DNA of 64,000 bases from assembly GCA_021292105.1 (NCBI GenBank), contig CM037874.1:33220185-33284184 (forward strand), in the 5' to 3' direction. A model generated the notes under the pieces. That model saw nothing but the letters and a program-made list of their open reading frames with translations. It was not told where the DNA came from and searched no databases. Shown here piece after piece: positions 1 through 64,000 of this stretch. A program made the position numbers and the translations under genes. This DNA comes from Anadara kagoshimensis. Its lineage: Eukaryota; Mollusca; Bivalvia; Arcoida; Arcidae. The first letter of the stretch is position 1, and each line of letters starts with the position of its first letter.

Positions 1-449
1 CAATGGAAAACGAATTGATATATAAATCTATAACATTTTCAGGATGTTGTTTCGATGGGTTTTTTTTAAGTTATTTACTGCATGTTTGCATTTTGAACCA
101 GAAATGACTTTTAACTATCATTAATTTTGTGAGAAAATAATTTTATGATATTGACAGACAGTATTGGAAGAAGTACAAAGTGGATGTATCTGTTCATTTT
201 AGGATGTTGTAACAGTGTTTAAAAGTAAGTAACTGTAATTTTTTATCCATTTTTAAGCATATATGAATTTTCCACCCGCATTTTGAGATAACTGATAACG
301 CATGTATAATATGTGAGTTGTTAATGTTGTATCACTACAACAGCAGAAAGAAGCAGCTAAGTTAAGTTGTTTCGTCTTCTTTGTTGCATTGACTATTGAC
401 ACTTTAAGCAGTTTGATTAACAAATTGCATTTGTTCCATGTATACCACT

Positions 450-600
450 GATTGTCATCACAATACTAGCAAGAATTATAATATCTTACATTATCCTGGA
501 TATGCTTGATGTCCCATAGTTCTATATTCCAATCATTCTCAATTTTTATTCCGTGTGTGGCGGACAGAAGGGGGCTGTCCTTCCGAAACACATGACCTTG
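450..600 (-). repeat. Family R repeat, partial
   Basis: Diverged partial copy of repeat family R in minus orientation, recognised by the 'gatgtcccatagttc' block followed by the 'ccgtgtgtggcgg' block. The same order is seen at 3095-3340 and 12600-12835. The distal part that normally follows is missing. Confidence 0.5.
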
Positions 601-919
601 ATTCAAATGTGGAAGTAGTATTTAATTTGCAAGTTGTGCCTGTTTCTGAAAATAAATGTACAAGGCTTTAAAATATTTATAATACACAGGATCCCGGAGC
701 AAAGGAATATATTAATCACTCTGCAAACAATCATATTTCAAATAATATTTTGCATAGCACAGAAAAAAGACGTATGGTTAAATAAATAAATGCGTGGGTT
801 ATAATTAATTCAAAAATTTATGAAAAATGTAAAAAAAAAATCAATTATATATATATGGAGTTTTAAAAAGGTATTTGTGAAATGTATATTGTATTTAAAA
901 TACTACATGTATATAATTA

Positions 920-1003
920 TAGCATGGTGATGAGGTCGATATGTGTTTTTTGACTGAAGAAAACCGATATCGACCGAGGACGTATCGACCGAATCACCAT
1001 GCT
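920..1003. repeat. Short foldback (hairpin) element
   Basis: Inverted repeat of 84 bp. The arm 'tagcatggtgat' and an inner 'ggtcgata' block recur as reverse complements at the other end. The flanks are plain AT-rich sequence. Probably a small non-autonomous inverted-repeat element or the remnant of one; no coding content. Bases 1-450 and 1004-1490 otherwise show nothing recognisable. Confidence 0.55.
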
Positions 1004-1495
1004 ACAATTGCTTTCTTAATTTATCCGAACGCTTGCTGTTAGGCGTTGAATATAAGCCAACAAAATTCATGTTTCGTTTTAATGTAACAATTTTTAAAAA
1101 ATTCCTTTGTCATACGTTTTATTTGCTATAAGCAATGAAAAATTAAATTCACAATTTTTATTTTCGCTTTTAGATTTTCAGACAACATAAATCAACCGCG
1201 TTGTTTTGGTTTGAAAATGGAAAACCAATGGCTTCATGGAGAGAAAAAAATCTATATTATGAAACCATGGGAATTAATGTTCAATCCTTTTTAAAGATTC
1301 TGGATAAAAATAACATGAAACTTTATTTTGTTTTTTTTAAATACCTAAATATTTGATAGATTGTTGCTATGGTAAATTGTTTGTTTATATCGATTCCAGG
1401 AAACTTGGTACTCAATGTAGCATTTTGTTACATTATAGATAAAAGAAATTATATAACGCTTCACAACAGTCAGAATATCTGATGAATACTCCGAA

Positions 1496-1695
1496 AGTAC
1501 AGATCTGTCAAAAGCTAAACACTAAACTAACGAAAATAGTGAAAACTTTGCTGCCGAGTGACAAAGTTATGGATAGGTAGAGACCGAAAAGTTGTTCTAA
1601 GACAGATGACAGCTACCGAAAAGCTGTCGAAAATAGCTACCGATGGGCCGAGATGACCTGTCTTTTCGTCAAAACTGAATTCGTTAGGGTATTAT
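1496..1695. repeat. Family P palindromic MITE
   Basis: Copy of the commonest repeat here. Ends resemble 'cagacctgtcgaaagttta' and its reverse complement. The interior is itself palindromic, with repeated 'cgaaaagctgtcgaaa'-like blocks. This copy is diverged at its right end. No ORF; non-autonomous. Confidence 0.65.
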
Positions 1696-1767
1696 AAATA
1701 TGAATTTAATGCACATTACCGATGCAGAATTCCCATCAGCTGTTAAACCAATTAATTATGTTTCAGT

Positions 1768-2215
1768 TGGTAGAGTGTTCGCTCTGTATGTAGGAAATCG
1801 GAGTTCGGAGTTGGATATTGTGACTAAAACTTCAATATAGTTAATGACTACATGTATTCTTTTTCTAAGCACTCGGCATTCAGTATTGAAAGTTACGATT
1901 TCCTACTTTAGAGAAATTAAAAATTAAAAACAAACATAGTAATCCTATCTAAATCACAATCCCAAAGCAAAGTAGCAACTGGAAGATTAAGTAACACGCG
2001 AACTTCCACCAGGGAAGTGAGATCGTGTGCTCGGAAAAGGGAAGTACCTCCTGTTTAGCTAACTTCACTCGTGTATGAGTGTCACGCTAAAACCCCTCTT
2101 CGCTCATTGTCCTGAGCGCAAAGACCACTATGGTGAAACTCCTGCCACTTACGACGTCCAGATACAAGCGAAATATTCTTGACTAGGACATAAAACCAGA
2201 TTCAATCCTTCTTAA
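1768..2215 (+). repeat. SINE family S1 interrupted by a family R copy
   Basis: A tRNA-like head ('gttggtagagtg', A-box like) and SINE body run from 1768 to about 1915. The matching SINE 3' part ('cgaaatattcttgac') resumes at about 2115-2215. Between them, about 1930-2098, lies a family R copy containing 'cttccaccagggaagtgag'. The order suggests R inserted into a pre-existing SINE; the exact junctions are by eye. Confidence 0.55.
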
Positions 2216-3094
2216 ACAATTTAAAAAAGACCAAAAAAAGAAAGAAAAAAATTAGACGCTATATTGATTTCTTGTTGGAAAATTTATATTTCAATTTTAC
2301 AATTAAGATGAAAAATCCGTTTTATTTTATTTTTTTTTATTATTATAATTTTTTCTATTGGTTTAATGCACTTATGGACTTAATCTGCTTAATTTACTCA
2401 GCTTGATTCAATTTTCCACATCATTACACACATAATGGAATCAATAAATGGCCCAGACAATTCATGGCCAGATTTATAATACTGCTTAAATTGCAATTTG
2501 CAAACCTTGCCTTTAAAAAGTTTTTTAGTACATACACAACGGATGACAATCACGTGACTGTTTTGATCTAGCACATATATTCTCGCTTCCTGGTCCGTCG
2601 TTACATGCAAAAGTAAATTGACCTTGACCTTTTATATGAAAATAAGGTATACCCTACGGACATTATAGTTATTCTTGAAATTCAAATAAATCCCATGTAA
2701 ATTCTTCCAAACTTAGACAATGTTTTGATCATGTTGCGATCAACAGTAGTTTAACATGATCAAAGCATTTTTAAAGTGTTTACAGAAACTACACAGGAAT
2801 TCAATAGTAAATACTGCCCTTTGGCAAGAAATCTTAATACAGGATGTATATATCTTCTTTAGATTTTTTTATTATGATTTATTTTCAAATTCACGCACTT
2901 TCGTATGAACTACTTAAGGTCAATTTATCTTCGATTCACCATAGTCAGATAACTATGCAGTATAAATTATGTAAAATTTGCCCATGAACAGAATAAATTT
3001 TAAATTTTTTGGGAAGTCTCATTTTCCCCCCAAGTTACGTCTGGAGATAACTTGATTTTTTCATAATTTGGAATTAATAATTTTAAAGTTTGAT

Positions 3095-3340
3095 TTGGCC
3101 TGTATATACTTGACGTCTCATAGTTCCATGTTCCTTTCACACAATTTTGATTGCACACCACATGTGACGGGTGTAGCTAGCTAAACAGGAGGTGGTAACC
3201 CTTCCGGAGCACCTGGCCTCACTTCCCTAGTGGAAGTTCACGTGTCTAACCTGACTTGTCAGTTCCAAAGTTTTGCTTTGCTTCTGGATTGTGATTCGTA
3301 CATGGATTAGTATGTTGGATTTTATTTAAATTACAATTTA
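3095..3340 (-). repeat. Family R repeat, near full length
   Basis: One of the better preserved family R copies (about 245 bp). It includes 'gacgtctcatagttccatg', 'ggcctcacttccctagtgg' and 'gattgtgattcgtacatgg' in the same order as other copies. It has no ORF, no clear terminal inverted repeat and no poly-A tail. The intervals 2220-3090 and 3345-4260 contain only AT-rich sequence and short random ORFs. Confidence 0.6.
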
Positions 3341-4281
3341 TGAAAAGATAGTACCAATGTGTTGGGTGGATCGTGGTATATCAATATTCCTCATGAAAGA
3401 TAAAGTTCTATCATGGTCCCTGTAAGGTCTTAGTTATCCCGCTTATTTACATGTCCCTGAATAAATACCATTTACAAATTTAAAAGTACTGCACTGATCC
3501 TTAATAGTTAACTATTAATAGTTAACCATTCATTCATGACGTTAGCCAAAAGATTTGTGTATTCCTTCTAAACATTAATTTGGCAAACCTCAGTAGAACT
3601 CGTAGGTCATAATTTAATATAAAGGAATCACCCTGTCCGTCTGCTGTTTGTCCGTTTTGCTGTCTATGCCAATATCTGACCAGTTTCACATCTTCCATGT
3701 TTATCAATGGATTTTGGCCAAACTTGGAACAAATATAAAACAACAAGACACAATGTGTTGAATTCCAAATAACAAGTCATACTTCAATGTTCAAGATCAC
3801 AAGATCAACTCTGAGAAATGACAACTTGGCAATGTTTGGGATGGGGGGTATATTTGTAATTCTGCTTAATTTCAAAATATGTGACACAATCAATAAACAT
3901 AATTTTTAAGTTAAACTTGGGAGGTGAACCGTAGGAAGATCTTAAATGAACCACATAATATGACAAACAACTGGACGCCCACTAGCATTGTCTCATAATG
4001 TCACAACTGTGATTTTACTCCTGGTTTTACGACTAGAACGTGACCCATAGCCCAGACATCTTACGGAACAGATGTTGCGTTGTATATAACATAAAACTAC
4101 AAATTGTTCACGGTTTGTGGCATGTCAAGTTATCTTTTCAGAACATGCAATAAAATATTAAGATTTTTAATGCCAAGTCATGTTTGTTATAAATATTTAT
4201 GCCTATAGCATTTAAAAATCGATTGTGTGCTGGTTACTTTGACTATATACATCTATTTTCTATTAAAACAGATAGTTCGAT

Positions 4282-4308
4282 ATGGCTGAAATCAGTGGTA
4301 GAAGATGA
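4282..4308 (+). promoter_or_regulatory. Upstream ORF in the Kv leader
   Basis: An ATG 49 bases before the channel start opens an 8-codon frame ending in TGA. A second upstream ATG (4304) overlaps the true start in another frame. The tract before 4270 ends in 'ttaaaacag', which could be a splice acceptor, so the 5' UTR may begin in an upstream non-coding exon. Whether these uORFs are translated is unknown. Confidence 0.3.
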
Positions 4309-4330
4309 AAATTAGTCTAAAAGATACAAA

Positions 4331-4783
4331 ATGGCTAGAAACATTGTGAAATTTAATATAAGGGGAACTAAGTTCGAAACGAATAAGGATACCTTACAGA
4401 AAACGCCCGGAACAGTACTTTATGATCTTGATTCGCTACATAATGCTTACGACTGCGTGAATAAGGAATATTTTTTCGATAGAGACCCAGAGGTTTTTAA
4501 TATCATATTGAATTATTTTAATCATGGAAAACTTCATGTTCCAAAGAACATTTGTGGAGCTTTACTCCGTGAAGAACTTAAATTTTGGAGTGTTCCTCAT
4601 AGCCATGTTGCAGATTGCTGTTGGCGAGCGTTTTATGCCCATGAGGAAGAGCAGGATGTTTTAGAGGACTTGAGGAAGGCTAACACTGATATTTTATATG
4701 CAGGGAAACATGTGAACAAGACAACTGCGAGATATAAACTATGGATGCTTCTAGATAATCCTGGTTCGTCGTCACATGCAAAG
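4331..4783 (+). CDS. Kv channel exon 1 (T1 tetramerisation domain)
   Basis: 151 codons. The ATG at 4331 begins the T1 motif within four residues (VKFNIRGTKFET). The aromatic-acidic YFFDRDP motif typical of Kv T1 is present. The zinc ligands His, Cys and CysCys keep exact family spacing. The frame runs on only 12 codons past the donor, so the intron boundary at AAG|GTAACT is well supported. Confidence 0.88.
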
Positions 4784-7700
4784 GTAACTAAATAAAATAT
4801 ATTTCGAACTTATATTAATTTATATACAGCTACAGTACAAACCTAAGAACAGTTTTACATCGATCTAACAAAAACAGTGAAGCTCGTGATCGTCTGCCAA
4901 TTGACTAAGATATGGATGGCTAATATCCAAAAAGCTTCTAAAAGAAAGATAACAAACGAGAGACCGAGACGAGATGACGGTTCAGCACTAATTCATTCGT
5001 GTTAAAATTCCGGCAGGTGTTTACTGTAAATATCTCCAGTACAGCTATATACATTACAGACCTAACAACAGGCTAGCACTAAGCTGATGAATTTAAATTA
5101 GTGTCCAATCTCCAGACATCATCTCGGTTCCTCGTTAGCTGTTTTTTAGAATATCTCGGTCAGATTTTCAGCTACTTTTATCTATTGCTTTGAAGGTTTT
5201 TGGCTACTTCGCATCCATATCTTGACCACTCCAGCAGAGACATTCTCACTCTTCGACTGCTTCTCGTTAACTTATTCTAAAAGTATGTACTGTGTTTGTG
5301 TTGATAAGTTTGTTTGTTTGTTTGCTTGTTTGGTTGGTTTTTTTTTGCCACAAAATAGTTTTTGAGACCTCAGTATTTATTATGTGTTAGGACTTAAACA
5401 TGGAAAGGAGCTATTCAATAAAACAAAGCATCCACCACCAATAAGTAAATTTTTGTGATTTAAACGTATCAACTGAATATAGTAATATGCATGCGCCTAT
5501 CATTGTTGATGTTTGCATCAGGTTTCGTAAAACAGTGTTCATATTTTATGAGAATTGCTGTGAACAAGAAGTGTTTAGACTTGCAGAAGTCTCTTTTTTC
5601 GATGGGCAAGATATCAAATTTAGCTATGCTGACTAAAGGGATACATAACAAATGCACATGCACAGTACAGTCAAAGGGTTCATCTATATAAGGGCCATCA
5701 GTAAAATTTTATCCAAATGCTCTTTATTCATGATATTTGCACTTGTATAAGGACAACCTGCCCATTAAAGCCACTTTTACTAGTTTCTTTGAGTGGCAAT
5801 TATAGATAGGTTTGATTGTAACAAATAATCATAAATTCTTTTTATTCAACTTTTATAATGGCAAAATAAAACCGTTAGAGTAAATAATATTTATTTTATT
5901 ATTTACTAAGCCGCTAACAAAATAAACTGTTAACGCAGGGATATTGCAAGCCTAGGCTTATCAAAGTCATCAAAAAGTTTTATGACCATCATCAAAATAC
6001 TGTCGATAAGTATAATATCATTACCCTGGAAGTATTTGACGTCCCATAGTGCAATGTTCTTTTGTGGAAGATAGCTATACAAAAATTAAAAATTCTTTAT
6101 GCATATACAAGTACATTAATGCGTCTTCTTTTTACTCGGAAAATTGCTGATATTATTTTTTTAAAAGATTTTAGTGCAGCATAATCAAATGGGAATTAAT
6201 AGTCTTTGTATAAGTAAACAAAAACGTCCTGTGTGTACTCGGAAAATTGCCGACAAAAAGGTTTATATTGAATTTATGCATAGCTGTCGTCTACAACAGT
6301 AACCCATCAGGAATTACAACTCGTTATGCAAGTAAACAAAAATTTCAGCTGTCTACCGTAAAATTGTTTAATAAAAATAAAAAAGAATTTATTTATTTAT
6401 TTATATCTTTGGATGGTTATCTTCTTCAAAAGTTACCAACTGGGAATTACAACTGTTTATGCGTGTAAACATATACCCGAAAAATTGCTAAATAAAAATA
6501 TAATGTTAATTTATTTATTTTTATTATTATTATTTATCTATTTTCTGCATTATCAATCAATTATGAAATATAGCTCTTTATGCAAGTATACAAATATGTC
6601 CTTTCTCATTCTCTCTACTTGGAAAATTCTGTCAAAAGATTAATGCTCTCTTTTACATCATAAACAAAATGGGAATGTCAACTGATAATGCAAGTAAACA
6701 AATACGTCCTCTGTCCAGTCGGAAAATTACTGACTAGAACATCTGCTGACAGTTTAGTTGATCCAGAGGTAGCTGGTTTCCTTTTCGTTTTCCTTCCTGA
6801 ACTGACCGTCTCGATATAAGTACAGGACTCCTAACAAGAAACGTAAAACTGCACTAATACACTCTTTTCACTTCTAAAAAACAATAAAACCGGTCCATGT
6901 CGAAATCACAAAAGCAGAATGAAATCTTTGAAAACTGGCATTCATGTTTAAGATAAAGACGTCCACCAGGAAATTTAGATCGGATGCTCCGGAAGATAAG
7001 CACCTTCCCCTAATAACGTAAATTTAAATATCTTTTATCTTAAAATTTGCTCGATTTGGCTTTCGTCATTCTATACACTTACAGCAAAGTTCAAAGTTTG
7101 ATTAAGTATCAATTTACCCAATTTTCAGTGTCACAGCTTTGCTGGTATTATTTCCAAATACAGATAGATCCTATTGTAACTGCTTGGCAAAATAAATCGC
7201 ATTGTAGACACATATTGTTTTATTTCAAATTCGATTTCCCATTTAGCACGTAATAAACACAAAGACCATTAAAATACGCACACGTGATATTCGTCAGTGC
7301 AATGTAATAACGGTTCATATTGATAGATGTAATGCATTCAACTTAGAAAATAAATTTGATTCATGACAAACGTTTCCGGTAATACTTATTCACACACTGA
7401 CTGGAATTAGAAAATAACATGCTTTATCATTAATCTTGGACGTCGCTATAGAACACGTATTATACGTATGAGGAGGGTAGGGGTTGTTAAAATGTGACCA
7501 AGACATTTAGACGCCAGGTGTCTCATTTTTGTTCGTTCGACCCAAACTTGCCTACATTAGATTCAGGGGTTTGGTTTTCCTTAATTCATTGTTGTAGGTC
7601 TCTTCCCCAACGGTACATCGGACTGTATCATTATAATGGACGGGTTGTGATGTTTATATTGTATTTAGGACAATGCATCAAACTCGTAAAGTTTCAGTGT

Positions 7701-9596
7701 GTGGACTATGGTAAAGAACTCGCATACACACAGATTAACTTTAACAGTGAAAACAGTCCAAACACAGATGCTTACATTTCCAGAGCACTCGTTCTCACTT
7801 CCCTGGAGTTAAACTTATTTTGCCACTGGCTTCTAATAAAGTTTCTACTTTGCTTTGGCATTATGATTTTGACATGGAATGGTATGTTTGTAATGTATCA
7901 AAAGCAATGTCCTGATTTGTTTGTTTGTTTGTTTGTTTGTTTGTTTGGTGATATAATTCTTAGTGACTTTATATCTTGGTGATATCAACTATCAACTATT
8001 TATAGTTATTATATATCTTGGTTATATCAGATGGTATAAGTCTTAGTGATTGCTCATTTCATGCTAAATTTGGTATTTGCACGCTTATTAGGCGTTCTTG
8101 TAAACATTAATTTAATTTGTCATTTTTTCACTCGGCGTACTCCTGAGCCAACTCTATTGGACAGACCGGGACATATTATGGATGGACTGGAGCCTTAATC
8201 AATGTACTTCATTGCAATCTCCACTGACATTATCATGTCAAAAAATGTAATCGGACGCATATTGTTTCGCCTAAGTGTTCTTTTTATCGATTACATAAGA
8301 GCAAATATATTATTCCATACAAATATACCAACCGACGTACAACGAATAAAAAACAAGAGCACCATGCGTTACTCGGAAGATTTGGTGAAAAAAGGATTTG
8401 AAAAGATCAGGATCTTCTTTTAAGATATTAAACACCTTACTTTGAAATTTATTATTTTTGTGGTGTTCTAATTATCGTTGTTTTCATGGACAAACTGACC
8501 CACAAATTTACGTTTCAATGAAATACCGATATTAGTAGTTGATATTACAAAATTTACCCCCAACATTTACCACAAATACAAAATATTATCAAACCATGAA
8601 ATAGTGTGTTATATTTCTTAAAGCCACAAAAATTAGACCCCACCAATATAAATGATCGTATGGTATTTATCAGTTAACATTCTTTAATTTTGTACATGCT
8701 TTTGTTTTTCACAGGTTTGGCATGTGTTTTATATAACGGTGGTGGTACTTAGTGCGATAATATTTTGTCTGTGGACACTTCCAGAGCTGAGGACAGATTT
8801 ATACCTATCTTCGTTCGAAGCATCCGATCATCCTCATATTAAAAACTCAAGTAACAGCAAAATGACTCGTCTGATTATGTCCGATCCACATCCGTTATTA
8901 TTCGCCATGGAAACGTTTTGTTTGGGAATATTAACGTTTGAGTTAATAATGAGATTTGTTGTGTGTCCGAAAAAAGTTGAGTTTCTAAAAACTATTTTTG
9001 CCGTTGTGAGCATACTAACAGTTGTATCAATGTGGATTGCATTTGGATTAGAATTTAGTAAAGCCAAGATGGCGGATGAACATGGCTCTCGTCTGCTTTA
9101 TATGATTTGTAAGTGTTGCACTATGATCAGACTTTTACTTCTGTTTCGTCTCGAAAAACAGTTTAGCGGCTTACGAGTTCTGCTGATGTCGATTAAAAGC
9201 AGTTTACTAGAACTTCTGTTGATGACGGTTACATTTTTCATAGCGACGCTGATTTTCGCTAGCATGATCTATTTTGCCGAAATATTTGAAGAACAAGCAT
9301 TCAGCAACATATTTATATCAATGTGGTGGGCAATTATAACCATGACAACCGTGGGATATGGTGATTACTATCCGATTTCTACCTATGGGTATCTTGTCGG
9401 TGTCGTCTGCTCCATGTGCGGCCTTTTGCTTTTGGCTCTTCCGGTTGCCATAATTGCATCTAATTTCGCTGAATATTATTCCAGAAATAAAGATAGAGAA
9501 CGAAACATGAGAGCAATGGAAGAAGACGAACGTAAAAATCGCAAACAAGAAAACAAGTCTGACATTAACAAAGTACACCCTATAAATGGAACATAA
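4331..9596 (+). CDS. Voltage-gated K+ channel, Kv/Shaw-like, divergent voltage sensor (2 exons, 444 aa)
   Basis: Joined exons 4331-4783 and 8715-9596 encode a pore-forming Kv alpha subunit of the plasma membrane. Exon 1 ends in ...SSSHAK before a GTAACT donor. Exon 2 follows 'tttttcacag' and starts VWHVFYIT in phase 0. The N-terminal T1/BTB tetramerisation domain (about residues 4-105) has the H-x5-C-x20-CC zinc site of non-Shaker (Kv2/3/4) T1 domains. S1 to S6 span about residues 153-402. The filter TTVGYGD is at 362-368. The S6 gate reads PVA (394-396) where PVP is usual in Kv1/Kv3/Kv4. S4 has lost canonical charges (see findings). The acidic/basic C-tail is short. The frame is intact, so it is probably functional. 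Exact Kv subclass is uncertain; T1 and the 'SSSHAK' linker favour Kv3/Shaw. An AATAAA at 9668-9673 lies in the adjoining family Q element. Confidence 0.9.
4832..5291. repeat. Two adjacent diverged family P MITEs in the Kv intron
   Basis: Copies at about 4832-5029 and 5040-5291, each with recognisable but decayed family P ends and 'agatatggatgg'/'catccatatct' inner blocks. They lie just inside the 3.9-kb Kv intron. Confidence 0.5.
5690..5822. repeat. Family T repeat
   Basis: Contains 'aagga(c)aacctgcccatta' and ends in 'gataggtttgattgtaac'. The same arrangement occurs near 24796-24955, 25138-25270 and 52225-52408. Ends are inverted-repeat-like (a 'cagtcgaacctgtc' theme). Short, non-coding. 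A weak family R fragment follows at about 6000-6060. Confidence 0.45.
6075..6735. repeat. Degenerate tandem repeat, about 107-132-bp unit
   Basis: The block 'gggaattacaactcttta' followed by 'tgcaagtaaacaaa' and 'cggaaaattgctgac' recurs near 6189, 6308, 6440, 6562 and 6669. Spacing is about 119, 132, 122 and 107 bp. A weaker unit may precede these. It lies within the Kv intron. ORFs called across it are products of the repeat. Confidence 0.55.
6890..7020 (+). repeat. Family R repeat, partial
   Basis: Shows 'gtccatgtcgaaatcacaa', 'gtccaccaggaaatttag' and 'gctccggaagataagcacc' in family R order, plus orientation, 3' end missing. The rest of the intron to 8714 has only a TTTG run and an ORF at 7494-7982 without recognisable protein features. 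Confidence 0.5.
7914..7947 (+). repeat. (TTTG)n microsatellite
   Basis: About eight TTTG units in the Kv intron. Confidence 0.9.
8715..9596 (+). CDS. Kv channel exon 2 (S1-S6 and pore)
   Basis: 294 codons including the stop, all membrane segments in one exon. The acceptor 'ttttcacag' gives phase 0 continuity with exon 1. S2 retains the second Glu (TFEL). The S2 aromatic pair normally read as WF is IL here, and the S3 Asp position aligns with Phe. The filter GYGD and surrounding WWAIITMTTVGYGD are canonical. Confidence 0.9.
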   Translation, partial: VWHVFYITVVVLSAIIFCLWTLPELRTDLYLSSFEASDHPHIKNSSNSKMTRLIMSDPHPLLFAMETFCLGILTFELIMRFVVCPKKVEFLKTIFAVVSILTVVSMWIAFGLEFSKAKMADEHGSRLLYMICKCCTMIRLLLLFRLEKQFSGLRVLLMSIKSSLLELLLMTVTFFIATLIFASMIYFAEIFEEQAFSNIFISMWWAIITMTTVGYGDYYPISTYGYLVGVVCSMCGLLLLALPVAIIASNFAEYYSRNKDRERNMRAMEEDERKNRKQENKSDINKVHPINGT

Positions 9597-9620
9597 AATA
9601 CAGCCCGATTTCATTTCTAT

Positions 9621-9877
9621 TATAGGCTAACATCATTGACCTGTCCTTCTGACCTTTTTCAAAATATAATAAATCCATATAAATATATTATAATGGATCA
9701 GTACATTTATGTAGAAGGAACAAATCTGTTTGTTTCGTCTACGCCACCAGAAATATACATAGTTTATAATATTAACTGCCTATTCTAAACTACCAATGTA
9801 TTAGTGGATCATCAATACATATATATGAAGTCTTAATGAAAGGTCAATCGGACAGGTCATTAATATTTGCCTATATA
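9621..9877. mobile_element. Family Q TIR MITE
   Basis: Terminal inverted repeats of about 35 bp related to 'ggcaaacaacattgacctg' begin at 9621 and return as the reverse complement ('caggtcat' ... 'gcctata') at 9877. TA dinucleotides at both edges suggest a TA target. It lies immediately 3' of the Kv stop codon and may supply its poly-A signal. Confidence 0.65.
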
Positions 9878-10335
9878 GTTCATTCCTTCATCATGCTTAT
9901 ACTGTGATAAATATGAATTGTTAACAAAAAGACGTGAATGTATTCATATAGCCTTTGACTCTAAAATAGGCACGGGGTAAATAGAAGTTTCTCCCCGACT
10001 TCCAGATGCAAAAAATCGGTTGTCATATATACATATGCTGTTAAGTTACAAAATTGATTTGGTTAAATATTTTATTCTATTTCTCGTTGAATATCAGTAT
10101 GTATAAACCTGTGTATAAAGACTCGCTAAAGAACTTGAAAAGACATGTTAGTTGGTCACTGAAGCAGGTTTTACTGCTTAAGTATATTTAAATAGTAAAA
10201 ATAGAATATTACTATTTGGTTTTTATCTATAAAACTTTCTTTCGTTTTGATATTCTGAATTTGGCCCAAAGTTGCAGAATTCCATCAAATATGTGGTTAC
10301 AGCGATCAACCTGTAAGTATATACTTATTTTTCAC

Positions 10336-10707
10336 CCTTCAAACAAATGTATCGCATAGCGATTGGTTAACTTGCCGGGGTACATGGAACTATGTTCGGA
10401 AATCTGCCGGGGTACATGAACGCACGCGATATTTAGCGGTAAAAGGGAAGTAACTCGTACATCGCTGACGTCTAGTTATAGTAAACAAACATGGCGACAA
10501 CGTACGCAAGTCACACAAAATACGAAATGGAAGTTAAAAAGATCCAACTGGTTACGCTTTGAAGGGTGACAAAAACGTTATAAGGGCTTTGACAGGTTAC
10601 ACGGTCCATGTACCTCGTCAAAGATGAATGTACCATTCGCCTGCAGCTCAGGGTACATAAATCTTTGACGGGGTACATAGGACCGTGTAACTTGCCAAAG
10701 CCCTGTA
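10336..10707. repeat. Family U element with foldback 3' part
   Basis: About 370 bp closely matching 57066-57444. The 5' part has 'cgattggttaacttgccgg'. The 3' part folds back: 'gctttgacaggttacacgg' against 'ccgtgtaacttgccaaagc'. Rich in CpG for this window, no ORF. Sequence 9880-10330 shows nothing recognisable. Confidence 0.6.
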
Positions 10708-10917
10708 TAACTTATAGTGTTTACATCGATAATAGGCATCACAATATATATATATATACCTTGTGTATCAAGTAAACATTACACTATGTTTCCTAATGTT
10801 TATGATATAATACATTCATCAAAGTAGTTTATTAAAATGTATTTTTAAATGAGGTTTTTTTTCATTAAAATTCAAAAGTAGTACATGGCAAATGTATAGT
10901 TCGATTACAATTCGGTG

Positions 10918-11025
10918 TTAATGTTTACAATCAAAAACAAACATATTAATCCATGCTCGAATCACAATCAAGAAGCAATGTAAAAACTGAAATTGACAAG
11001 TTAGGTTCGACACGTGATGGTTTAC
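10918..11025 (+). repeat. Family R repeat, 5' half
   Basis: Begins with 'aaaaacaaacatattaatcc', then 'cgaatcacaatcaagaagc', and ends after 'ggttcgacacgtg'. The second half is missing. Confidence 0.5.
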
Positions 11026-11556
11026 AACGCAGAACTATCATTTCTATAACATTTAGATATGCATGATTTGGTTTCCTGTTGTTTTTTTTAGAATCGCCTC
11101 TATTCCAGGAGTTTGCTACGTAATTCTAAAATATTCCCCATAATCGTTAATGGATATTCATCACGTTTTGTGAAATAATTAATTTTCGCGGTGTCCAATT
11201 TTTGTGGTTATAAGAAAAAGTACCATTTTGTGGGGTTGTAAATTTGTAGTTTCTGGTTTCCATTTAGGGTAAGTTGGCAGTATATAATATTTCATGGACA
11301 TACAAATTCGTGTTCAGAATTTCGAGGAATACAACAAAAATTGGAAAACCACGAAAATTGAAGATTTCGCCGTACTGGAAATTCCCATTATTTTCCAACT
11401 ACAATTTCATTAATCTTTTCAGGAAAGTTCCATTACTCTATAATCAAGTGCATCTATGGGGTGATACATTTATTTTAGCAGTATTACTGAAAAACACAAA
11501 AACATCAGCAAACATAATATGGAGTATACACGTGCCAATATGAATAAATGCGTTTA

Positions 11557-11769
11557 TGTAAACACCATTGACCTGTCCGCTTGACTTTAATTAAAATATT
11601 TATTATGGACCAGTGCGTTTATTTAAAGGAAATACAGGCGTCTTTTCATCCATGCGTTGTTAGTTTATTAATTGCGAATTTTAACACTACTCATGTTTCG
11701 GATGGATCATCGTACATGGATGTTCATAATGAAAGGTCAAGCGGACAGGTCAATGTTGTTTGCCTATAT
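11557..11769. mobile_element. Family Q TIR MITE
   Basis: Inverted ends 'cattgacctgtccgcttga' and 'tcaagcggacaggtcaatg' bound about 210 bp. One of the best preserved Q copies. The ORF through it is incidental. Confidence 0.7.
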
Positions 11770-12599
11770 AGTAAAAAAAATCGATCAAAGTTTTCTAGAT
11801 GTGCATTAAGCTAAATCCGGTTTTGTTCAGCATTATGCATGCTTGACTGAAACATAAATCTAATTCCATAATTTTATTTACATATGAATTTGTGATAGCT
11901 AGTGTTATCCTATCCAAATATCCGTATTCCCATCAAACTCGATTATTTTATAATATATATTTATGTCAATTTGAAGTGGAACATTTTTGTTTCAGTTGAC
12001 AGTTTCCAGTCGGAAACAACACATATCGTTTCTGAAAAAATTAGCTATATTCACTTTCTATCAATTGGAATATCTGCATGCGTATTCTACATCTATATTA
12101 TTTTGTTTGTATCGCTACCAATCTAAGAAAATTAAAAATTTTAAAAAAATGAATAAAGAATATGATAGAATGGAAACAAAAAAGAACGAAACAAAAGCAA
12201 TTGTGTCTTTTAGTTTGGTTTGGTTTCTTTTGGAGCAAGAGGGGAGAGGTAATATTTTTGCATAACCGATGTAAATAAAGCAAAATGATGAATGTTTGCG
12301 ACGCTCCTTATATATTTTTGAACGGGTCCGGTTAGAATTCAGAAATAATCAACGTCTAACAGTTGTGTTTGAACAAATAATACACGGTTCAGAGTTCATA
12401 TACGACAGAGGCAAAGCAACTGACGAATGATATATTCATCGCACATAAACGACATCTTGTGTATTATTCGGCAATTTACAACGGGTAGACGCTGATTATT
12501 TCTATTCTAACTAGACTAAAATCACAATCATTGAAATAAACAATGCAATTCCGTTTTTCAGGAGTGCATTTTACTGTTTATTTGCAAGAAGTATTGTTG

Positions 12600-12835
12600 A
12601 TAAGTTTGAAGTCTCTTTGTCCAGGATCGCCCTGGATATTTTTAACGTCTCATAGTTCCATGTTCCTTTCACTCAATGTTGATTACACACGTGGCGGGTG
12701 TAGCTAGCTAAATAGAAGGTGCTTATTATTCTGGAGTACCCGGCCTCACTTCCCTAGTGAAAGTTCACGTGTCTAACCTAACGTGTCTACTTCGGGATTG
12801 TAATTTGGACATGGATAAGTAAGTTTGTTTTGATT
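12600..12835 (-). repeat. Family R repeat, near full length
   Basis: Minus orientation copy with 'ggatcgccctggatat', 'cacgtggcgggtgtagc' and 'cctcacttccctagtg' in family order. From 12836 to 14198 the sequence is AT-rich with no recognisable gene or repeat. It probably includes the 3' flank of the triple-VWA gene (an AATAAA on the minus strand lies at 13856-13861). Confidence 0.6.
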
Positions 12836-14198
12836 AATTGAACCAAATCGGCTTTTAGGATAACCTGATTTGTGAATGAAAATTTTGTCACAACCATTGT
12901 TTGCGACACATAATATGACGTCAAAAGGTGAATAAAGGAGAACGTTAGGAAAACGGAAGAACCGTTGTTTTACTACGATTGGCTCTTTCAATGTTTCATA
13001 TGAAAGAAAACATAGGTCATGAAATAATATAATTTTGTTGCATTGCTTTATTATATGGATTTCGGTATGATTACATAAAAGTTATATGTAATAAGCGCTT
13101 TCTTTATTTAGTGATAAAGACAATTTTAATACAATAAAATACATATATTTATGTGATATTTACAACTTAAATTTACAATTTAAATACTAGAATCAAAATC
13201 TAAATGCTGATTTATTTGTTGTCATTAACCATATGTAGATATTTCAAGAAAACCAACATCTTTATCAGTAGGAAATTCTAAAATACACGATAGTTAAGTT
13301 CAAACTCAGAGCTCAAACTCAAACTCACTGCTCGATTTTGTTTTATTTAAAAAATGAAAAGATTAAAAACTGGAAAGGTGAAGCAAATTGCAATTATACT
13401 TCTTCAATCATTTGATTAAAACTCGTCTGTCTATGAAATAAAACTTTGCATTGCTTTAGAAAAATAAATAATATTACCAGATTGAGTAGTCACTTTGTTT
13501 GTGACAGTGAATTATGTTCGATCTTTACATAAATCTAGCAAATATCAATAAAGTTTTCATCTACTTGTGCTTAGTTATAACTAAACATCTCTATCGCATG
13601 TACGATCGAATTAATATATAGGTGTTGAAATAAAATGTTGCTATTATTTAAATGATAGATACTAGCGATATTTAAACTGAAAATGATTTTCTTGGTGACG
13701 TAAATACGTCTTGTGCGTAAAATGGCCATGCGCTTATATTTTAAACATGTAAAAGTTCCATATCTGCAAAGTGCAGAGTTATTCTATGGTAATTGCAGAT
13801 GCGCGCAGTAATTTGCTATTACGACTATGCTACAGTGCCTGACAAAATGTCAAATTTTATTCTAGTTCATTGAATTTTCAAATGGAAATTAATAATATTG
13901 ATTTGCCATCACAACACAGTTACTTTTATAGTATTTAATAACAGTACTTGGTTCATGCTAGCATCAATTCTGATAATGTGTTTTTGTGTTACACATCTGC
14001 ATTTAGAACATCACCATTGTTCTCAAGCATAACTTTCGATTATTATAAATAAGCTATTGAAAAATAATGACCTCAATAATCACGTTCGTAACACAAGGGA
14101 GATGGTTTTCTGCAGATTGTATGAAATTAGGGACTAAGATGAGAGGTAGAAAAATGTCAAGGCAAAACCACACTTGCAATAAGGATAATATCATTATA

Positions 14199-14335
14199 TT
14201 ATGAGTGTTTTGAAGTTGTCCAATCCAACATGTAAAAGCACCTGTTTACAAATTTGAATTCTGTCACTGTCTTTTGACTCACTATGGCAGCTGTAGCTGG
14301 TCCCTGTGCTGATGTTGGCCTCAAGTGATTGTAAG
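14199..14335 (-). CDS. Triple-VWA gene, proposed terminal exon
   Basis: After an AG at 14336-14337 the phase-1 frame stays open for 45 codons to TAA. It gives a tail with several Thr/Ala and one Cys. The acceptor has a weak pyrimidine tract separated by 'aattataataac', and no homologue is recognised. If wrong, the true last exon is elsewhere between 13.0 and 15.2 kb. Confidence 0.35.
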
Positions 14336-17300
14336 CTGTTATTATAATTCTAAAAAGATAAAATATTAAACAAAGTATCAGTTTTCCAATTTACTCAATG
14401 AAATTACTTAACCACTGAATTTTCTAGAAATGGCAATTATAGTGTTATAATTTCAATTACTGTGCCAACAAATTTCAATTCAACTCATCATAGTTTCTTA
14501 AAACACTTCAACAATGTTTTAATGAGTTAAACTCCTGTTGATCCTGCAACATGGTCACAACATGGTCGAAGTGATTGCAGAAAGTACAGGACTTCAACGT
14601 TGTCCTCTTGCAAGGAAGCCTAATGCACGTAAGCTAAACTATATTATTTTCAAACACTCGCACTTTCATAACTTACCCTTAAAACAAATGCGTGTGGGTG
14701 TGATCAACATATTCAAGTGATTGTCCTTTTGTCTATTGTTGGGGGTTAGTCCGTAGCTACAGTACATACAAGTCGTAATTGTAACACTAAGCTAAAGAAT
14801 TAGAACCAAACCGACAGTATATCTTGGTCTATAGGGTGCTATATCTCGAAACTATCTATCTGTCGACAACTTTTCAAATACTAGCTATCCATGCCTCGAC
14901 CATTGTACAGCCGAGCGTCGTCTTCTTTTCGTAAGCTCAGTCTTACAATGTCAGTTATTAGTGAAGTGGCAGATATTGCGACTTTGCAGTGTGCTCAGGA
15001 CAATGTGAAGGGGGCTTCAAGTATTATGGCTGTCGTGGTACGGGCTATCGGATTTTAATGACTCTTCCGAAAGACGCCGTGACTTTCATTTCTAAATGCC
15101 GGTTGCTTGGCAAAAGCACAGCCATTGCCTATTTTTACATTTTTGTCAGACCATGTTTTGAACTACGGCATCCCACACAAGATACGAGGACTTTTCGCAA
15201 TAAAGTTTATTATATAAAACCTACACTCACCGTCACACAGAACGTCGATAAGTTTCTCCCACAATAATGCTAACTGGTCATAATCCGGAACGTGGAAAAA
15301 CGATTGCTTGCTGGGTTCATCCGCCATTAAAACAACTTCTTTCTGTGGATCCTCATTACCAACGTGTACTACATACAGCTCTATACCATGGGTTTTTGCA
15401 CGCTGTGCTTCCTTTAAAGTGCGAGTTGGTTCTTCCAGGTTCCCATCAATTATCATAACTGCCATTTTCTTTGCGCCTTTTCTGCCACCCCTTTCTACAC
15501 TAAACGCGTTTCTCCTCATTTCTCTGAGTATTGTAGAGAAGTCGGTTGCTTCAAGACCATTAAGACCTTCCTTAAGACTAGTCCTATTTGAGTACTTGTT
15601 AAGCTGGAAGCCCATATTGTGCTCTAAACATTCAGCAGACATTAATCCAACTCTTATTTTATCATGACCTATATCGAATTCATTAAAAAGTTTGTTTAAA
15701 AATTCCACTGTCTTCCGGCTGTTCTTTCTGCCAGCATTTAAACTGTCCAACAAAAATATCAAATCCGCAGCTTGGCGTGATCCACAGGCTAAAAGGTAAA
15801 AAGGTACATAATAAAGCATTTAATAAATAAAAAAATAAAACAAGTTTGTTATATCAGTAATGTCACTTATAAACCAAACGAGTTTCAGAAGATTAAAAAA
15901 AAAACCGTTTCTAAAGTATTTCTTGATTAGCGTAAAGATTTAAGAGTTATCTCCCATTCGTCATTTCTGTTCTGTACATGATAGTTATTTTTCAAGTACT
16001 GTAATATCATACCGGTATATCATTTTTGAATTTATAACCATACAATTGTCATATACCATTTTTGAATGTATTACATGGATAAATATAAAAAAAATGTATA
16101 TGACAGTATGAGGAAACTAGTTGATTTTGGTTTTAAATAATCGCAAAAATATTGAGATAATCAGACAATATTCAAGAAATTTCATCAGAAAGAAAAATAA
16201 ATAAATGAACTGAACAGATCTGGTGGATATTAACCACCGAGAAATAATTTTTTGAATTCGTAGTGATCCGTCAGTGCGCTTTTTAGGCCACGCGGTCACA
16301 AATGCCCACTAGTAAAGGTTTAAAAATATATAGGCACTTACATTGGTCAGCTATGGAAAGTTTTGCTTGAGGTGCTGAAATAAAACGGAACAAAATTCTA
16401 TTAAATAAAGTAAAAGTTTAACTGCGTTTTCTTATTCTCTCTTACATGTAGTAGCGTGAAGGAAACTTTTTACTAAAACCATTTTTAAGTTTCAATAAAT
16501 TTGTTGTCGAAAGACGCAGAATCTGCAAGTCATGATCATGGCTTAGCAACACCAATTACAAGGGAAGTTACTTATTTAGGATATCCGCAGAGGTCTTTTG
16601 ATGTAACAATTTCATTTACACCTTTAACGCTAGACAAAATTGTTTCTGTTGTTAACGGCACTTTAAATTGATCATATGAGACCGTGTTACGACAGAACCT
16701 GCTTCCCTTTCTAAAATACGGTATTTCTCCGCTTCCAGGTTAGAGGTGGTCGATTCTACCCTCTCAAAAACAAATATCCACATGATGATCATCCAACCTT
16801 CACTACTTGGTAGCGATGTAGATTTTGTTTTCATCAAACATATGTTAAGATTTCATCACTGCCTGACACTTATAAGATCTAGAGATCTTTAAACATCAAA
16901 AATGGAGAAATTGGAAGTTCAGAATATTTCTTTATCAAGAAAACAGACTTACCACTACAAATTTCTAAAGTATTTTCTGCCAAGATATTCTGGAGTCCGT
17001 CAAAAGAGGATAGCTCATGGAGTAAAGCATCAGGACCAGGTCCAGCAATTGCCCGTATTTCCTCTACGTCATATCCTCTTCCTACTGCTATAGGGATAAC
17101 CTTGATTCCAGAATTACGTGTCTTTGTTGCTTGTTTTTTCGTCCTCTCCTTGTAAATAGATTCCCGGCCTGTCATCAAAATAACGATCTGTGCTACTTCA
17201 CGTCGAGCTACGCTCCGTCGGAAAGTTTTAGTGCGGATGTACCACAATGCTTCATCAATGCGGGATCCACCGGCTGACCTTTGAACTTGACTTAAAACGT

Positions 17301-20300
17301 TGCTGATTTTTTCTGCATTATAATATTCATTTAGGTCAAAGATATTCAGAATTTGATCACTGTACAAAATGGCTGACACTCTTGTCATATCCGGTCCTAG
17401 GTTAAAGTTACTTATAACATCTTTAGCGAAATTGAGTTGTCGGTAGAAATCAGGTGTCGACACGGCGCTTGAAGAATCGAATGCAAAAACAACATCAACT
17501 CGAGCCATCTCACAAACTGAAAGGAACAAAAACAAAATTATCAGTTTGAGCTTTCTCACAAAAAAACAACATAATTTATATATCAACTAAGTCGGTATAG
17601 ATTATTTTTGACTTGATGTTATATTAATATTATGATATCCCTGTATCACCAACTATAATGATGTTGTTTCATTCTCAATTTTGATTACAAACATTGCGGT
17701 TTTATCTCACTCTGCACGCATGAGGTATTAACCTTTCGGAGCATCTCGCCTCATTCTTGCCTGATTGAAGTTCACGTGTTTTACTGTCAGTTTTCAGAAC
17801 ATATTTCACAATTTTTGACAGGTTTTAATTCGGAAAGTTTATAATATGACATACCTCTTCTGGCAACGTCCAGTAATGAGGTTGTTGTTGTCGTCGGCGT
17901 TGTGGTAGTAGCTGAAATGGAAACAATATACATGTACTTTGTAAAACAAAGGCAAAAAAAAGACTATCAGAATGGGGTAAGAATAAAAGGCACACACGAG
18001 CACATGATTAGTACTGGAGACCGAGGTGTAGTGACCGAGTTAAGGTGTCAGCCTTCAGTACCTAAGATGTCTCATCGGTGTGGACCCGAACCAGTCCACC
18101 TCATGTGAAAAGTATGTTTTACGTTATCATTTTTTCTTGCTGAAGGTCTTAAACGGTTGGATCGATACCAGTTTAATGTAATGAGTGGTCTGTGGTGTTC
18201 ACATTGTGGTGAGTGGGTGTATTAGAACTCCGAAGGTCGCAATCTCGATGCACGGGTACAAAGATAAAAAATACTTGCACAAACTAACGCATTACATGAG
18301 CCTGTGTTTAACCATCATTAGACCCCAATTTATATCTAAATAAATGTTGTATGTTTGAATTTCGCTCGGAAAATTTTAGATTCTAGTATGAGAAATTTTG
18401 TTACTTCGCTTACCGAAGGGCGGTGGATTTTTATTATTATTATTTTTTTAGTACACATAAATCTTCGACACCGAATTGGCTTACCATAGCTATAGGCTTA
18501 CGGTTTTCTCACGGCACTTTGATTTTCTCCATCCTACAAGAACTGGCCGTCTTGCTTAAGTGACAGAATCTGGAATGGGATGTAACAGGCCATATCGTTA
18601 CATCCATCTTGGATACCGTAACGTAAATATTTAAATAATGCGTCGTAATGGACGGTATCAAAAGTCAATGTCCATTTGTAGTGGAAAAGAAGTGTTTTTG
18701 TTATTTTCAGGTGTCTATTGTCAGTTTTTCTATTTCTCCAACATTATTGTTACCATTTTAGAAAGTTGACAACAATATTGTCACTTTTCTAACTGCCACA
18801 GTTCTTTTATTAAACTCTTACAAAATCATTGAATATTTCACCTTTCTAAAATTGAAGTTTGATTAATTTTAGGGAAACATGAAAACTACCATACCGGGTA
18901 TGCAATTACAATCTGACAGTGACAACTTACACTTCTGCAAGAAATGAAACTTGACGGCTAATATATTATCGTTCATAGTTTTTCACTTCCAATGTCCAGT
19001 TGTAAAAATATAACAATATACTTACTCGTTGGTGTCGTTGTTGTTGTAGTCGTGGTTGTGGTTGTTTTTGGAGGTGCAACTGTAAATAGATAAGTTAATC
19101 ATCAAAGCAAAATATTCCAGAGGACGCGTTCGTCTGAAGCCTCATATTTTTACTTTGAAAAATCCAAATTGGTTTCATAATTTTTGCATGAAATTATATT
19201 TAATGTGACATAATTCCTGATTAAAATTACATTTTGTTTCTTATATTTTCTGTTCATGGCAAAAATGGAACATGAAGTGTATGGCATAAAAATTAGGTTG
19301 TTTTAATTCTCTGTGCCTAGTTTTCAAAATCGGTAGCTTTATAATTTACATGTCTTTGAAATTTGACATTTTTATTTACAGTTTTTAAACAATAAGATAA
19401 CTAACGTTCAGTACAGACTTGTCGAAAGTCTAACAATAAGCTAGCGAAATATAACGCAATCGGCTCTCCTCTCAACAGCTTTTCGGCAGCTGTTGTCTAG
19501 CTGTCGGCAGCTTTTAGGCAACTAACTATCCATATCTCAGCCAATCGGAAGCCGAGATTCGACTTCTTATAGTTAGCTTTATGTTAAACTTTCGTCAGAT
19601 CTGCACTGTCTGTATTACAAACCTTTACAAGTTCTTACAGCAAGTTCTTTCCTAATTGAATCGAGAGCAGCAAAATTGTTCACATGGAAATAATTTTGGG
19701 TGAAAGGCGGGCTTGCGATCATTTGTAATTCCGATGGATTCGTTTTCGAACCAATTCCAATTGAAAATGCATGGATATTTTGTCGTTTAGCCCTCAAAGC
19801 TTCAAATACTGTCTTCATTCTTTGTGTGGACTTGCCGTCGGTCAACAGAATCGCCACCTTTGCAACTGACGGATCATTTCTCCCGCCATGTTTATGTTTA
19901 AACATACGGGTACGCATGTGCCGTAAGGCCGCTGCAGTACTTGTTAAAAACCCTCGTCTTGGTCTCAAATCTCTGATGGCTGCTAAAAGTTCCTCTTTGT
20001 CATAATAATCATTCAGATTGATTTCAGTATTGACCCATGTACTATAACTCCCGACGCCAACTCTTGTTGTATTTTTGCCGATTTCAAACATTGATGTTAT
20101 ATTCTCTACAAAATTGATCTGTCTCCTTAAGTCTGGAGTCCATATACTGTTTGAGGCGTCCAGTAAAAAGACGATATCTGCTGGTTTGTTTCCGCAATAA
20201 TATTCCAATTCTGAAAAACCAAAGTACATACAATTACATTTATAGGAGTTAAGTAATAGTGTTAAACGTCCCAGCCAAGAATATTTCATTTATATGGAGA

Positions 20301-21818
20301 CGTCGCAAACTACGTGGCAAAACCACCTCGTGATATATAAACTCCGGCCCGTGTATTATTCGGCGATATATCACGGGAAAATGTTGATTATTTCTTAATT
20401 AATGTAATAAAACACCGGCTCAAAATAATGTATTGTTAACTTATTAAAGTCGTAAACTGGAGAAAGTTAAATTACTCCATATAAAGAGGGCTCTAAGTCT
20501 TTGAAATTGAAAAATAAAACAAAAACAATACATTTGAGTTAATTGGGAGGTAAATGGTTTTAAGAAACAAAAAGTGAATGGAGTGGATTAATGGTGTTTT
20601 ATAACGAAGATTCTTTCACTTATATCGAGACAGCCAGTTCCGTGATGGTAAAGAAAAGCCGGGTGCCCGGAGAAAACTAGCAAACGAACTAAAAACTAAT
20701 TAAACGAACTAAAAATCCCCACACTAGTTTCTTCCTTAACGTGATTTAAAGGAATCTTGATCAGTGACCTGGCTCTATAGACCAGTCGGTCATCGAGACC
20801 CCACAAACGATGGTTGATTTATAGTGACTGGCTGATATTCACTGTTTGTTTTCTGTATTATTCAACATACCTCTGTCTATAACGCCATACTGTGCAATCT
20901 GCAAAATAAATATATAAATATTCAATAAAAAACGCATACCAATCCATCTCCAAATCATAGTTCAAAAACCAAAGTTAAAACTTCGAAACTGGCAATTTAA
21001 GTTAAACACGGGAAGTGGAGCCGGGTGCTCTAGAAAGGTATGCACCTCCTATTTATTTAGCTACACTGCCACGTGTGTGTGTTTCAAATCGAGAACGAAG
21101 GGAACATTGCAAATTTTGGGACTACGAAAAAAAACATTATTTACAAAGCTAAATACATATATTTTAAACTTGAAGTAATATTTAAAATAGCATTTTAAAT
21201 GCCTGGATATCTTAACAATTGATAGAATCACAAGATTTCAAATTTGTCAGATTTAAGTTCATGGAATCTTAGTTAAAGAATTATTTTGGAACTCTGGACG
21301 GTCAAGATAACAGTTGCCGTAAGCAAAACAATTTATGCACAAAGATATAACATGATGAAAATTTAAAAAATAACCAAAGAGCTTATTTCCTTTTCTATTG
21401 TCAAGTTTCCTTTTCTATGCAGTAATATACATGTACGGTTTCTTCTTCTTATATGGTGCATTTGTTTTTTTTCAGTTACGGTATTACGCTATGATAAATT
21501 AGCCTGTTTGTAAAAAAAATGTTGTAACATGAATATTGCAAGCCTAGGCTTATCAAAACATTCAAAAAGTTGTATTAATTTTATTCTTAAATTTATACCA
21601 TCATCACAATATCGTTGACAAGTATGATGTCTCTGTATCCAAAATTATCCTGTATATATTTGACATCCCATTTTTTCAACTTCCTTTCATTACACATGTG
21701 CACGTGGCGGTTGTAGCTAACTAAACAGGCGGTACTTCCCTTTCGGAGCATCCGGTCATACTTCCCTGGTGGAATTTCGAAGTTTGCCTGTTTAACTTAC
21801 ATTTGCCAGTTTTAAAAG

Positions 21819-21875
<57 letters not shown>

Positions 21876-24800
21876 TTTGGGCATGGACCGGTATGTTTGT
21901 GTTTGATTGACTTATTGGTCACTTTGAAACATCATGAAATGAAAAGCTATACATGCAATCAAACAGTTCAATAATTAGCCTTTATCATTAGTTACTATAG
22001 ATATTCATACTGGCAATCTATTTTTTTATTTGATTTTTATTTAATTACAATCTTAATCGCACTTTTTATCGAGTTAAAAAGTTAACACTTGTGTTTCTGC
22101 AATAAAGTATGATATTCGTACCGGTCCAATTTTATTTTTTTAAATTTATTATATTTTAATGAAATAAATTATGTCTGGTTCGAAGAATGGATATTGTAAC
22201 AAAATTAAATTACCAATTACACAAAATTTTACCTGTATCTATATTATATTATACAGTACGGACCTATCGAAATTTTAACAGGTAGCTTAAAAATTAAAAA
22301 TAGCACATGGCAGGCCTAATAAAAATGAATCGACGCTCGGCTGTCGAAATCGATATAAAAAACTGTCGAGAGATAGATAGTAACTGTCGAGAAACTATCG
22401 AGATATTGCTAACGAGGTGCCGCAATTAGCCGTCGATTTGGGCACTAATTCGTTATATACATAGTTTAGTGTTAAACCTTCGACAGGTCTGCACCGTAAT
22501 ATAAATAACTCAATGTTAAATGCATTCAACTGTTTCTCTTTACTCTTTTGTTCCCGATAATTTGTTAGCTACAGCTGGTTATTAAAATGCACATGTTTAT
22601 CGTTATTTTAATTTATAACAAAGCTGTGAGGTACGGTACAGAACTGTCGAAAGTTAAACACCGAGTTAACGAATTACTACTGAATCGGATTATAGTAAAA
22701 TAATAGTAAAACAAAAACTATAATTAGTTATATAATTCAAAAGAAAATAATTAAGTTTCAAATAATATAAAAACTGATAAACATTTTTAATTTCAAATAA
22801 TAAAAAAAATTGAAAAATATTTAAGTATAAATACATGTAATAAAAATCGCTTTTGTGCATGATACGAAGTGGACATTTATTAGATTAAACACGAAATCCT
22901 GTATCACAACAACTATAATGCTAAACCAACACCTATTGTCTTTTGCACGTAGGAATAGAGGGAATACTGTTTTTTTTTAAATGTAGGAGTAGAGGGGAGA
23001 CACCGGAAGCTCACATCAACCTATTGTAAGCTATTACTTTTCGGCAGCTCATCTCGTCCAAAGTTAAGCCACATATTTTCGGCAGCTGCTATCTATCTTC
23101 CGGCAGTTTCTCGGCAACTTGGTATCCATATCTCGGCCACTTAGCAGCCGTGTTCGGTTTCATTTTTTTTTAAACTTCCGACAAGTCTGTGTTGTATTTA
23201 ACCTCCCGAACGGTTTTGTTGAGAAATATAGATAATTAAAGTATAGAAAAGACGCCGTACTTTAAAATCAAAATGATAAAATTTCAATGGTCTAATTAAC
23301 GCACGTGTAATCATATACTAGTATATGTATATACAATTTCAAATACAGAACAACGCTGTCATGTGCTACTTTTGAATGTATTATTTCATAAAATTTCAAA
23401 AGTAGCACATGACAATGCACATAAACATGACCAAAATTAGTGCGCTTTAACATGTTTAAGTGACTGTTTTCGAGTTTGAATTTTTTGAGGATTGTAATCA
23501 AATTTCAATTCATTAGTGCCCATTGCCTAGTTTGAATTTTGAGGTTTGCAATAATCGTTTCAAGTGTTCCCCAGAGCTTAGATTCCAAAACAGTTCTGAA
23601 AAAGCAAATGATCCCCATGAAATAGAAAGATTTAAACAATAAACGGCATTTTATGCTGAATGCTTCTTATCACTGTACGAAGTCTATGAACGCTTGTTAT
23701 TCAGAGTGGAGTAGCATAAAGTAATGAGGTTAAACCGTTTTACGTTCCAGTCAAGATCCCTCACTTATATCGAGAATGTCATCATGGTAGAGAAAACCTG
23801 ATTGACTTTAAAACAACATTGATCCTCGGGAGGCGAACTGAAAAGCTAGGCGGCGACGGTGCTGTGATCTACTAGCGCAATTGTTAGTTGTGAAACGGTG
23901 ATGATCTAAAATTGTTGGAATAAATGATTAGGTTAAATGGACGATGGTGGTAGTCAGGTGTGTATTGCAAATTATCTAGCCCAGTAACACACTGGCAAGA
24001 TGAACTAACAGCTATAAAAAATCAAGGGTATTGTCTAGCTGTAATCTCATATATCGTTACAAATTAACGAGCGAGTTTATTACCTAAATCGTTGGAGTAT
24101 TGCCTCATGGAAAAATAATACCCTAATCAAAACGTAATTTGGAATGTTAATTTCATTTTAACATATCTGAAATAGTCAGCGTTTAAGAACATGACAGTGA
24201 GGTAAAAAGTGTGTATTTTTAGTTGTTTTCGCAAAATAAAGAATGGCAAATAGCATTCTTTAGGAAACTGTTCATTATGGTAATGCATTGCAGGATTACA
24301 TGTTGTATACAGTACAGGCCTGTCAAAAGTTTAACACTAAGCTAAAGGATTAGTCCCGAATAAGTAGCCCATTTCGGTCCCCTCGTTACCTATATCTAGG
24401 CAGTTTTTCGGCAGCTGATATCTATCTCTCAATCGGCAGCTTTTCGGTCATGATCACTAGCTATCCATACCTTGACCACTCGATAGCCAAGCTTCGCTTC
24501 CTTTTCGTAAGCTCAGTGATAAATTTTCTACAGACCTGTACTATAATAAACCAATGTGAGTGACATGTCTAATGAATGTATTGGAAGTTATATAGCTCTA
24601 ATCCTGCCAAGTATTAGTCACATTCCATCCGTCAATATCCTGAACATTAAAATGTCGCCATTTTTTATCCATAACCACCTGATTATTATTAACGCGTTTT
24701 AAATAGCTTTTTTTAATCAAAATATCAATTAACGTGTTTTAAATAGGTTTTTTTCAAAATATAAGTTAAACTTGTCTCAAAAACCAACTCTATATTAAGG

Positions 24801-25933
24801 GCATCTGCATTTCAAGGCCAGTAAAATTTTATCCGAATTGCTCTTTAGTGTGTTATTTGGACCTTATTTTATTATACAAGGGCCACCTGCCCATAAAGCC
24901 CACTTTTACTGGTACCTTAGGTGGCCTTTATAGACAAGTTCGACTGTATTTGATATTTAACACGTTAATAGATGAACATTTTAAATATATGCCTAGTTTT
25001 TCCATAATGCGTACTCTGATTTCATTATCAAAGGGACATAACTCATTAAAAAGAATGGAAATTGAACTTGGTCTGTTATTTATCTCAATCTTAAAACATG
25101 TGTACAGTATATAGATGCAGTTTAATACAAGTAATTGCTTTCCAATTTTCACTATCCATGTTATTTGGACCTGTATATAAGGACCACCTGTCCATAAAGA
25201 CCACCAATACTGGTTCTCTACAAATGCTTTTTAGATGGACACAACTAAAACCTCACTGCATGGTGGATTTGATAGTGCCAATTTTTTAATAAATGTAAGT
25301 GGCAAAAAAACATGAATCTTATATGCAGTATGCATATTGTCAGTTTCAGTAACCGTTTGTTACATGCTACCGTTATCGGTGGAGAATACTCCTTTTCGTT
25401 CGCTCAGTGTTAAAGCTTTGGCAAACCTGTTCTGTATGCATCAATTTTATTAAACAATTTATGATTACATTAAAATAAACAAACCATAAAAATTAAAATG
25501 TCCATTTTGAAAAAGCTTAGATAGATATTATATTATTGTAAGTATTAGTTTTATAGAATCTGACAAATTAAAACTTGTTATAAATGTTATAAATTGTATA
25601 GCTTATATATACCTACAATGCAAGCATGTCAAAAGTGTAACACTAAGCTGAAGAATTAATCTAAAGCTTATCTTGGTCCCTAGTGGTCTATAATAAAGCA
25701 GCTGCTATCTATCTCTTGGCAGCTTATCGGCAGATATCTATCCATATCTCCGTCACTCCGTAGCCGAGCTTCGACTTTCGTTAGCTCGTGTTTAACTTTC
25801 AATAGGCATGTACATGTAATTTTAATGTTTTCAACAAAACATTGCGGTGTAATAATGCATAATGATTATCATTTATACTTACCACATATGAAAATTCAAA
25901 GAATATAAAACTTATTAAAACTTTCAATTCCAT
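14199..25933 (-). CDS. Secreted triple-VWA protein with Thr-rich linkers (9 exons, 689 aa predicted)
   Basis: Minus-strand exons, in order: 25883-25933, 20871-20898, 19623-20210, 19026-19079, 17855-17911, 16953-17516, 16342-16374, 15231-15788, 14199-14335. They total 2070 nt and stay in frame; exons 3 to 8 are all phase 1-1. The product starts with a hydrophobic signal peptide (likely cleavage after VIA, about residue 19). It continues VWA (about 28-222), two linkers dominated by Thr (223-259), VWA (260-447), an 11-residue linker, VWA (459-644) and a tail. Each VWA starts and ends next to a Cys, as in matrilin/collagen-type VWA modules. VWA domains bind proteins, often through a metal site; here only the first domain keeps it. 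No membrane segment is seen, so it is presumably an extracellular matrix or humoral protein. The last exon is the weakest part. Function is not known. Confidence 0.75.
14759..14951. repeat. Family P palindromic MITE
   Basis: Diverged copy with 'gtaacactaagctaa' near the left end and 'cttttcgtaagctcagt' near the right. It lies in the last intron of the triple-VWA gene. Confidence 0.55.
14961..15180 (-). repeat. SINE family S1 fragment
   Basis: Shares 'cgtgactttcatttctaaatg' style body sequence (about 14 to 19 bases at a time) with S1 copies at 57440-57725 and 39192-39520. The tRNA-like head is very degraded. It abuts the VWA exon at 15231. Confidence 0.5.
15231..15788 (-). CDS. Triple-VWA gene exon 8 (third VWA domain)
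   Basis: 186 codons, phase 1-1, between 'accttttag' and GTGAGT. The fold is recognisable: ADLIFLLDS, DKIRVGLMS, MAVMIIDGN, GIELYVVHVG. The MIDAS DxSxS reads DSLNA, so the metal site is degraded. Flanking Cys residues are present at both ends. Confidence 0.85.
16342..16374 (-). CDS. Triple-VWA gene exon 7 (short linker)
   Basis: 33-nt exon between 'tttatttcag' and GTAAGT, phase 1-1. It encodes about PQAKLSIADQ between the second and third VWA. Found by phase and splice signals only. Confidence 0.55.
16953..17516 (-). CDS. Triple-VWA gene exon 6 (second VWA domain)
   Basis: 188 codons, phase 1-1, between 'tcctttcag' and GTAAGT. The core strands VDVVFAFDSSSA and AQIVILMTGRES identify a VWA. 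The MIDAS Asp of TDG is Gly here (TGR), and DxSxS reads DSSSA. Confidence 0.85.
17630..17825 (-). repeat. Family R repeat, diverged
   Basis: Minus-strand copy recognised by 'cggagcatctcgcctca' and 'gaagttcacgtgtttt'. It lies in the intron between linker exon 5 and VWA exon 6. Confidence 0.45.
17855..17911 (-). CDS. Triple-VWA gene exon 5 (Thr-rich linker)
   Basis: 57 nt, phase 1-1, between 'atttcag' and GTATGT. The product begins TTTTPTTTTTS and ends LLDVARR, joining straight to the second VWA. A mucin-like, probably O-glycosylated spacer (inference). Confidence 0.65.
17912..19025. other. Intron 4 of triple-VWA gene; nothing recognised
   Basis: AT-rich intron between the two Thr-linker exons. 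Short ORFs have no protein signature. No repeat family of this window is clearly present. Confidence 0.5.
19026..19079 (-). CDS. Triple-VWA gene exon 4 (Thr-rich linker)
   Basis: 54 nt, phase 1-1, between 'atttacag' and GTAAGT. It encodes APPK followed by a run of ten Thr and PT. The ACA/ACG/ACC repeat makes this a likely site of length polymorphism. Confidence 0.7.
19410..19615. repeat. Family P palindromic MITE
   Basis: Well-preserved copy: 'cagacttgtcgaaagtcta' at the left and 'aactttcgtcagatctg' at the right, with 'cagcttttcggcagctg' in the middle. It ends about 8 bases from the donor of VWA exon 3. Confidence 0.7.
19623..20210 (-). CDS. Triple-VWA gene exon 3 (first VWA domain)
   Basis: 196 codons, phase 1-1, between 'ggtttttcag' and GTTTGT (a weaker donor). 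The best conserved VWA in the window: DIVFLLDASNSIW supplies DxSxS and VAILLTDGKST supplies the MIDAS Asp. It starts YYCGNK and ends RTCK. Confidence 0.88.
20246..20700 (-). repeat. Fragments of SINE family S1
   Basis: Pieces with 'gttaaacgtcccagccaag' (20256) and 'cttatatcgagacagcc' (about 20615) match the 3' portion of S1 elements. Heavily degraded; the order suggests two separate insertions. Confidence 0.4.
20871..20898 (-). CDS. Triple-VWA gene exon 2 (mini-exon)
   Basis: 28-nt exon between 'attttgcag' and GTATGT. It is the only piece that carries the phase-0 end of exon 1 into the phase-1 start of exon 3. It encodes IAQYGVIDR and completes the signal peptidase region. Confidence 0.6.
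20935..21110 (+). repeat. Family R repeat
   Basis: Plus-strand copy with 'aatccatctccaaatcata', 'ggaagtggagccgggtgc' and 'ccacgtgtgtgtgt'. It lies in intron 1 of the triple-VWA gene. Confidence 0.5.
21595..21910 (-). repeat. Family R repeat with internal (TG)26
   Basis: Minus-strand copy ('cctgtatatatttgacatcc', 'ggtggaatttcgaag') in which a (TG) microsatellite at 21823-21874 replaces the segment that other copies read 'actttgcttctggattg'. Confidence 0.6.
22252..22502. repeat. Family P palindromic MITE
   Basis: Copy in intron 1 of the triple-VWA gene: left end 'cggacctatcgaaatttta', right end 'aaccttcgacaggtctgc'. Confidence 0.65.
22634..23195. repeat. Family P MITE split by about 340 bp of AT-rich DNA
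   Basis: Left part 22634-22688 ('cagaactgtcgaaagtta'). Right part about 23030-23195 ('ccgacaagtctgtg'). The intervening AT-rich block has no recognised ends, so insertion is an inference. Confidence 0.5.
23357..23414. repeat. Perfect 20-bp stem, 18-nt loop hairpin
   Basis: The arms 'tgtcatgtgctacttttgaa' (23357-23376) and its exact reverse complement (23395-23414) flank an 18-nt AT-rich loop. It lies in intron 1 of the triple-VWA gene. A similar half ('aaaagtagtacatggca') occurs near 10875. Confidence 0.85.
23727..23810 (-). repeat. SINE S1 fragment
   Basis: 'tacgttccagtcaagatcc' followed by 'cttatatcgagaatgtc' matches the S1 3' region. The rest of 23810-24300 shows nothing recognisable. 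Confidence 0.4.
24309..24545. repeat. Family P palindromic MITE
   Basis: Clear copy with 'caggcctgtcaaaagttta' left end and 'tttctacagacctgtac' right end, in intron 1 of the triple-VWA gene. Confidence 0.65.
24796..25270. repeat. Two family T repeats
   Basis: Copies at about 24796-24955 and 25138-25270. Both carry 'ttatttggacct', 'aaggrccacctgyccataaag' (in two blocks) and 'actggt'. ORFs across them are incidental. Confidence 0.5.
25612..25815. repeat. Family P palindromic MITE
   Basis: Copy about 70 bp downstream of the signal-peptide exon: 'gcatgtcaaaagtgtaaca' at the left and 'taactttcaataggcatg' at the right. A short P fragment also lies at about 25370-25440. Confidence 0.6.
25883..25933 (-). 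CDS. Triple-VWA gene exon 1 (signal peptide)
   Basis: ATG at 25931-25933 opens 17 codons that are almost all hydrophobic after MELK (VLISFIFFEFSYV), before GTAAGT. It ends in phase 0, as exon 2 requires. Assignment to this gene rests on phase, order and signal-peptide character. Confidence 0.65.
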
Positions 25934-25956
25934 TGTTCTTTTTTCCCAGTCTATTT

Positions 25957-26140
25957 TGAATTTATTTTCCTATATTTTCAATCCAAAATACTTCATATAT
26001 TAAAATCTAACTCCAGTTTGAATTAATTGTCCTAAATATCCAATTTAAAATATTTCATATTCTAAAATCAACTCCAGCTTGAGTTTATTTTCCTAAATAT
26101 CCAATTTAAAATATTTCATATATTAAAATCCAACTTCAGA
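25957..26140 (-). repeat. 61-bp tandem repeat, 3 copies, in the 5' UTR/promoter
   Basis: Units start near 25957, 26018 and 26079, each with 'ttgaattta' followed by 'tcctaaatatccaattt' and 'aaaatcyaactccag'. They lie directly upstream of the minus-strand ATG at 25933. Confidence 0.75.
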
Positions 26141-26230
26141 TATTGAAAAAAAAATCCAGCACTATAATCCAACTCCAGTGTTACATCGAATTATCCGCTT
26201 TGCGTGCTTAAAATTGAGAAAAGTGTGAAA

Positions 26231-26238
26231 TCTTTATA
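26231..26238 (-). promoter_or_regulatory. Candidate TATA box of triple-VWA gene
   Basis: TATAAAGA on the minus strand, 298 bases before the start codon. It would place transcription start near 26205 and put the 61-bp repeats in the 5' UTR. In AT-rich DNA such a match is easily fortuitous. Confidence 0.2.
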
Positions 26239-26744
26239 TTTTAAAGTACTTTAATTTTTTGGGTCAGAATTCAGTTATCTGATAAGTGTATGATTATTTA
26301 AGAATTTTTATTGTCTGTATGCTTATATAGATAACTGACATGGAAATTTATGTGTAGTATACTTCTATAATGCAATGAGACATGACATGCAAAAAGGTAG
26401 GCGGGGCTTACATCTATGATGTTGTCAATTTCTGTTTTCCTTGGATACGAACAAACTGCGAATCAGCGATCACTGCTAGATGTGTAGACGACGGTAATAT
26501 TTATTAAATGATGAATACACGTCTAAAAAATTTTGGTCAAATAAAAAAAGATTTTATTAAATAGTGTTTGAATTAAATTTAATTAGAGTTTTCAAAAACA
26601 TTGCTTATATGTCTGATACTAAAATGTAACAGTATCATTAGGCTGTTGTGTTATTCGATGTGTTTATTAAATTATATAATCCTTTGATTTATCATTCTGT
26701 AAATGTCTGCACTCAACTCTCTGTGTTTGTACTTTAATTAATTA

Positions 26745-26915
26745 AACACAAACACCCGTTCATGTTTAAATCTCAATCCAAAAAGCAAAGAAGAAAAATA
26801 ATAAAAACTAGCAAAGTGAGTAACACATGAGTTCCATCCTTTGAAGTGAGACTGGGTGCTACAGAGGAGGCATTTATCTTCTGCCTACCTAACTACAAAC
26901 GCCACTTGGATGGAA
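26745..26915 (+). repeat. Family R repeat
   Basis: Plus-strand copy ('gtttaaatctcaatccaaaa', 'agtgagactgggtgct'), diverged. Confidence 0.45.
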
Positions 26916-26924
26916 GAGTGGATT

Positions 26925-27092
26925 GATTGATTGATTTCTCATGGGTTTTACGTCCCAAGAAAAGAATATTTCACTTATATCAAGACTTGACTAATTCTAG
27001 GTGAAGCAGTAGAAAATATTCAATCCCCGACCTCCCACATATAAAGGTAATACTATGCCAACTGAGTTACTGCAGTGATCTTACGACTAAAT
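26925..27092 (-). repeat. SINE S1, partial
   Basis: Has the S1 3' end ('ttttacgtcccaagaaaag', 'cttatatcaagac') and the tRNA-like head ('cgacctcccacat', 'caactgagttactgcagtg') but lacks the central body. From 27093 to 27905 nothing is recognised. Confidence 0.55.
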
Positions 27093-27908
27093 GAGCATCA
27101 TCTTCTGTGAATGAGAAGATAGCAATATCTGTTATCAAAAAAGGCTTTTTTTACTATTTATTGTTACTTTGTTTACGCTTAAATTGAATCTAACAAAGAA
27201 TCTTTTAGTCAAATTTGGGTAAACAATAGATATATGTAAACAATATATAAATTTACATACAAAGCACAAACAATTGTTGACCCTCTTAACGATGGGAATG
27301 CGTGCTGATAATGTTAAATACAAAACGAAAAAGAAAAGGCTTTTTCACAAAGGTTCTTGATTTCATGGTTGCATTGTGTTTGGATTTTTTATGAAGATTT
27401 GTTTTACAGGGGCAATAGGGATTAATTTCAGAAATACCGAAAATAAACCAAGATTTACATTTAAGAGTGTAAACTATTTTTCCGGTTCGGTAGCTGTATA
27501 CACCAATTTATAAATTTTAAAATAAATATCTTAATAATTACAAAAGAATATGTTCATAAATAAACTATTACGTAATACACGTGTTTGTTATCAGATTTCG
27601 GTGTTTTCACGTGTTCAAATTACAGCCTTGTCATAGCATGCATTTTTTGGAAGGAATTCCTCTAAAAATAACGATTTTATGTCCACGTTTATTAACATAT
27701 AAATTTGGAAGATATGCGAGGGGGTTCTAAGTAAGAGGGGTTAAATTACATAAAAATAATTTATTACACTAGGCTCATGAATGGTAGCAAAATAAATCTA
27801 AATCAAGTCAATTAAGTAAAACATCTCAGGTTAACGATACATGTACTATACGCGTTTCCTATCATTGTTTATACTTCGCACCAGGTTGTGTTGAACATTT
27901 CCTTATTA

Positions 27909-28850
27909 GCCCAAGAGCTAGTGGGGTTTGAAATATGTGTCAATGGCCAAAAGCTTTGAAGGTTGTTTCTGATAGAAAAATGTCTGTAGTTTTCGAATTT
28001 GGGCGTCTTGTGAATGAACTCGTTTCCGATTTTTTTTCAGACGCGAGTTTTTACACTAGAATCGCATTTTTCAGCCGGTTTTTCGGTAATTTGATAATTC
28101 TGCATTATGGACGCGATATGGCCTTAAAATGTCTTATTACTGATGCGGTTATCAAGAATTATGATCATTGTTGACATTTAAGTTAAAAACTTCTTGATAC
28201 ATTTCAGATTTTTTTTTAAAATAACTATTTTAGGAAAAAAATAGACCAAAAATTTTGCGTTTTTAATATTTTGCCCTCTTTTATGTCTTATAAAAAAATA
28301 ATAAAAGCATTTAAGTGAAATGTTTTACCATATTGTCACAGCCTAATGTGTTTTGCATTCAATAAAAGTAGCTGCATATCATTTGGTAGGAAATTGCGGC
28401 ACCCACAGTGGAAAAACTTTCCCCTACCCCAAAAATTGCAAATTTCTCAAAAAATCGATCTTTACTACAAATTTTGCTATTAGTTGCCATACTGATTGTT
28501 ATACCGTGTAAGCTTTAATACTTGGGTGACAACATTGAAGACCTCTAACTAAAAACTTCTTGTTAAGCATTCAATCTCAATTTTGTGGCCAATTTTAAAC
28601 AACCGAGTTTTGCGTTTTTACTTAATCTTTATTCGTTAAAGTCTTGTAGCGCATTCAAAAAAAGCCTGATTATCAATATACTATTTTATTTAGAATCCCT
28701 GATGTGTGTGCTTTATTGTGCAAGTATAATGTGTAACAAAATCGTCACATTAACCCATTACCCACGATTTATTCTTCCCCTACCCCAATATGCTAACGAT
28801 ATGCGAATTCACGGGATATACTGTGTTAGTGCTCTTAGACAGGCTGGTTC
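27909..28850. repeat. Left terminal inverted repeat of the 7-kb transposon
   Basis: Reverse complement of 34015-34960. It matches base for base over the stretches compared, including a 9-T run near 28209. Divergence begins after about 28735. Contains a 79-codon ORF (27935-28174) that is identical in the other arm. It would also hold the 3' UTR of the transposase-like gene, whose stop is at 28883. Confidence 0.88.
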
Positions 28851-28882
28851 AAAATAACTCGTATTCATTCAGAATTATAATT

Positions 28883-31800
28883 TCATTCATCATCAGTGTC
28901 TTCACTATCACTACTGTCGGATTCACGTACATCCTCATCTTCTCCCATGTCATCCTCTGTAAAAGTTGTACTGTCCATCTTCAGTCTTATATCTTTCGGA
29001 ATCTGTTCACCTTCAAACCAGTGAATCGCATACTTGTTATTTTCTTTTTTCCATCCATTTTCTTGTGGAGTATTTAATGTAGGACAACTGCAATTGGCAT
29101 GTTTCCAAAAATATGCAACATATTCTGTTCGGAGGATTTTCTGAACAAGAACACTTTTACAAGGAGGTAGTGAACTCGGATCGGCTCCTTTGAGCTTTTC
29201 TAATGGGTCAGTTTGATTTGTTGGAGCGTATTTCTCTCTGAAAATGGCAAATCGTGCCTCATTTACTGTTTTAATGTTTTTTTTGCCATACATTTCACAG
29301 ACAAAAGATTCCATTACCTTCATATCTCTTTCATTAACTCTTTGATTTGTTCCAATATTTGAGAAAACGCTTCTGAAAGTTGCACTTTTTTCAACGATAT
29401 TATAAGGCCTAATTTTACCTTTTCTAAGAAATGCTGCAGTATAATCACATCCAGTGAAAGCATGGATAGCTGGAAGAACTTGGCACATTTCGATCCCAAT
29501 TTCATTGGACAGTTTTGTTAGATCAATAAATCGCCTAGTATTGGTGCCGTCAGTGCCTGAATCCATCCATATGTTTGCATGTATTTGGTGACAATGATAC
29601 AATAAAATAACCATTACATCCGTGTCATTTGCTCTAACCACTACGTTAGGAGAATCGGACCTTGAGGCAATGTATTGCACATGTAAGGTGATCCTGGTAT
29701 CTGCCTCCTCGTGGGTACAGGCAAGATTGGACACTTCACTGCACACTACTGTTGCATCATTTTCGCAATAGAATTGATGGCAGTGGTCCTCTGTTGCATA
29801 ATATAATGTATGGCCTGCAAGAATGTCAGCATAGTTATCATTCTTCCATTCTTGTAGCAAAAACGATAGTAATGACCTCTTGAAATTAGCAGATTTCAAA
29901 GCTGAACGGAAATCATGAGGTCGCTTTTGTTTTGGGCCCATTACTACAATATCTGGTCCACTGCTCTCTCCTCGCATATCTCTTTCAATATCTTTGATGG
30001 ATGGATGGACATATGTGTCACAAACAAAGTGTATTTCTTTTGCCAGTTTACATAATAGCTTGAGAATGGTTTTGGCTACACCTTCAAAAGTATCTGGTAG
30101 GTTTGACAGCAACTGTATAAGGAACATGGCATCAACGACATAAGCATCAATTTGATTTGCAGCTGGAGGATCAGAATGAGCCTTGCTCTCTAACATTTTC
30201 ATAAGTATTGATTTGTCGGTTTTATTCATATTCCCGTCAATTTGTGCAAGAGCTGGCGGCACGGGAGTGAGAGGATATTCAAAAACTTTCTGCAAGTTTA
30301 TATCTGTTGTCGTTGCCAAAAACAAAAGCCTACCAAATAGATCACGTGAACACTGTAGCTGTATGATTTTCTTTGCTTTCACCTCAACCCGAACCTTAAG
30401 TGCCAAAGATGCAAAAGTGCGCAATTTGTTTCTTGTAATAGGTTTTTCAAATCTAGAGGGATCTGCAAAACAGCCATTTCTAAAGTCGTGAAAAGATTGC
30501 TCGCCATATTTTACACAACTAAGTATCTCATTTTTCACATCATCTTTGACTCTGTTACCAGTTGATATGCACAGGAGATCCTCATTTCTTATCTCTGTAT
30601 CAAACGGATTCTTAGTTGCTTTAATACAGTCGATCAAACTACTTACATCTTTATTATCTCTCTGAATTCGCGACGGCTTGAGCTCTTGATTCACATCCCC
30701 CTTTTTCCGGATTCCAGTTTTTGAGAGAAGAGCACCAACGATAGCACTGCGGACACTTCGTGTAATCATCCATCTTCGCCTGGCCGTATATGACTGGCTG
30801 AATGCAGAAATGCCAGTTAGACGAGATGCAGCATCAGCATTGATTGTCTGCTCAAGTGTCATGTCCACTGGAATTCTGGAAAATGATTTATTCGAGCGTC
30901 TTATAGACAAACCACCATTCTCAAGCATTGCTCTTGCTTGTGGATGACTTATATCAATGTTAAGTAAATTTAAGTGATAGCGTGTCATCCATCTTGCATA
31001 GTTTGGTCTATTAGCTGCAAAAAATACTGGACACATTTTTCCTAAGCAGTAAGTAAATAAAGGTAGATCGTTAGTTCGACAAGATCTACTGAAAAGTAAC
31101 AGAAGTTCAACTAATTCAATATACATAAACCAATACTGTGCTGTTGATCCATGGTTTCCAGTTCTTGTGTCATTGGAAAAGGCTTCATACATATCAAAAA
31201 TAGATTTTAAATTTTCTTGCTCTAGAACGTTTTGCATTTCTTCTGAAGAAGTATTTGTAATGAATTGTTCTAACTGCTCGTATAAAGATTCAGATATCTG
31301 ACCATGCTCTTCCAGAAAAGACCGAAAATGGAGAATACGGAAAGAAAGAGATAATATAGTATGCATTCTCTGACATCTGTTATAATGCTTCCCTTTTATG
31401 AACCCATTTAGAGACCCTTCTGCCAGAACTTTGGTCTCGGTTAGCACATATGGTCCGCCAGAGCCCTCAATTAAGTGACCAAGAGCGCCAAAATATGCCA
31501 ACATTATATGGAAAGGACCAAAACATATGAAAATATTGTCGTACTTTGGTGATTCTTCCGATTGTATCTGCATCGCTGGTTTAGCTATGGCAAGATCATA
31601 GTGGACAATTGCTGTGTTATCAGAACATTCCCGTGCCACAATCTGCGATCGACGTAATGTTTCCGACACCACATCTAATCGGGTCGGTGGCAAACTTATA
31701 TTGTCCATATAGCCTATCACTTGCTCTGGTAGATGATCTACTGTGATTAGAGAATTCCATCCTGACCACATGGGTATATTAGAAAATAAATGGTGACAAA

Positions 31801-33520
31801 TCACCCATGTTAAATCCCTTTTTCTGGTCTCATTTAAATTAGAGGGGTCCGAAATTGCTTTTACGGGATATTGAAATTTTGTTATTTTTGGACGCTTTCT
31901 GTAAGATTCTAAAATAGGGTCCTCAATATCTAAAGAGCGTTTACGTTTCAATGACTTTGTTTGTGTAGTGGATACTTGTGGAATTCCTAGAGAGTCCCCC
32001 ATTGAATGTTGTTCGTCGGGAGTGTTCTGGTAACATATTCCAACTGTGTCGTGCAAAGTTCCGCTTCCAGACAAAGTCTCGGTGTTTTCATCATAATTAT
32101 CCCAAGCCGTTCCGGTTGACAAGTTTGGAATTTTCAGTAATCCATCAGGAGTTAGCTGATTCCTGTCTGATATTGTCATTGCAAGTTCAGTTTCAAGTGT
32201 CTCCGCAACATGGTAACTTATTGAGTGCCCTAAATGATTTAGTACTTCAATAATTTTCCTACTACCAGTCATACTTTTAAAACCCAGTCCAAGACATAAA
32301 TGTTTTGATGGCTTTATTTCGCCATTGGTTACAGCAAACAAAGCATCATCTGCTGCTGAACTGATGCATCTATTCATTCTTTCAGAAGGTTCTTTTGTTG
32401 AAGACCCTGTATATAGAGTTTTAAAAAACTGCATAAGTATGTCTGGGGGGTTAGCTTGGCCTTTCTGTATTTCATTTACAGTCAATGGGTTCTGTAATTG
32501 GGGACATGTCTTTGACATTTCTAATATTGTATTTCGCAACTGGTATGCAGCTTCAGTGACTTTGGAATTTAATAAAAACGTATTATGGAAACCTATAATC
32601 TGATCTGTATCTAGAAAGCTTGGATATAATATTTTGCCTTGTCGTTTACCTATTTTACTCATGCAAATATCATCTTTGAAGTGATTTAGAAGTTTTACTT
32701 CTAAAGTCTGGATGGTATATGAGGAGCAATCAAGACCAATGTCCATCAGCATTGTAGTGTAATATTCATACAAGGAGGCAATTGTTACAGCTTGACCTTG
32801 TGCTATAACGTTTTTATTTATGTATTCGGTCAACCATTTAAATGCTTTTTCGTGTCCTAGCCTAATGTTGCCATATTCTGTCTTAGCAGACCCGGGTATA
32901 CACCTCTCAGAAAGATTTAAGTAATGTTTTCGGCAGCTATGGTGATATTTAACCTCTTTAGCAACAAAATCTATATCACAAACTCTGGCAATCATATCTG
33001 TATCACCCAGAACCATTGCAGCATTTTTTATTTTTTCTCCCGCTTCCAAACTTTCACAATTGCCTAACTGTTCCCTTTTCTTACCCTTCGTCAGGAGGCC
33101 ACAAAACAAACATACGGGAAGAAAAATACCGGAGGAGGAAGTTTCGTCCGATAAATGTTCAGTGTGGGATCTTAAAGTGTAAGAAACTTCTTCTACTTCT
33201 ACAGTGGAAAAAGACTCTAGTTCTTTTTTTGAGACAGCAGTGAAGTTCTTGTAACACATTCTGTGATAACCATTGGTTTTAGGATCAAAGTTTTGAGGAA
33301 GATCTTGACAAATTTGTTTATATTTGTGGGATTTTGTTTTCGAAAGACGATATTCAGCAACTTTTGCCACTTTACTCCATGTTGTTTCATCAAAAGGTTT
33401 AATTTCTATATCTTGGAAACGTTTATCGACATGAAGGCAACAAACAAGATTTGTTTCATCTGTGCTATCGCCCTGTAATATCTGTTTCCCCTTAGATGTA
33501 TCCAGCCGTGTGCTGGCCAT
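28883..33520 (-). CDS. 1545-aa transposon protein: N-terminal Cys/His clusters and C-terminal FEN1/XPG-like nuclease
   Basis: Intact, intronless, ATG start at 33520. The N-terminus has two Cys/His clusters: CC at 27-28, C71, H86, C89; then C137, C140, C181, H193/H194, C196. These probably bind zinc. The middle (about 200-1100) is unassigned. From about 1125 to 1420 there is a series fitting a FEN1/XPG/asteroid-type PIN nuclease: VVDAMFLI (about 1130), FVCDTY (about 1166), EEADTRITLH (about 1272), ANDTDVMVILL (about 1300), FTGCDYTAAF (about 1358). These supply the expected acidic metal ligands. The C-terminus is a Ser/Asp/Glu-rich acidic tail. It presumably acts in the nucleus on the element's own ends. 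The PIN reading is pattern recognition; a structure prediction would settle it. Confidence 0.85.
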   Translation of the reverse strand: MASTRLDTSKGKQILQGDSTDETNLVCCLHVDKRFQDIEIKPFDETTWSKVAKVAEYRLSKTKSHKYKQICQDLPQNFDPKTNGYHRMCYKNFTAVSKKELESFSTVEVEEVSYTLRSHTEHLSDETSSSGIFLPVCLFCGLLTKGKKREQLGNCESLEAGEKIKNAAMVLGDTDMIARVCDIDFVAKEVKYHHSCRKHYLNLSERCIPGSAKTEYGNIRLGHEKAFKWLTEYINKNVIAQGQAVTIASLYEYYTTMLMDIGLDCSSYTIQTLEVKLLNHFKDDICMSKIGKRQGKILYPSFLDTDQIIGFHNTFLLNSKVTEAAYQLRNTILEMSKTCPQLQNPLTVNEIQKGQANPPDILMQFFKTLYTGSSTKEPSERMNRCISSAADDALFAVTNGEIKPSKHLCLGLGFKSMTGSRKIIEVLNHLGHSISYHVAETLETELAMTISDRNQLTPDGLLKIPNLSTGTAWDNYDENTETLSGSGTLHDTVGICYQNTPDEQHSMGDSLGIPQVSTTQTKSLKRKRSLDIEDPILESYRKRPKITKFQYPVKAISDPSNLNETRKRDLTWVICHHLFSNIPMWSGWNSLITVDHLPEQVIGYMDNISLPPTRLDVVSETLRRSQIVARECSDNTAIVHYDLAIAKPAMQIQSEESPKYDNIFICFGPFHIMLAYFGALGHLIEGSGGPYVLTETKVLAEGSLNGFIKGKHYNRCQRMHTILSLSFRILHFRSFLEEHGQISESLYEQLEQFITNTSSEEMQNVLEQENLKSIFDMYEAFSNDTRTGNHGSTAQYWFMYIELVELLLLFSRSCRTNDLPLFTYCLGKMCPVFFAANRPNYARWMTRYHLNLLNIDISHPQARAMLENGGLSIRRSNKSFSRIPVDMTLEQTINADAASRLTGISAFSQSYTARRRWMITRSVRSAIVGALLSKTGIRKKGDVNQELKPSRIQRDNKDVSSLIDCIKATKNPFDTEIRNEDLLCISTGNRVKDDVKNEILSCVKYGEQSFHDFRNGCFADPSRFEKPITRNKLRTFASLALKVRVEVKAKKIIQLQCSRDLFGRLLFLATTTDINLQKVFEYPLTPVPPALAQIDGNMNKTDKSILMKMLESKAHSDPPAANQIDAYVVDAMFLIQLLSNLPDTFEGVAKTILKLLCKLAKEIHFVCDTYVHPSIKDIERDMRGESSGPDIVVMGPKQKRPHDFRSALKSANFKRSLLSFLLQEWKNDNYADILAGHTLYYATEDHCHQFYCENDATVVCSEVSNLACTHEEADTRITLHVQYIASRSDSPNVVVRANDTDVMVILLYHCHQIHANIWMDSGTDGTNTRRFIDLTKLSNEIGIEMCQVLPAIHAFTGCDYTAAFLRKGKIRPYNIVEKSATFRSVFSNIGTNQRVNERDMKVMESFVCEMYGKKNIKTVNEARFAIFREKYAPTNQTDPLEKLKGADPSSLPPCKSVLVQKILRTEYVAYFWKHANCSCPTLNTPQENGWKKENNKYAIHWFEGEQIPKDIRLKMDSTTFTEDDMGEDEDVRESDSSDSEDTDDE

Positions 33521-34014
33521 TTTGCAACACTTCTAATTGAAATGACAATGAGTTATCACAAACAAATCGCAAAATATTATTTACAGTGATTTTAATTCAG
33601 TCACGGAATCAAATAGAATTAACAAACAGATTACTTATCTGCGTCAAAACTTCATTGATTCTATTGTGAACACGGATTCTTTTTAAAAACAAATATTAAA
33701 TAAAATCAACTTGTTCACACGAAATATAAACGGTAACAAAACAATAGAAAAAAGGGGTGAATAGTTTTTTCTTACTTATCATAAACAACAACCATATGAA
33801 AGTATCTATAATTGCAACCACGTGTGATTTGCAATGACAGAAAACGTAACACAAACGCTTTGCGCAGCGCCATCTGCCGAGTCATACAAAAGGGCGTGGC
33901 ACTATCATTGCTTAATAATACAAAAAATCAAAGCATTGAATAAACAAGCTAACAGCGTAATTTACTATATGTTTCAAGTACAAATTTACGTTATAACACT
34001 CTACCGTGTTTAAA
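33521..34014. other. 5' leader/promoter region of the transposon ORF
   Basis: About 490 bp between the start codon and the right TIR. AT-rich, no ORF or repeat recognised. Any promoter for the ORF must lie here or in the right TIR. Confidence 0.4.
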
Positions 34015-34960
34015 ATCTCACTGCCTGAGAACGCACAAGTGTAAAATCAATATCTCGCGAACTCGCTTATTTATTGCATATGGGGTAGGGGGAAGAATAA
34101 ATTGTGGTGAAAGGGTTTGTGTGACGATTGTGTTATACATTATACTTGCACAATAAAGCACAAACATCAGGGATTCTAAATAAAATAGTATATTGATAAT
34201 CAGGCTTTTTTTGAATGCGCTACAAGACTTTAACGAATAAAGATTAAGTAAAAACGCAAAACTCGGTTGTTTAAAATTGGCCACAAAATTGAGATTGAAT
34301 GCTTAACAAGAAGTTTTTAGTTAGAGGTCTTCAATGTTGTCACCCAAGTATTAAAGCTTACACGGTATAACAATCAGTATGGCAACTAATAGCAAAATTT
34401 GTAGTAAAGATCGATTTTTTGAGAAATTTGCAATTTTTGGGGTAGGGGAAAGTTTTTCCACTGTGGGTGCCGCAATTTCCTACCAAATGATATGCAGCTA
34501 CTTTTATTGAATGCAAAACACATTAGGCTGTGACAATATGGTAAAACATTTCACTTAAATGCTTTTATTATTTTTTTATAAGACATAAAAGAGGGCAAAA
34601 TATTAAAAACGCAAAATTTTTGGTCTATTTTTTTCCTAAAATAGTTATTTTAAAAAAAAATCTGAAATGTATCAAGAAGTTTTTAACTTAAATGTCAACA
34701 ATGATCATAATTCTTGATAACCGCATCAGTAATAAGACATTTTAAGGCCATATCGCGTCCATAATGCAGAATTATCAAATTACCGAAAAACCGGCTGAAA
34801 AATGCGATTCTAGTGTAAAAACTCGCGTCTGAAAAAAAATCGGAAACGAGTTCATTCACAAGACGCCCAAATTCGAAAACTACAGACATTTTTCTATCAG
34901 AAACAACCTTCAAAGCTTTTGGCCATTGACACATATTTCAAACCCCACTAGCTCTTGGGC
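34015..34960. repeat. Right terminal inverted repeat of the 7-kb transposon
   Basis: Mirror of the left arm; the outer end is at 34960 (reads '...gctcttgggc' outward on the plus strand). The inner 200 bp is more diverged from the left arm than the outer part. Confidence 0.88.
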
Positions 34961-35105
34961 TATATAGCTTTGAAGAATTATTCCGAATAAGAAGTGGTTG
35001 GACGAACAGACGGAAGTTCGATTTCTTTATTCTTGTAAATTTAGCATGTGCTGTAGTATTTTGGTAAAAGTCAATGTCTTATTGACATTACTTTCAGATA
35101 TACTA

Positions 35106-35162
35106 ACAACAACAACAACAGTAACAACAACAGCAACAACAACAAAAACGACAACAAAAATA
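35106..35162 (+). repeat. (CAA)n-rich microsatellite
   Basis: Imperfect CAA/ACA run just before an S1 SINE. Confidence 0.8.
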
Positions 35163-35275
35163 ACTTTTATACGCAACAAGTACAAAACCATATTTTTATT
35201 AATTAATATCAAACTACATGTATTACGGCAGCTTCGATTCGTTTTTATTTTTTCTCTTCTTTTGTTTATGGTTGG

Positions 35276-35560
35276 GATTCGAACCCCTGCCGGGTCTAAC
35301 CCAGACTTGAAAATAGGCAATGACTGTTCTTCCGCCAAGTACTCGGCATTTTGTTATGAAAGTCAACAGTCCTTCGAAAGAGACCGTAAAAAGCGATACC
35401 CCGTATCAAAGAAGGCGTTGTACGCTAAAGAACTATCCCTGTAAAATGCCCTGGACGCACTGCAAAGGTAAACAATCGTCCAATTTCACCTTTAGCTGTT
35501 GACGTCTTGATATAAGTGAAATTTTCTTTAGTAGGACTTAAAACCACCTCGTTAAATCAA
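35276..35560 (+). repeat. SINE family S1
   Basis: B-box-like 'gggattcgaacccc', body 'gcaatgactgttcttccgcc', and 3' part 'cgtcttgatataagtgaaat' in plus orientation. The A-box end is missing. Then 35570-36330 contains nothing recognisable. Confidence 0.6.
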
Positions 35561-36331
35561 ACAACAAATGTAAATATTTTAGTATATTTACTTATATCTT
35601 TTACTTGAATTCTGCTGACTTGCAGGAATTACATAAATTTTTATTCCTCAAAAGTCTGTCTCACCTCACGCGTATAAATTGATGTGATATTCACGCATGA
35701 GCTTGCAAACAAACCATACCGAATTTGTAAAAAATTTAAAAAAAAAAAATCACCAATTAAAAACTTTACGTAATGTCCTATCTAAACTATTCAACCGTAC
35801 TCCCTAACATTTAAAAAAAACTAATGTTTTACGTTTATGAAAAGCGAACAAGATAACATAGCTGTCATCGAAATGGTCTACCACCCTAACATTACAAAAA
35901 ACTCGGTAATTATAATTTTAAAAAATAGGACAAGATTTATAATTAACGCTAGATATTGAGATACAGAAACACGCATAATCACCGTGAACAAAGTAAACAA
36001 AGTAAAGATGTCAAAAGTGGAAGTCAATGTTATCTCCGGGTCTTACATTTACTTGTCAAAAATCATCTATGTCAATTTTTGTCTTTAATTATCCAACATT
36101 TTTAACTTAGACAGAGAAAATGGTTTTAATTACAAACAAATAAACATTTGTATTTTTGACAAAATAAGTTGAAGATTTTATTCCGAGTTTATATATGTCT
36201 GTCGGATTTTTTTTTCAATAAATACATTTTGAGTATTTAATTACATGTGTCAAGTGCTAATTGGTGTGTCATCATATTATGATATCATAAAACTATGTCA
36301 GTCGAAATTTGGGGGGAATACATTCACACTA

Positions 36332-36536
36332 CAGACCTGTCGAAAGTTTAACAATGACCTAACAAAATAAATGTCGATCCGGAACTGTAAATGCCAAGTG
36401 GTCGAGATACGGAAAAGCTTCCGATCGAGAGATGGATAGAAGCTGCCGAAAATCTGCCGCGTACAAAGATGACCTATCGTTTCGTTATTAAGTCGTTAGC
36501 TTATAATTCGTGTTAAACGTTCGACCGACATGAATC
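36332..36536. repeat. Family P palindromic MITE
   Basis: Good copy ('cagacctgtcgaaagttta' at the left, 'gttaaacgttcgaccgac' at the right). The Harbinger-like element starts immediately after it. Confidence 0.7.
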
Positions 36537-36539
36537 TTA

Positions 36540-38311
36540 AGCCCCATTTTTACGGCGAGAATTGCATATCTAAGTATTTTTTACTCATATGTAAATTTGC
36601 TCACATATGCAAATTGTGTCGTATGAACAACTTTGCATATACGCAAATTTTACTCATGTAAGTAAATTTGCACCTAGTAGGGACCAAGTGCAAATTTGCT
36701 ATAGTATGTGAGTATTTTATACTTAGGTATGCAAATTTTGCTACAGTGTCGTATGAACGCACAGCAATATTTACTTACATAATTTTAAACACATGGACTT
36801 ATCCTAGGTTATTTATCTCTATGGGTTAATGTTCATTAAGGCCCATGTGGTCCCAAGTGAATATGGGTGTTTGTAATCTGCCTTGTACCAGAAAAAAATT
36901 TGTTTGTTAGTGTTGTCCACTGATATACAATGTCACAGATTAACATTACATCTCATTCTATTGACATCGAGCTAACCAACAGGTGTCAATTGTAAGGGAA
37001 CCCCACTCACCACATATGGTGTTACAATCGGGGATCTAGCTCATAGCGGTTAAAGAAGCCAACCACTATTAACCACCACGGCCCTCATTGATTTGTAATA
37101 ATTATGCGATAAAGATCAAAAGTTGTAAATGAAATAGATTTATTTGACAAAAGCACAAAAACTAGTGACAAACTGTCACCAAAATTTGACGTTTTACTAG
37201 TTTTCAAAGAAAACGTGCTTGAGCAACAAAAGCCAACCACAGAATGTAAAGAAAATTTATTTTTACAAATTTGACAATGAATTGTCAATGAAAGGAGATG
37301 CCATGTTGTCACGAAGTGTTTTGGGAGAACAAATATTACAAGCATCATCATCTTCAAAATCACTGAAATAATTTTCACCATCAAGTTTAATAAAAACATT
37401 CGACCGATCCCTAAAGAATTAATTTGCAGCTTTATATACAGGGACGAAGCTTGACTAATTTGAGTTAGGGGTCCAGCTCAGTTAAAAAAGAAGTTTTAAT
37501 GTAATAAATAGCTAAAATAAGTAAACGTTTTGGGGCCCAGATGGGGTTTTAGGAGTCATGGGCTAATCTTAATATCTGATATATGTTATATGGAACAACA
37601 CAAGCTCCTTTTACAGAACAAGCAAACACGACATGGACATCAATCCTTTTATGCAAACATCACAATGGCATTTCAAGCAACCCAAAGAGATCGAAGATCC
37701 GGTGTTGTTCTACCCTAACTTGACTGTATATAAATGTGCTCTGCACTGGTGTAATATTTTGTTTGTATAAGGCTTGAGAAAACAAGTCTTTAAAGGATAT
37801 GTCATATAACATTTTTAATGTATTTTATGATTAAATACGAAAACTGTTACATGACAGATTATCTGGCTCCGGTTTCACAATCATTCCTTAGCTAAGATTT
37901 TCCTTAACTTAAATCTTGCAAAATTTCAAATCTTTATAATTTTGTTAATTTTCAACATATTCAGGAATTTAAAGTGTCATTTGTAAGGTCACTTCTAGAA
38001 TAAAACATTTGCATTAGTTTTGATAAAAATATTCACCAGTAGTTCCAAAAAGAGATTAACAAAATTTGCTAAATTCAAGTAAAGGAAAATCATCGTTAAG
38101 AAATGATTGTGAAACCGAGGCCTGATAAACAAGTCTAAACTGTTCAATGTTCAGAATGAAAATTATCCAAAATTGGTTGAAAACTTCAAATTTACTTATG
38201 GTACATAAGTTATGTATGAACGCAAAGCAAAATATACTTTTGCTTACATGAGTAAATTTACATATGAGTAAAAATACTTAGGTATGCAATTCTCGCCGTA
38301 TAAATGGGGCT
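36540..38311. mobile_element. 1.77-kb TIR element with TTA duplication, Harbinger-like
   Basis: Outer ends both read 'agccccattt' inward, and the TIRs align for about 65 bp ('acggcgagaattgcata', 'aagtattttta'). TTA flanks both sides (36537-36539 and 38312-38314). A 3-bp TTA duplication suits PIF/Harbinger. No intact transposase. A minus-strand tract at about 37258-37420 reads like broken coding sequence (for example ENYFSDFEDDDACNICSP) before a stop. Non-autonomous or decayed. Confidence 0.6.
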
Positions 38312-38439
38312 TTAATTGTACACAACATGGTATTTAGTGATTGAAAAATTAAATCTTTCACACGAAGCTCATGATAAACTTTCTCAAGCAAATTTAGGCT
38401 TTTGGAAATAATTCAGTATGAAGTCCATTTTCACATTTC

Positions 38440-38815
38440 ACTTACTCCATCAGGATGTACATTTCACTTGGTTCTTGTTGACATCGGTTTGTACATTTCA
38501 CTTGGTTCTATACACAAAAATAAGCGTCGGTTTGTGTATTTCATTTTCACTTGATCTTCTATGCCAGTTTTAGCGTCGGTTTGTATGTTGTACTTGGTCC
38601 TAAACACCAGTTTTAGCGTCGGTTTGCATAGTTCATTTGATCCTATTCAACCAGTATTAATTACCGTCGGTCTGTGTATTTCAATTACCCCTATTCAACC
38701 AATGTTAGCGTCGAGTTGTATATTTCATTTGGTCCTATACAACCATATTTTAGCGTCTGGTTTTACTTTTCATTTGATCTTATACAAGTAGTTGTACGCT
38801 CGTAGCGTCTGGTAG
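38440..38815 (+). repeat. Minisatellite, about 44-49-bp unit
   Basis: 'tagcgtcggtttgta' followed by 'tttcatttggtcctata' recurs near 38482, 38524, 38573, 38617, 38664, 38708, 38753 and 38805. The ORF at 38561-38791 is a product of the repeat. Confidence 0.75.
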
Positions 38816-38981
38816 TGCTAGGATCGTCTAGTTGAAATATACAACACTATATTCAATAAAAAGACCTCCAGTGGTGTTGATGGACTTGGCTGGGGAAATT
38901 AATTACCGTGACCATCGGACATACGAACGGACAATGTCTTACCATAATTCGTCCCGTTTCAAGAAGCGGACATATATTTAG

Positions 38982-39060
38982 ACAGTACAGACCTGTCAAA
39001 AATTTAACACTTAGCGAAAGAAAAGAAGTCGAAGGTTGGCTGCCGAATGACCGACTGATG
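38982..39060. repeat. Family P MITE, left end fragment
   Basis: 'cagacctgtcaaaaattta' then 'gaagtcgaaggttggctgcc'. The rest of the element is absent, but an end-like piece ('cgacaggactgtac') occurs near 39709. Confidence 0.5.
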
Positions 39061-39191
39061 TATCATTTACTACTACTAACCGAAACTTATCACTTTTTTA
39101 TTTCATATTAATAACATCTTCACTAAGATGTTTTGTTTGTGTATTTAAGGAAACATGTTTGATATTTCTTTGTAATTGATTCTATTAAAAG

Positions 39192-39520
39192 AGTTGAGTT
39201 GAGTAATGGTGTTTAACGTCCCAGTCAAGAATATTTCACTTATATCGAGACATCGTCAACTATAGGCGAAGGTGCGGAAATTTTGCCTGTGCGTTGCGCT
39301 GATGGCATAATACAGCAGGGTTCCTTAGCGTGCCAAACCCACCGTGACACGGGATCTCGTTTATTTTAAGTTCTCATCCGGCATTTCGTAATGCCGAGTG
39401 CTTGGCGAAAGAACAGTCAATACCCATTTTCAAGTCTTGGATCAGACCCGGCCGGGGATCGAACCAACGACCTCCCACTTACGGAGCGAGCATTCTACCA
39501 ACTGAGCTACCGCAGTGGTC
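39192..39520 (-). mobile_element. Full-length SINE S1 with 14-bp target duplication
   Basis: Minus orientation. The tRNA-like head at the right (about 39445-39515) has a B-box match 'ggttcgatcccc' and A-box-like 'tagctcagttggtagaatg'. The 3' tail at the left is TTGAG-rich. 'gattctattaaaag' (39178-39191) and 'gattctattgaaag' (39521-39534) form the flanking duplication with one mismatch. No ORF, as expected for a SINE mobilised by a LINE. Confidence 0.8.
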
Positions 39521-40427
39521 GATTCTATTGAAAGGCTGATTGATATAAATGCTTGCTCTTCTATTAGAATTTGTCTGTACATTTAACTCATTCATTTATG
39601 TCATTTATAAAAAATAACTATTGATTATACTAAACGATGTTGAGCTGTTGATATATGGGGTTGGGTTGAGCTGCAGCTGCAAAGTCAGCTTAGTGTAAAA
39701 AACAATTTCGACAGGACTGTACATATATGCCAAAATGAAATCAATACACATCACACCTGTTTTATTTACTTTCATTTAGGATATTAATTTTTTGCTTCGT
39801 AAAAGTTTTAAAATTACAAAATTTTAACTTTCCAACACACGAAAGTCTTCCATCTTACCGAATTAAACACGTGCCATCAGATTTTTATTTGCGTGCTCAA
39901 AATAGTTAAATTAGAAATACAGTATACCTATGTAATATGTTGTTGTGAACACGAATTATAAGATGGATTATGAAATGAATTGTCATGTTAATATTTAAAT
40001 TTTACCCATTTTGCACTCTTGAAATTATTTATTCATATTTGCCACTGAGAGAGACATTATACGCTGATTTCTAAAGTTTAAAATTTAGGGTAAAATAAAA
40101 ATGATCTATCGTGCCTTGTAGCAATCGATGTATCATAAAAGTCAGGAAAGTGCAACACTGAAAATATAATTTTTAAATAGTGTACTATCATAAAATATTG
40201 CAAAAACTGGTTTAAATTATGTACAAGATAATCTTAGCTAAGAAATAATTGTGAAACTTTGACCAAGTGTTCGTATACTCAAAATACTGTAAAAATATTT
40301 AATTTCGAGTGTATTTATTTTTGCGATATATGAAATTTAGACATAGTTGTTAATTTTTGGCGTTTTTTGAAACATGCACTATAACACAATAAACATAATA
40401 TAATTTTTGAATGGTATTAATTTTCGC

Positions 40428-40429
<2 letters not shown>

Positions 40430-40458
<29 letters not shown>
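40430..40458 (+). repeat. (A)29 run
   Basis: Homopolymer run flanked by 'ttttcgcgc' and 'cgaccacgaattaagcg'. Similar 'cgcgaaaataaa' sequence lies nearby. Bases 39540-40425 hold nothing else recognisable. Confidence 0.9.
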
Positions 40459-40710
40459 CAACGACCACGAATTAAGCGAAAATCTGTACACCGCGAAAAT
40501 AAATACGTTTACGGTAGTTCGATAACTTTTTCAGTGAGGAGAAAACAAATTTTGAGTGGGTGGTGTGATTCATGCAAGCTTGATATAATTTCCAATTTCC
40601 CGGGCCTATCTCTTTTGTGGTTTGAAACATATCATATACTTCATCATTCATGCACTTAATATAAGGTTTGTATTAGCAAATCATGCTTCAAATTAGCTGT
40701 CTTAATTTAC

Positions 40711-41050
40711 ACTTCGAATTTACAGACCACAAAACTTCATTTTTAATTGAAACAGAAACCAAAATAACTGATTTTAATCGAAACAAGCCTAATTTCCTCA
40801 AGTTAAATTACCACAAAACTCCATCTTAGCCTAAAAAATTGAAATGGGCGATTTTAATTTACAAAAACCTTGATTTTCACTTCGAGTTTACAGACCACAA
40901 AACTTCATTTTCAACTGAAACAAAAACTGAAATTGGCGATTTTAATCAAAAGAAGCCTAATTGTCTTAAGACAACAAACCACAACACTTCTTCATCATCA
41001 CTTAAAAAAACGAAAAAAGCTGATTTCAATTTACAAAAACCTAATTGACT
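40711..41050 (+). repeat. Imperfect tandem repeat, about 165-bp unit, 2 copies
   Basis: 'cttcgaatttacagaccac' (40712) recurs as 'cttcgagtttacagaccac' (40879), each followed by 'aaaacttcattttyaa' and 'gattttaatc'. Each unit has an internal half-repeat. Non-coding. Confidence 0.65.
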
Positions 41051-41773
41051 TAACATCTCTACATCGTAAAAACCCTTTCAACAGACATTTTTATTTTTTA
41101 TTTTACACATATATAGATGGTTATTTTACTTATTGTCAGAAATATAATTATTTTCGTTTTTGTGGTCATTCATAAAGCCATTTTGTTGAAGGATGGTGCT
41201 AACCCACTAACTTGTAACAGCTGTCATCAGATGATTCCGTGATCAGATCGTTATCAAACGGTTAGCAACAGGAAGGTTAGGTACGGAGTCCTTTAGGAAA
41301 CATGCGTAAAAAATTGATTTATAATTTCGAAATAGTATTGTGTATATTCGCAAAAGTCATTCAGTGGTAATTTCAAAATTGTTATTTCGTAGATTTCAGG
41401 ACAATTAATTCGTACATTCTCTAGAGCGTTTTCGTTTATTCGCAGAAGTGATTTTATGATAGCATTTCGTATTAACGAAAAAAAATTAAAATTTTCGATT
41501 TAGTATTCCGAACTTTCGGATTAGTATTTCGAATAAACGAAGTTATTATTCCAAAATTAACAAATAATCATTGCAAATATATATGGCATACTATTTTCAA
41601 AAATTACTAAATGTTTCACATATGTCGCCTGTCGGACTCCGTAGTTAGGTGTGTGCGTTTTTGATTCCACAATTTAATGGAGAACGATAGTGTAGGATGA
41701 AAAAAACCGATCTTACATAACCCAACAAAAAGGGATGAATTTTGAAAAAGACGCAGAATATATTTTTAGAAAG

Positions 41774-41985
41774 ACAGTACAGACCAATCGAAAGTTTATC
41801 ACTGAGCTAACAAAGAGAAGTCAAAGCTTAGAGGCCGTGATATGGAAAGCTAGTAGCTGAAGAATGGCCGAGAAATAGACTACAGCCGTCGAATAGCTGA
41901 TGAGAAATAAGAGAGGTCTAGATGAGCTACTGCCTCGACACTAAACCGTCAGTTAAATGTGGAATTTTCGACAGGACTGCACTGT
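41774..41985. repeat. Family P palindromic MITE
   Basis: 'cagaccaatcgaaagttta' at the left, 'gaattttcgacaggactgc' at the right. Bases 41060-41770 and 41990-42480 are otherwise featureless. Confidence 0.65.
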
Positions 41986-42481
41986 ATGTTTGCTCTTAAA
42001 CTATCCCAAAGAAAATTCCAGAGCCGTGAGAGACACCAAAAGTTTCTCTTCCGTCAAGGTCACAACAATCAAATAAGATTTAGGTACTATTTCAGAAAAT
42101 AGACTCTCTATGTGGGAGGATAAAATGATTGGGGTAATCTTGGTTTTCTTTTTTATTTTTTAAAAACAATATTGCCACTAATAACATCCTAAATAACGAC
42201 ACCTTCAAGTTGATGTCCCCCTGCTGTGATGACAGAAGGAAAATATTTATATAACTCTAGCGTGTGCATGGTGTATTACATTAATGATCACATAAATAAC
42301 GACATCAACACATGCATGTATCATAGTCTATTTAAGAGAACTTCAACATTTATCCATGTTTATAGCCCAATAATGCACGAACCGAACTGTACGCTTTGCC
42401 ACCTTGTGATTTATATTTATTCTGCACATATATAAAAAGTTTGTATATGCAAATACTTTGGTAGTGACTCTCTTACTAATT

Positions 42482-42690
42482 TTGGGGGCAGCAGTGAGAG
42501 GCACTATGATCCGTGAGGGCATGCTTATAAGACTCTGGGCGTAGTACAGAATCCTCAAAATTATTGAGAGGAAACCGGAGTATCAGGAGAAAACCAGCGA
42601 CCCTCGGTAAGCGAACTGACAGACTTCCAACACTACGATCTGGGATTCGAACCTGGGCGGTTAGATGTGATGTAATCCTATGCAACCTTG
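42482..42690 (-). repeat. SINE family S3
   Basis: Has 'ggagaaaaccagcgaccctc' and B-box-like 'gggattcgaacctgg' in minus orientation. It matches the 'cgctggttttctctgg' core of the plus-strand copies at 43020 and 43205. Confidence 0.6.
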
Positions 42691-42702
42691 TTCATAACTA
42701 AT

Positions 42703-43019
42703 TATTACTAAACAAAAGAAGTCTTTATTGTAATTTCCAATTGAACTTTTGGAACAGAAAATGTTTTCTGCAGAAAAAACAAAGAATTCCCGATTTCAGT
42801 TTTGGAAAATAAAATGTTTTCTCCAGAAATAACAAAGAATTTTGTCAGTTTTTATGCTACACAAATCATGGTAATTATCTTTTTCTTACGAGTATACTTT
42901 TGAAAATGACACCGGAATCGAAATAATAGGACCGTTTGTGCATATATAAATACTAAACAATTAAAGGCTACTCTGATGTCTCGGTAATGGTTTTTGGGGA
43001 TCATTAAAAGAAATTTATC
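42703..43019 (+). repeat. Direct duplication, copy 1
   Basis: About 310 bp repeated at 43583-43890 in the same orientation. Near-identical over 'gacaccggaatcgaaataat' and 'gaccgtttgtgcatatataa'. Both copies end exactly at 'aaagaaatttatc'. Confidence 0.8.
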
Positions 43020-43390
43020 GGCGCTCGCATACGGATCACACCACTGTGATATCAAGCCGCCTAAGTTCAAATCCAAGTGGAGTGGAAACAGATCGTAGTC
43101 AGAGAAAGTCTGTCCAGTTCGCTTACCGAGGGTCGCTGGTTTTCTCTGGGTACTCCGATTTCCTCTTACTAATTGTGAGGATTTTGTATTTGCTAAAGTG
43201 GTTTTAAGCACGCCCTTACGGATCACAGTGCCTTTCATCGCCTAGGTTTGAGTCCGACTCGGAACAGATCTTAGTGTGAGAGGGTTTGTCATTTCGTTTG
43301 CCAAAGATCGGTGGTTTTCTCCGAGTATTATACATTCCTCCACCATCCTCGATATAAGAATTGAATTGGCTGAAGTGTAAAGCTACTCCG
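43020..43390 (+). repeat. Two tandem SINE S3 copies
   Basis: Copies at about 43020-43200 and 43205-43390. Each has a head like 'acggatcacagtgcc', 'ttcaaatccaagtgg'/'tttgagtccgactcgg' and the core 'ggttttctccgagta'. They lie between the two arms of the 310-bp duplication. Confidence 0.6.
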
Positions 43391-43582
43391 CTCTTTCTAA
43401 TTTACATCGAGTGATTTCTTTTAACGATGACATCCCTTTCTCAGTTCGAGCCCTAGATTTTGTATAGCCCTACGTCTTAGCCACTCTACAACTATTATCT
43501 TAACTAAAAGTGTCCGTATTTTTTTTATTTTTTAAGACGCATGTAACTCGTTGTATAATAAATTGATCGAGGATGCTAACTA

Positions 43583-43890
43583 TTATTACTAAACATTTTA
43601 ATTTACCATTGTACTTTTGGAAAAGGAATTGTTTTCTCCCGAAAAAAAACAAAGAATTTCCCGTTGCACTTTTGTAAAAAGAAAATGATTTCTCCAGAAA
43701 GAACAAAGAATATTTTCAGTATTTATGCTACACAAATCATGAAAATTATCTTTTTCTTACGACTATACCTTTGAAAATGACACCGGAATTGAAATAATAG
43801 GACCGTTTGTGCATATATAAATACTAAACAATTAAATGCTACTCTGATGTCTCAGTAATGGTTTTTTGGGATCATTAAAAGAAATTTATC
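43583..43890 (+). repeat. Direct duplication, copy 2
   Basis: Second arm of the duplication described at 42703-43019. After 43890 the flanks differ. Confidence 0.8.
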
Positions 43891-43965
43891 AGTTAGTGTG
43901 TACTATAGGTTTTATCAAAGTTATTGTATTTCGATATAAATAAATTCTTTGGTAACGCGACACGT

Positions 43966-44196
43966 ACAATACAGGACTGTCGAAAGTTTAACACTGATCA
44001 AACGAAAAGGAGTGGAAACTCGACTGCCGACTGCTCGAGATTTGGATAGCTAGTGATCGGAAGGCTGCCAAATGACAGATAGATGTTAGCTGACGAAAAG
44101 CTGTAGAGATATACATGTAGTTAACGAGAGACCGAGTTGACTTGCTTAAAATCGTAAGCTTAGTGTTAAAATTTGGACAGGATTGTACTGTAGACT
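43966..44196. repeat. Family P palindromic MITE
   Basis: Good copy: 'caggactgtcgaaagttta' at the left, 'aaaatttggacaggattg' at the right. It contains 'gccgactgctcgagatttgg' and inner 'gctgacgaaaagctg' blocks. Confidence 0.7.
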
Positions 44197-44289
44197 GTGT
44201 GCTTTCATCTTTATCAAAGGTTTAATCAGCTGTTCTGAGCCATAGAACAATAATAATAATATATCTTATTCAATTAATAAATCATTAAA

Positions 44290-44558
44290 ATTTATAGGAG
44301 AGAGAAGTGGAGCGAGAAAATCGTGTCACTGGATTGTTTCCCTTAAAACGTGGCAGTCAGTTCTGGGATGTTGGAGGATAATAGGATAATAGGAATGCCC
44401 GGAGAAAAATATCGACCTTCGGCAAGCAAGCTGAAACACTTCCTCAAACAAGAATCTGTCCTGAGTGGGTTCGAACCTTGACGGTGTGGCATTGTGATGC
44501 GTAAGCCGGCAATCTAAACTGCTCGGTCAAAGAGCCCCCCCCCCCCCCCCCCCCCCCC
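44290..44558 (-). repeat. SINE family S3 followed by (C)24
   Basis: Minus orientation: 'cccggagaaaaatatcgacc' core and 'gggttcgaaccttgac' B-box-like head. A 24-C run at 44535-44558 follows. Confidence 0.6.
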
Positions 44559-44689
44559 TAAATAAGAATGCAGTGTTACACTGAAAGCAATAAGCGTAGT
44601 GTTTTACTCTGCAATTAATTTAATGTTTTAGAACATTTCAATTATAAATGAGCGTAAAAAATATATCCATTTCAAGGCAGAATGATCTA

Positions 44690-44875
44690 AAGCACGAGCT
44701 TATTGACCACAGCGCCTATGGCAACTTAGGTTCGAATCCCACTAAGGTATATCATCTTGTCAGGAAGTTTTCTGTTCGCATAGCGAAGGTCGTGTTATTT
44801 TACGGCGATCTGGTTTCCTCCACTATCTATGAAGTCATGTAAGTGAAAGAGTTTTTCTTGGGGCGTATAACTTTA
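44690..44875 (+). repeat. SINE family S3
   Basis: Plus copy with 'aggttcgaatcccac' (B box) and 'atctggtttcctccactatc'. The short ORF inside is incidental. Bases 44880-45725 show nothing recognisable. Confidence 0.55.
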
Positions 44876-45730
44876 CTTAGTTTCCATTCCCGAGACTGAG
44901 ATAAGTTTTTTTTTTTATTTTTATCTACCGCGCTTCGAAGAAAGAGGGTGATATTAAATTCGAGTTACCGTCCGAAATACTTGTCCGCGCAAATTCTCGA
45001 AAACTATGAAGCATTATTTCAAGAAACTTGGTGTAAAGCATCAACATTGATAGGAGATGCGCATATCTATAACCCGAGTAGGTTTGCTCATTTTCCTGAG
45101 AGTTATTACCCTTTGAAATAAGTGCAAATCACAAACAGGAGAACCTGTTGGCAGGGGATCCTAACTCACTTAATTTATAATTATTGTTTTTAATTGATTT
45201 ATTTACGTTTTTAGTAATCTGTTGAAAAATAATTTTAAAAAATCTTGGACATGACCACCGTGTAGTTACCAAAAAGGGGGGATTCAGATGACATCTTAAA
45301 GTGCACCATCAAAGACTCAATACTCTATAAATATATACCAGTATTCTTATAAGAAGGCAAAAGAATATAAAAAATAAAATGAAAGAATTAATTTCAAAAG
45401 ACATCAAATTTATTTGAAGTTTTAATCAAATTTTATGGCGACGATGTTATGCAACATTTGTACATGTGCACACTTACTTACAAATAGGAGTGTCCAAAAT
45501 CAGAAAATGTTTGCTGAATCTTAAAGTGCATTTCTTAAGGGTGGTATTAAAATATATATAAAAATGTTCAAGAATATAGTTTGACTCTTGAAAAGGGGGT
45601 TCCAGTGCCCTCAATGTTTTCCAAAGAACTTATGATTTTAGATTAGGACAGTGCTGAAATATAAACACTTTTAACCAAGTACACGTGACCTTCATAAGAG
45701 TACATGTATACGCTTTTGGTTTTTTTTACA

Positions 45731-45925
45731 GTGTAGACCTGGCGAAAGTTTAACACTGAGCTAACACATTATAATTATCTCGGTCCCTCGTCAACTTTAT
45801 CTCGACATTTTTTGGCAGGAGCTTTCCAGCCACTAGCTAGCCATATCTCGGCCACTTAACAGCCGAACTTCAACTACTTTTCGTTGGTTCAGTGTTTAAC
45901 TTTCTACAGGTCTGTACTGTATTTG
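45731..45925. repeat. Family P palindromic MITE
   Basis: 'tagacctggcgaaagttta' at the left, 'aactttctacaggtctg' at the right, with 'ccatatctcggccacttaa' inside. Confidence 0.65.
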
Positions 45926-45984
45926 AATCATATCATTGATGTTAATAATAAGTATCTTACAAAATACAAGTTTACCTTGGTGTT

Positions 45985-45987
<3 letters not shown>

Positions 45988-46035
<48 letters not shown>

Positions 46036-46043
46036 CTCTCTCT
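45988..46043 (+). repeat. (CT)n microsatellite
   Basis: CT run interrupted once by TT, at the head-proximal edge of an S1 SINE piece (46044-46262). Confidence 0.9.
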
Positions 46044-46262
46044 TAAGTGGGTTGACAGTTTTTTTTGGCAAAGCACTCGGCATTACGAAAAGAAAGTCAC
46101 GGTTCTTTCGGATGTTCCGTGTCATGGTTGGCTTGGCAAGTTAAAGAACCCTGATGTATAATGTTATCAACGAAGGCAGAGGCCAAATTTCTGCGCCTTT
46201 ACCTATAGCTGGCGACGTCTCGATATGAGTGAAATATTCTTGACTGAGAAGGTTAAACACCA
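46044..46262 (+). repeat. SINE S1, headless
   Basis: 'gcaaagcactcggcattacg' body through 'gacgtctcgatatgagtg' and 'gttaaacaccat' at the 3' end. The tRNA-like head is replaced by the preceding CT run. Confidence 0.6.
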
Positions 46263-46272
46263 TTTCTCACTT

Positions 46273-46276
<4 letters not shown>

Positions 46277-46334
<58 letters not shown>

Positions 46335-46361
46335 GTGTTACAATTCAGAGACTGGTTTGCG

Positions 46362-46396
<35 letters not shown>

Positions 46397-46440
46397 GTGA
46401 GTGTTACTGTTCAGAGACTGGTTTGCGTCTCTCTCTCTCT

Positions 46441-46483
<43 letters not shown>

Positions 46484-46511
46484 AGTGTTACTGTTCAGAG
46501 ACTGGTTTGCG

Positions 46512-46549
<38 letters not shown>

Positions 46550-46575
46550 AGTGTTACAATTCAGAAACCGGTTTG
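46277..46575 (+). repeat. Composite (CT)n plus 'gttcagagactggtttgcgt' repeat
   Basis: Four near-identical spacers ('gtgagtgttactgttcagag' plus 'actggtttgcgt') at about 46330, 46396, 46480 and 46546 are separated by CT runs of varied length. Long ORFs across this are low-complexity artefacts. Bases 46580-47390 show nothing recognisable. Confidence 0.85.
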
Positions 46576-47389
46576 AGTCACATTATTACTGTATTTTATA
46601 ATTAGATATAAAGAATATCTGTCTATATTTTGTCCTGTCTGAACACATAATGATTATAAATACGGAAACTAACACAGCCAAAAAGACAACCCTGTCTTAC
46701 CGTAGATACTTACCAGATGACATAAATAATTGTCAGATTACCAACACTAGACAGAACTTGTAAGAAAGGCCAAAAAGTGTTGGAGAGTCTCTATATATTG
46801 ATATTTATAAATATATTTATATTAATAATCACATTTCTTTTGTTTATGTAATATCTTTTGAACTTTGAACAACAAAGCATTTTTCAGATGTTTGTAAATT
46901 AGTAAATTCTAAACGTACATTATAATCTAATTTTAGTCTTTCATATTGTTTTTAAGATTTTGTTATTGAAAGTTTGAAATTTTGGTTGAATATATATTTT
47001 AATATGAACTCATCCGCTTTCCACAAAGAGTTGAAAGAATAATTTCAAGGAAGATTAACCTTTGACCTCGTAATAAATCTTCCTCGATAATTTAAAAGTC
47101 TCAAAAGGCCACCTTTTTTTTCTTTCTTTATATGTGTCTCTCGTTTTATCGCAAACATCTTAATAACAACAAAATCAGACTGATCAAATAGTGGAATGGG
47201 GATCAACACTGTATCACGTGATACCCTCTAACGTTTCTGCGGGACACTTATTTCCAATGTATATGGAATTATATAGGATGACGTTTTCCTGTAAAAACGA
47301 CGTCATTCCGGGAATATTTGACGTTAACGTTTCCCAAAACTTTCAGCACAAACGTTAAGAGGTATTGTTCACGTGGTACAGCGGCGAAC

Positions 47390-48690
47390 CCTATTAGATA
47401 TCGGTTTTTGAGGGGCGTTATAACACTGATTTTACTAATGCATTAACTGAAGTGCACCGGTGTCAAATGTATTGAGGGGCTTTATAGTAAGGTTCAACTG
47501 TGATGAATACGCGATGTGACAAGGTAAATGGATGTGATTATAACGAGGTTTTACTGTGAACAGGCAAAGTGATCATTCAGGGACTAGCTTCTACCTTGGC
47601 AATAAACGATTAGGCAAAATTATTGAGTTGCTTTTTGGTTCCACATGTTGGTTTCACTGTAGCAATAAACGAGGCGAAAAGATACAGACTGGCTATATAA
47701 TAGGATTGGTTTTACTGTGGCAATAACTCAGGTAGCAATGTTATATTGAGGGGCTTTATAACAAGGATGGTTTCACTGTGACAAAACATGAGGTGAAAAA
47801 GACACTGGGTTGCTATATAATAAGGTTGTTTTTACTGTGGCAATAACTTGGGTGGCAAAGTTATTGAGGGGCTTTATAAAAAGGATGGTTTCACTGTGGC
47901 AAAACATGAAGTGAAAAAGACACAGGGTGGCTATATAATAAGGTTGTTTTTACTGTGGGAATAACTTGGGTGGAAATGTCATTGAGGGGCTTTATAACAA
48001 GGATGGTTTCATTGTGGCAAAACATTAGGTGAACAAGACACTGAGTGGCTATATAATAAGGTTGGTTTTACTGTGGTAATAACTCAGGTGGCAAAGTTAT
48101 TGAGGGGCTTTGTAGCAAGGTTTTACTGTGGAAATAAGTTAGGTGGCAAAGTTATTGCGATGGACTATAACAAGGTCTTACTGCGATGATAAGTGAGGTG
48201 GCAAGTTTTTGATTGGCTTGCAACGATTTGTTACTGTGGTGATAAACAATACGACAAGTTTATTGAGCACTGTGGCAATAAGTGAGGAGGCAACATTATT
48301 AAGGTGCTTTGTAACAGACTTTTACTGTGGCAATAATTGAGGTGGCAAAGTTATTGAGATGGATTATAACAAAGTTTTACTGTAGTGATAAGTGAGGTGG
48401 CAAAGTTATTGAGGGGCTTTAAAAAGATTTGTTACTGTGGTGATAAACAAGACAACAAATGTATTGAGTACTGTGGCAATAAGTGAGGTTGCAAAATCAA
48501 TAAGGGTTGTTATAGGAAAGTATTATTAAAATGAGATTTACTGTGGCGATACGTGAGGTGGCAAAGTTATTTAGGGGTGTTATAACATGTATAAAAAGTT
48601 AGCAATAAGCGGCAATGAAAAGTAACTGTGGTGCTTATGCCAACTGTGACTAAAAGTGAGATGGCAAAGTTACTGCATTTGATGGACATT
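47390..48690 (+). repeat. Minisatellite, 118-bp unit made of two about 59-bp halves
   Basis: 'ggggctttataacaagg' recurs at exactly 118-bp spacing (47750, 47868, 47986, 48104). In between is a half-unit of the same pattern ('ttttactgtggcaataac', 'gaggtggcaaagttatt'). Flanking units are shorter and more diverged. Non-coding. Confidence 0.85.
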
Positions 48691-48908
48691 ATAACAAAGC
48701 TTTGCCATGCCTATTAAATGTAACCATCGAGGTAGATCAACAAAGGCAATTTGTGAAACAATATTATTATCTTATATTATACATGTTGTATATAATCCTT
48801 TAAATATAACACACATCTTACACATGCAAGACGTGTTTTTAATATAATCTAATTAGGTAATGTATTAACATGTAATGAAAATAACCAAGTTATGTAATCA
48901 TGCCAGTT

Positions 48909-49277
48909 TACAGTACAGACCTATCGAAAGTTTTACACTAAGCTAACGAGTTTCAAAATGGCAGCAAATCCCGACCTTTGTAAGTTATATTCCGGCAGCT
49001 GCTATATGAATCTCTTGGCAGGTGGCTCGGTTGGTAGAGTGCTCGCTCCGTAAGTGGGAGGTCGTGGATTCGAACCCCGAGCCCGTTTGAACCAAGACTT
49101 GAAAATGGAAAGTGACAGTTCATTCTGGCCCAGCAATCGACATTATGAAATGAAAGTCACGATTCTTTTTGATGAGAACTTAAAACAAACGAGGTCCCGT
49201 GTTTCGGTAAGCGTGGCACGATAAAGAACCCTGTTGTATAATGCCATCAGTGCAACGCACAGGCAAAATTTCTGCAC

Positions 49278-49353
<76 letters not shown>

Positions 49354-49494
49354 CTGGCGACGTCTCGATATAAGTGCAAAATTCTTGACACGGACGTTAA
49401 ACACCGATGCTCTAGTTATCCATATCTCGGACACACGGCAGTCGTAGTTCGAATCCTCGTTAGCTCGGTGTTAAACTTTCAACAGGCCTGTTTA
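48909..49494. mobile_element. Family P MITE split by a SINE S1 insertion
   Basis: The left P arm (48909-49018, 'cagacctatcgaaagtttt') stops in the 'atctcttggcag' block. It resumes at about 49412 with 'ttatccatatctcgg' and ends 'aactttcaacaggcctg' at about 49494. The gap is filled by a plus-strand S1. Confidence 0.75.
49021..49410 (+). mobile_element. SINE S1 carrying a (TA)36 expansion
   Basis: A near-complete tRNA-like head: A-box region 'ggctcggttggtagagtgc', then 'gtgggaggtcgtggattcga' with B box. The body follows, then (TA)n at 49280-49352, then 'gctggcgacgtctcgatata' and 'ggacgttaaacaccga'. Other copies lack the TA run. Confidence 0.75.
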
Positions 49495-49688
49495 TGCTAC
49501 AGAATGCTACAGGCTAGTTTTCTCCTTCATTTTAAATCTGTATGGACGTGTTTATTCAGAATATGCGCGTGTTTGGAATGACAGAGAGAAAGAATAGATT
49601 AATTACTCATTCATGCCAATTATGATTACAATACGCATTTGTACTTTGTGTTTTTTAAACATTTTAATAATAAATGTATGTGAATTGT

Positions 49689-50480
49689 ATAGGCAAACAA
49701 CATTGAACTGTCTGCTTAACCTTTTATAAAAATATTACCACGTGTGTTGACCCAACTTATAAATGGCATAGGCAAACAACATTGACCTGTCTGCTTAACC
49801 TTTTATAAAAATATTACCATGTGTGTTGATCCAACTTATAAATGGTATAGGCAAACAACATTGACCTGTCTGCTTAACCTTTTATAAAAATATTACCATG
49901 TGTGTTGATCCGACTTATAAATGGTATAGGCAAACAACATTGACCTGTCTGCTTAACCTTTTATAAAAATATTACCATGTGTGTTGATCCAACTTATAAA
50001 TGGTAAAGGCAAACAACATTGACCTGTCTGCTTAACCTTTTATAAAAATATTACCATGTGTGTTTATCCGACTTATAAATGGTAAAGGCAAACAACATTG
50101 ACCTGTCTGCTTAACCTTTTATAAAAATATTACCATGTGTGTTTATCCGACTTATAAATGGTATAGGCAAACAACATTGACCTGTCTGCTTAACCTTTTA
50201 TAAAAATATTACCATGTGTGTTTATCCGACTTATAAATGGTATAGGCAAACAACATTGACCTGTCTGCTTAACCTTTTATAAAAATATTACCATGTGTGT
50301 TGATCCGACTTATAAATGGTATAGGCAAACAACATTGACCTGTCTGCTTAACCTTTTATAAAAATATTGCAATGTGCGTTGATCCAACTAATAAATGGTA
50401 TTGGCAAACAACATTGACCTGTCTGTTTAACCTTTTATCAAAATATTACCATGTACGTTGATCAAACTAATAAATAATTG
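49689..50480 (+). repeat. 79-bp tandem array, 10 units, derived from family Q end
   Basis: Unit starts at 49691, 49770, 49849, 49928, 50007, 50086, 50165, 50244, 50323 and 50402, exactly 79 bp apart. Each contains 'ggcaaacaacattgacctg' and 'tctgcttaacctttta', which is the family Q terminal repeat, plus 'taccatgtgtgttgatcc'. The first and last two units are the most diverged. Confidence 0.93.
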
Positions 50481-50545
50481 TACTAGTCTTATCAAAGCCT
50501 TCCAAACTACATTTGTATTTTTTATGGTTGTCATCACAATAGTTG

Positions 50546-50926
50546 ATAGAGGCCGCGGTGGCCTAATGGATAAGACGTCAGTATTCAAATCCAGGGTCTC
50601 TCACCGCTGCGAGTTCGAGTCCCGCTTAGACCACATGTAAGAAAGTGAATTTCCCTTGTCGTTGGCCATTACTGGTTCACCTGGTATCAGTATGATGGAC
50701 TGGGGGAGTGGTACGCTTGTCTGCGGCTACTGACTCTGTAAGCTAGCAAGTTAAAGTCGCACAGAGTGCGCTCTAGTACAAGGCAGACTATAAAACACAC
50801 TCGCACTTCACATGCATACAAAAAATTGTTCATAGATAAATCCATAGAGATTAATAAAATAGTTCTCGACGCGAATAACTGAAAAGTTGCTGATGCGACG
50901 TTAAGCAATAGTAAACCAACCAACCA
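50546..50926 (+). mobile_element. Full-length SINE S2 with 10-bp target duplication
   Basis: tRNA-like head with A box 'tggcctaatgg' (50559-50569) and B box 'gagttcgagtcc' (50611-50622), then a body including 'tggttcacctggtatcagta', and an AACC-repeat tail. 'acaatagttg' flanks it at 50536-50545 and 50927-50936. A second copy starts at 63750. Confidence 0.85.
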
Positions 50927-50929
50927 ACA

Positions 50930-51190
50930 ATAGTTGGTAATTATATGTCTCTTTATCCTAAATTATTCTGGATATATTTGGCGCCCCGTAGTTTAATGTT
51001 CCTTTCATTCCAAATGTTGATTATATAAGTGACAAGTGTAGCTAGTTAAACAAGAGGTGCTTACCCTTCCGAAACACCCGACCTCACATCCCTAGGAGAA
51101 GTTCACTTGTGTTAACCGAATTTGCCAGTTTCAAAATTTTTACTTTGCTTTGGGATTGCGGTTTGGCCATGGATTGATTTTTGTTCTTGT
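50930..51190 (-). repeat. Family R repeat, near full length
   Basis: Minus-strand copy ('ttctggatatatttggcgcc', 'cctcacatccctaggagaag', 'ttgggattgcggtttgg'). It abuts the SINE S2 duplication. The SINE may have inserted next to or into it. Confidence 0.6.
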
Positions 51191-51260
51191 TTGTGCTTGC
51201 TTTAAGGGTCAGTGAATCAAAGGTCGAGGTCGCGAGGTATCACAAGTTTGAACTAAGGGA

Positions 51261-51599
51261 CTATATACTATCAAGTTTTGCTACACGGACTGCATACTTA
51301 TCAACAATATTGTGATGACTTTTTGAGGATCTTGATTTTGTTACAAGGTATCCATATGGAAATTGATTTTGTAAAATGTTCTTAATTGTTAAAGTTAATC
51401 TTGACGTCGCCCACCCGTCACCTCGCATGTCCGCCGACATTCCGTGATCTGTACCGTATGGTAACAGGTTTCTACGAAAACCTGGTGTTGAAAATAAGAT
51501 TAAAATGCATACTTGGAAGCAGCAGTTGCAAGCAAGGACATGGCACAATACAAGTGAATGACAGAAACTATCAAACAAGACAAGAAACGAAAAGTACAA
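51261..51599 (-). other. Unassigned 112-codon ORF
   Basis: Open frame with a possible acceptor ('caacaccag') before FRRNLLPYGTD. Composition is not low-complexity, but no family is recognised. Neither a start context nor a neighbour supports it. Could be a decayed repeat-encoded fragment. Confidence 0.15.
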
Positions 51600-51880
51600 A
51601 CACTCATGCTTTAACTTCCATTGCCATACAAAGTAAACTGAATAACGCGGGCTAGCGCGTTATTATTAATTTGTTTCGCACGATAATGGGTGTTGTGACA
51701 CTATAAACGCCATTGCTAGACAGTTTTTAAATCCTTTAAAAAATCAAAACACTGTCGTATACGACATGCGTTTTCAATGGTTTAAACAGCTAATCTATGA
51801 CGTCTTCCATATAAACAAAAGCAAGAAAGGAGTGACGTCATTTTAACAAATATAATTATAGAACTATAATTTACGTACCG

Positions 51881-52064
51881 CCGGCCACGCCCACAATGTT
51901 CCGGCACTGGCCGCCAATACGGTACCAAAGCAGCGTCAGGGCAACTAATGACGTTCTAGTGTCAGTGACGTCATTAAACCCCACAATTCAGGCCGAGTTT
52001 TCATTCTTTTTATGTGTAATTCAAGCATGTCGACACTTTGTTGGAACATGGTGGGCGTGGCCGG
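51881..52064. mobile_element. 184-bp GC-rich TIR element
   Basis: 'ccggccacgcccacaatg' at the left returns as 'catggtgggcgtggccgg' at the right (21 of 22 bases matching). The interior has several CpG and 'gacgtca'-like sites. No ORF of note. Markedly GC-richer than its surroundings. Confidence 0.6.
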
Positions 52065-52224
52065 CGACCGGCAATTACATTGGGTCTCAGAGTTTCGTAT
52101 TATAAAACATCACAAATGTTAATAATGAATTATGAATTTTCCCAACTTTGACTTAATGTCAAGTAATATTGTTATAGTTATATTAGAGGGCACTCAACGG
52201 CACCGCTAAGTTACAAACATCGAC

Positions 52225-52408
52225 AAAAAGGATGGATATACATTCAAACCTGTCTGTAAAGGATACCCAAGGGAACCAGTTAAAGTAGCCCTCATGGACA
52301 GGTGGCTTTTATATACAGGTTTAAATAATATGAATAAAGACAATTTGGGATACAATGTTACTGGCCCTTATATAGAGGTGGCCTTTTTGACAGGTTGTAC
52401 TGTATAAT
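52225..52408. repeat. Family T repeat with inverted ends
   Basis: 'caaacctgtctgtaaagga' at the left and 'ggcctttttgacaggttg' at the right. Both ends preserved, so T is probably a TIR MITE. Confidence 0.6.
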
Positions 52409-52452
52409 GTTCATGATCTGACGACAGAGTGTTTATAAAAATGGACGAATCT

Positions 52453-52902
52453 ATAAAGGAAAACGACATTGACCTGTCAGCTTGACCTTTGATTTAAATT
52501 TTTAATTATGGATGAATAAATTTAAATAATATGGATCACTCGTTTATATTTCGCTTTATATGATGTAAACATGGGCAATTTGTATATGTATTATAACTGC
52601 GAATCCTAATGCGACCTATGTATTAGGCGGCTCTTCCTATATGATAAGTCAAACGTTTGGTAAACAATAATGACATGTTTGTTTGACCTCTATTAGGAAT
52701 ATTCATATAGGAGGGTCTACCCAATGCATAGGTAGCGTTATGATTCGCAGTTAATACATATACACATTGCCAATGACCAGTGTTCACATCAGGTCGACGA
52801 AAGATAGACGCGTGATCCCTATTACTTAAATTTACTCGTCCATAATGAATATTTAAATCAAAGGTCAAGCGGACAGGTCAATGTTGTTTGTCTATACAAC
52901 CG
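52453..52902. mobile_element. Long family Q MITE (about 450 bp) with internal palindrome
   Basis: Outer ends 'cattgacctgtcagcttga' and 'tcaagcggacaggtcaatg'. The interior folds again: 'tgcgaatcctaatgcgacc' against 'gcgttatgattcgcag'. A Q-end-like sequence also lies within at about 52655. Confidence 0.65.
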
Positions 52903-52998
52903 GTTAGAACAGCATGCTACGTTTATATAGTGCGCAAGTTTGACCTTAATTAATAAAGCGTGTGCCGGCGTGATTACAGATTAGGCGATACTCTTTTT

Positions 52999-53247
52999 AT
53001 AGGTAAACACCTTTGACCTGTCCGCTTGACCTTTCATTTATATATTTATCATGGACCAAGGTGTATGTTCTGTATACATCATGAGATATACTCACCTCAT
53101 AGAATACACCTGTGTACTGTGTATGTATTCACTTGGATCTTAACGCCACCCATTTATTGGGTGGACCCTCCTGTATGTATACTAGTACATGTATTTCTAA
53201 TGAAAGGTCAAACGGAACGGAGAGGTCAATGTTGTTTGTCTTTACAC
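52999..53247. mobile_element. Family Q TIR MITE
   Basis: 'ctttgacctgtccgcttga' at the left, 'gaggtcaatgttgtttgtc' at the right. The right end carries a small internal duplication (acgg/aacgg). Confidence 0.65.
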
Positions 53248-53506
53248 AGATAATCGTTTTTTAAACCCGTCTGTGTTTATAAACACTGTCATAAGGTTAT
53301 GGACGGAATATACTACATTCAAGAATACAATGTACTTTTATCATTACTGTCGTTTAATTTAATTACTTTTGTTAAATTAGTTTTTTTCGCATTGTATTTG
53401 TAATTTATGAATATATCTTTTGTGTCAATAAAAAATTATAAAAAAAGTTTGACCTTTAATTTGAGTATCAGATAGGGGTAATAGACTGTGTGATTTAGGC
53501 AAGACT

Positions 53507-53675
53507 AATAGAATCTGTCACCTGTTTGTGACCGACACCGGTTGATCTCAGTCGAGGGTGATGTGATGTAACATATATCCCAATCGAGGCTTTGCCGAGA
53601 TTGGGATATGTAACATCACAGCACCCAAGACTGAGATCAACCGGTATCGGTCACAAACAAGAGATAGATTCTATT
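53507..53675. repeat. Near-perfect long hairpin element
   Basis: The arm starting at 53524 ('gtttgtgaccgacaccgg', 'ttgatctcag') returns as its reverse complement ending 53658, with only scattered mismatches. The inner stem 'ttacatatcccaatc' form also pairs. The outer 'aatagaatct' / 'agattctatt' extends it. Would fold into about an 80-bp stem if transcribed. Confidence 0.8.
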
Positions 53676-54106
53676 TCTCGTACCATTTAAGTGTTTATAA
53701 CTGCGATACATACAAAACAAAACACGTACCCTATGGGGCCTCTTACATTCCTTAGGGCACCTAATGCATTGTACAAATCCGCCCTTTGAAAATAATCCCA
53801 TCGACAACTCTTCAAAATTTTAGAATATCAACGATTTGTATTCAATGCAAATATAAAAAAAACTCTGACAATGAAATATTTTGAATAAAAAGTAAAACAA
53901 AACACATATGTGAAAAATAAATAAAGAAACGCTTTGTTTTGATGACGTTAAGCGCAATGATCGGATACGTCATCCTGATTGTTCAATTGTCGCGTGAGGC
54001 AGTACCAGACAAACTGGACAAGACAGAAAAATCTAGCACTGGTGTGCGCGTGAGATTTTTCTGTCCGAGGTACGAGAAAGCATGTTACGTTGCCTGAAAC
54101 ACTGGG

Positions 54107-54310
54107 TATAGACAAACAACATTGACCTGTCCTTTTGACCTTTCATTAGAAATATTTATATAGGAGATTCCATCCAATACATGGGTAGGGCTAAAATTCG
54201 CAGTTAACGCATATACACATTGCCCATGATTAGTGTTCACATCATATAGACGCTATATGCCCTCGTGATACCTATTACTTAAATTTACTAAAGTCCACAA
54301 TGAATATTTA
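54107..54310. repeat. Family Q MITE, truncated
   Basis: The left Q end 'caaacaacattgacctgtcc' followed by sequence that parallels the inside of the 52453 element ('cgcagttaacgcatatacac'). No right terminal repeat. Bases 54311-54645 show nothing recognisable. Confidence 0.55.
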
Positions 54311-54654
54311 AATTAAAAAATATATATAACCGTAAATTGTCGAATTTTTAAAAAACCTCGTATTTCTTTAACAATCTCTGGCCCCTATGCACTGCTCTAT
54401 AACGTTGACTATCTTAATATCTTTTCATTTTTTAAAATTAATTCGTTATACAAGGTGTGTTTTCCCCAACACGTGTATTTTTGCACAATTTTCTTTAAAA
54501 AATGCAACAAATATTTTATAAACTCTTAAATTATCAATTCTTCTTTATTTCTATTGATAAATCTTCACACTTGTGTAGGTAATTTCATAATTATACCCTT
54601 CTTTCATGCTTTTCAACCAAATGGTTTTCACTTGAATTTTCCTACTTATATTAC

Positions 54655-54945
54655 CCTAATATCGGTTGTATCCAATACAATATCAGGATTCGATACCTCA
54701 ACATTATCTGAACATGATACAAAAAGTTCGTTAAATACAATCATAAGATCTATATCACTTTCTGGCAGTGACAATCCTTCTGCCGTACTTCCACTGCATA
54801 TATGATTCATTGAAGTTTGGGAAGAACATGCTCGATAAAAAATATTGTCCACTAACGCAAAACACTGTCTTCTGATTAGAACTTGCTCCTCTATTCCAAT
54901 AAATCTACTCAGTTCATTACATATCATAGCCGATATGTTCTCCAT
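54655..54945 (-). CDS. Mab-21/cGAS-like nucleotidyltransferase, first exon only
   Basis: ATG at 54945, 97 codons to a possible donor AGG|GTAATA; the open frame itself continues to a stop at 54646. The sequence ICSGSTAEGLSLPESDID is the nucleotidyltransferase signature of Mab-21 domain proteins and cGAS-like receptors (GS motif followed by acidic D-x-D). The N-terminal helix (MENISAMICNELSRFIG) is also typical of mollusc Mab-21-like proteins. cGAS-like members make cyclic dinucleotides; many Mab-21 proteins have no known activity. No downstream exon (spine helix, second half) was recognised in the 54 kb downstream. It may therefore be a truncated gene or a pseudogene fragment. Confidence 0.6.
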
Positions 54946-55150
54946 GTTAAACGACTGTTAGTTGTATCTTAACACGTTTTGGGAATTCCCAAATCTTAAT
55001 TAACCAGGTACTGGTTCTTTTCCTTTAATTGTGTCTGTATAATATCTCAAATGGAGAGACTAGAATTTTCTAGCTTTATATAAATTGCTGTTTCTATAAT
55101 TTTTTTTCGCAATTTTACATAATCACAAAACTATAAGATATAGTTGGGTA

Positions 55151-55516
55151 GCTTTTCAACATCTTCAAAATAATTTTGGTTTCAAAATTTTGGTCCAAGC
55201 ACTACTGATGAGGAATTGAATTCCAAAACGGCCGTCTAGTGCTGTAAAATTAAAACTGGTATAATATGAAATGTACATAACAGAAATTATGTATTTGTAA
55301 TATACTGGTCAATTATGTTCATGGTAAAATCGATTTTCAGCTATGCAAAATGAAATTTAGTATAAAAACAAATTATTTAAATTTATATAATATATATATA
55401 TATAGCAAATTCAATTATTATAAATATTAATTATTATCGAATATTCTTTAATTTCACATACCTAAATTTTATAAATATTTAGTATATATACTGAAAAACT
55501 AACTACACACACACAC

Positions 55517-55559
<43 letters not shown>

Positions 55560-55916
55560 CTATCAACAGCTGTGTGACATGAACTTTGCGGTTAGCAAGC
55601 AGACCATGTTAGCGACTAAAATTCACTGAACAGACACAGGCACTAAACATACCTGTTACATGATCAACAGCAAGTGGAAGTAAACACAACTTAAATATAG
55701 CCATATTAGTAGTTAATGTTTGAAAATTAGTGTCAATTTCAAAGAACCTTTATATATTGAAAAAGGGGCATATGAGAGTGTAAATGGTGTAATTTACATG
55801 TTATACCAATTTTACTTTTACAGCACTAGACGGACGTTTCGGAATATAATTCCTCATCAGTAGTGTTTGGACGAAAATTATGAAACCAAAACCTTATTTC
55901 CAAGATGTTGAAAAGA
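55151..55916. mobile_element. Family V TIR element (about 770 bp)
   Basis: Arms of about 120 bp: 'cttttcaacatcttcaaaat', 'gatgaggaattgaattcc' and 'cggccgtctagtgctgtaaa' on the left return as reverse complements at 55800-55916. The centre is AT-rich with an AC/TA microsatellite (55505-55555). It lies between the Mab-21-like exon and the Death-domain exon. Confidence 0.75.
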
Positions 55917-56133
55917 AACGCAAAGGACAAAAATATATTACCAAAATCAGCTAAGGAAATAATTTACATGAGGGAGTATACCTTAGTTTTTTAGGTATTG
56001 TAATTTATTTTCAATTATAAAAAACATAAAAAATCCAATATACAAAATGACGAAAAAGGGTAAAAAAAATATAAATGTATTTTAGGAGTCATGGGCTACT
56101 GCATCCTTGTTTATCTTAAATAGTTGATTTTTA

Positions 56134-56513
56134 TTATTTCAGCTCAAGTGCAATATCTGCGGGTGACAACTGAAATATGTTGTTTTTGTTACCAATTTCA
56201 CTGGATAAGTTGTATTCTTTATCAATAACCTGTATTATGTCTTGTCTTCCAATTTCATTCAATGCATCGACAATTTCTGAAATCATAATCTTGCTCATGT
56301 CTTCATCATTTGTGTTGTTATTTGTTACTTTCAATCGTCTATCATGCTTCCACTTAATTATCAGTCCATCATTTTGACGCGAGTCTGTGGCGTTAAACAT
56401 ACTTTGTATGACTTCAATATCTCTTCTTTCCACACCCAGATAAATTACAAACCGATGCAAATCGGAACCAAGATTTGTCGTCAATAAATGCATTCCTTTA
56501 TCTGACAGTATTC
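56134..56513 (-). CDS. VWA-Death gene, terminal exon (Death domain)
   Basis: Acceptor 'attattccag', 126 codons to TAA at 56134-56136. The pattern LLTTNLGSDLHRFVIYLGV, then DIEVIQ, IIKWKHDRRL and IVDALNEIGRQDIIQVI matches the six-helix Death-domain consensus. The usual Trp after the GxD of helix 2 is Leu. The tail NIFQLSPADIALELK is unassigned. A minus-strand AATAAA at 56004-56009 lies about 125 bases past the stop. Confidence 0.8.
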
Positions 56514-59500
56514 CTGGAATAATAAAATGTATTGAAATTAAGAACAAACAAACCAGTTCATGTTCAAATCAGAATCGTAAAAGAAGATAAACAACTTTGA
56601 AAACTGCCAATCTGAGTAAAACACGTGAACTAAAAAAAAGGTAAGGCCGTGTGCTTAAGAAGAACAGGTACCTCCTATCCAGTTAGCTACACCCACCGGT
56701 GACGTGTAAAATTTTTAAGTGTTGATAAAAGAGAGCTCGGTGTATTCAATGTTCAGTATAAAATTCACAAATGTGTACCATGAGACATGTACTTAGTATT
56801 AACCAAGAACACGAAGCAAATCAATACAACCTAATCCCAAAACAACCAAATTAGAAAAAACACGTATTGTGACCACTGATTATACAACCCCTCTACTTTT
56901 AGTGAACATTACGGGTTAATGTTTAGTAGAGTGATTATGGTACTATTCGAGGGCCGAACAATTCTATTGATTTTACAAGTGGACCATAAAAAGCAAAAAT
57001 AATCCTGATTTGACCAAAGAATCAACTAACCACTTTTAAGATTGTCAAAATATCACGATTTGACATCCTTCAAAGAAATTTCTCGCATAGAGATTGGTTG
57101 ACTTGCCGGGGAACATAGTACTATGTTCGGAAATCTGCCGGGGTATATTACCGCACGTGACATTTAGCGGTAAAAGAGAAGTAATACGTGTACATTGCGG
57201 GCGTCTAGTTACGGTAAAAAAAAACTTGGCGACAACGTGAGCAAGTCACGCAAAATACAAAATGTAATTAAAACGATCCAACCGGTAACGCCCTAAAGAG
57301 TGACAAAAACGTTATACAGGGTTTTGGCAGGTTACACGGTCCCATGTATCCCGTCAAAGATGATTTTCCCTTCGCCTGCGACTCAGAGCACTGACAAGGT
57401 ACACGGGGCTGTGTATCCTGCCAAAACCCTGTATAACTTATATTATTGATTGAATAGGGGTTTACTCTCCAGTCAAGAATATTTTCCTAATATCGAGATG
57501 TCACCATCTAAAGGTGATGAAGTGGCAGACATGTTGATCTTTGCAGTGGGCTCAGGACACTGTGCTGGGAGGGGTCTTTAATGTACCACATCTACCGTTC
57601 TAAGTCTCTTCCGAAAGACCCAATGAGTTTCATTTCTAAATGCCGAGTGTTTGACAAAAAAAATCCACTAGCCATTTTTAAGTCTTGGCAAGACACCGAA
57701 CAAGGTTCGAACCTACCAGCAAAACACTATGACTTATATCATGGTTGTTATTCTACACTTCGTAAGGATTAATTATGTGAGCCCTAGATCTACGCCATGG
57801 TGCTATAGACCAAATCCAAACCTATTCACCAAGCTACTATAACACAAGTAGGTGTTATGATCACAGCTACTATAATAATACATAATAATTAATCTGTCTA
57901 CTCTGCATACTTTAACACAATAAACCAAACGCAAATATACATTTGCCGACTAGCCGTGCGCTGCTATACGAACGGGTCAACATTTATTACACATAAATAT
58001 TGGTATAAGAAAATATTAAACAAGATAGTATTGACAAATAAATGCTTAGTGTAAAATAACATTAAACAATGTATTATGAATAACAAGCGACTATAACGCC
58101 AAAGCGAGACATTCGACCCACCCGTGTTAATGCAAATACATAGTAGACAACAAATTCCCGCTATACTTCGAACCGCGGGGATTTAAAATTATCAAAAAAC
58201 ATAAACATAAGCTCTAGAGAGCGTTTGATTACCTGAAAATTATAGATGTAGAAATTTGTGCGATAGAAATAAAGTTACCTTTATCTCGGTTCTTTTTCCT
58301 TATTATTTTGCTGATAGGTAATTCGTATTTTTTGATATTATATCTATAAAAAAGAAAACATTTGAATAACTATAGTTCAAAACGTTCAAATTAAATTCTT
58401 TGAACATTTAAACATCTTTTTCGTTACTTAGGGCCAAGTGGTACAAATGGGCACTATCCTACAAGTTTTTGAATTTTCCATACCTGTAAAACTTTTCGAG
58501 GCGCATCTGAAAATGTAAAAAAATAGAGGGGTCCCCTTTTTACTTTTTTAGCTATAAAGCGTCAAAAATGTAACAAATCTTGAAATTTTAACAAATGCTA
58601 AATAGGAAATCGCACATTTTTAGGCTCTGGAAAATTAAAAAAGTGTAGAAAAATAACAGTTTGTCCTACAAGTTTTTGAAAAAACTAATAACATAATGTA
58701 GTTGAAAATTAGAATTTTCTGAAAATGTAAAGATAAACATTTGTCCCCTTGCTTGATTTTCCGCCATAAAACTTCAAAGACGTTATCTGATGCGATAATA
58801 TGGCCAAAATTAGCAAAAAGTCATAATTTTTATGATATCATAAAAGAATCGGCAAACTTGCGAACTTTAACGTCATCATGCCGTAAACTAGCATTGAGGT
58901 ATTTCTCATGCGGCATCTTGCTGTAATACTTTATTTTTATGATTTTTATATACAAATTACTTTATAAATTAGATTATTTTGTATTCCTAGTCACTTAAAA
59001 TATAGAAATAATGATATAAGAAACATTATTACTTCGGAATAGCAGAAGAACAAAGCCTTATCATCCGAAATGAGAGTCAATTAATGATACTTCAAACATG
59101 CAAGAAAAGGGCGAGTCCGAATCGGAGAAATACTAGTATTGTTAATCAATTAAATTTTGTGAAAAAAAACATCTTTATCAATTTGAAGGTATCGCATGCA
59201 ATTTAGGTGAATCATTGGTATCTGATAAATTTAGCAGTGTACTGTATTTATGATACTTTTCTAGTATATTTTCATTTAATCTTTGAATTGATAGACATAA
59301 TCTATTTTATTTCATGTAAATAATGTATCAAAAATTATTACAATTACTGTAAGTTACAACTTAGATTCAATTCAATTTCAATTCAATTTATTCATTAATT
59401 CACTCAGCCACTCAAAGAGTGGAACATGAGGGCATACAATATAATACATAATTTACAATACTGGCTAACTGATATTACATTACAATATTACAATATAATT

Positions 59501-62500
59501 ATAATATAATATAGTATAAAATATGAATGCATATTAAAGTAACTATGATAAGTTATGACAACTTACTAATTCAATGGAAATCTTTTGATATAATATGAAA
59601 AAATATGGAAATATTATAAAACAATTTGATATTACACAGACTTAGCATTCTATAAAATTTGTCATATGACGAGTATTTTAAATAATAACTTGGTATGTAT
59701 TTGTTTCTAATGTTTGCATATTTACTACAGATAAATAAAAAATGATAGAATAATACCATTGAAACGCATACATGTAGATTTGTACACGTCATGCGTAACG
59801 TTAGAGTCAATTTGTACCACTTGGCCTTAAGTATTTTCTGACAAGAAATAAGGACAACCTGCTTCTCACTTATATCGAGACGTCGCCAGCTATAGACGAA
59901 GGCGAACTAATCATGCCTGTGCGTTGCACTGATGGCATTATATACAGCAGGTTTCATTATCGTGCCACGCCTACCGTGACATGATATCTTATATATTTAA
60001 AGTCTATACCGAAGGAACCGTGACTTTCATTTTGTAATGCCGAGGCATTCGCAAAAAAACAGTCACTACCCACGTACCCAAGTATTAGGTCAAACCCGTG
60101 AGGGGTTCGAACCCGTATCTTCCACTTGCGGAGCGAGCACTCTACCAACTGAGCTACCAGAGTGGTATCAAAGAAAATATGGCACATATTTTATACTATT
60201 TAATTTTGCATAAGTAATCATGTAACGAAAACAAAGTTAATTAAAACCTATCTTATCATGCATAAGTTAATCATTATCACCGCAGTAGTTGTTGACACTA
60301 AAGAGCATATGCAACTAATAAAATTTTTAAAATAAGAAAATTAAGATGTAACGGCATTGCTGTTTACAAAGAAGCTGAAATAGCTAATCAAAAACAAACA
60401 TACTAATCCATGTCCGAATCACAATCCAGAAGCACAGTAAAAACTTTGGAACTGACAAGTTAGGTTAGACACGTGAACTTCCACCAAGAAAGTGAGGCCG
60501 GGTGCTCCGGAAGGGTAAGCACGTGTTATTCGATTCTATAAATTTACGACATATATTTACCGGTCAGGAATTGCATGGTAATTATGGTCTGATAACGAGA
60601 TAAAATTTCATTACAGAGGAAAAAATGGTCAACGTTAATATTAGTATTATTACTAAACCTATTTTACGTTTGCAGAACTAGACGGTCATTTCGTTTCGGA
60701 ATAAAATACCTTAAATGCAGTGCTCGCACCAAAATTGTATTGTGAAAATATAAATATTTTTAGATCTTGAAATGAGGTAAAAGAAGGACTAAAATTTATG
60801 TTACCAAATATGTTTTGAAGGTATTTTAAAAGAAACCTGATGTCTTATTCACTGCACAAAATTTATACATAAAACACACGTGTGAGCTTGTTAGGAAACA
60901 TTGTAAAAATAGGACTCACGATATAAATAAAAAACAAACATACTTATCCATGTCCGAATCACAATCCAGAAGCAAAGTTAAAACTTTGGAACTGATAAGT
61001 TCCACCAGGGAAGTGAGGTCGGGTGATCTGGAAGGGTAAGCACCTCCTATTTAGCTAGCTACACCCGTTTCGTGTGTAATCAAAATTGTGTGAACATGGA
61101 ACGTCAAATATATACAGGGCGATCCTAGACACAGAGACATCAGACTTATCAACAAATCAAATTGTTTACCTTTTCCAAGCAAAGACCGCTCCAACTGTCC
61201 CAATAAACGCTGTCAATAGTGACAAGGTGATGGAAATTATAACAACTGAAAATGAAAAAGGGTTACTTTCAAACAAAAGAATGTTTTATATAATAACAAT
61301 TTTAAAGATAACAAATGTATATTATGTACTTGTAGATATTATTATCAAATATTGGTAAAACATTGATCATATTTCTATAATTTTGTTCTTGTAATATAAT
61401 ACTTTTACTATATGACATCACACTACGTCTAGTCGTTGTTAATGAATACCATAATATAAACCATTTAAAACTGCATATCCAATCAAACCAGGATAAAAAG
61501 CTATTTGGTTTAAATTATCAGCTGTTTTTCTGTCACTTAAAACATTTTCCGAATCTACTGAAATATTCTTTCATATTTCGAAACAATATTAAGACACGAA
61601 TTCAATCATACAAAATCACCAAAATCAAGCCACAATCACTAAAGCAAAGTCTAAATTTGCAAATTACGTTGAACACGCGAATGTACACCAGGGAAGTGAG
61701 GCCGGGTGCTGTGAAAAGGTTGGTTTGCTGGCTACATTAGCCTCGTGTGAAATCAAAATTGATAATGAAAGGAACATAGAATTGTGCGACATCGTACAGT
61801 ATTGAACTGATTTTTTAGGAATCCAAAAAAATTGAATTCACAAGCCGGTACCTGTTGTATTATCAGCCACTCTAGATACTGGAACGCCTGAAATTTAAAT
61901 AAAAAATAGTGACGCCAATGTTTCATAATCCATTCGAATTTTGTTTCGAAAGTAAAATTTATATTAGAGATCATGAATACGTAATGTACCGAAAGTGTGA
62001 ATCTGTATGGTTATTTCGATTGCGATGGTTTACCTTTCGTCGCTTCTTGTGTTTTTGCGCCTTTCTGTTACCATTTGACATTTAAATCATCTCCAATATT
62101 ATTGACTCTATCATAACATACAGTGATGATCATGTCTCGGAAAAGGGTAACAAAAAGAGAAAAAGTGAAAATCCTGAAAATCCAGGGATTTATAATCCCA
62201 AAATGGTAAAAATGGCAATGAATCTTGGAAACTATTATCGTTTTCTTTGGGCCAAGACTCTACTATGATTTCTGATCTAAAAATTTGTAAATATTTTTGT
62301 ATAGAATATTTACGGCATTCGTTGAACGACCGTTTTTTATATTCATGCGAAGGATCAATGTACTGAACTGGCCTATTTTTTTTAACTTTTGATAGTATTT
62401 AGCTATTATTATCTCATTCTTGAGCAATGTCTAGCATAAAACTGGCAAAAATAGTGCTGGCATATGGTGTTCTTGTATCAGATGCTATGATATGAAATGA

Positions 62501-63375
62501 AATCTAGACACAGGCAACTGTTTTACATGTACTTTGCATTCGTAAAAGAAAAAAGTGAACAATACTTTGTTGTTAGTGTTTGGCACCTACCTCTATACAC
62601 CACGTGTATAATGGCATCTTTAAAAGTATTGGGATCTTCTCCGATATAACATTGTCCAGATACTCCCGCTATTTTACAAATTTCATCAATCTCCTCTTGA
62701 TTTATCAAGCTTAAACCAAGCGTTGTTACATGGACCCCAGCGGCTCTGGTAGCTCTTGCTTCTGCTAATGTCTGTTCAGGATTAACATTCGACTTCCCGC
62801 CTGTTATCAGTATCACTTCGTCAGGTGCATTCGATCTCCCACCAAACCCGACATCAAACATTTCTTCTCGGGTAACTTTAAGGGCGGAAGCTGTGTTTCT
62901 TGCAGTCCTGGATACAGGAAACTTTTTTTCTGTTTCCTTTACAGAATTAATTATGTCATCAAATGTGGTATAGTTGTTCAAATAAAACTGTACCTCAGAC
63001 TTGTCAGTAAATACAACAAGCCCAACTCTAAGCTTTCCACCATCAACATCTCCTTCTTTAGCAATATCTTTCATAAAACGAATGGACTGGTTAAAATGTT
63101 TATCCATTGCTAACGAACCATCCACGACGAATATCAAATCTTTCTGAAAGTTCAAAGCCGCTGTAATGAAAAATGTAAAAAAAAAAAAATAAAGCAATAA
63201 AACCATACAATAATTGTTGCAAGAGGATTACTCTTTGCCATTTTTGAGGTAAAGAATTTAATGTAGGGTAATTGTGTCGACTATAAATATGCTATAGTAA
63301 AGCTTGTTACCAATAGGGATACCTTTATGAACGGAGCATCCTGCTTTTATCAAATCCTCGGGGATATCACAGACT
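56134..63375 (-). CDS. VWA-transmembrane-Death domain receptor, 5' partial (at least 392 aa)
   Basis: Minus-strand exons in order: 63323-63375, 62591-63160, 61852-61887, 61170-61245, 58279-58343, 56134-56513. Phases 2-1, 1-1, 1-1, 1-2, 2-1 and 1-stop fit together without a frame break. The product has a short Cys-containing N-terminal piece (VCDIPEDLIKAGCSVHK), one VWA domain (190 codons) and a 12-residue linker. Then come a 21-residue hydrophobic helix (VIISITLSLLTAFIGTV...) ending in WKR, a Lys/Arg-rich juxtamembrane stretch, and a C-terminal Death domain. By the positive-inside rule it is type I: VWA outside, Death domain in the cytosol. Death domains recruit other Death-domain adaptors in apoptosis and NF-kB signalling. 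A VWA-TM-Death order is not one I recognise from vertebrates. The signal peptide exon is expected beyond base 64000. Confidence 0.72.
56545..56715 (+). repeat. Family R repeat
   Basis: Plus-strand copy ('agttcatgttcaaatcagaa', 'ggtaaggccgtgtgctt', 'ccggtgacgtgta'), diverged, just inside the intron before the Death-domain exon. Nothing is recognised in 56720-57060. Confidence 0.5.
57066..57444. repeat. Family U element with foldback 3' part
   Basis: Second copy of the 10336-10707 element in the same orientation ('gattggttgacttgccgg', 'tttagcggtaaaagagaag'). The 3' foldback pairs 'gggttttggcaggttacac' with 'cctgccaaaaccc'. Confidence 0.65.
57446..57725 (-). repeat. SINE family S1
   Basis: Minus orientation, directly after the U element: 'tactctccagtcaagaatat', 'cagtgggctcaggacactg', 'aaggttcgaacctac' (B-box-like). 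Head degraded. Bases 57730-58275 contain nothing recognisable. Confidence 0.6.
58279..58343 (-). CDS. VWA-Death gene, juxtamembrane exon
   Basis: 65-nt exon between 'tttttatag' and GTAACT. It enters in phase 2 and exits in phase 1, exactly bridging the TM exon and the Death-domain exon. It encodes YNIKKYELPISKIIRKKNRD, strongly basic as expected just inside the membrane. Confidence 0.6.
58432..59827. mobile_element. 1.4-kb TIR element (non-coding)
   Basis: 'ggccaagtggtacaaat' at the left (58434) returns as 'atttgtaccacttggcc' at the right (to 59824). TTA lies outside both ends. The interior is AT-rich with no ORF of note. A tract at 59365-59450 ('ttcaattcaatttattcatt' and 'ccactcaaagagtgg') resembles the 3' end of a LINE in minus orientation. 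Confidence 0.6.
59858..60166 (-). repeat. SINE family S1
   Basis: Minus orientation with a good head: 'gaggggttcgaacccg' (B box) and 'ctctaccaactgagctacc' (A box). The 3' end is truncated at 'cttctcacttatatcgag', close to the 1.4-kb TIR element. Confidence 0.7.
60385..60530 (+). repeat. Family R repeat
   Basis: Very close to the family consensus: 'atccatgtccgaatcacaat', 'cacgtgaacttccacc', 'gaggccgggtgctccgg'. It stops after 'gtaagcacgtg'. Confidence 0.65.
60650..60800. repeat. Family V arm
   Basis: 'gcagaactagacggtcattt' then 'gcagtgctcgcaccaaaatt': one arm of the V element, in the orientation of the right arm at 55800. Confidence 0.55.
60925..61140 (+). repeat. Family R repeat, near full length
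   Basis: Begins 'aaacaaacatacttatcc' and ends 'gggcgatcctagacacagag'. A short internal deletion removes the segment after 'ggaactgataagttccacc'. It ends about 30 bases from the transmembrane exon. Confidence 0.65.
61170..61245 (-). CDS. VWA-Death gene, transmembrane exon
   Basis: 76-nt exon between 'cattttcag' and GTAAAC, phase 1 in and 2 out. The translation is one continuous hydrophobic helix of about 21 residues ending FAWK, with the next residue Arg completed across the intron. Confidence 0.75.
61605..61790 (+). repeat. Family R repeat, diverged
   Basis: 'caccagggaagtgaggccgg' and 'gaaatcaaaattgataatg' identify it. It lies 60 bases from the linker exon at 61852. Confidence 0.5.
61852..61887 (-). 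CDS. VWA-Death gene, linker exon
   Basis: 36-nt, phase 1-1 exon between 'aaatttcag' and GTACCG, encoding VPVSRVADNTT. Support is splice signals and phase only; a donor GTACCG is weak. The remaining intron to 62590 shows nothing recognisable. Confidence 0.45.
62591..63160 (-). CDS. VWA-Death gene, VWA exon
   Basis: 190 codons, phase 1-1, between 'ttcattacag' and GTAGGT. The VWA strands KDLIFVVDGSLAMD, KLRVGLVVFTD and DEVILITGGKSN are clear. MIDAS: DxSxS reads DGSLA, the Thr loop is kept (RTARNTASAL), and the Asp of TDG is Gly. Metal binding is probably weakened. Confidence 0.88.
63323..63375 (-). CDS. VWA-Death gene, exon 5' of the VWA
   Basis: 53-nt exon between 'ttgtctacag' and GTATCC. It is open only in the phase (2 in, 1 out) that fits the VWA exon. 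It encodes VCDIPEDLIKAGCSVHK, whose two Cys could form a small disulfide loop. Confidence 0.5.
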
Positions 63376-63547
63376 CTGTAGACAATAATTGTGTATTATT
63401 GACAGAAGTATATGTTTGTCTAAATTTGCTGATAGTTAAAATATGAAATTCTTCTAGAATTGAAGTATACTTTCTCATGCAAAGAAATCCCTTAGCTAAA
63501 TTTTGTAATATATATTTTTGTCCTTTGAGTATCTTTTTGGAAAAAAT

Positions 63548-63648
63548 TAATTTACCAATTTCGGTCCAAGCACTACTGGTGAAATATCGTATTCCGAAAC
63601 GGCCGTCTAGTGTTGTAAAATTTAATCTGGTATAATATATAATTTATT
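63548..63648. repeat. Family V arm
   Basis: 'tttcggtccaagcactactg' and 'cggccgtctagtgttgtaaa' match the left arm of the V element at 55151. The orientation is opposite to the arm at 60650, so the pair brackets about 3 kb containing VWA-Death exons. Confidence 0.6.
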
Positions 63649-63749
63649 AGGTGTTTTTTATCTAATGATATCTGCATTTACTGAACACCTTAAAACAAAT
63701 ACACGCAATGTGATATCTCAACAATAAGAACATCACTTTTCATAGAGTA

Positions 63750-64000
63750 GGCCGTGGTGGCTTAATCAATAAGACGTCAGTCTAAAAATCCAGGGTCTCT
63801 CACCGCTGTGAGTTCGAGCCCCGATCAGACAACATGTTGGAAAGTAAATTTCCCTTGCCGTTGGCCTTTACTGGTTCACCTGGTATCAGTATAATGTGAA
63901 TGGAGGGAGTGGTACGTATCTCTGCGGCGTATTGACTCTTTGAGCTAGCACGTTAAAGTCTCCCTGAGTGCGCTCTAGTACAAGACAGATGAACTTGTTC
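63750..64000 (+). mobile_element. SINE S2, cut by the window end
   Basis: Matches 50546-50800: 'ggcttaatcaataagacgtc' (A-box region decayed), 'gtgagttcgagcccc' B box, and 'ggttcacctggtatcagtat' body. The tail is outside the window. Confidence 0.8.

Follow-up and report, generated by a model that had tools for sequence, protein, structure and literature searches.

In Death-domain receptors, ligand-driven clustering assembles the Death domains with an adaptor. Death-domain proteins of the PIDD/CRADD class are intracellular, and VWA proteins of the hemicentin and collagen VI type belong to the extracellular matrix and have no transmembrane-Death tail.

The UNC5 netrin receptors are type I proteins carrying two extracellular Ig domains and an intracellular Death domain, and UNC5B is further described as having two thrombospondin modules, a ZU5 domain and a UPA/DCC-binding domain (extracts of PMC8358048). 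ANTXR1 and ANTXR2 (TEM8/CMG2) are type I proteins with a VWA domain, an Ig-like domain and one transmembrane helix, and the MIDAS of ANTXR2 is given as D, S, S, T, D (extracts of PMC4773787). In hemicentin, a VWA domain occurs together with Ig modules (extracts of PMC3707829).

The gene described here was found in a 64,000-nucleotide stretch of the Anadara kagoshimensis genome (1.115 Gb, 36 contigs), G000:C18:33220185-33284184, hereafter the window, and starts ~7.7 kb past its edge. The complete model has 11 minus-strand exons, which joined in silico give a single open frame of 705 amino acids. It probably encodes a type I receptor, composed of a signal peptide, two Ig domains, an Ig-like domain, a VWA domain, a linker, a transmembrane helix, a basic stretch and a Death domain, with putative clustering-activated Death signaling.

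Relative to UNC5, the ectodomain encoded here is extended by a VWA domain and a third, Ig-like, domain. Two Ig domains outside, one transmembrane segment and a Death domain inside, as in UNC5B (extracts of PMC8358048), would also fit a dependence receptor of the UNC5 type, which supports adhesion and survival when bound to its ligand and drives apoptosis through its Death domain when unbound. We consider that reading unlikely, since the 705-aa product has no Pfam match to thrombospondin, ZU5 or UPA at E-values up to 0.5 and nothing but the basic stretch and a Death domain with its short tail makes up the cytosolic part. The proposed clustering-activated receptor also departs from the ANTXR proteins, where the VWA domain precedes the Ig-like domain: here the order is reversed, a Death-domain tail is present, and the MIDAS reads DGSLA, T, TGG (DxSxA...T...G), keeping three of the five positions of ANTXR2. 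Because of this incomplete MIDAS, integrin-type metal-dependent binding by the VWA domain is doubtful. As for the other families, the Death domain of this gene sits on a transmembrane receptor, in contrast to the PIDD/CRADD class, and no TNFR domain is among the nine Pfam families matched by the 705-aa product at E-values up to 0.5, which sets it apart from the TNF receptor superfamily.

Gene model and domain architecture

The original prediction was a frame-unbroken chain of six minus-strand exons in the window (53, 570, 36, 76, 65 and 380 nt). Its exon phases were reproduced, and the joined exons give 392 residues without a stop. Five of these exons, encoding the VWA domain, linker, transmembrane segment, juxtamembrane stretch and Death domain, are retained in the model (Table 1). 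The 30 kb to the right of the window contain six upstream exons on the same strand, all within G000:C18:33284707-33291867, which comprise a signal-peptide-like exon, two Ig domains (two exons apiece) and a third ectodomain exon. In the signal-peptide-like exon an in-frame TAA lies two codons ahead of the start ATG, and AATAAA motifs occur near the last exon at 56135 and 56009.

Table 1. Exons of the 11-exon gene model in transcript order. Coordinates are those of the window; upstream exons lie outside it and are numbered in window-extended coordinates.
Exon	Coordinates (strand)	Length (nt)	Phase	Encoded part
Upstream exon 1	71683-71623 (-)		0-1	
Upstream exon 2	70253-70154 (-)		1-2	
Upstream exon 3	69250-69057 (-)		2-1	
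Upstream exon 4	67919-67820 (-)		1-2	
Upstream exon 5	65952-65765 (-)		2-1	
Upstream exon 6	64870-64523 (-)		1-1	
VWA exon	62591..63160 (-)	570	1-1	Residues ~331-521 of the 705-aa model; Pfam VWA
Linker exon	61852..61887 (-)	36	1-1	Extracellular; NTT sequon
Transmembrane exon	61170..61245 (-)	76	1-2	VVIISITLSLLTAFIGTVGAVFAWKR
Basic juxtamembrane exon	58279..58343 (-)	65	2-1	
Last exon	56134..56513 (-)	380	1-stop	Death domain (Pfam residues 592-677 of the model) and short tail; stop TAA

The remaining exon of the predicted chain, a 'Cys loop' at 63323..63375 (-), was rejected on grounds of frame. The third ectodomain exon has a phase-1 end and a strong donor (99.0th percentile) and joins the VWA exon directly. 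The rejected exon enters in phase 2, and stops arise when it follows the third ectodomain exon, so that the frame breaks between this exon and the VWA exon. An unseen phase 1-2 exon placed between the two could rescue it, but no reason for one is apparent. The Ig domains fell outside the window and hence were absent from the initial account of the locus.

As predicted, a VWA domain is present, with a Pfam match of 4.3e-26 on the 392-aa product; on the 705-aa product it scores 1.3e-25 (91.0 bits against a cut-off of 23.8). The best PDB matches of this domain are collagen VI alpha 3 (top), proximal thread matrix protein 1 and integrin I domains. I-set was matched in two stretches of the 705-aa product (2.4e-15), corresponding to two Ig domains. 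The 68% identity of Ig1 and Ig2 over 98 aligned columns suggests that they were duplicated within the gene. The third ectodomain domain contains no Cys and has no match in Pfam, and in our own reading its Trp and G-Y pattern is Ig-like; for one of its relatives on C7 (see below) the best weak Pfam match is PKD_4 (0.0013, below cut-off).

The transmembrane segment has a mean KD of 2.2 over 19 residues and is followed by a Lys/Arg-rich basic stretch. On hydropathy and charge only, the product has a signal peptide and a single transmembrane segment, with the Death domain in the cytosol. N-glycosylation sequons of the 705-aa model number ten before the transmembrane segment and three after it. The predicted topology, a single-pass protein with the VWA domain outside and the Death domain inside the cell, is, as a gene model, well supported by the hydrophobic segment with its basic flank, the signal-peptide-like start and the one open frame.

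Identification of the Death domain

Direct Pfam searches with the last exon remained below the curated Death cut-off of 22.6 bits in every context, namely the 95-aa core (1.5e-4, 22.3 bits), the last exon (2.9e-4, 21.4 bits), the 144-aa frame (4.5e-4, 20.7 bits), the 392-aa product (3.6e-3, 17.8 bits) and the 705-aa product (0.01, 16.4 bits). In the joined 392-aa and 705-aa products, a weak GAPT match over the transmembrane region (0.001 and 0.0046, respectively) outranks Death and is also below its own cut-off, and a chance-like NCBIfam match to BesC (0.0017) overlaps the Death part. Searching the PDB with the Death exon by phmmer returned no Death domain and two weak matches to other proteins. 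AlphaFold models of the exon and of the core, built without an alignment, were of poor quality (mean pLDDT 53.5 and 57.7) and did not show six helices. When the exon was shuffled eight times with its composition kept, Pfam reported no Death match; one of the eight matched another family at 0.003, so single E-values of such size are unreliable.

Relatives in the same genome were more informative about this exon. In a whole-genome search with the Death exon, the best place was C18:50868786-50869079 (E 7.5e-5), followed by four places at E-values from 0.74 to 2.8, individually not significant. The C18 relative passes the Pfam Death cut-off (4.2e-7, 30.4 bits) and matches chains of the PIDD/CRADD class, namely CRADD (6.6e-4), an LRR-and-death-domain protein (0.0044) and PIDD-CC (0.015). 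Together with the exons at three of the four other places (L015, L017 and L018) it forms a set of four Death exons, each above the cut-off (29.8 to 50.2 bits), to which the last exon aligns by hhalign with a probability of 97.6 and an E-value of 4.5e-12 over 92 columns in a one-to-one comparison. The alignment of all five exons has 11 invariant columns; the last exon and its relatives have in common the start (I/L)LSDKG and core residues, and compared with most relatives the last exon contains about ten extra residues in two places. The relative at L015 lies ~6.4 kb downstream of a 1,061-codon frame, which we take to be LRR- and ROCO-like.

Because it is homologous to Death exons of its own genome that exceed the Pfam cut-off, the last exon is, judged from these relatives, a Death-domain exon. 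The original assignment of 56134-56513 to the Death family therefore stands by homology; in the HMM search of the joined product, VWA is significant and Death falls below the cut-off.

The profile built from the five exons matches 29 distinct sequences at 0.01 or better, among them chains of LRR-and-death-domain protein/PIDD, CRADD, RIPK1, ankyrin, FADD, THO complex subunit 1 and Fas; since relatives make up four of the profile's five rows, the order of these matches is a poor guide to the window's own exon. The ankyrin matches (1.7e-8) bear on the possibility of an adhesion protein whose Death-type domain serves as a scaffold, as in ankyrins, without apoptotic or inflammatory output. The L1-type tail region binds ankyrin, and a gene with such a tail contains a relative of the third ectodomain exon. 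Nevertheless, the LRR-and-death-domain protein, PIDD-CC, CRADD and RIPK1 outrank ankyrin in the profile search, with the same reservation as to its rows, and a pure scaffold seems even less probable than a receptor of the UNC5 type.

Splice-site support for the exon chain

Splice sites were ranked with a generic textbook consensus, not trained, and are given as percentiles among all AG or GT sites scanned. The sites of the five accepted window exons fall between the 95.5th and the 99.8th percentile. Those of the rejected exon 63375-63323 (91.8 and 92.6) are the weakest among the six exons predicted at first. The donors of the upstream exons are at 97.5 or above, but two upstream exons were accepted in spite of weak acceptors (90.3 and 92.2); site strength alone is thus insufficient to reject 63375-63323.

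In the interval from the VWA donor to the Death acceptor, nine exon readings of 30-300 nt pass the cut-offs. Of the phase-compatible chains across this interval that include a transmembrane-like exon, the proposed one is the best. Its score was reached by one of 300 Markov sequences and by none of 37 real, equally long stretches taken from other parts of the window; as the cut-offs were chosen after the exon scores were known, and exon length was set at 30-300 nt, these figures are support and not a blind test. A 23-nt candidate at 58506-58484, below this length range, has the top summed site score among 44 candidates and is an in-frame alternative to the juxtamembrane exon; this candidate borders a repeat, and we think that it arose by chance. 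Although this and other possible intronic exons leave some room for two neighboring genes or a decayed copy, with the VWA and Death exons in separate mRNAs, such an explanation is very improbable given 11 exons with matching phases in one open frame, the rarity of comparable chains in the controls and a Death frame with no ATG ahead of the Death domain's own first residues.

Genomic distribution and proposed origin of the architecture

The genome-wide Pfam search identified at least 97 Death places, each above the cut-off (a lower bound, from 150 of 157 candidates scored); the window's own Death exon, being below the cut-off, is absent from them. Searching the genome with the window's VWA domain gave at least 104 similar VWA places, also a lower bound (105 of 330 candidates scored, 104 after removal of the window's Death exon). 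Both lists being lower bounds, a VWA domain was found within 100 kb at three of 98 Death places (the 97 and the window's own), and the sole close pair among them is that of the window's gene, where VWA and Death are 6.5 kb apart. On C1 there are two same-strand pairs whose VWA and Death places are separated by 36.7 and 38.0 kb; both were considered as a second copy and rejected. In the one of these pairs that was partly read, the Death frame carries a long tail with a hydrophobic stretch at its end, and a long frame rich in Thr/Ser comes after the VWA frame on the same strand; judged from this pair, the C1 pairs look like other genes. The full architecture was thus seen once in the genome, with no paralogue in support.

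The affinities of the third ectodomain exon point to CAMs of the L1/neuroglian/Bravo type. Its two relatives lie on C7, at C7:10572179 (38% identity, 1.1e-11) and at C7:9693382 (29% identity, 9.0e-6). The tail downstream of C7:9693382 matches Bravo_FIGEY (3.8e-11), the mark of L1/neuroglian, and the tail piece tested from the C7:10572179 locus has no such match. Kinship of the third ectodomain exon with an exon of a gene bearing an L1-type tail puts the 'adhesion or recognition module' of the original prediction on firmer ground. At both C7 loci the junction between the third-domain-type exon and the following transmembrane exon reads as phase 1 on either side, the same junction phase as in the window's gene, and no VWA match was found in the 30 kb read around either locus. 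In the window's gene, by contrast, two 1-1 exons, one for the VWA domain and one for the 36-nt linker, intervene between the third ectodomain exon and the transmembrane exon, and the Death domain replaces the FIGEY region, Bravo_FIGEY being absent from the Pfam matches of the 705-aa product.

Since the C7 relatives join the transmembrane exon across a phase-1 intron, and a 1-1 VWA exon occupies the corresponding position here, the comparison suggests exon shuffling into a CAM-like gene. We infer that a phase 1-1 VWA exon was inserted in the phase-1 intron before the transmembrane exon and that the tail became a Death exon. The window contains four VWA exons, each a single exon of phase 1-1 (three of these phases were read by eye), which is the class apt for exon shuffling. 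These phases would also permit skipping of the VWA exon in the transcript of this gene. Tentatively, one may picture the whole gene as a CAM-type Ig-Ig-Ig-like scaffold with a VWA domain shuffled in via a phase-1 intron and a PIDD/CRADD-class tail, converting contact with a cell, the matrix or a microbe directly into Death signaling in an animal with a Death-exon-rich genome.

Proposed signaling mechanism

By analogy with Death-domain receptors, assembly of the Death domains of this protein may be ligand-driven. The Ig/VWA ectodomain would bind a ligand on a neighboring cell, the matrix or a microbe, and clustering in the membrane would bring the Death domains together. These would nucleate assembly with an adaptor of the CRADD, PIDD, RIPK1 or FADD type, which would in turn activate a caspase or NF-kB. 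A signaling receptor of this general type is the most likely reading; its output could be death or alarm, and the dependence-receptor alternative overlaps with it.

If expressed as modelled, the gene would join adhesion-type recognition and Death-domain signaling in one polypeptide, and would be one on which the creation of new invertebrate death or alarm receptors becomes testable. The intron phases show a plausible route of assembly from parts whose relatives are still present in the same genome. A viral contig scan and phage DNA and protein searches returned nothing informative, and Rfam gave one intronic tRNA match and nothing else.

No VWA-transmembrane-Death or Ig-VWA-Death receptor was met in the openly licensed literature searched, including extracts of PMC8195603, PMC9334734 and PMC4346834, which is weak evidence of absence as subscription papers lie mostly outside it. 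An expanded or varied set of Death-domain genes is described for a Bathymodiolus mussel and a pearl oyster, and Death is the most over-represented domain in the dispensable genes of two amphioxus species (extracts of PMC6836662, PMC9646362 and PMC12373286). Given the variety of Death-domain genes in these animals, a new combination is not astonishing.

VWA exons and neighbouring open frames

Besides the receptor gene, the window contains three further VWA exons, all of phase 1-1 and with cysteines on their flanks, which probably belong to one multi-VWA gene. The five metal-binding MIDAS positions are kept in the exon at 19618-20289, but not in the other two. Among the neighbouring open frames, the one directly downstream of the receptor possibly represents a cGAS/Mab21-like or related gene, the BTB_2 and Ion_trans frames are probably parts of a voltage-gated potassium channel gene, and the 1,549-codon frame is perhaps a mobile-element gene.

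Features in the window and Death-domain clusters elsewhere in the genome
Feature	Location	Strand	Evidence
VWA, single exon	19618-20289	-	Pfam 3.1e-41
VWA, single exon	16882-17586	-	Pfam 2.6e-29
VWA, single exon	15166-15819	-	Pfam 2.0e-25
Nucleotidyltransferase-domain frame	54649-54957	-	NTP_transf_2 1.6e-5
Open frame, 1,549 codons	28886-33532	-	DUF6589 3e-4, weak, under cut-off
BTB_2 frame	4316-4792	+	domain match
Ion_trans frame	8688-9593	+	domain match
tRNA match	60093-60163	-	Rfam 29.6 bits (cut-off 29)
Inverted repeat arms, 90 nt each	55790-55879, 63557-63646		80% complementary
Dense Death-domain frame cluster	C11:4760708-4819978		genome-wide Pfam Death search
Dense Death-domain frame cluster	C19:47771105-48431466		genome-wide Pfam Death search

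Repeats and Death-domain relatives

The inverted repeat arms flank the region of the original prediction, with 7.7 kb between them, and additional repeat copies are found in the receptor introns. The tRNA match, located inside the intron between the transmembrane and juxtamembrane exons, is perhaps a piece of a SINE.

The Death-domain clusters on contigs C11 and C19 are consistent with tandem expansion. At the locus on C18 holding the nearest own-genome relative of the receptor's Death exon (C18:50867500-50877499), the frame of this relative continues into EIMYWSGHRSEAPV..., a sequence that another frame, at a distance of about 6 kb, carries as well, suggesting a mobile-element insert at the end of the relative's gene.
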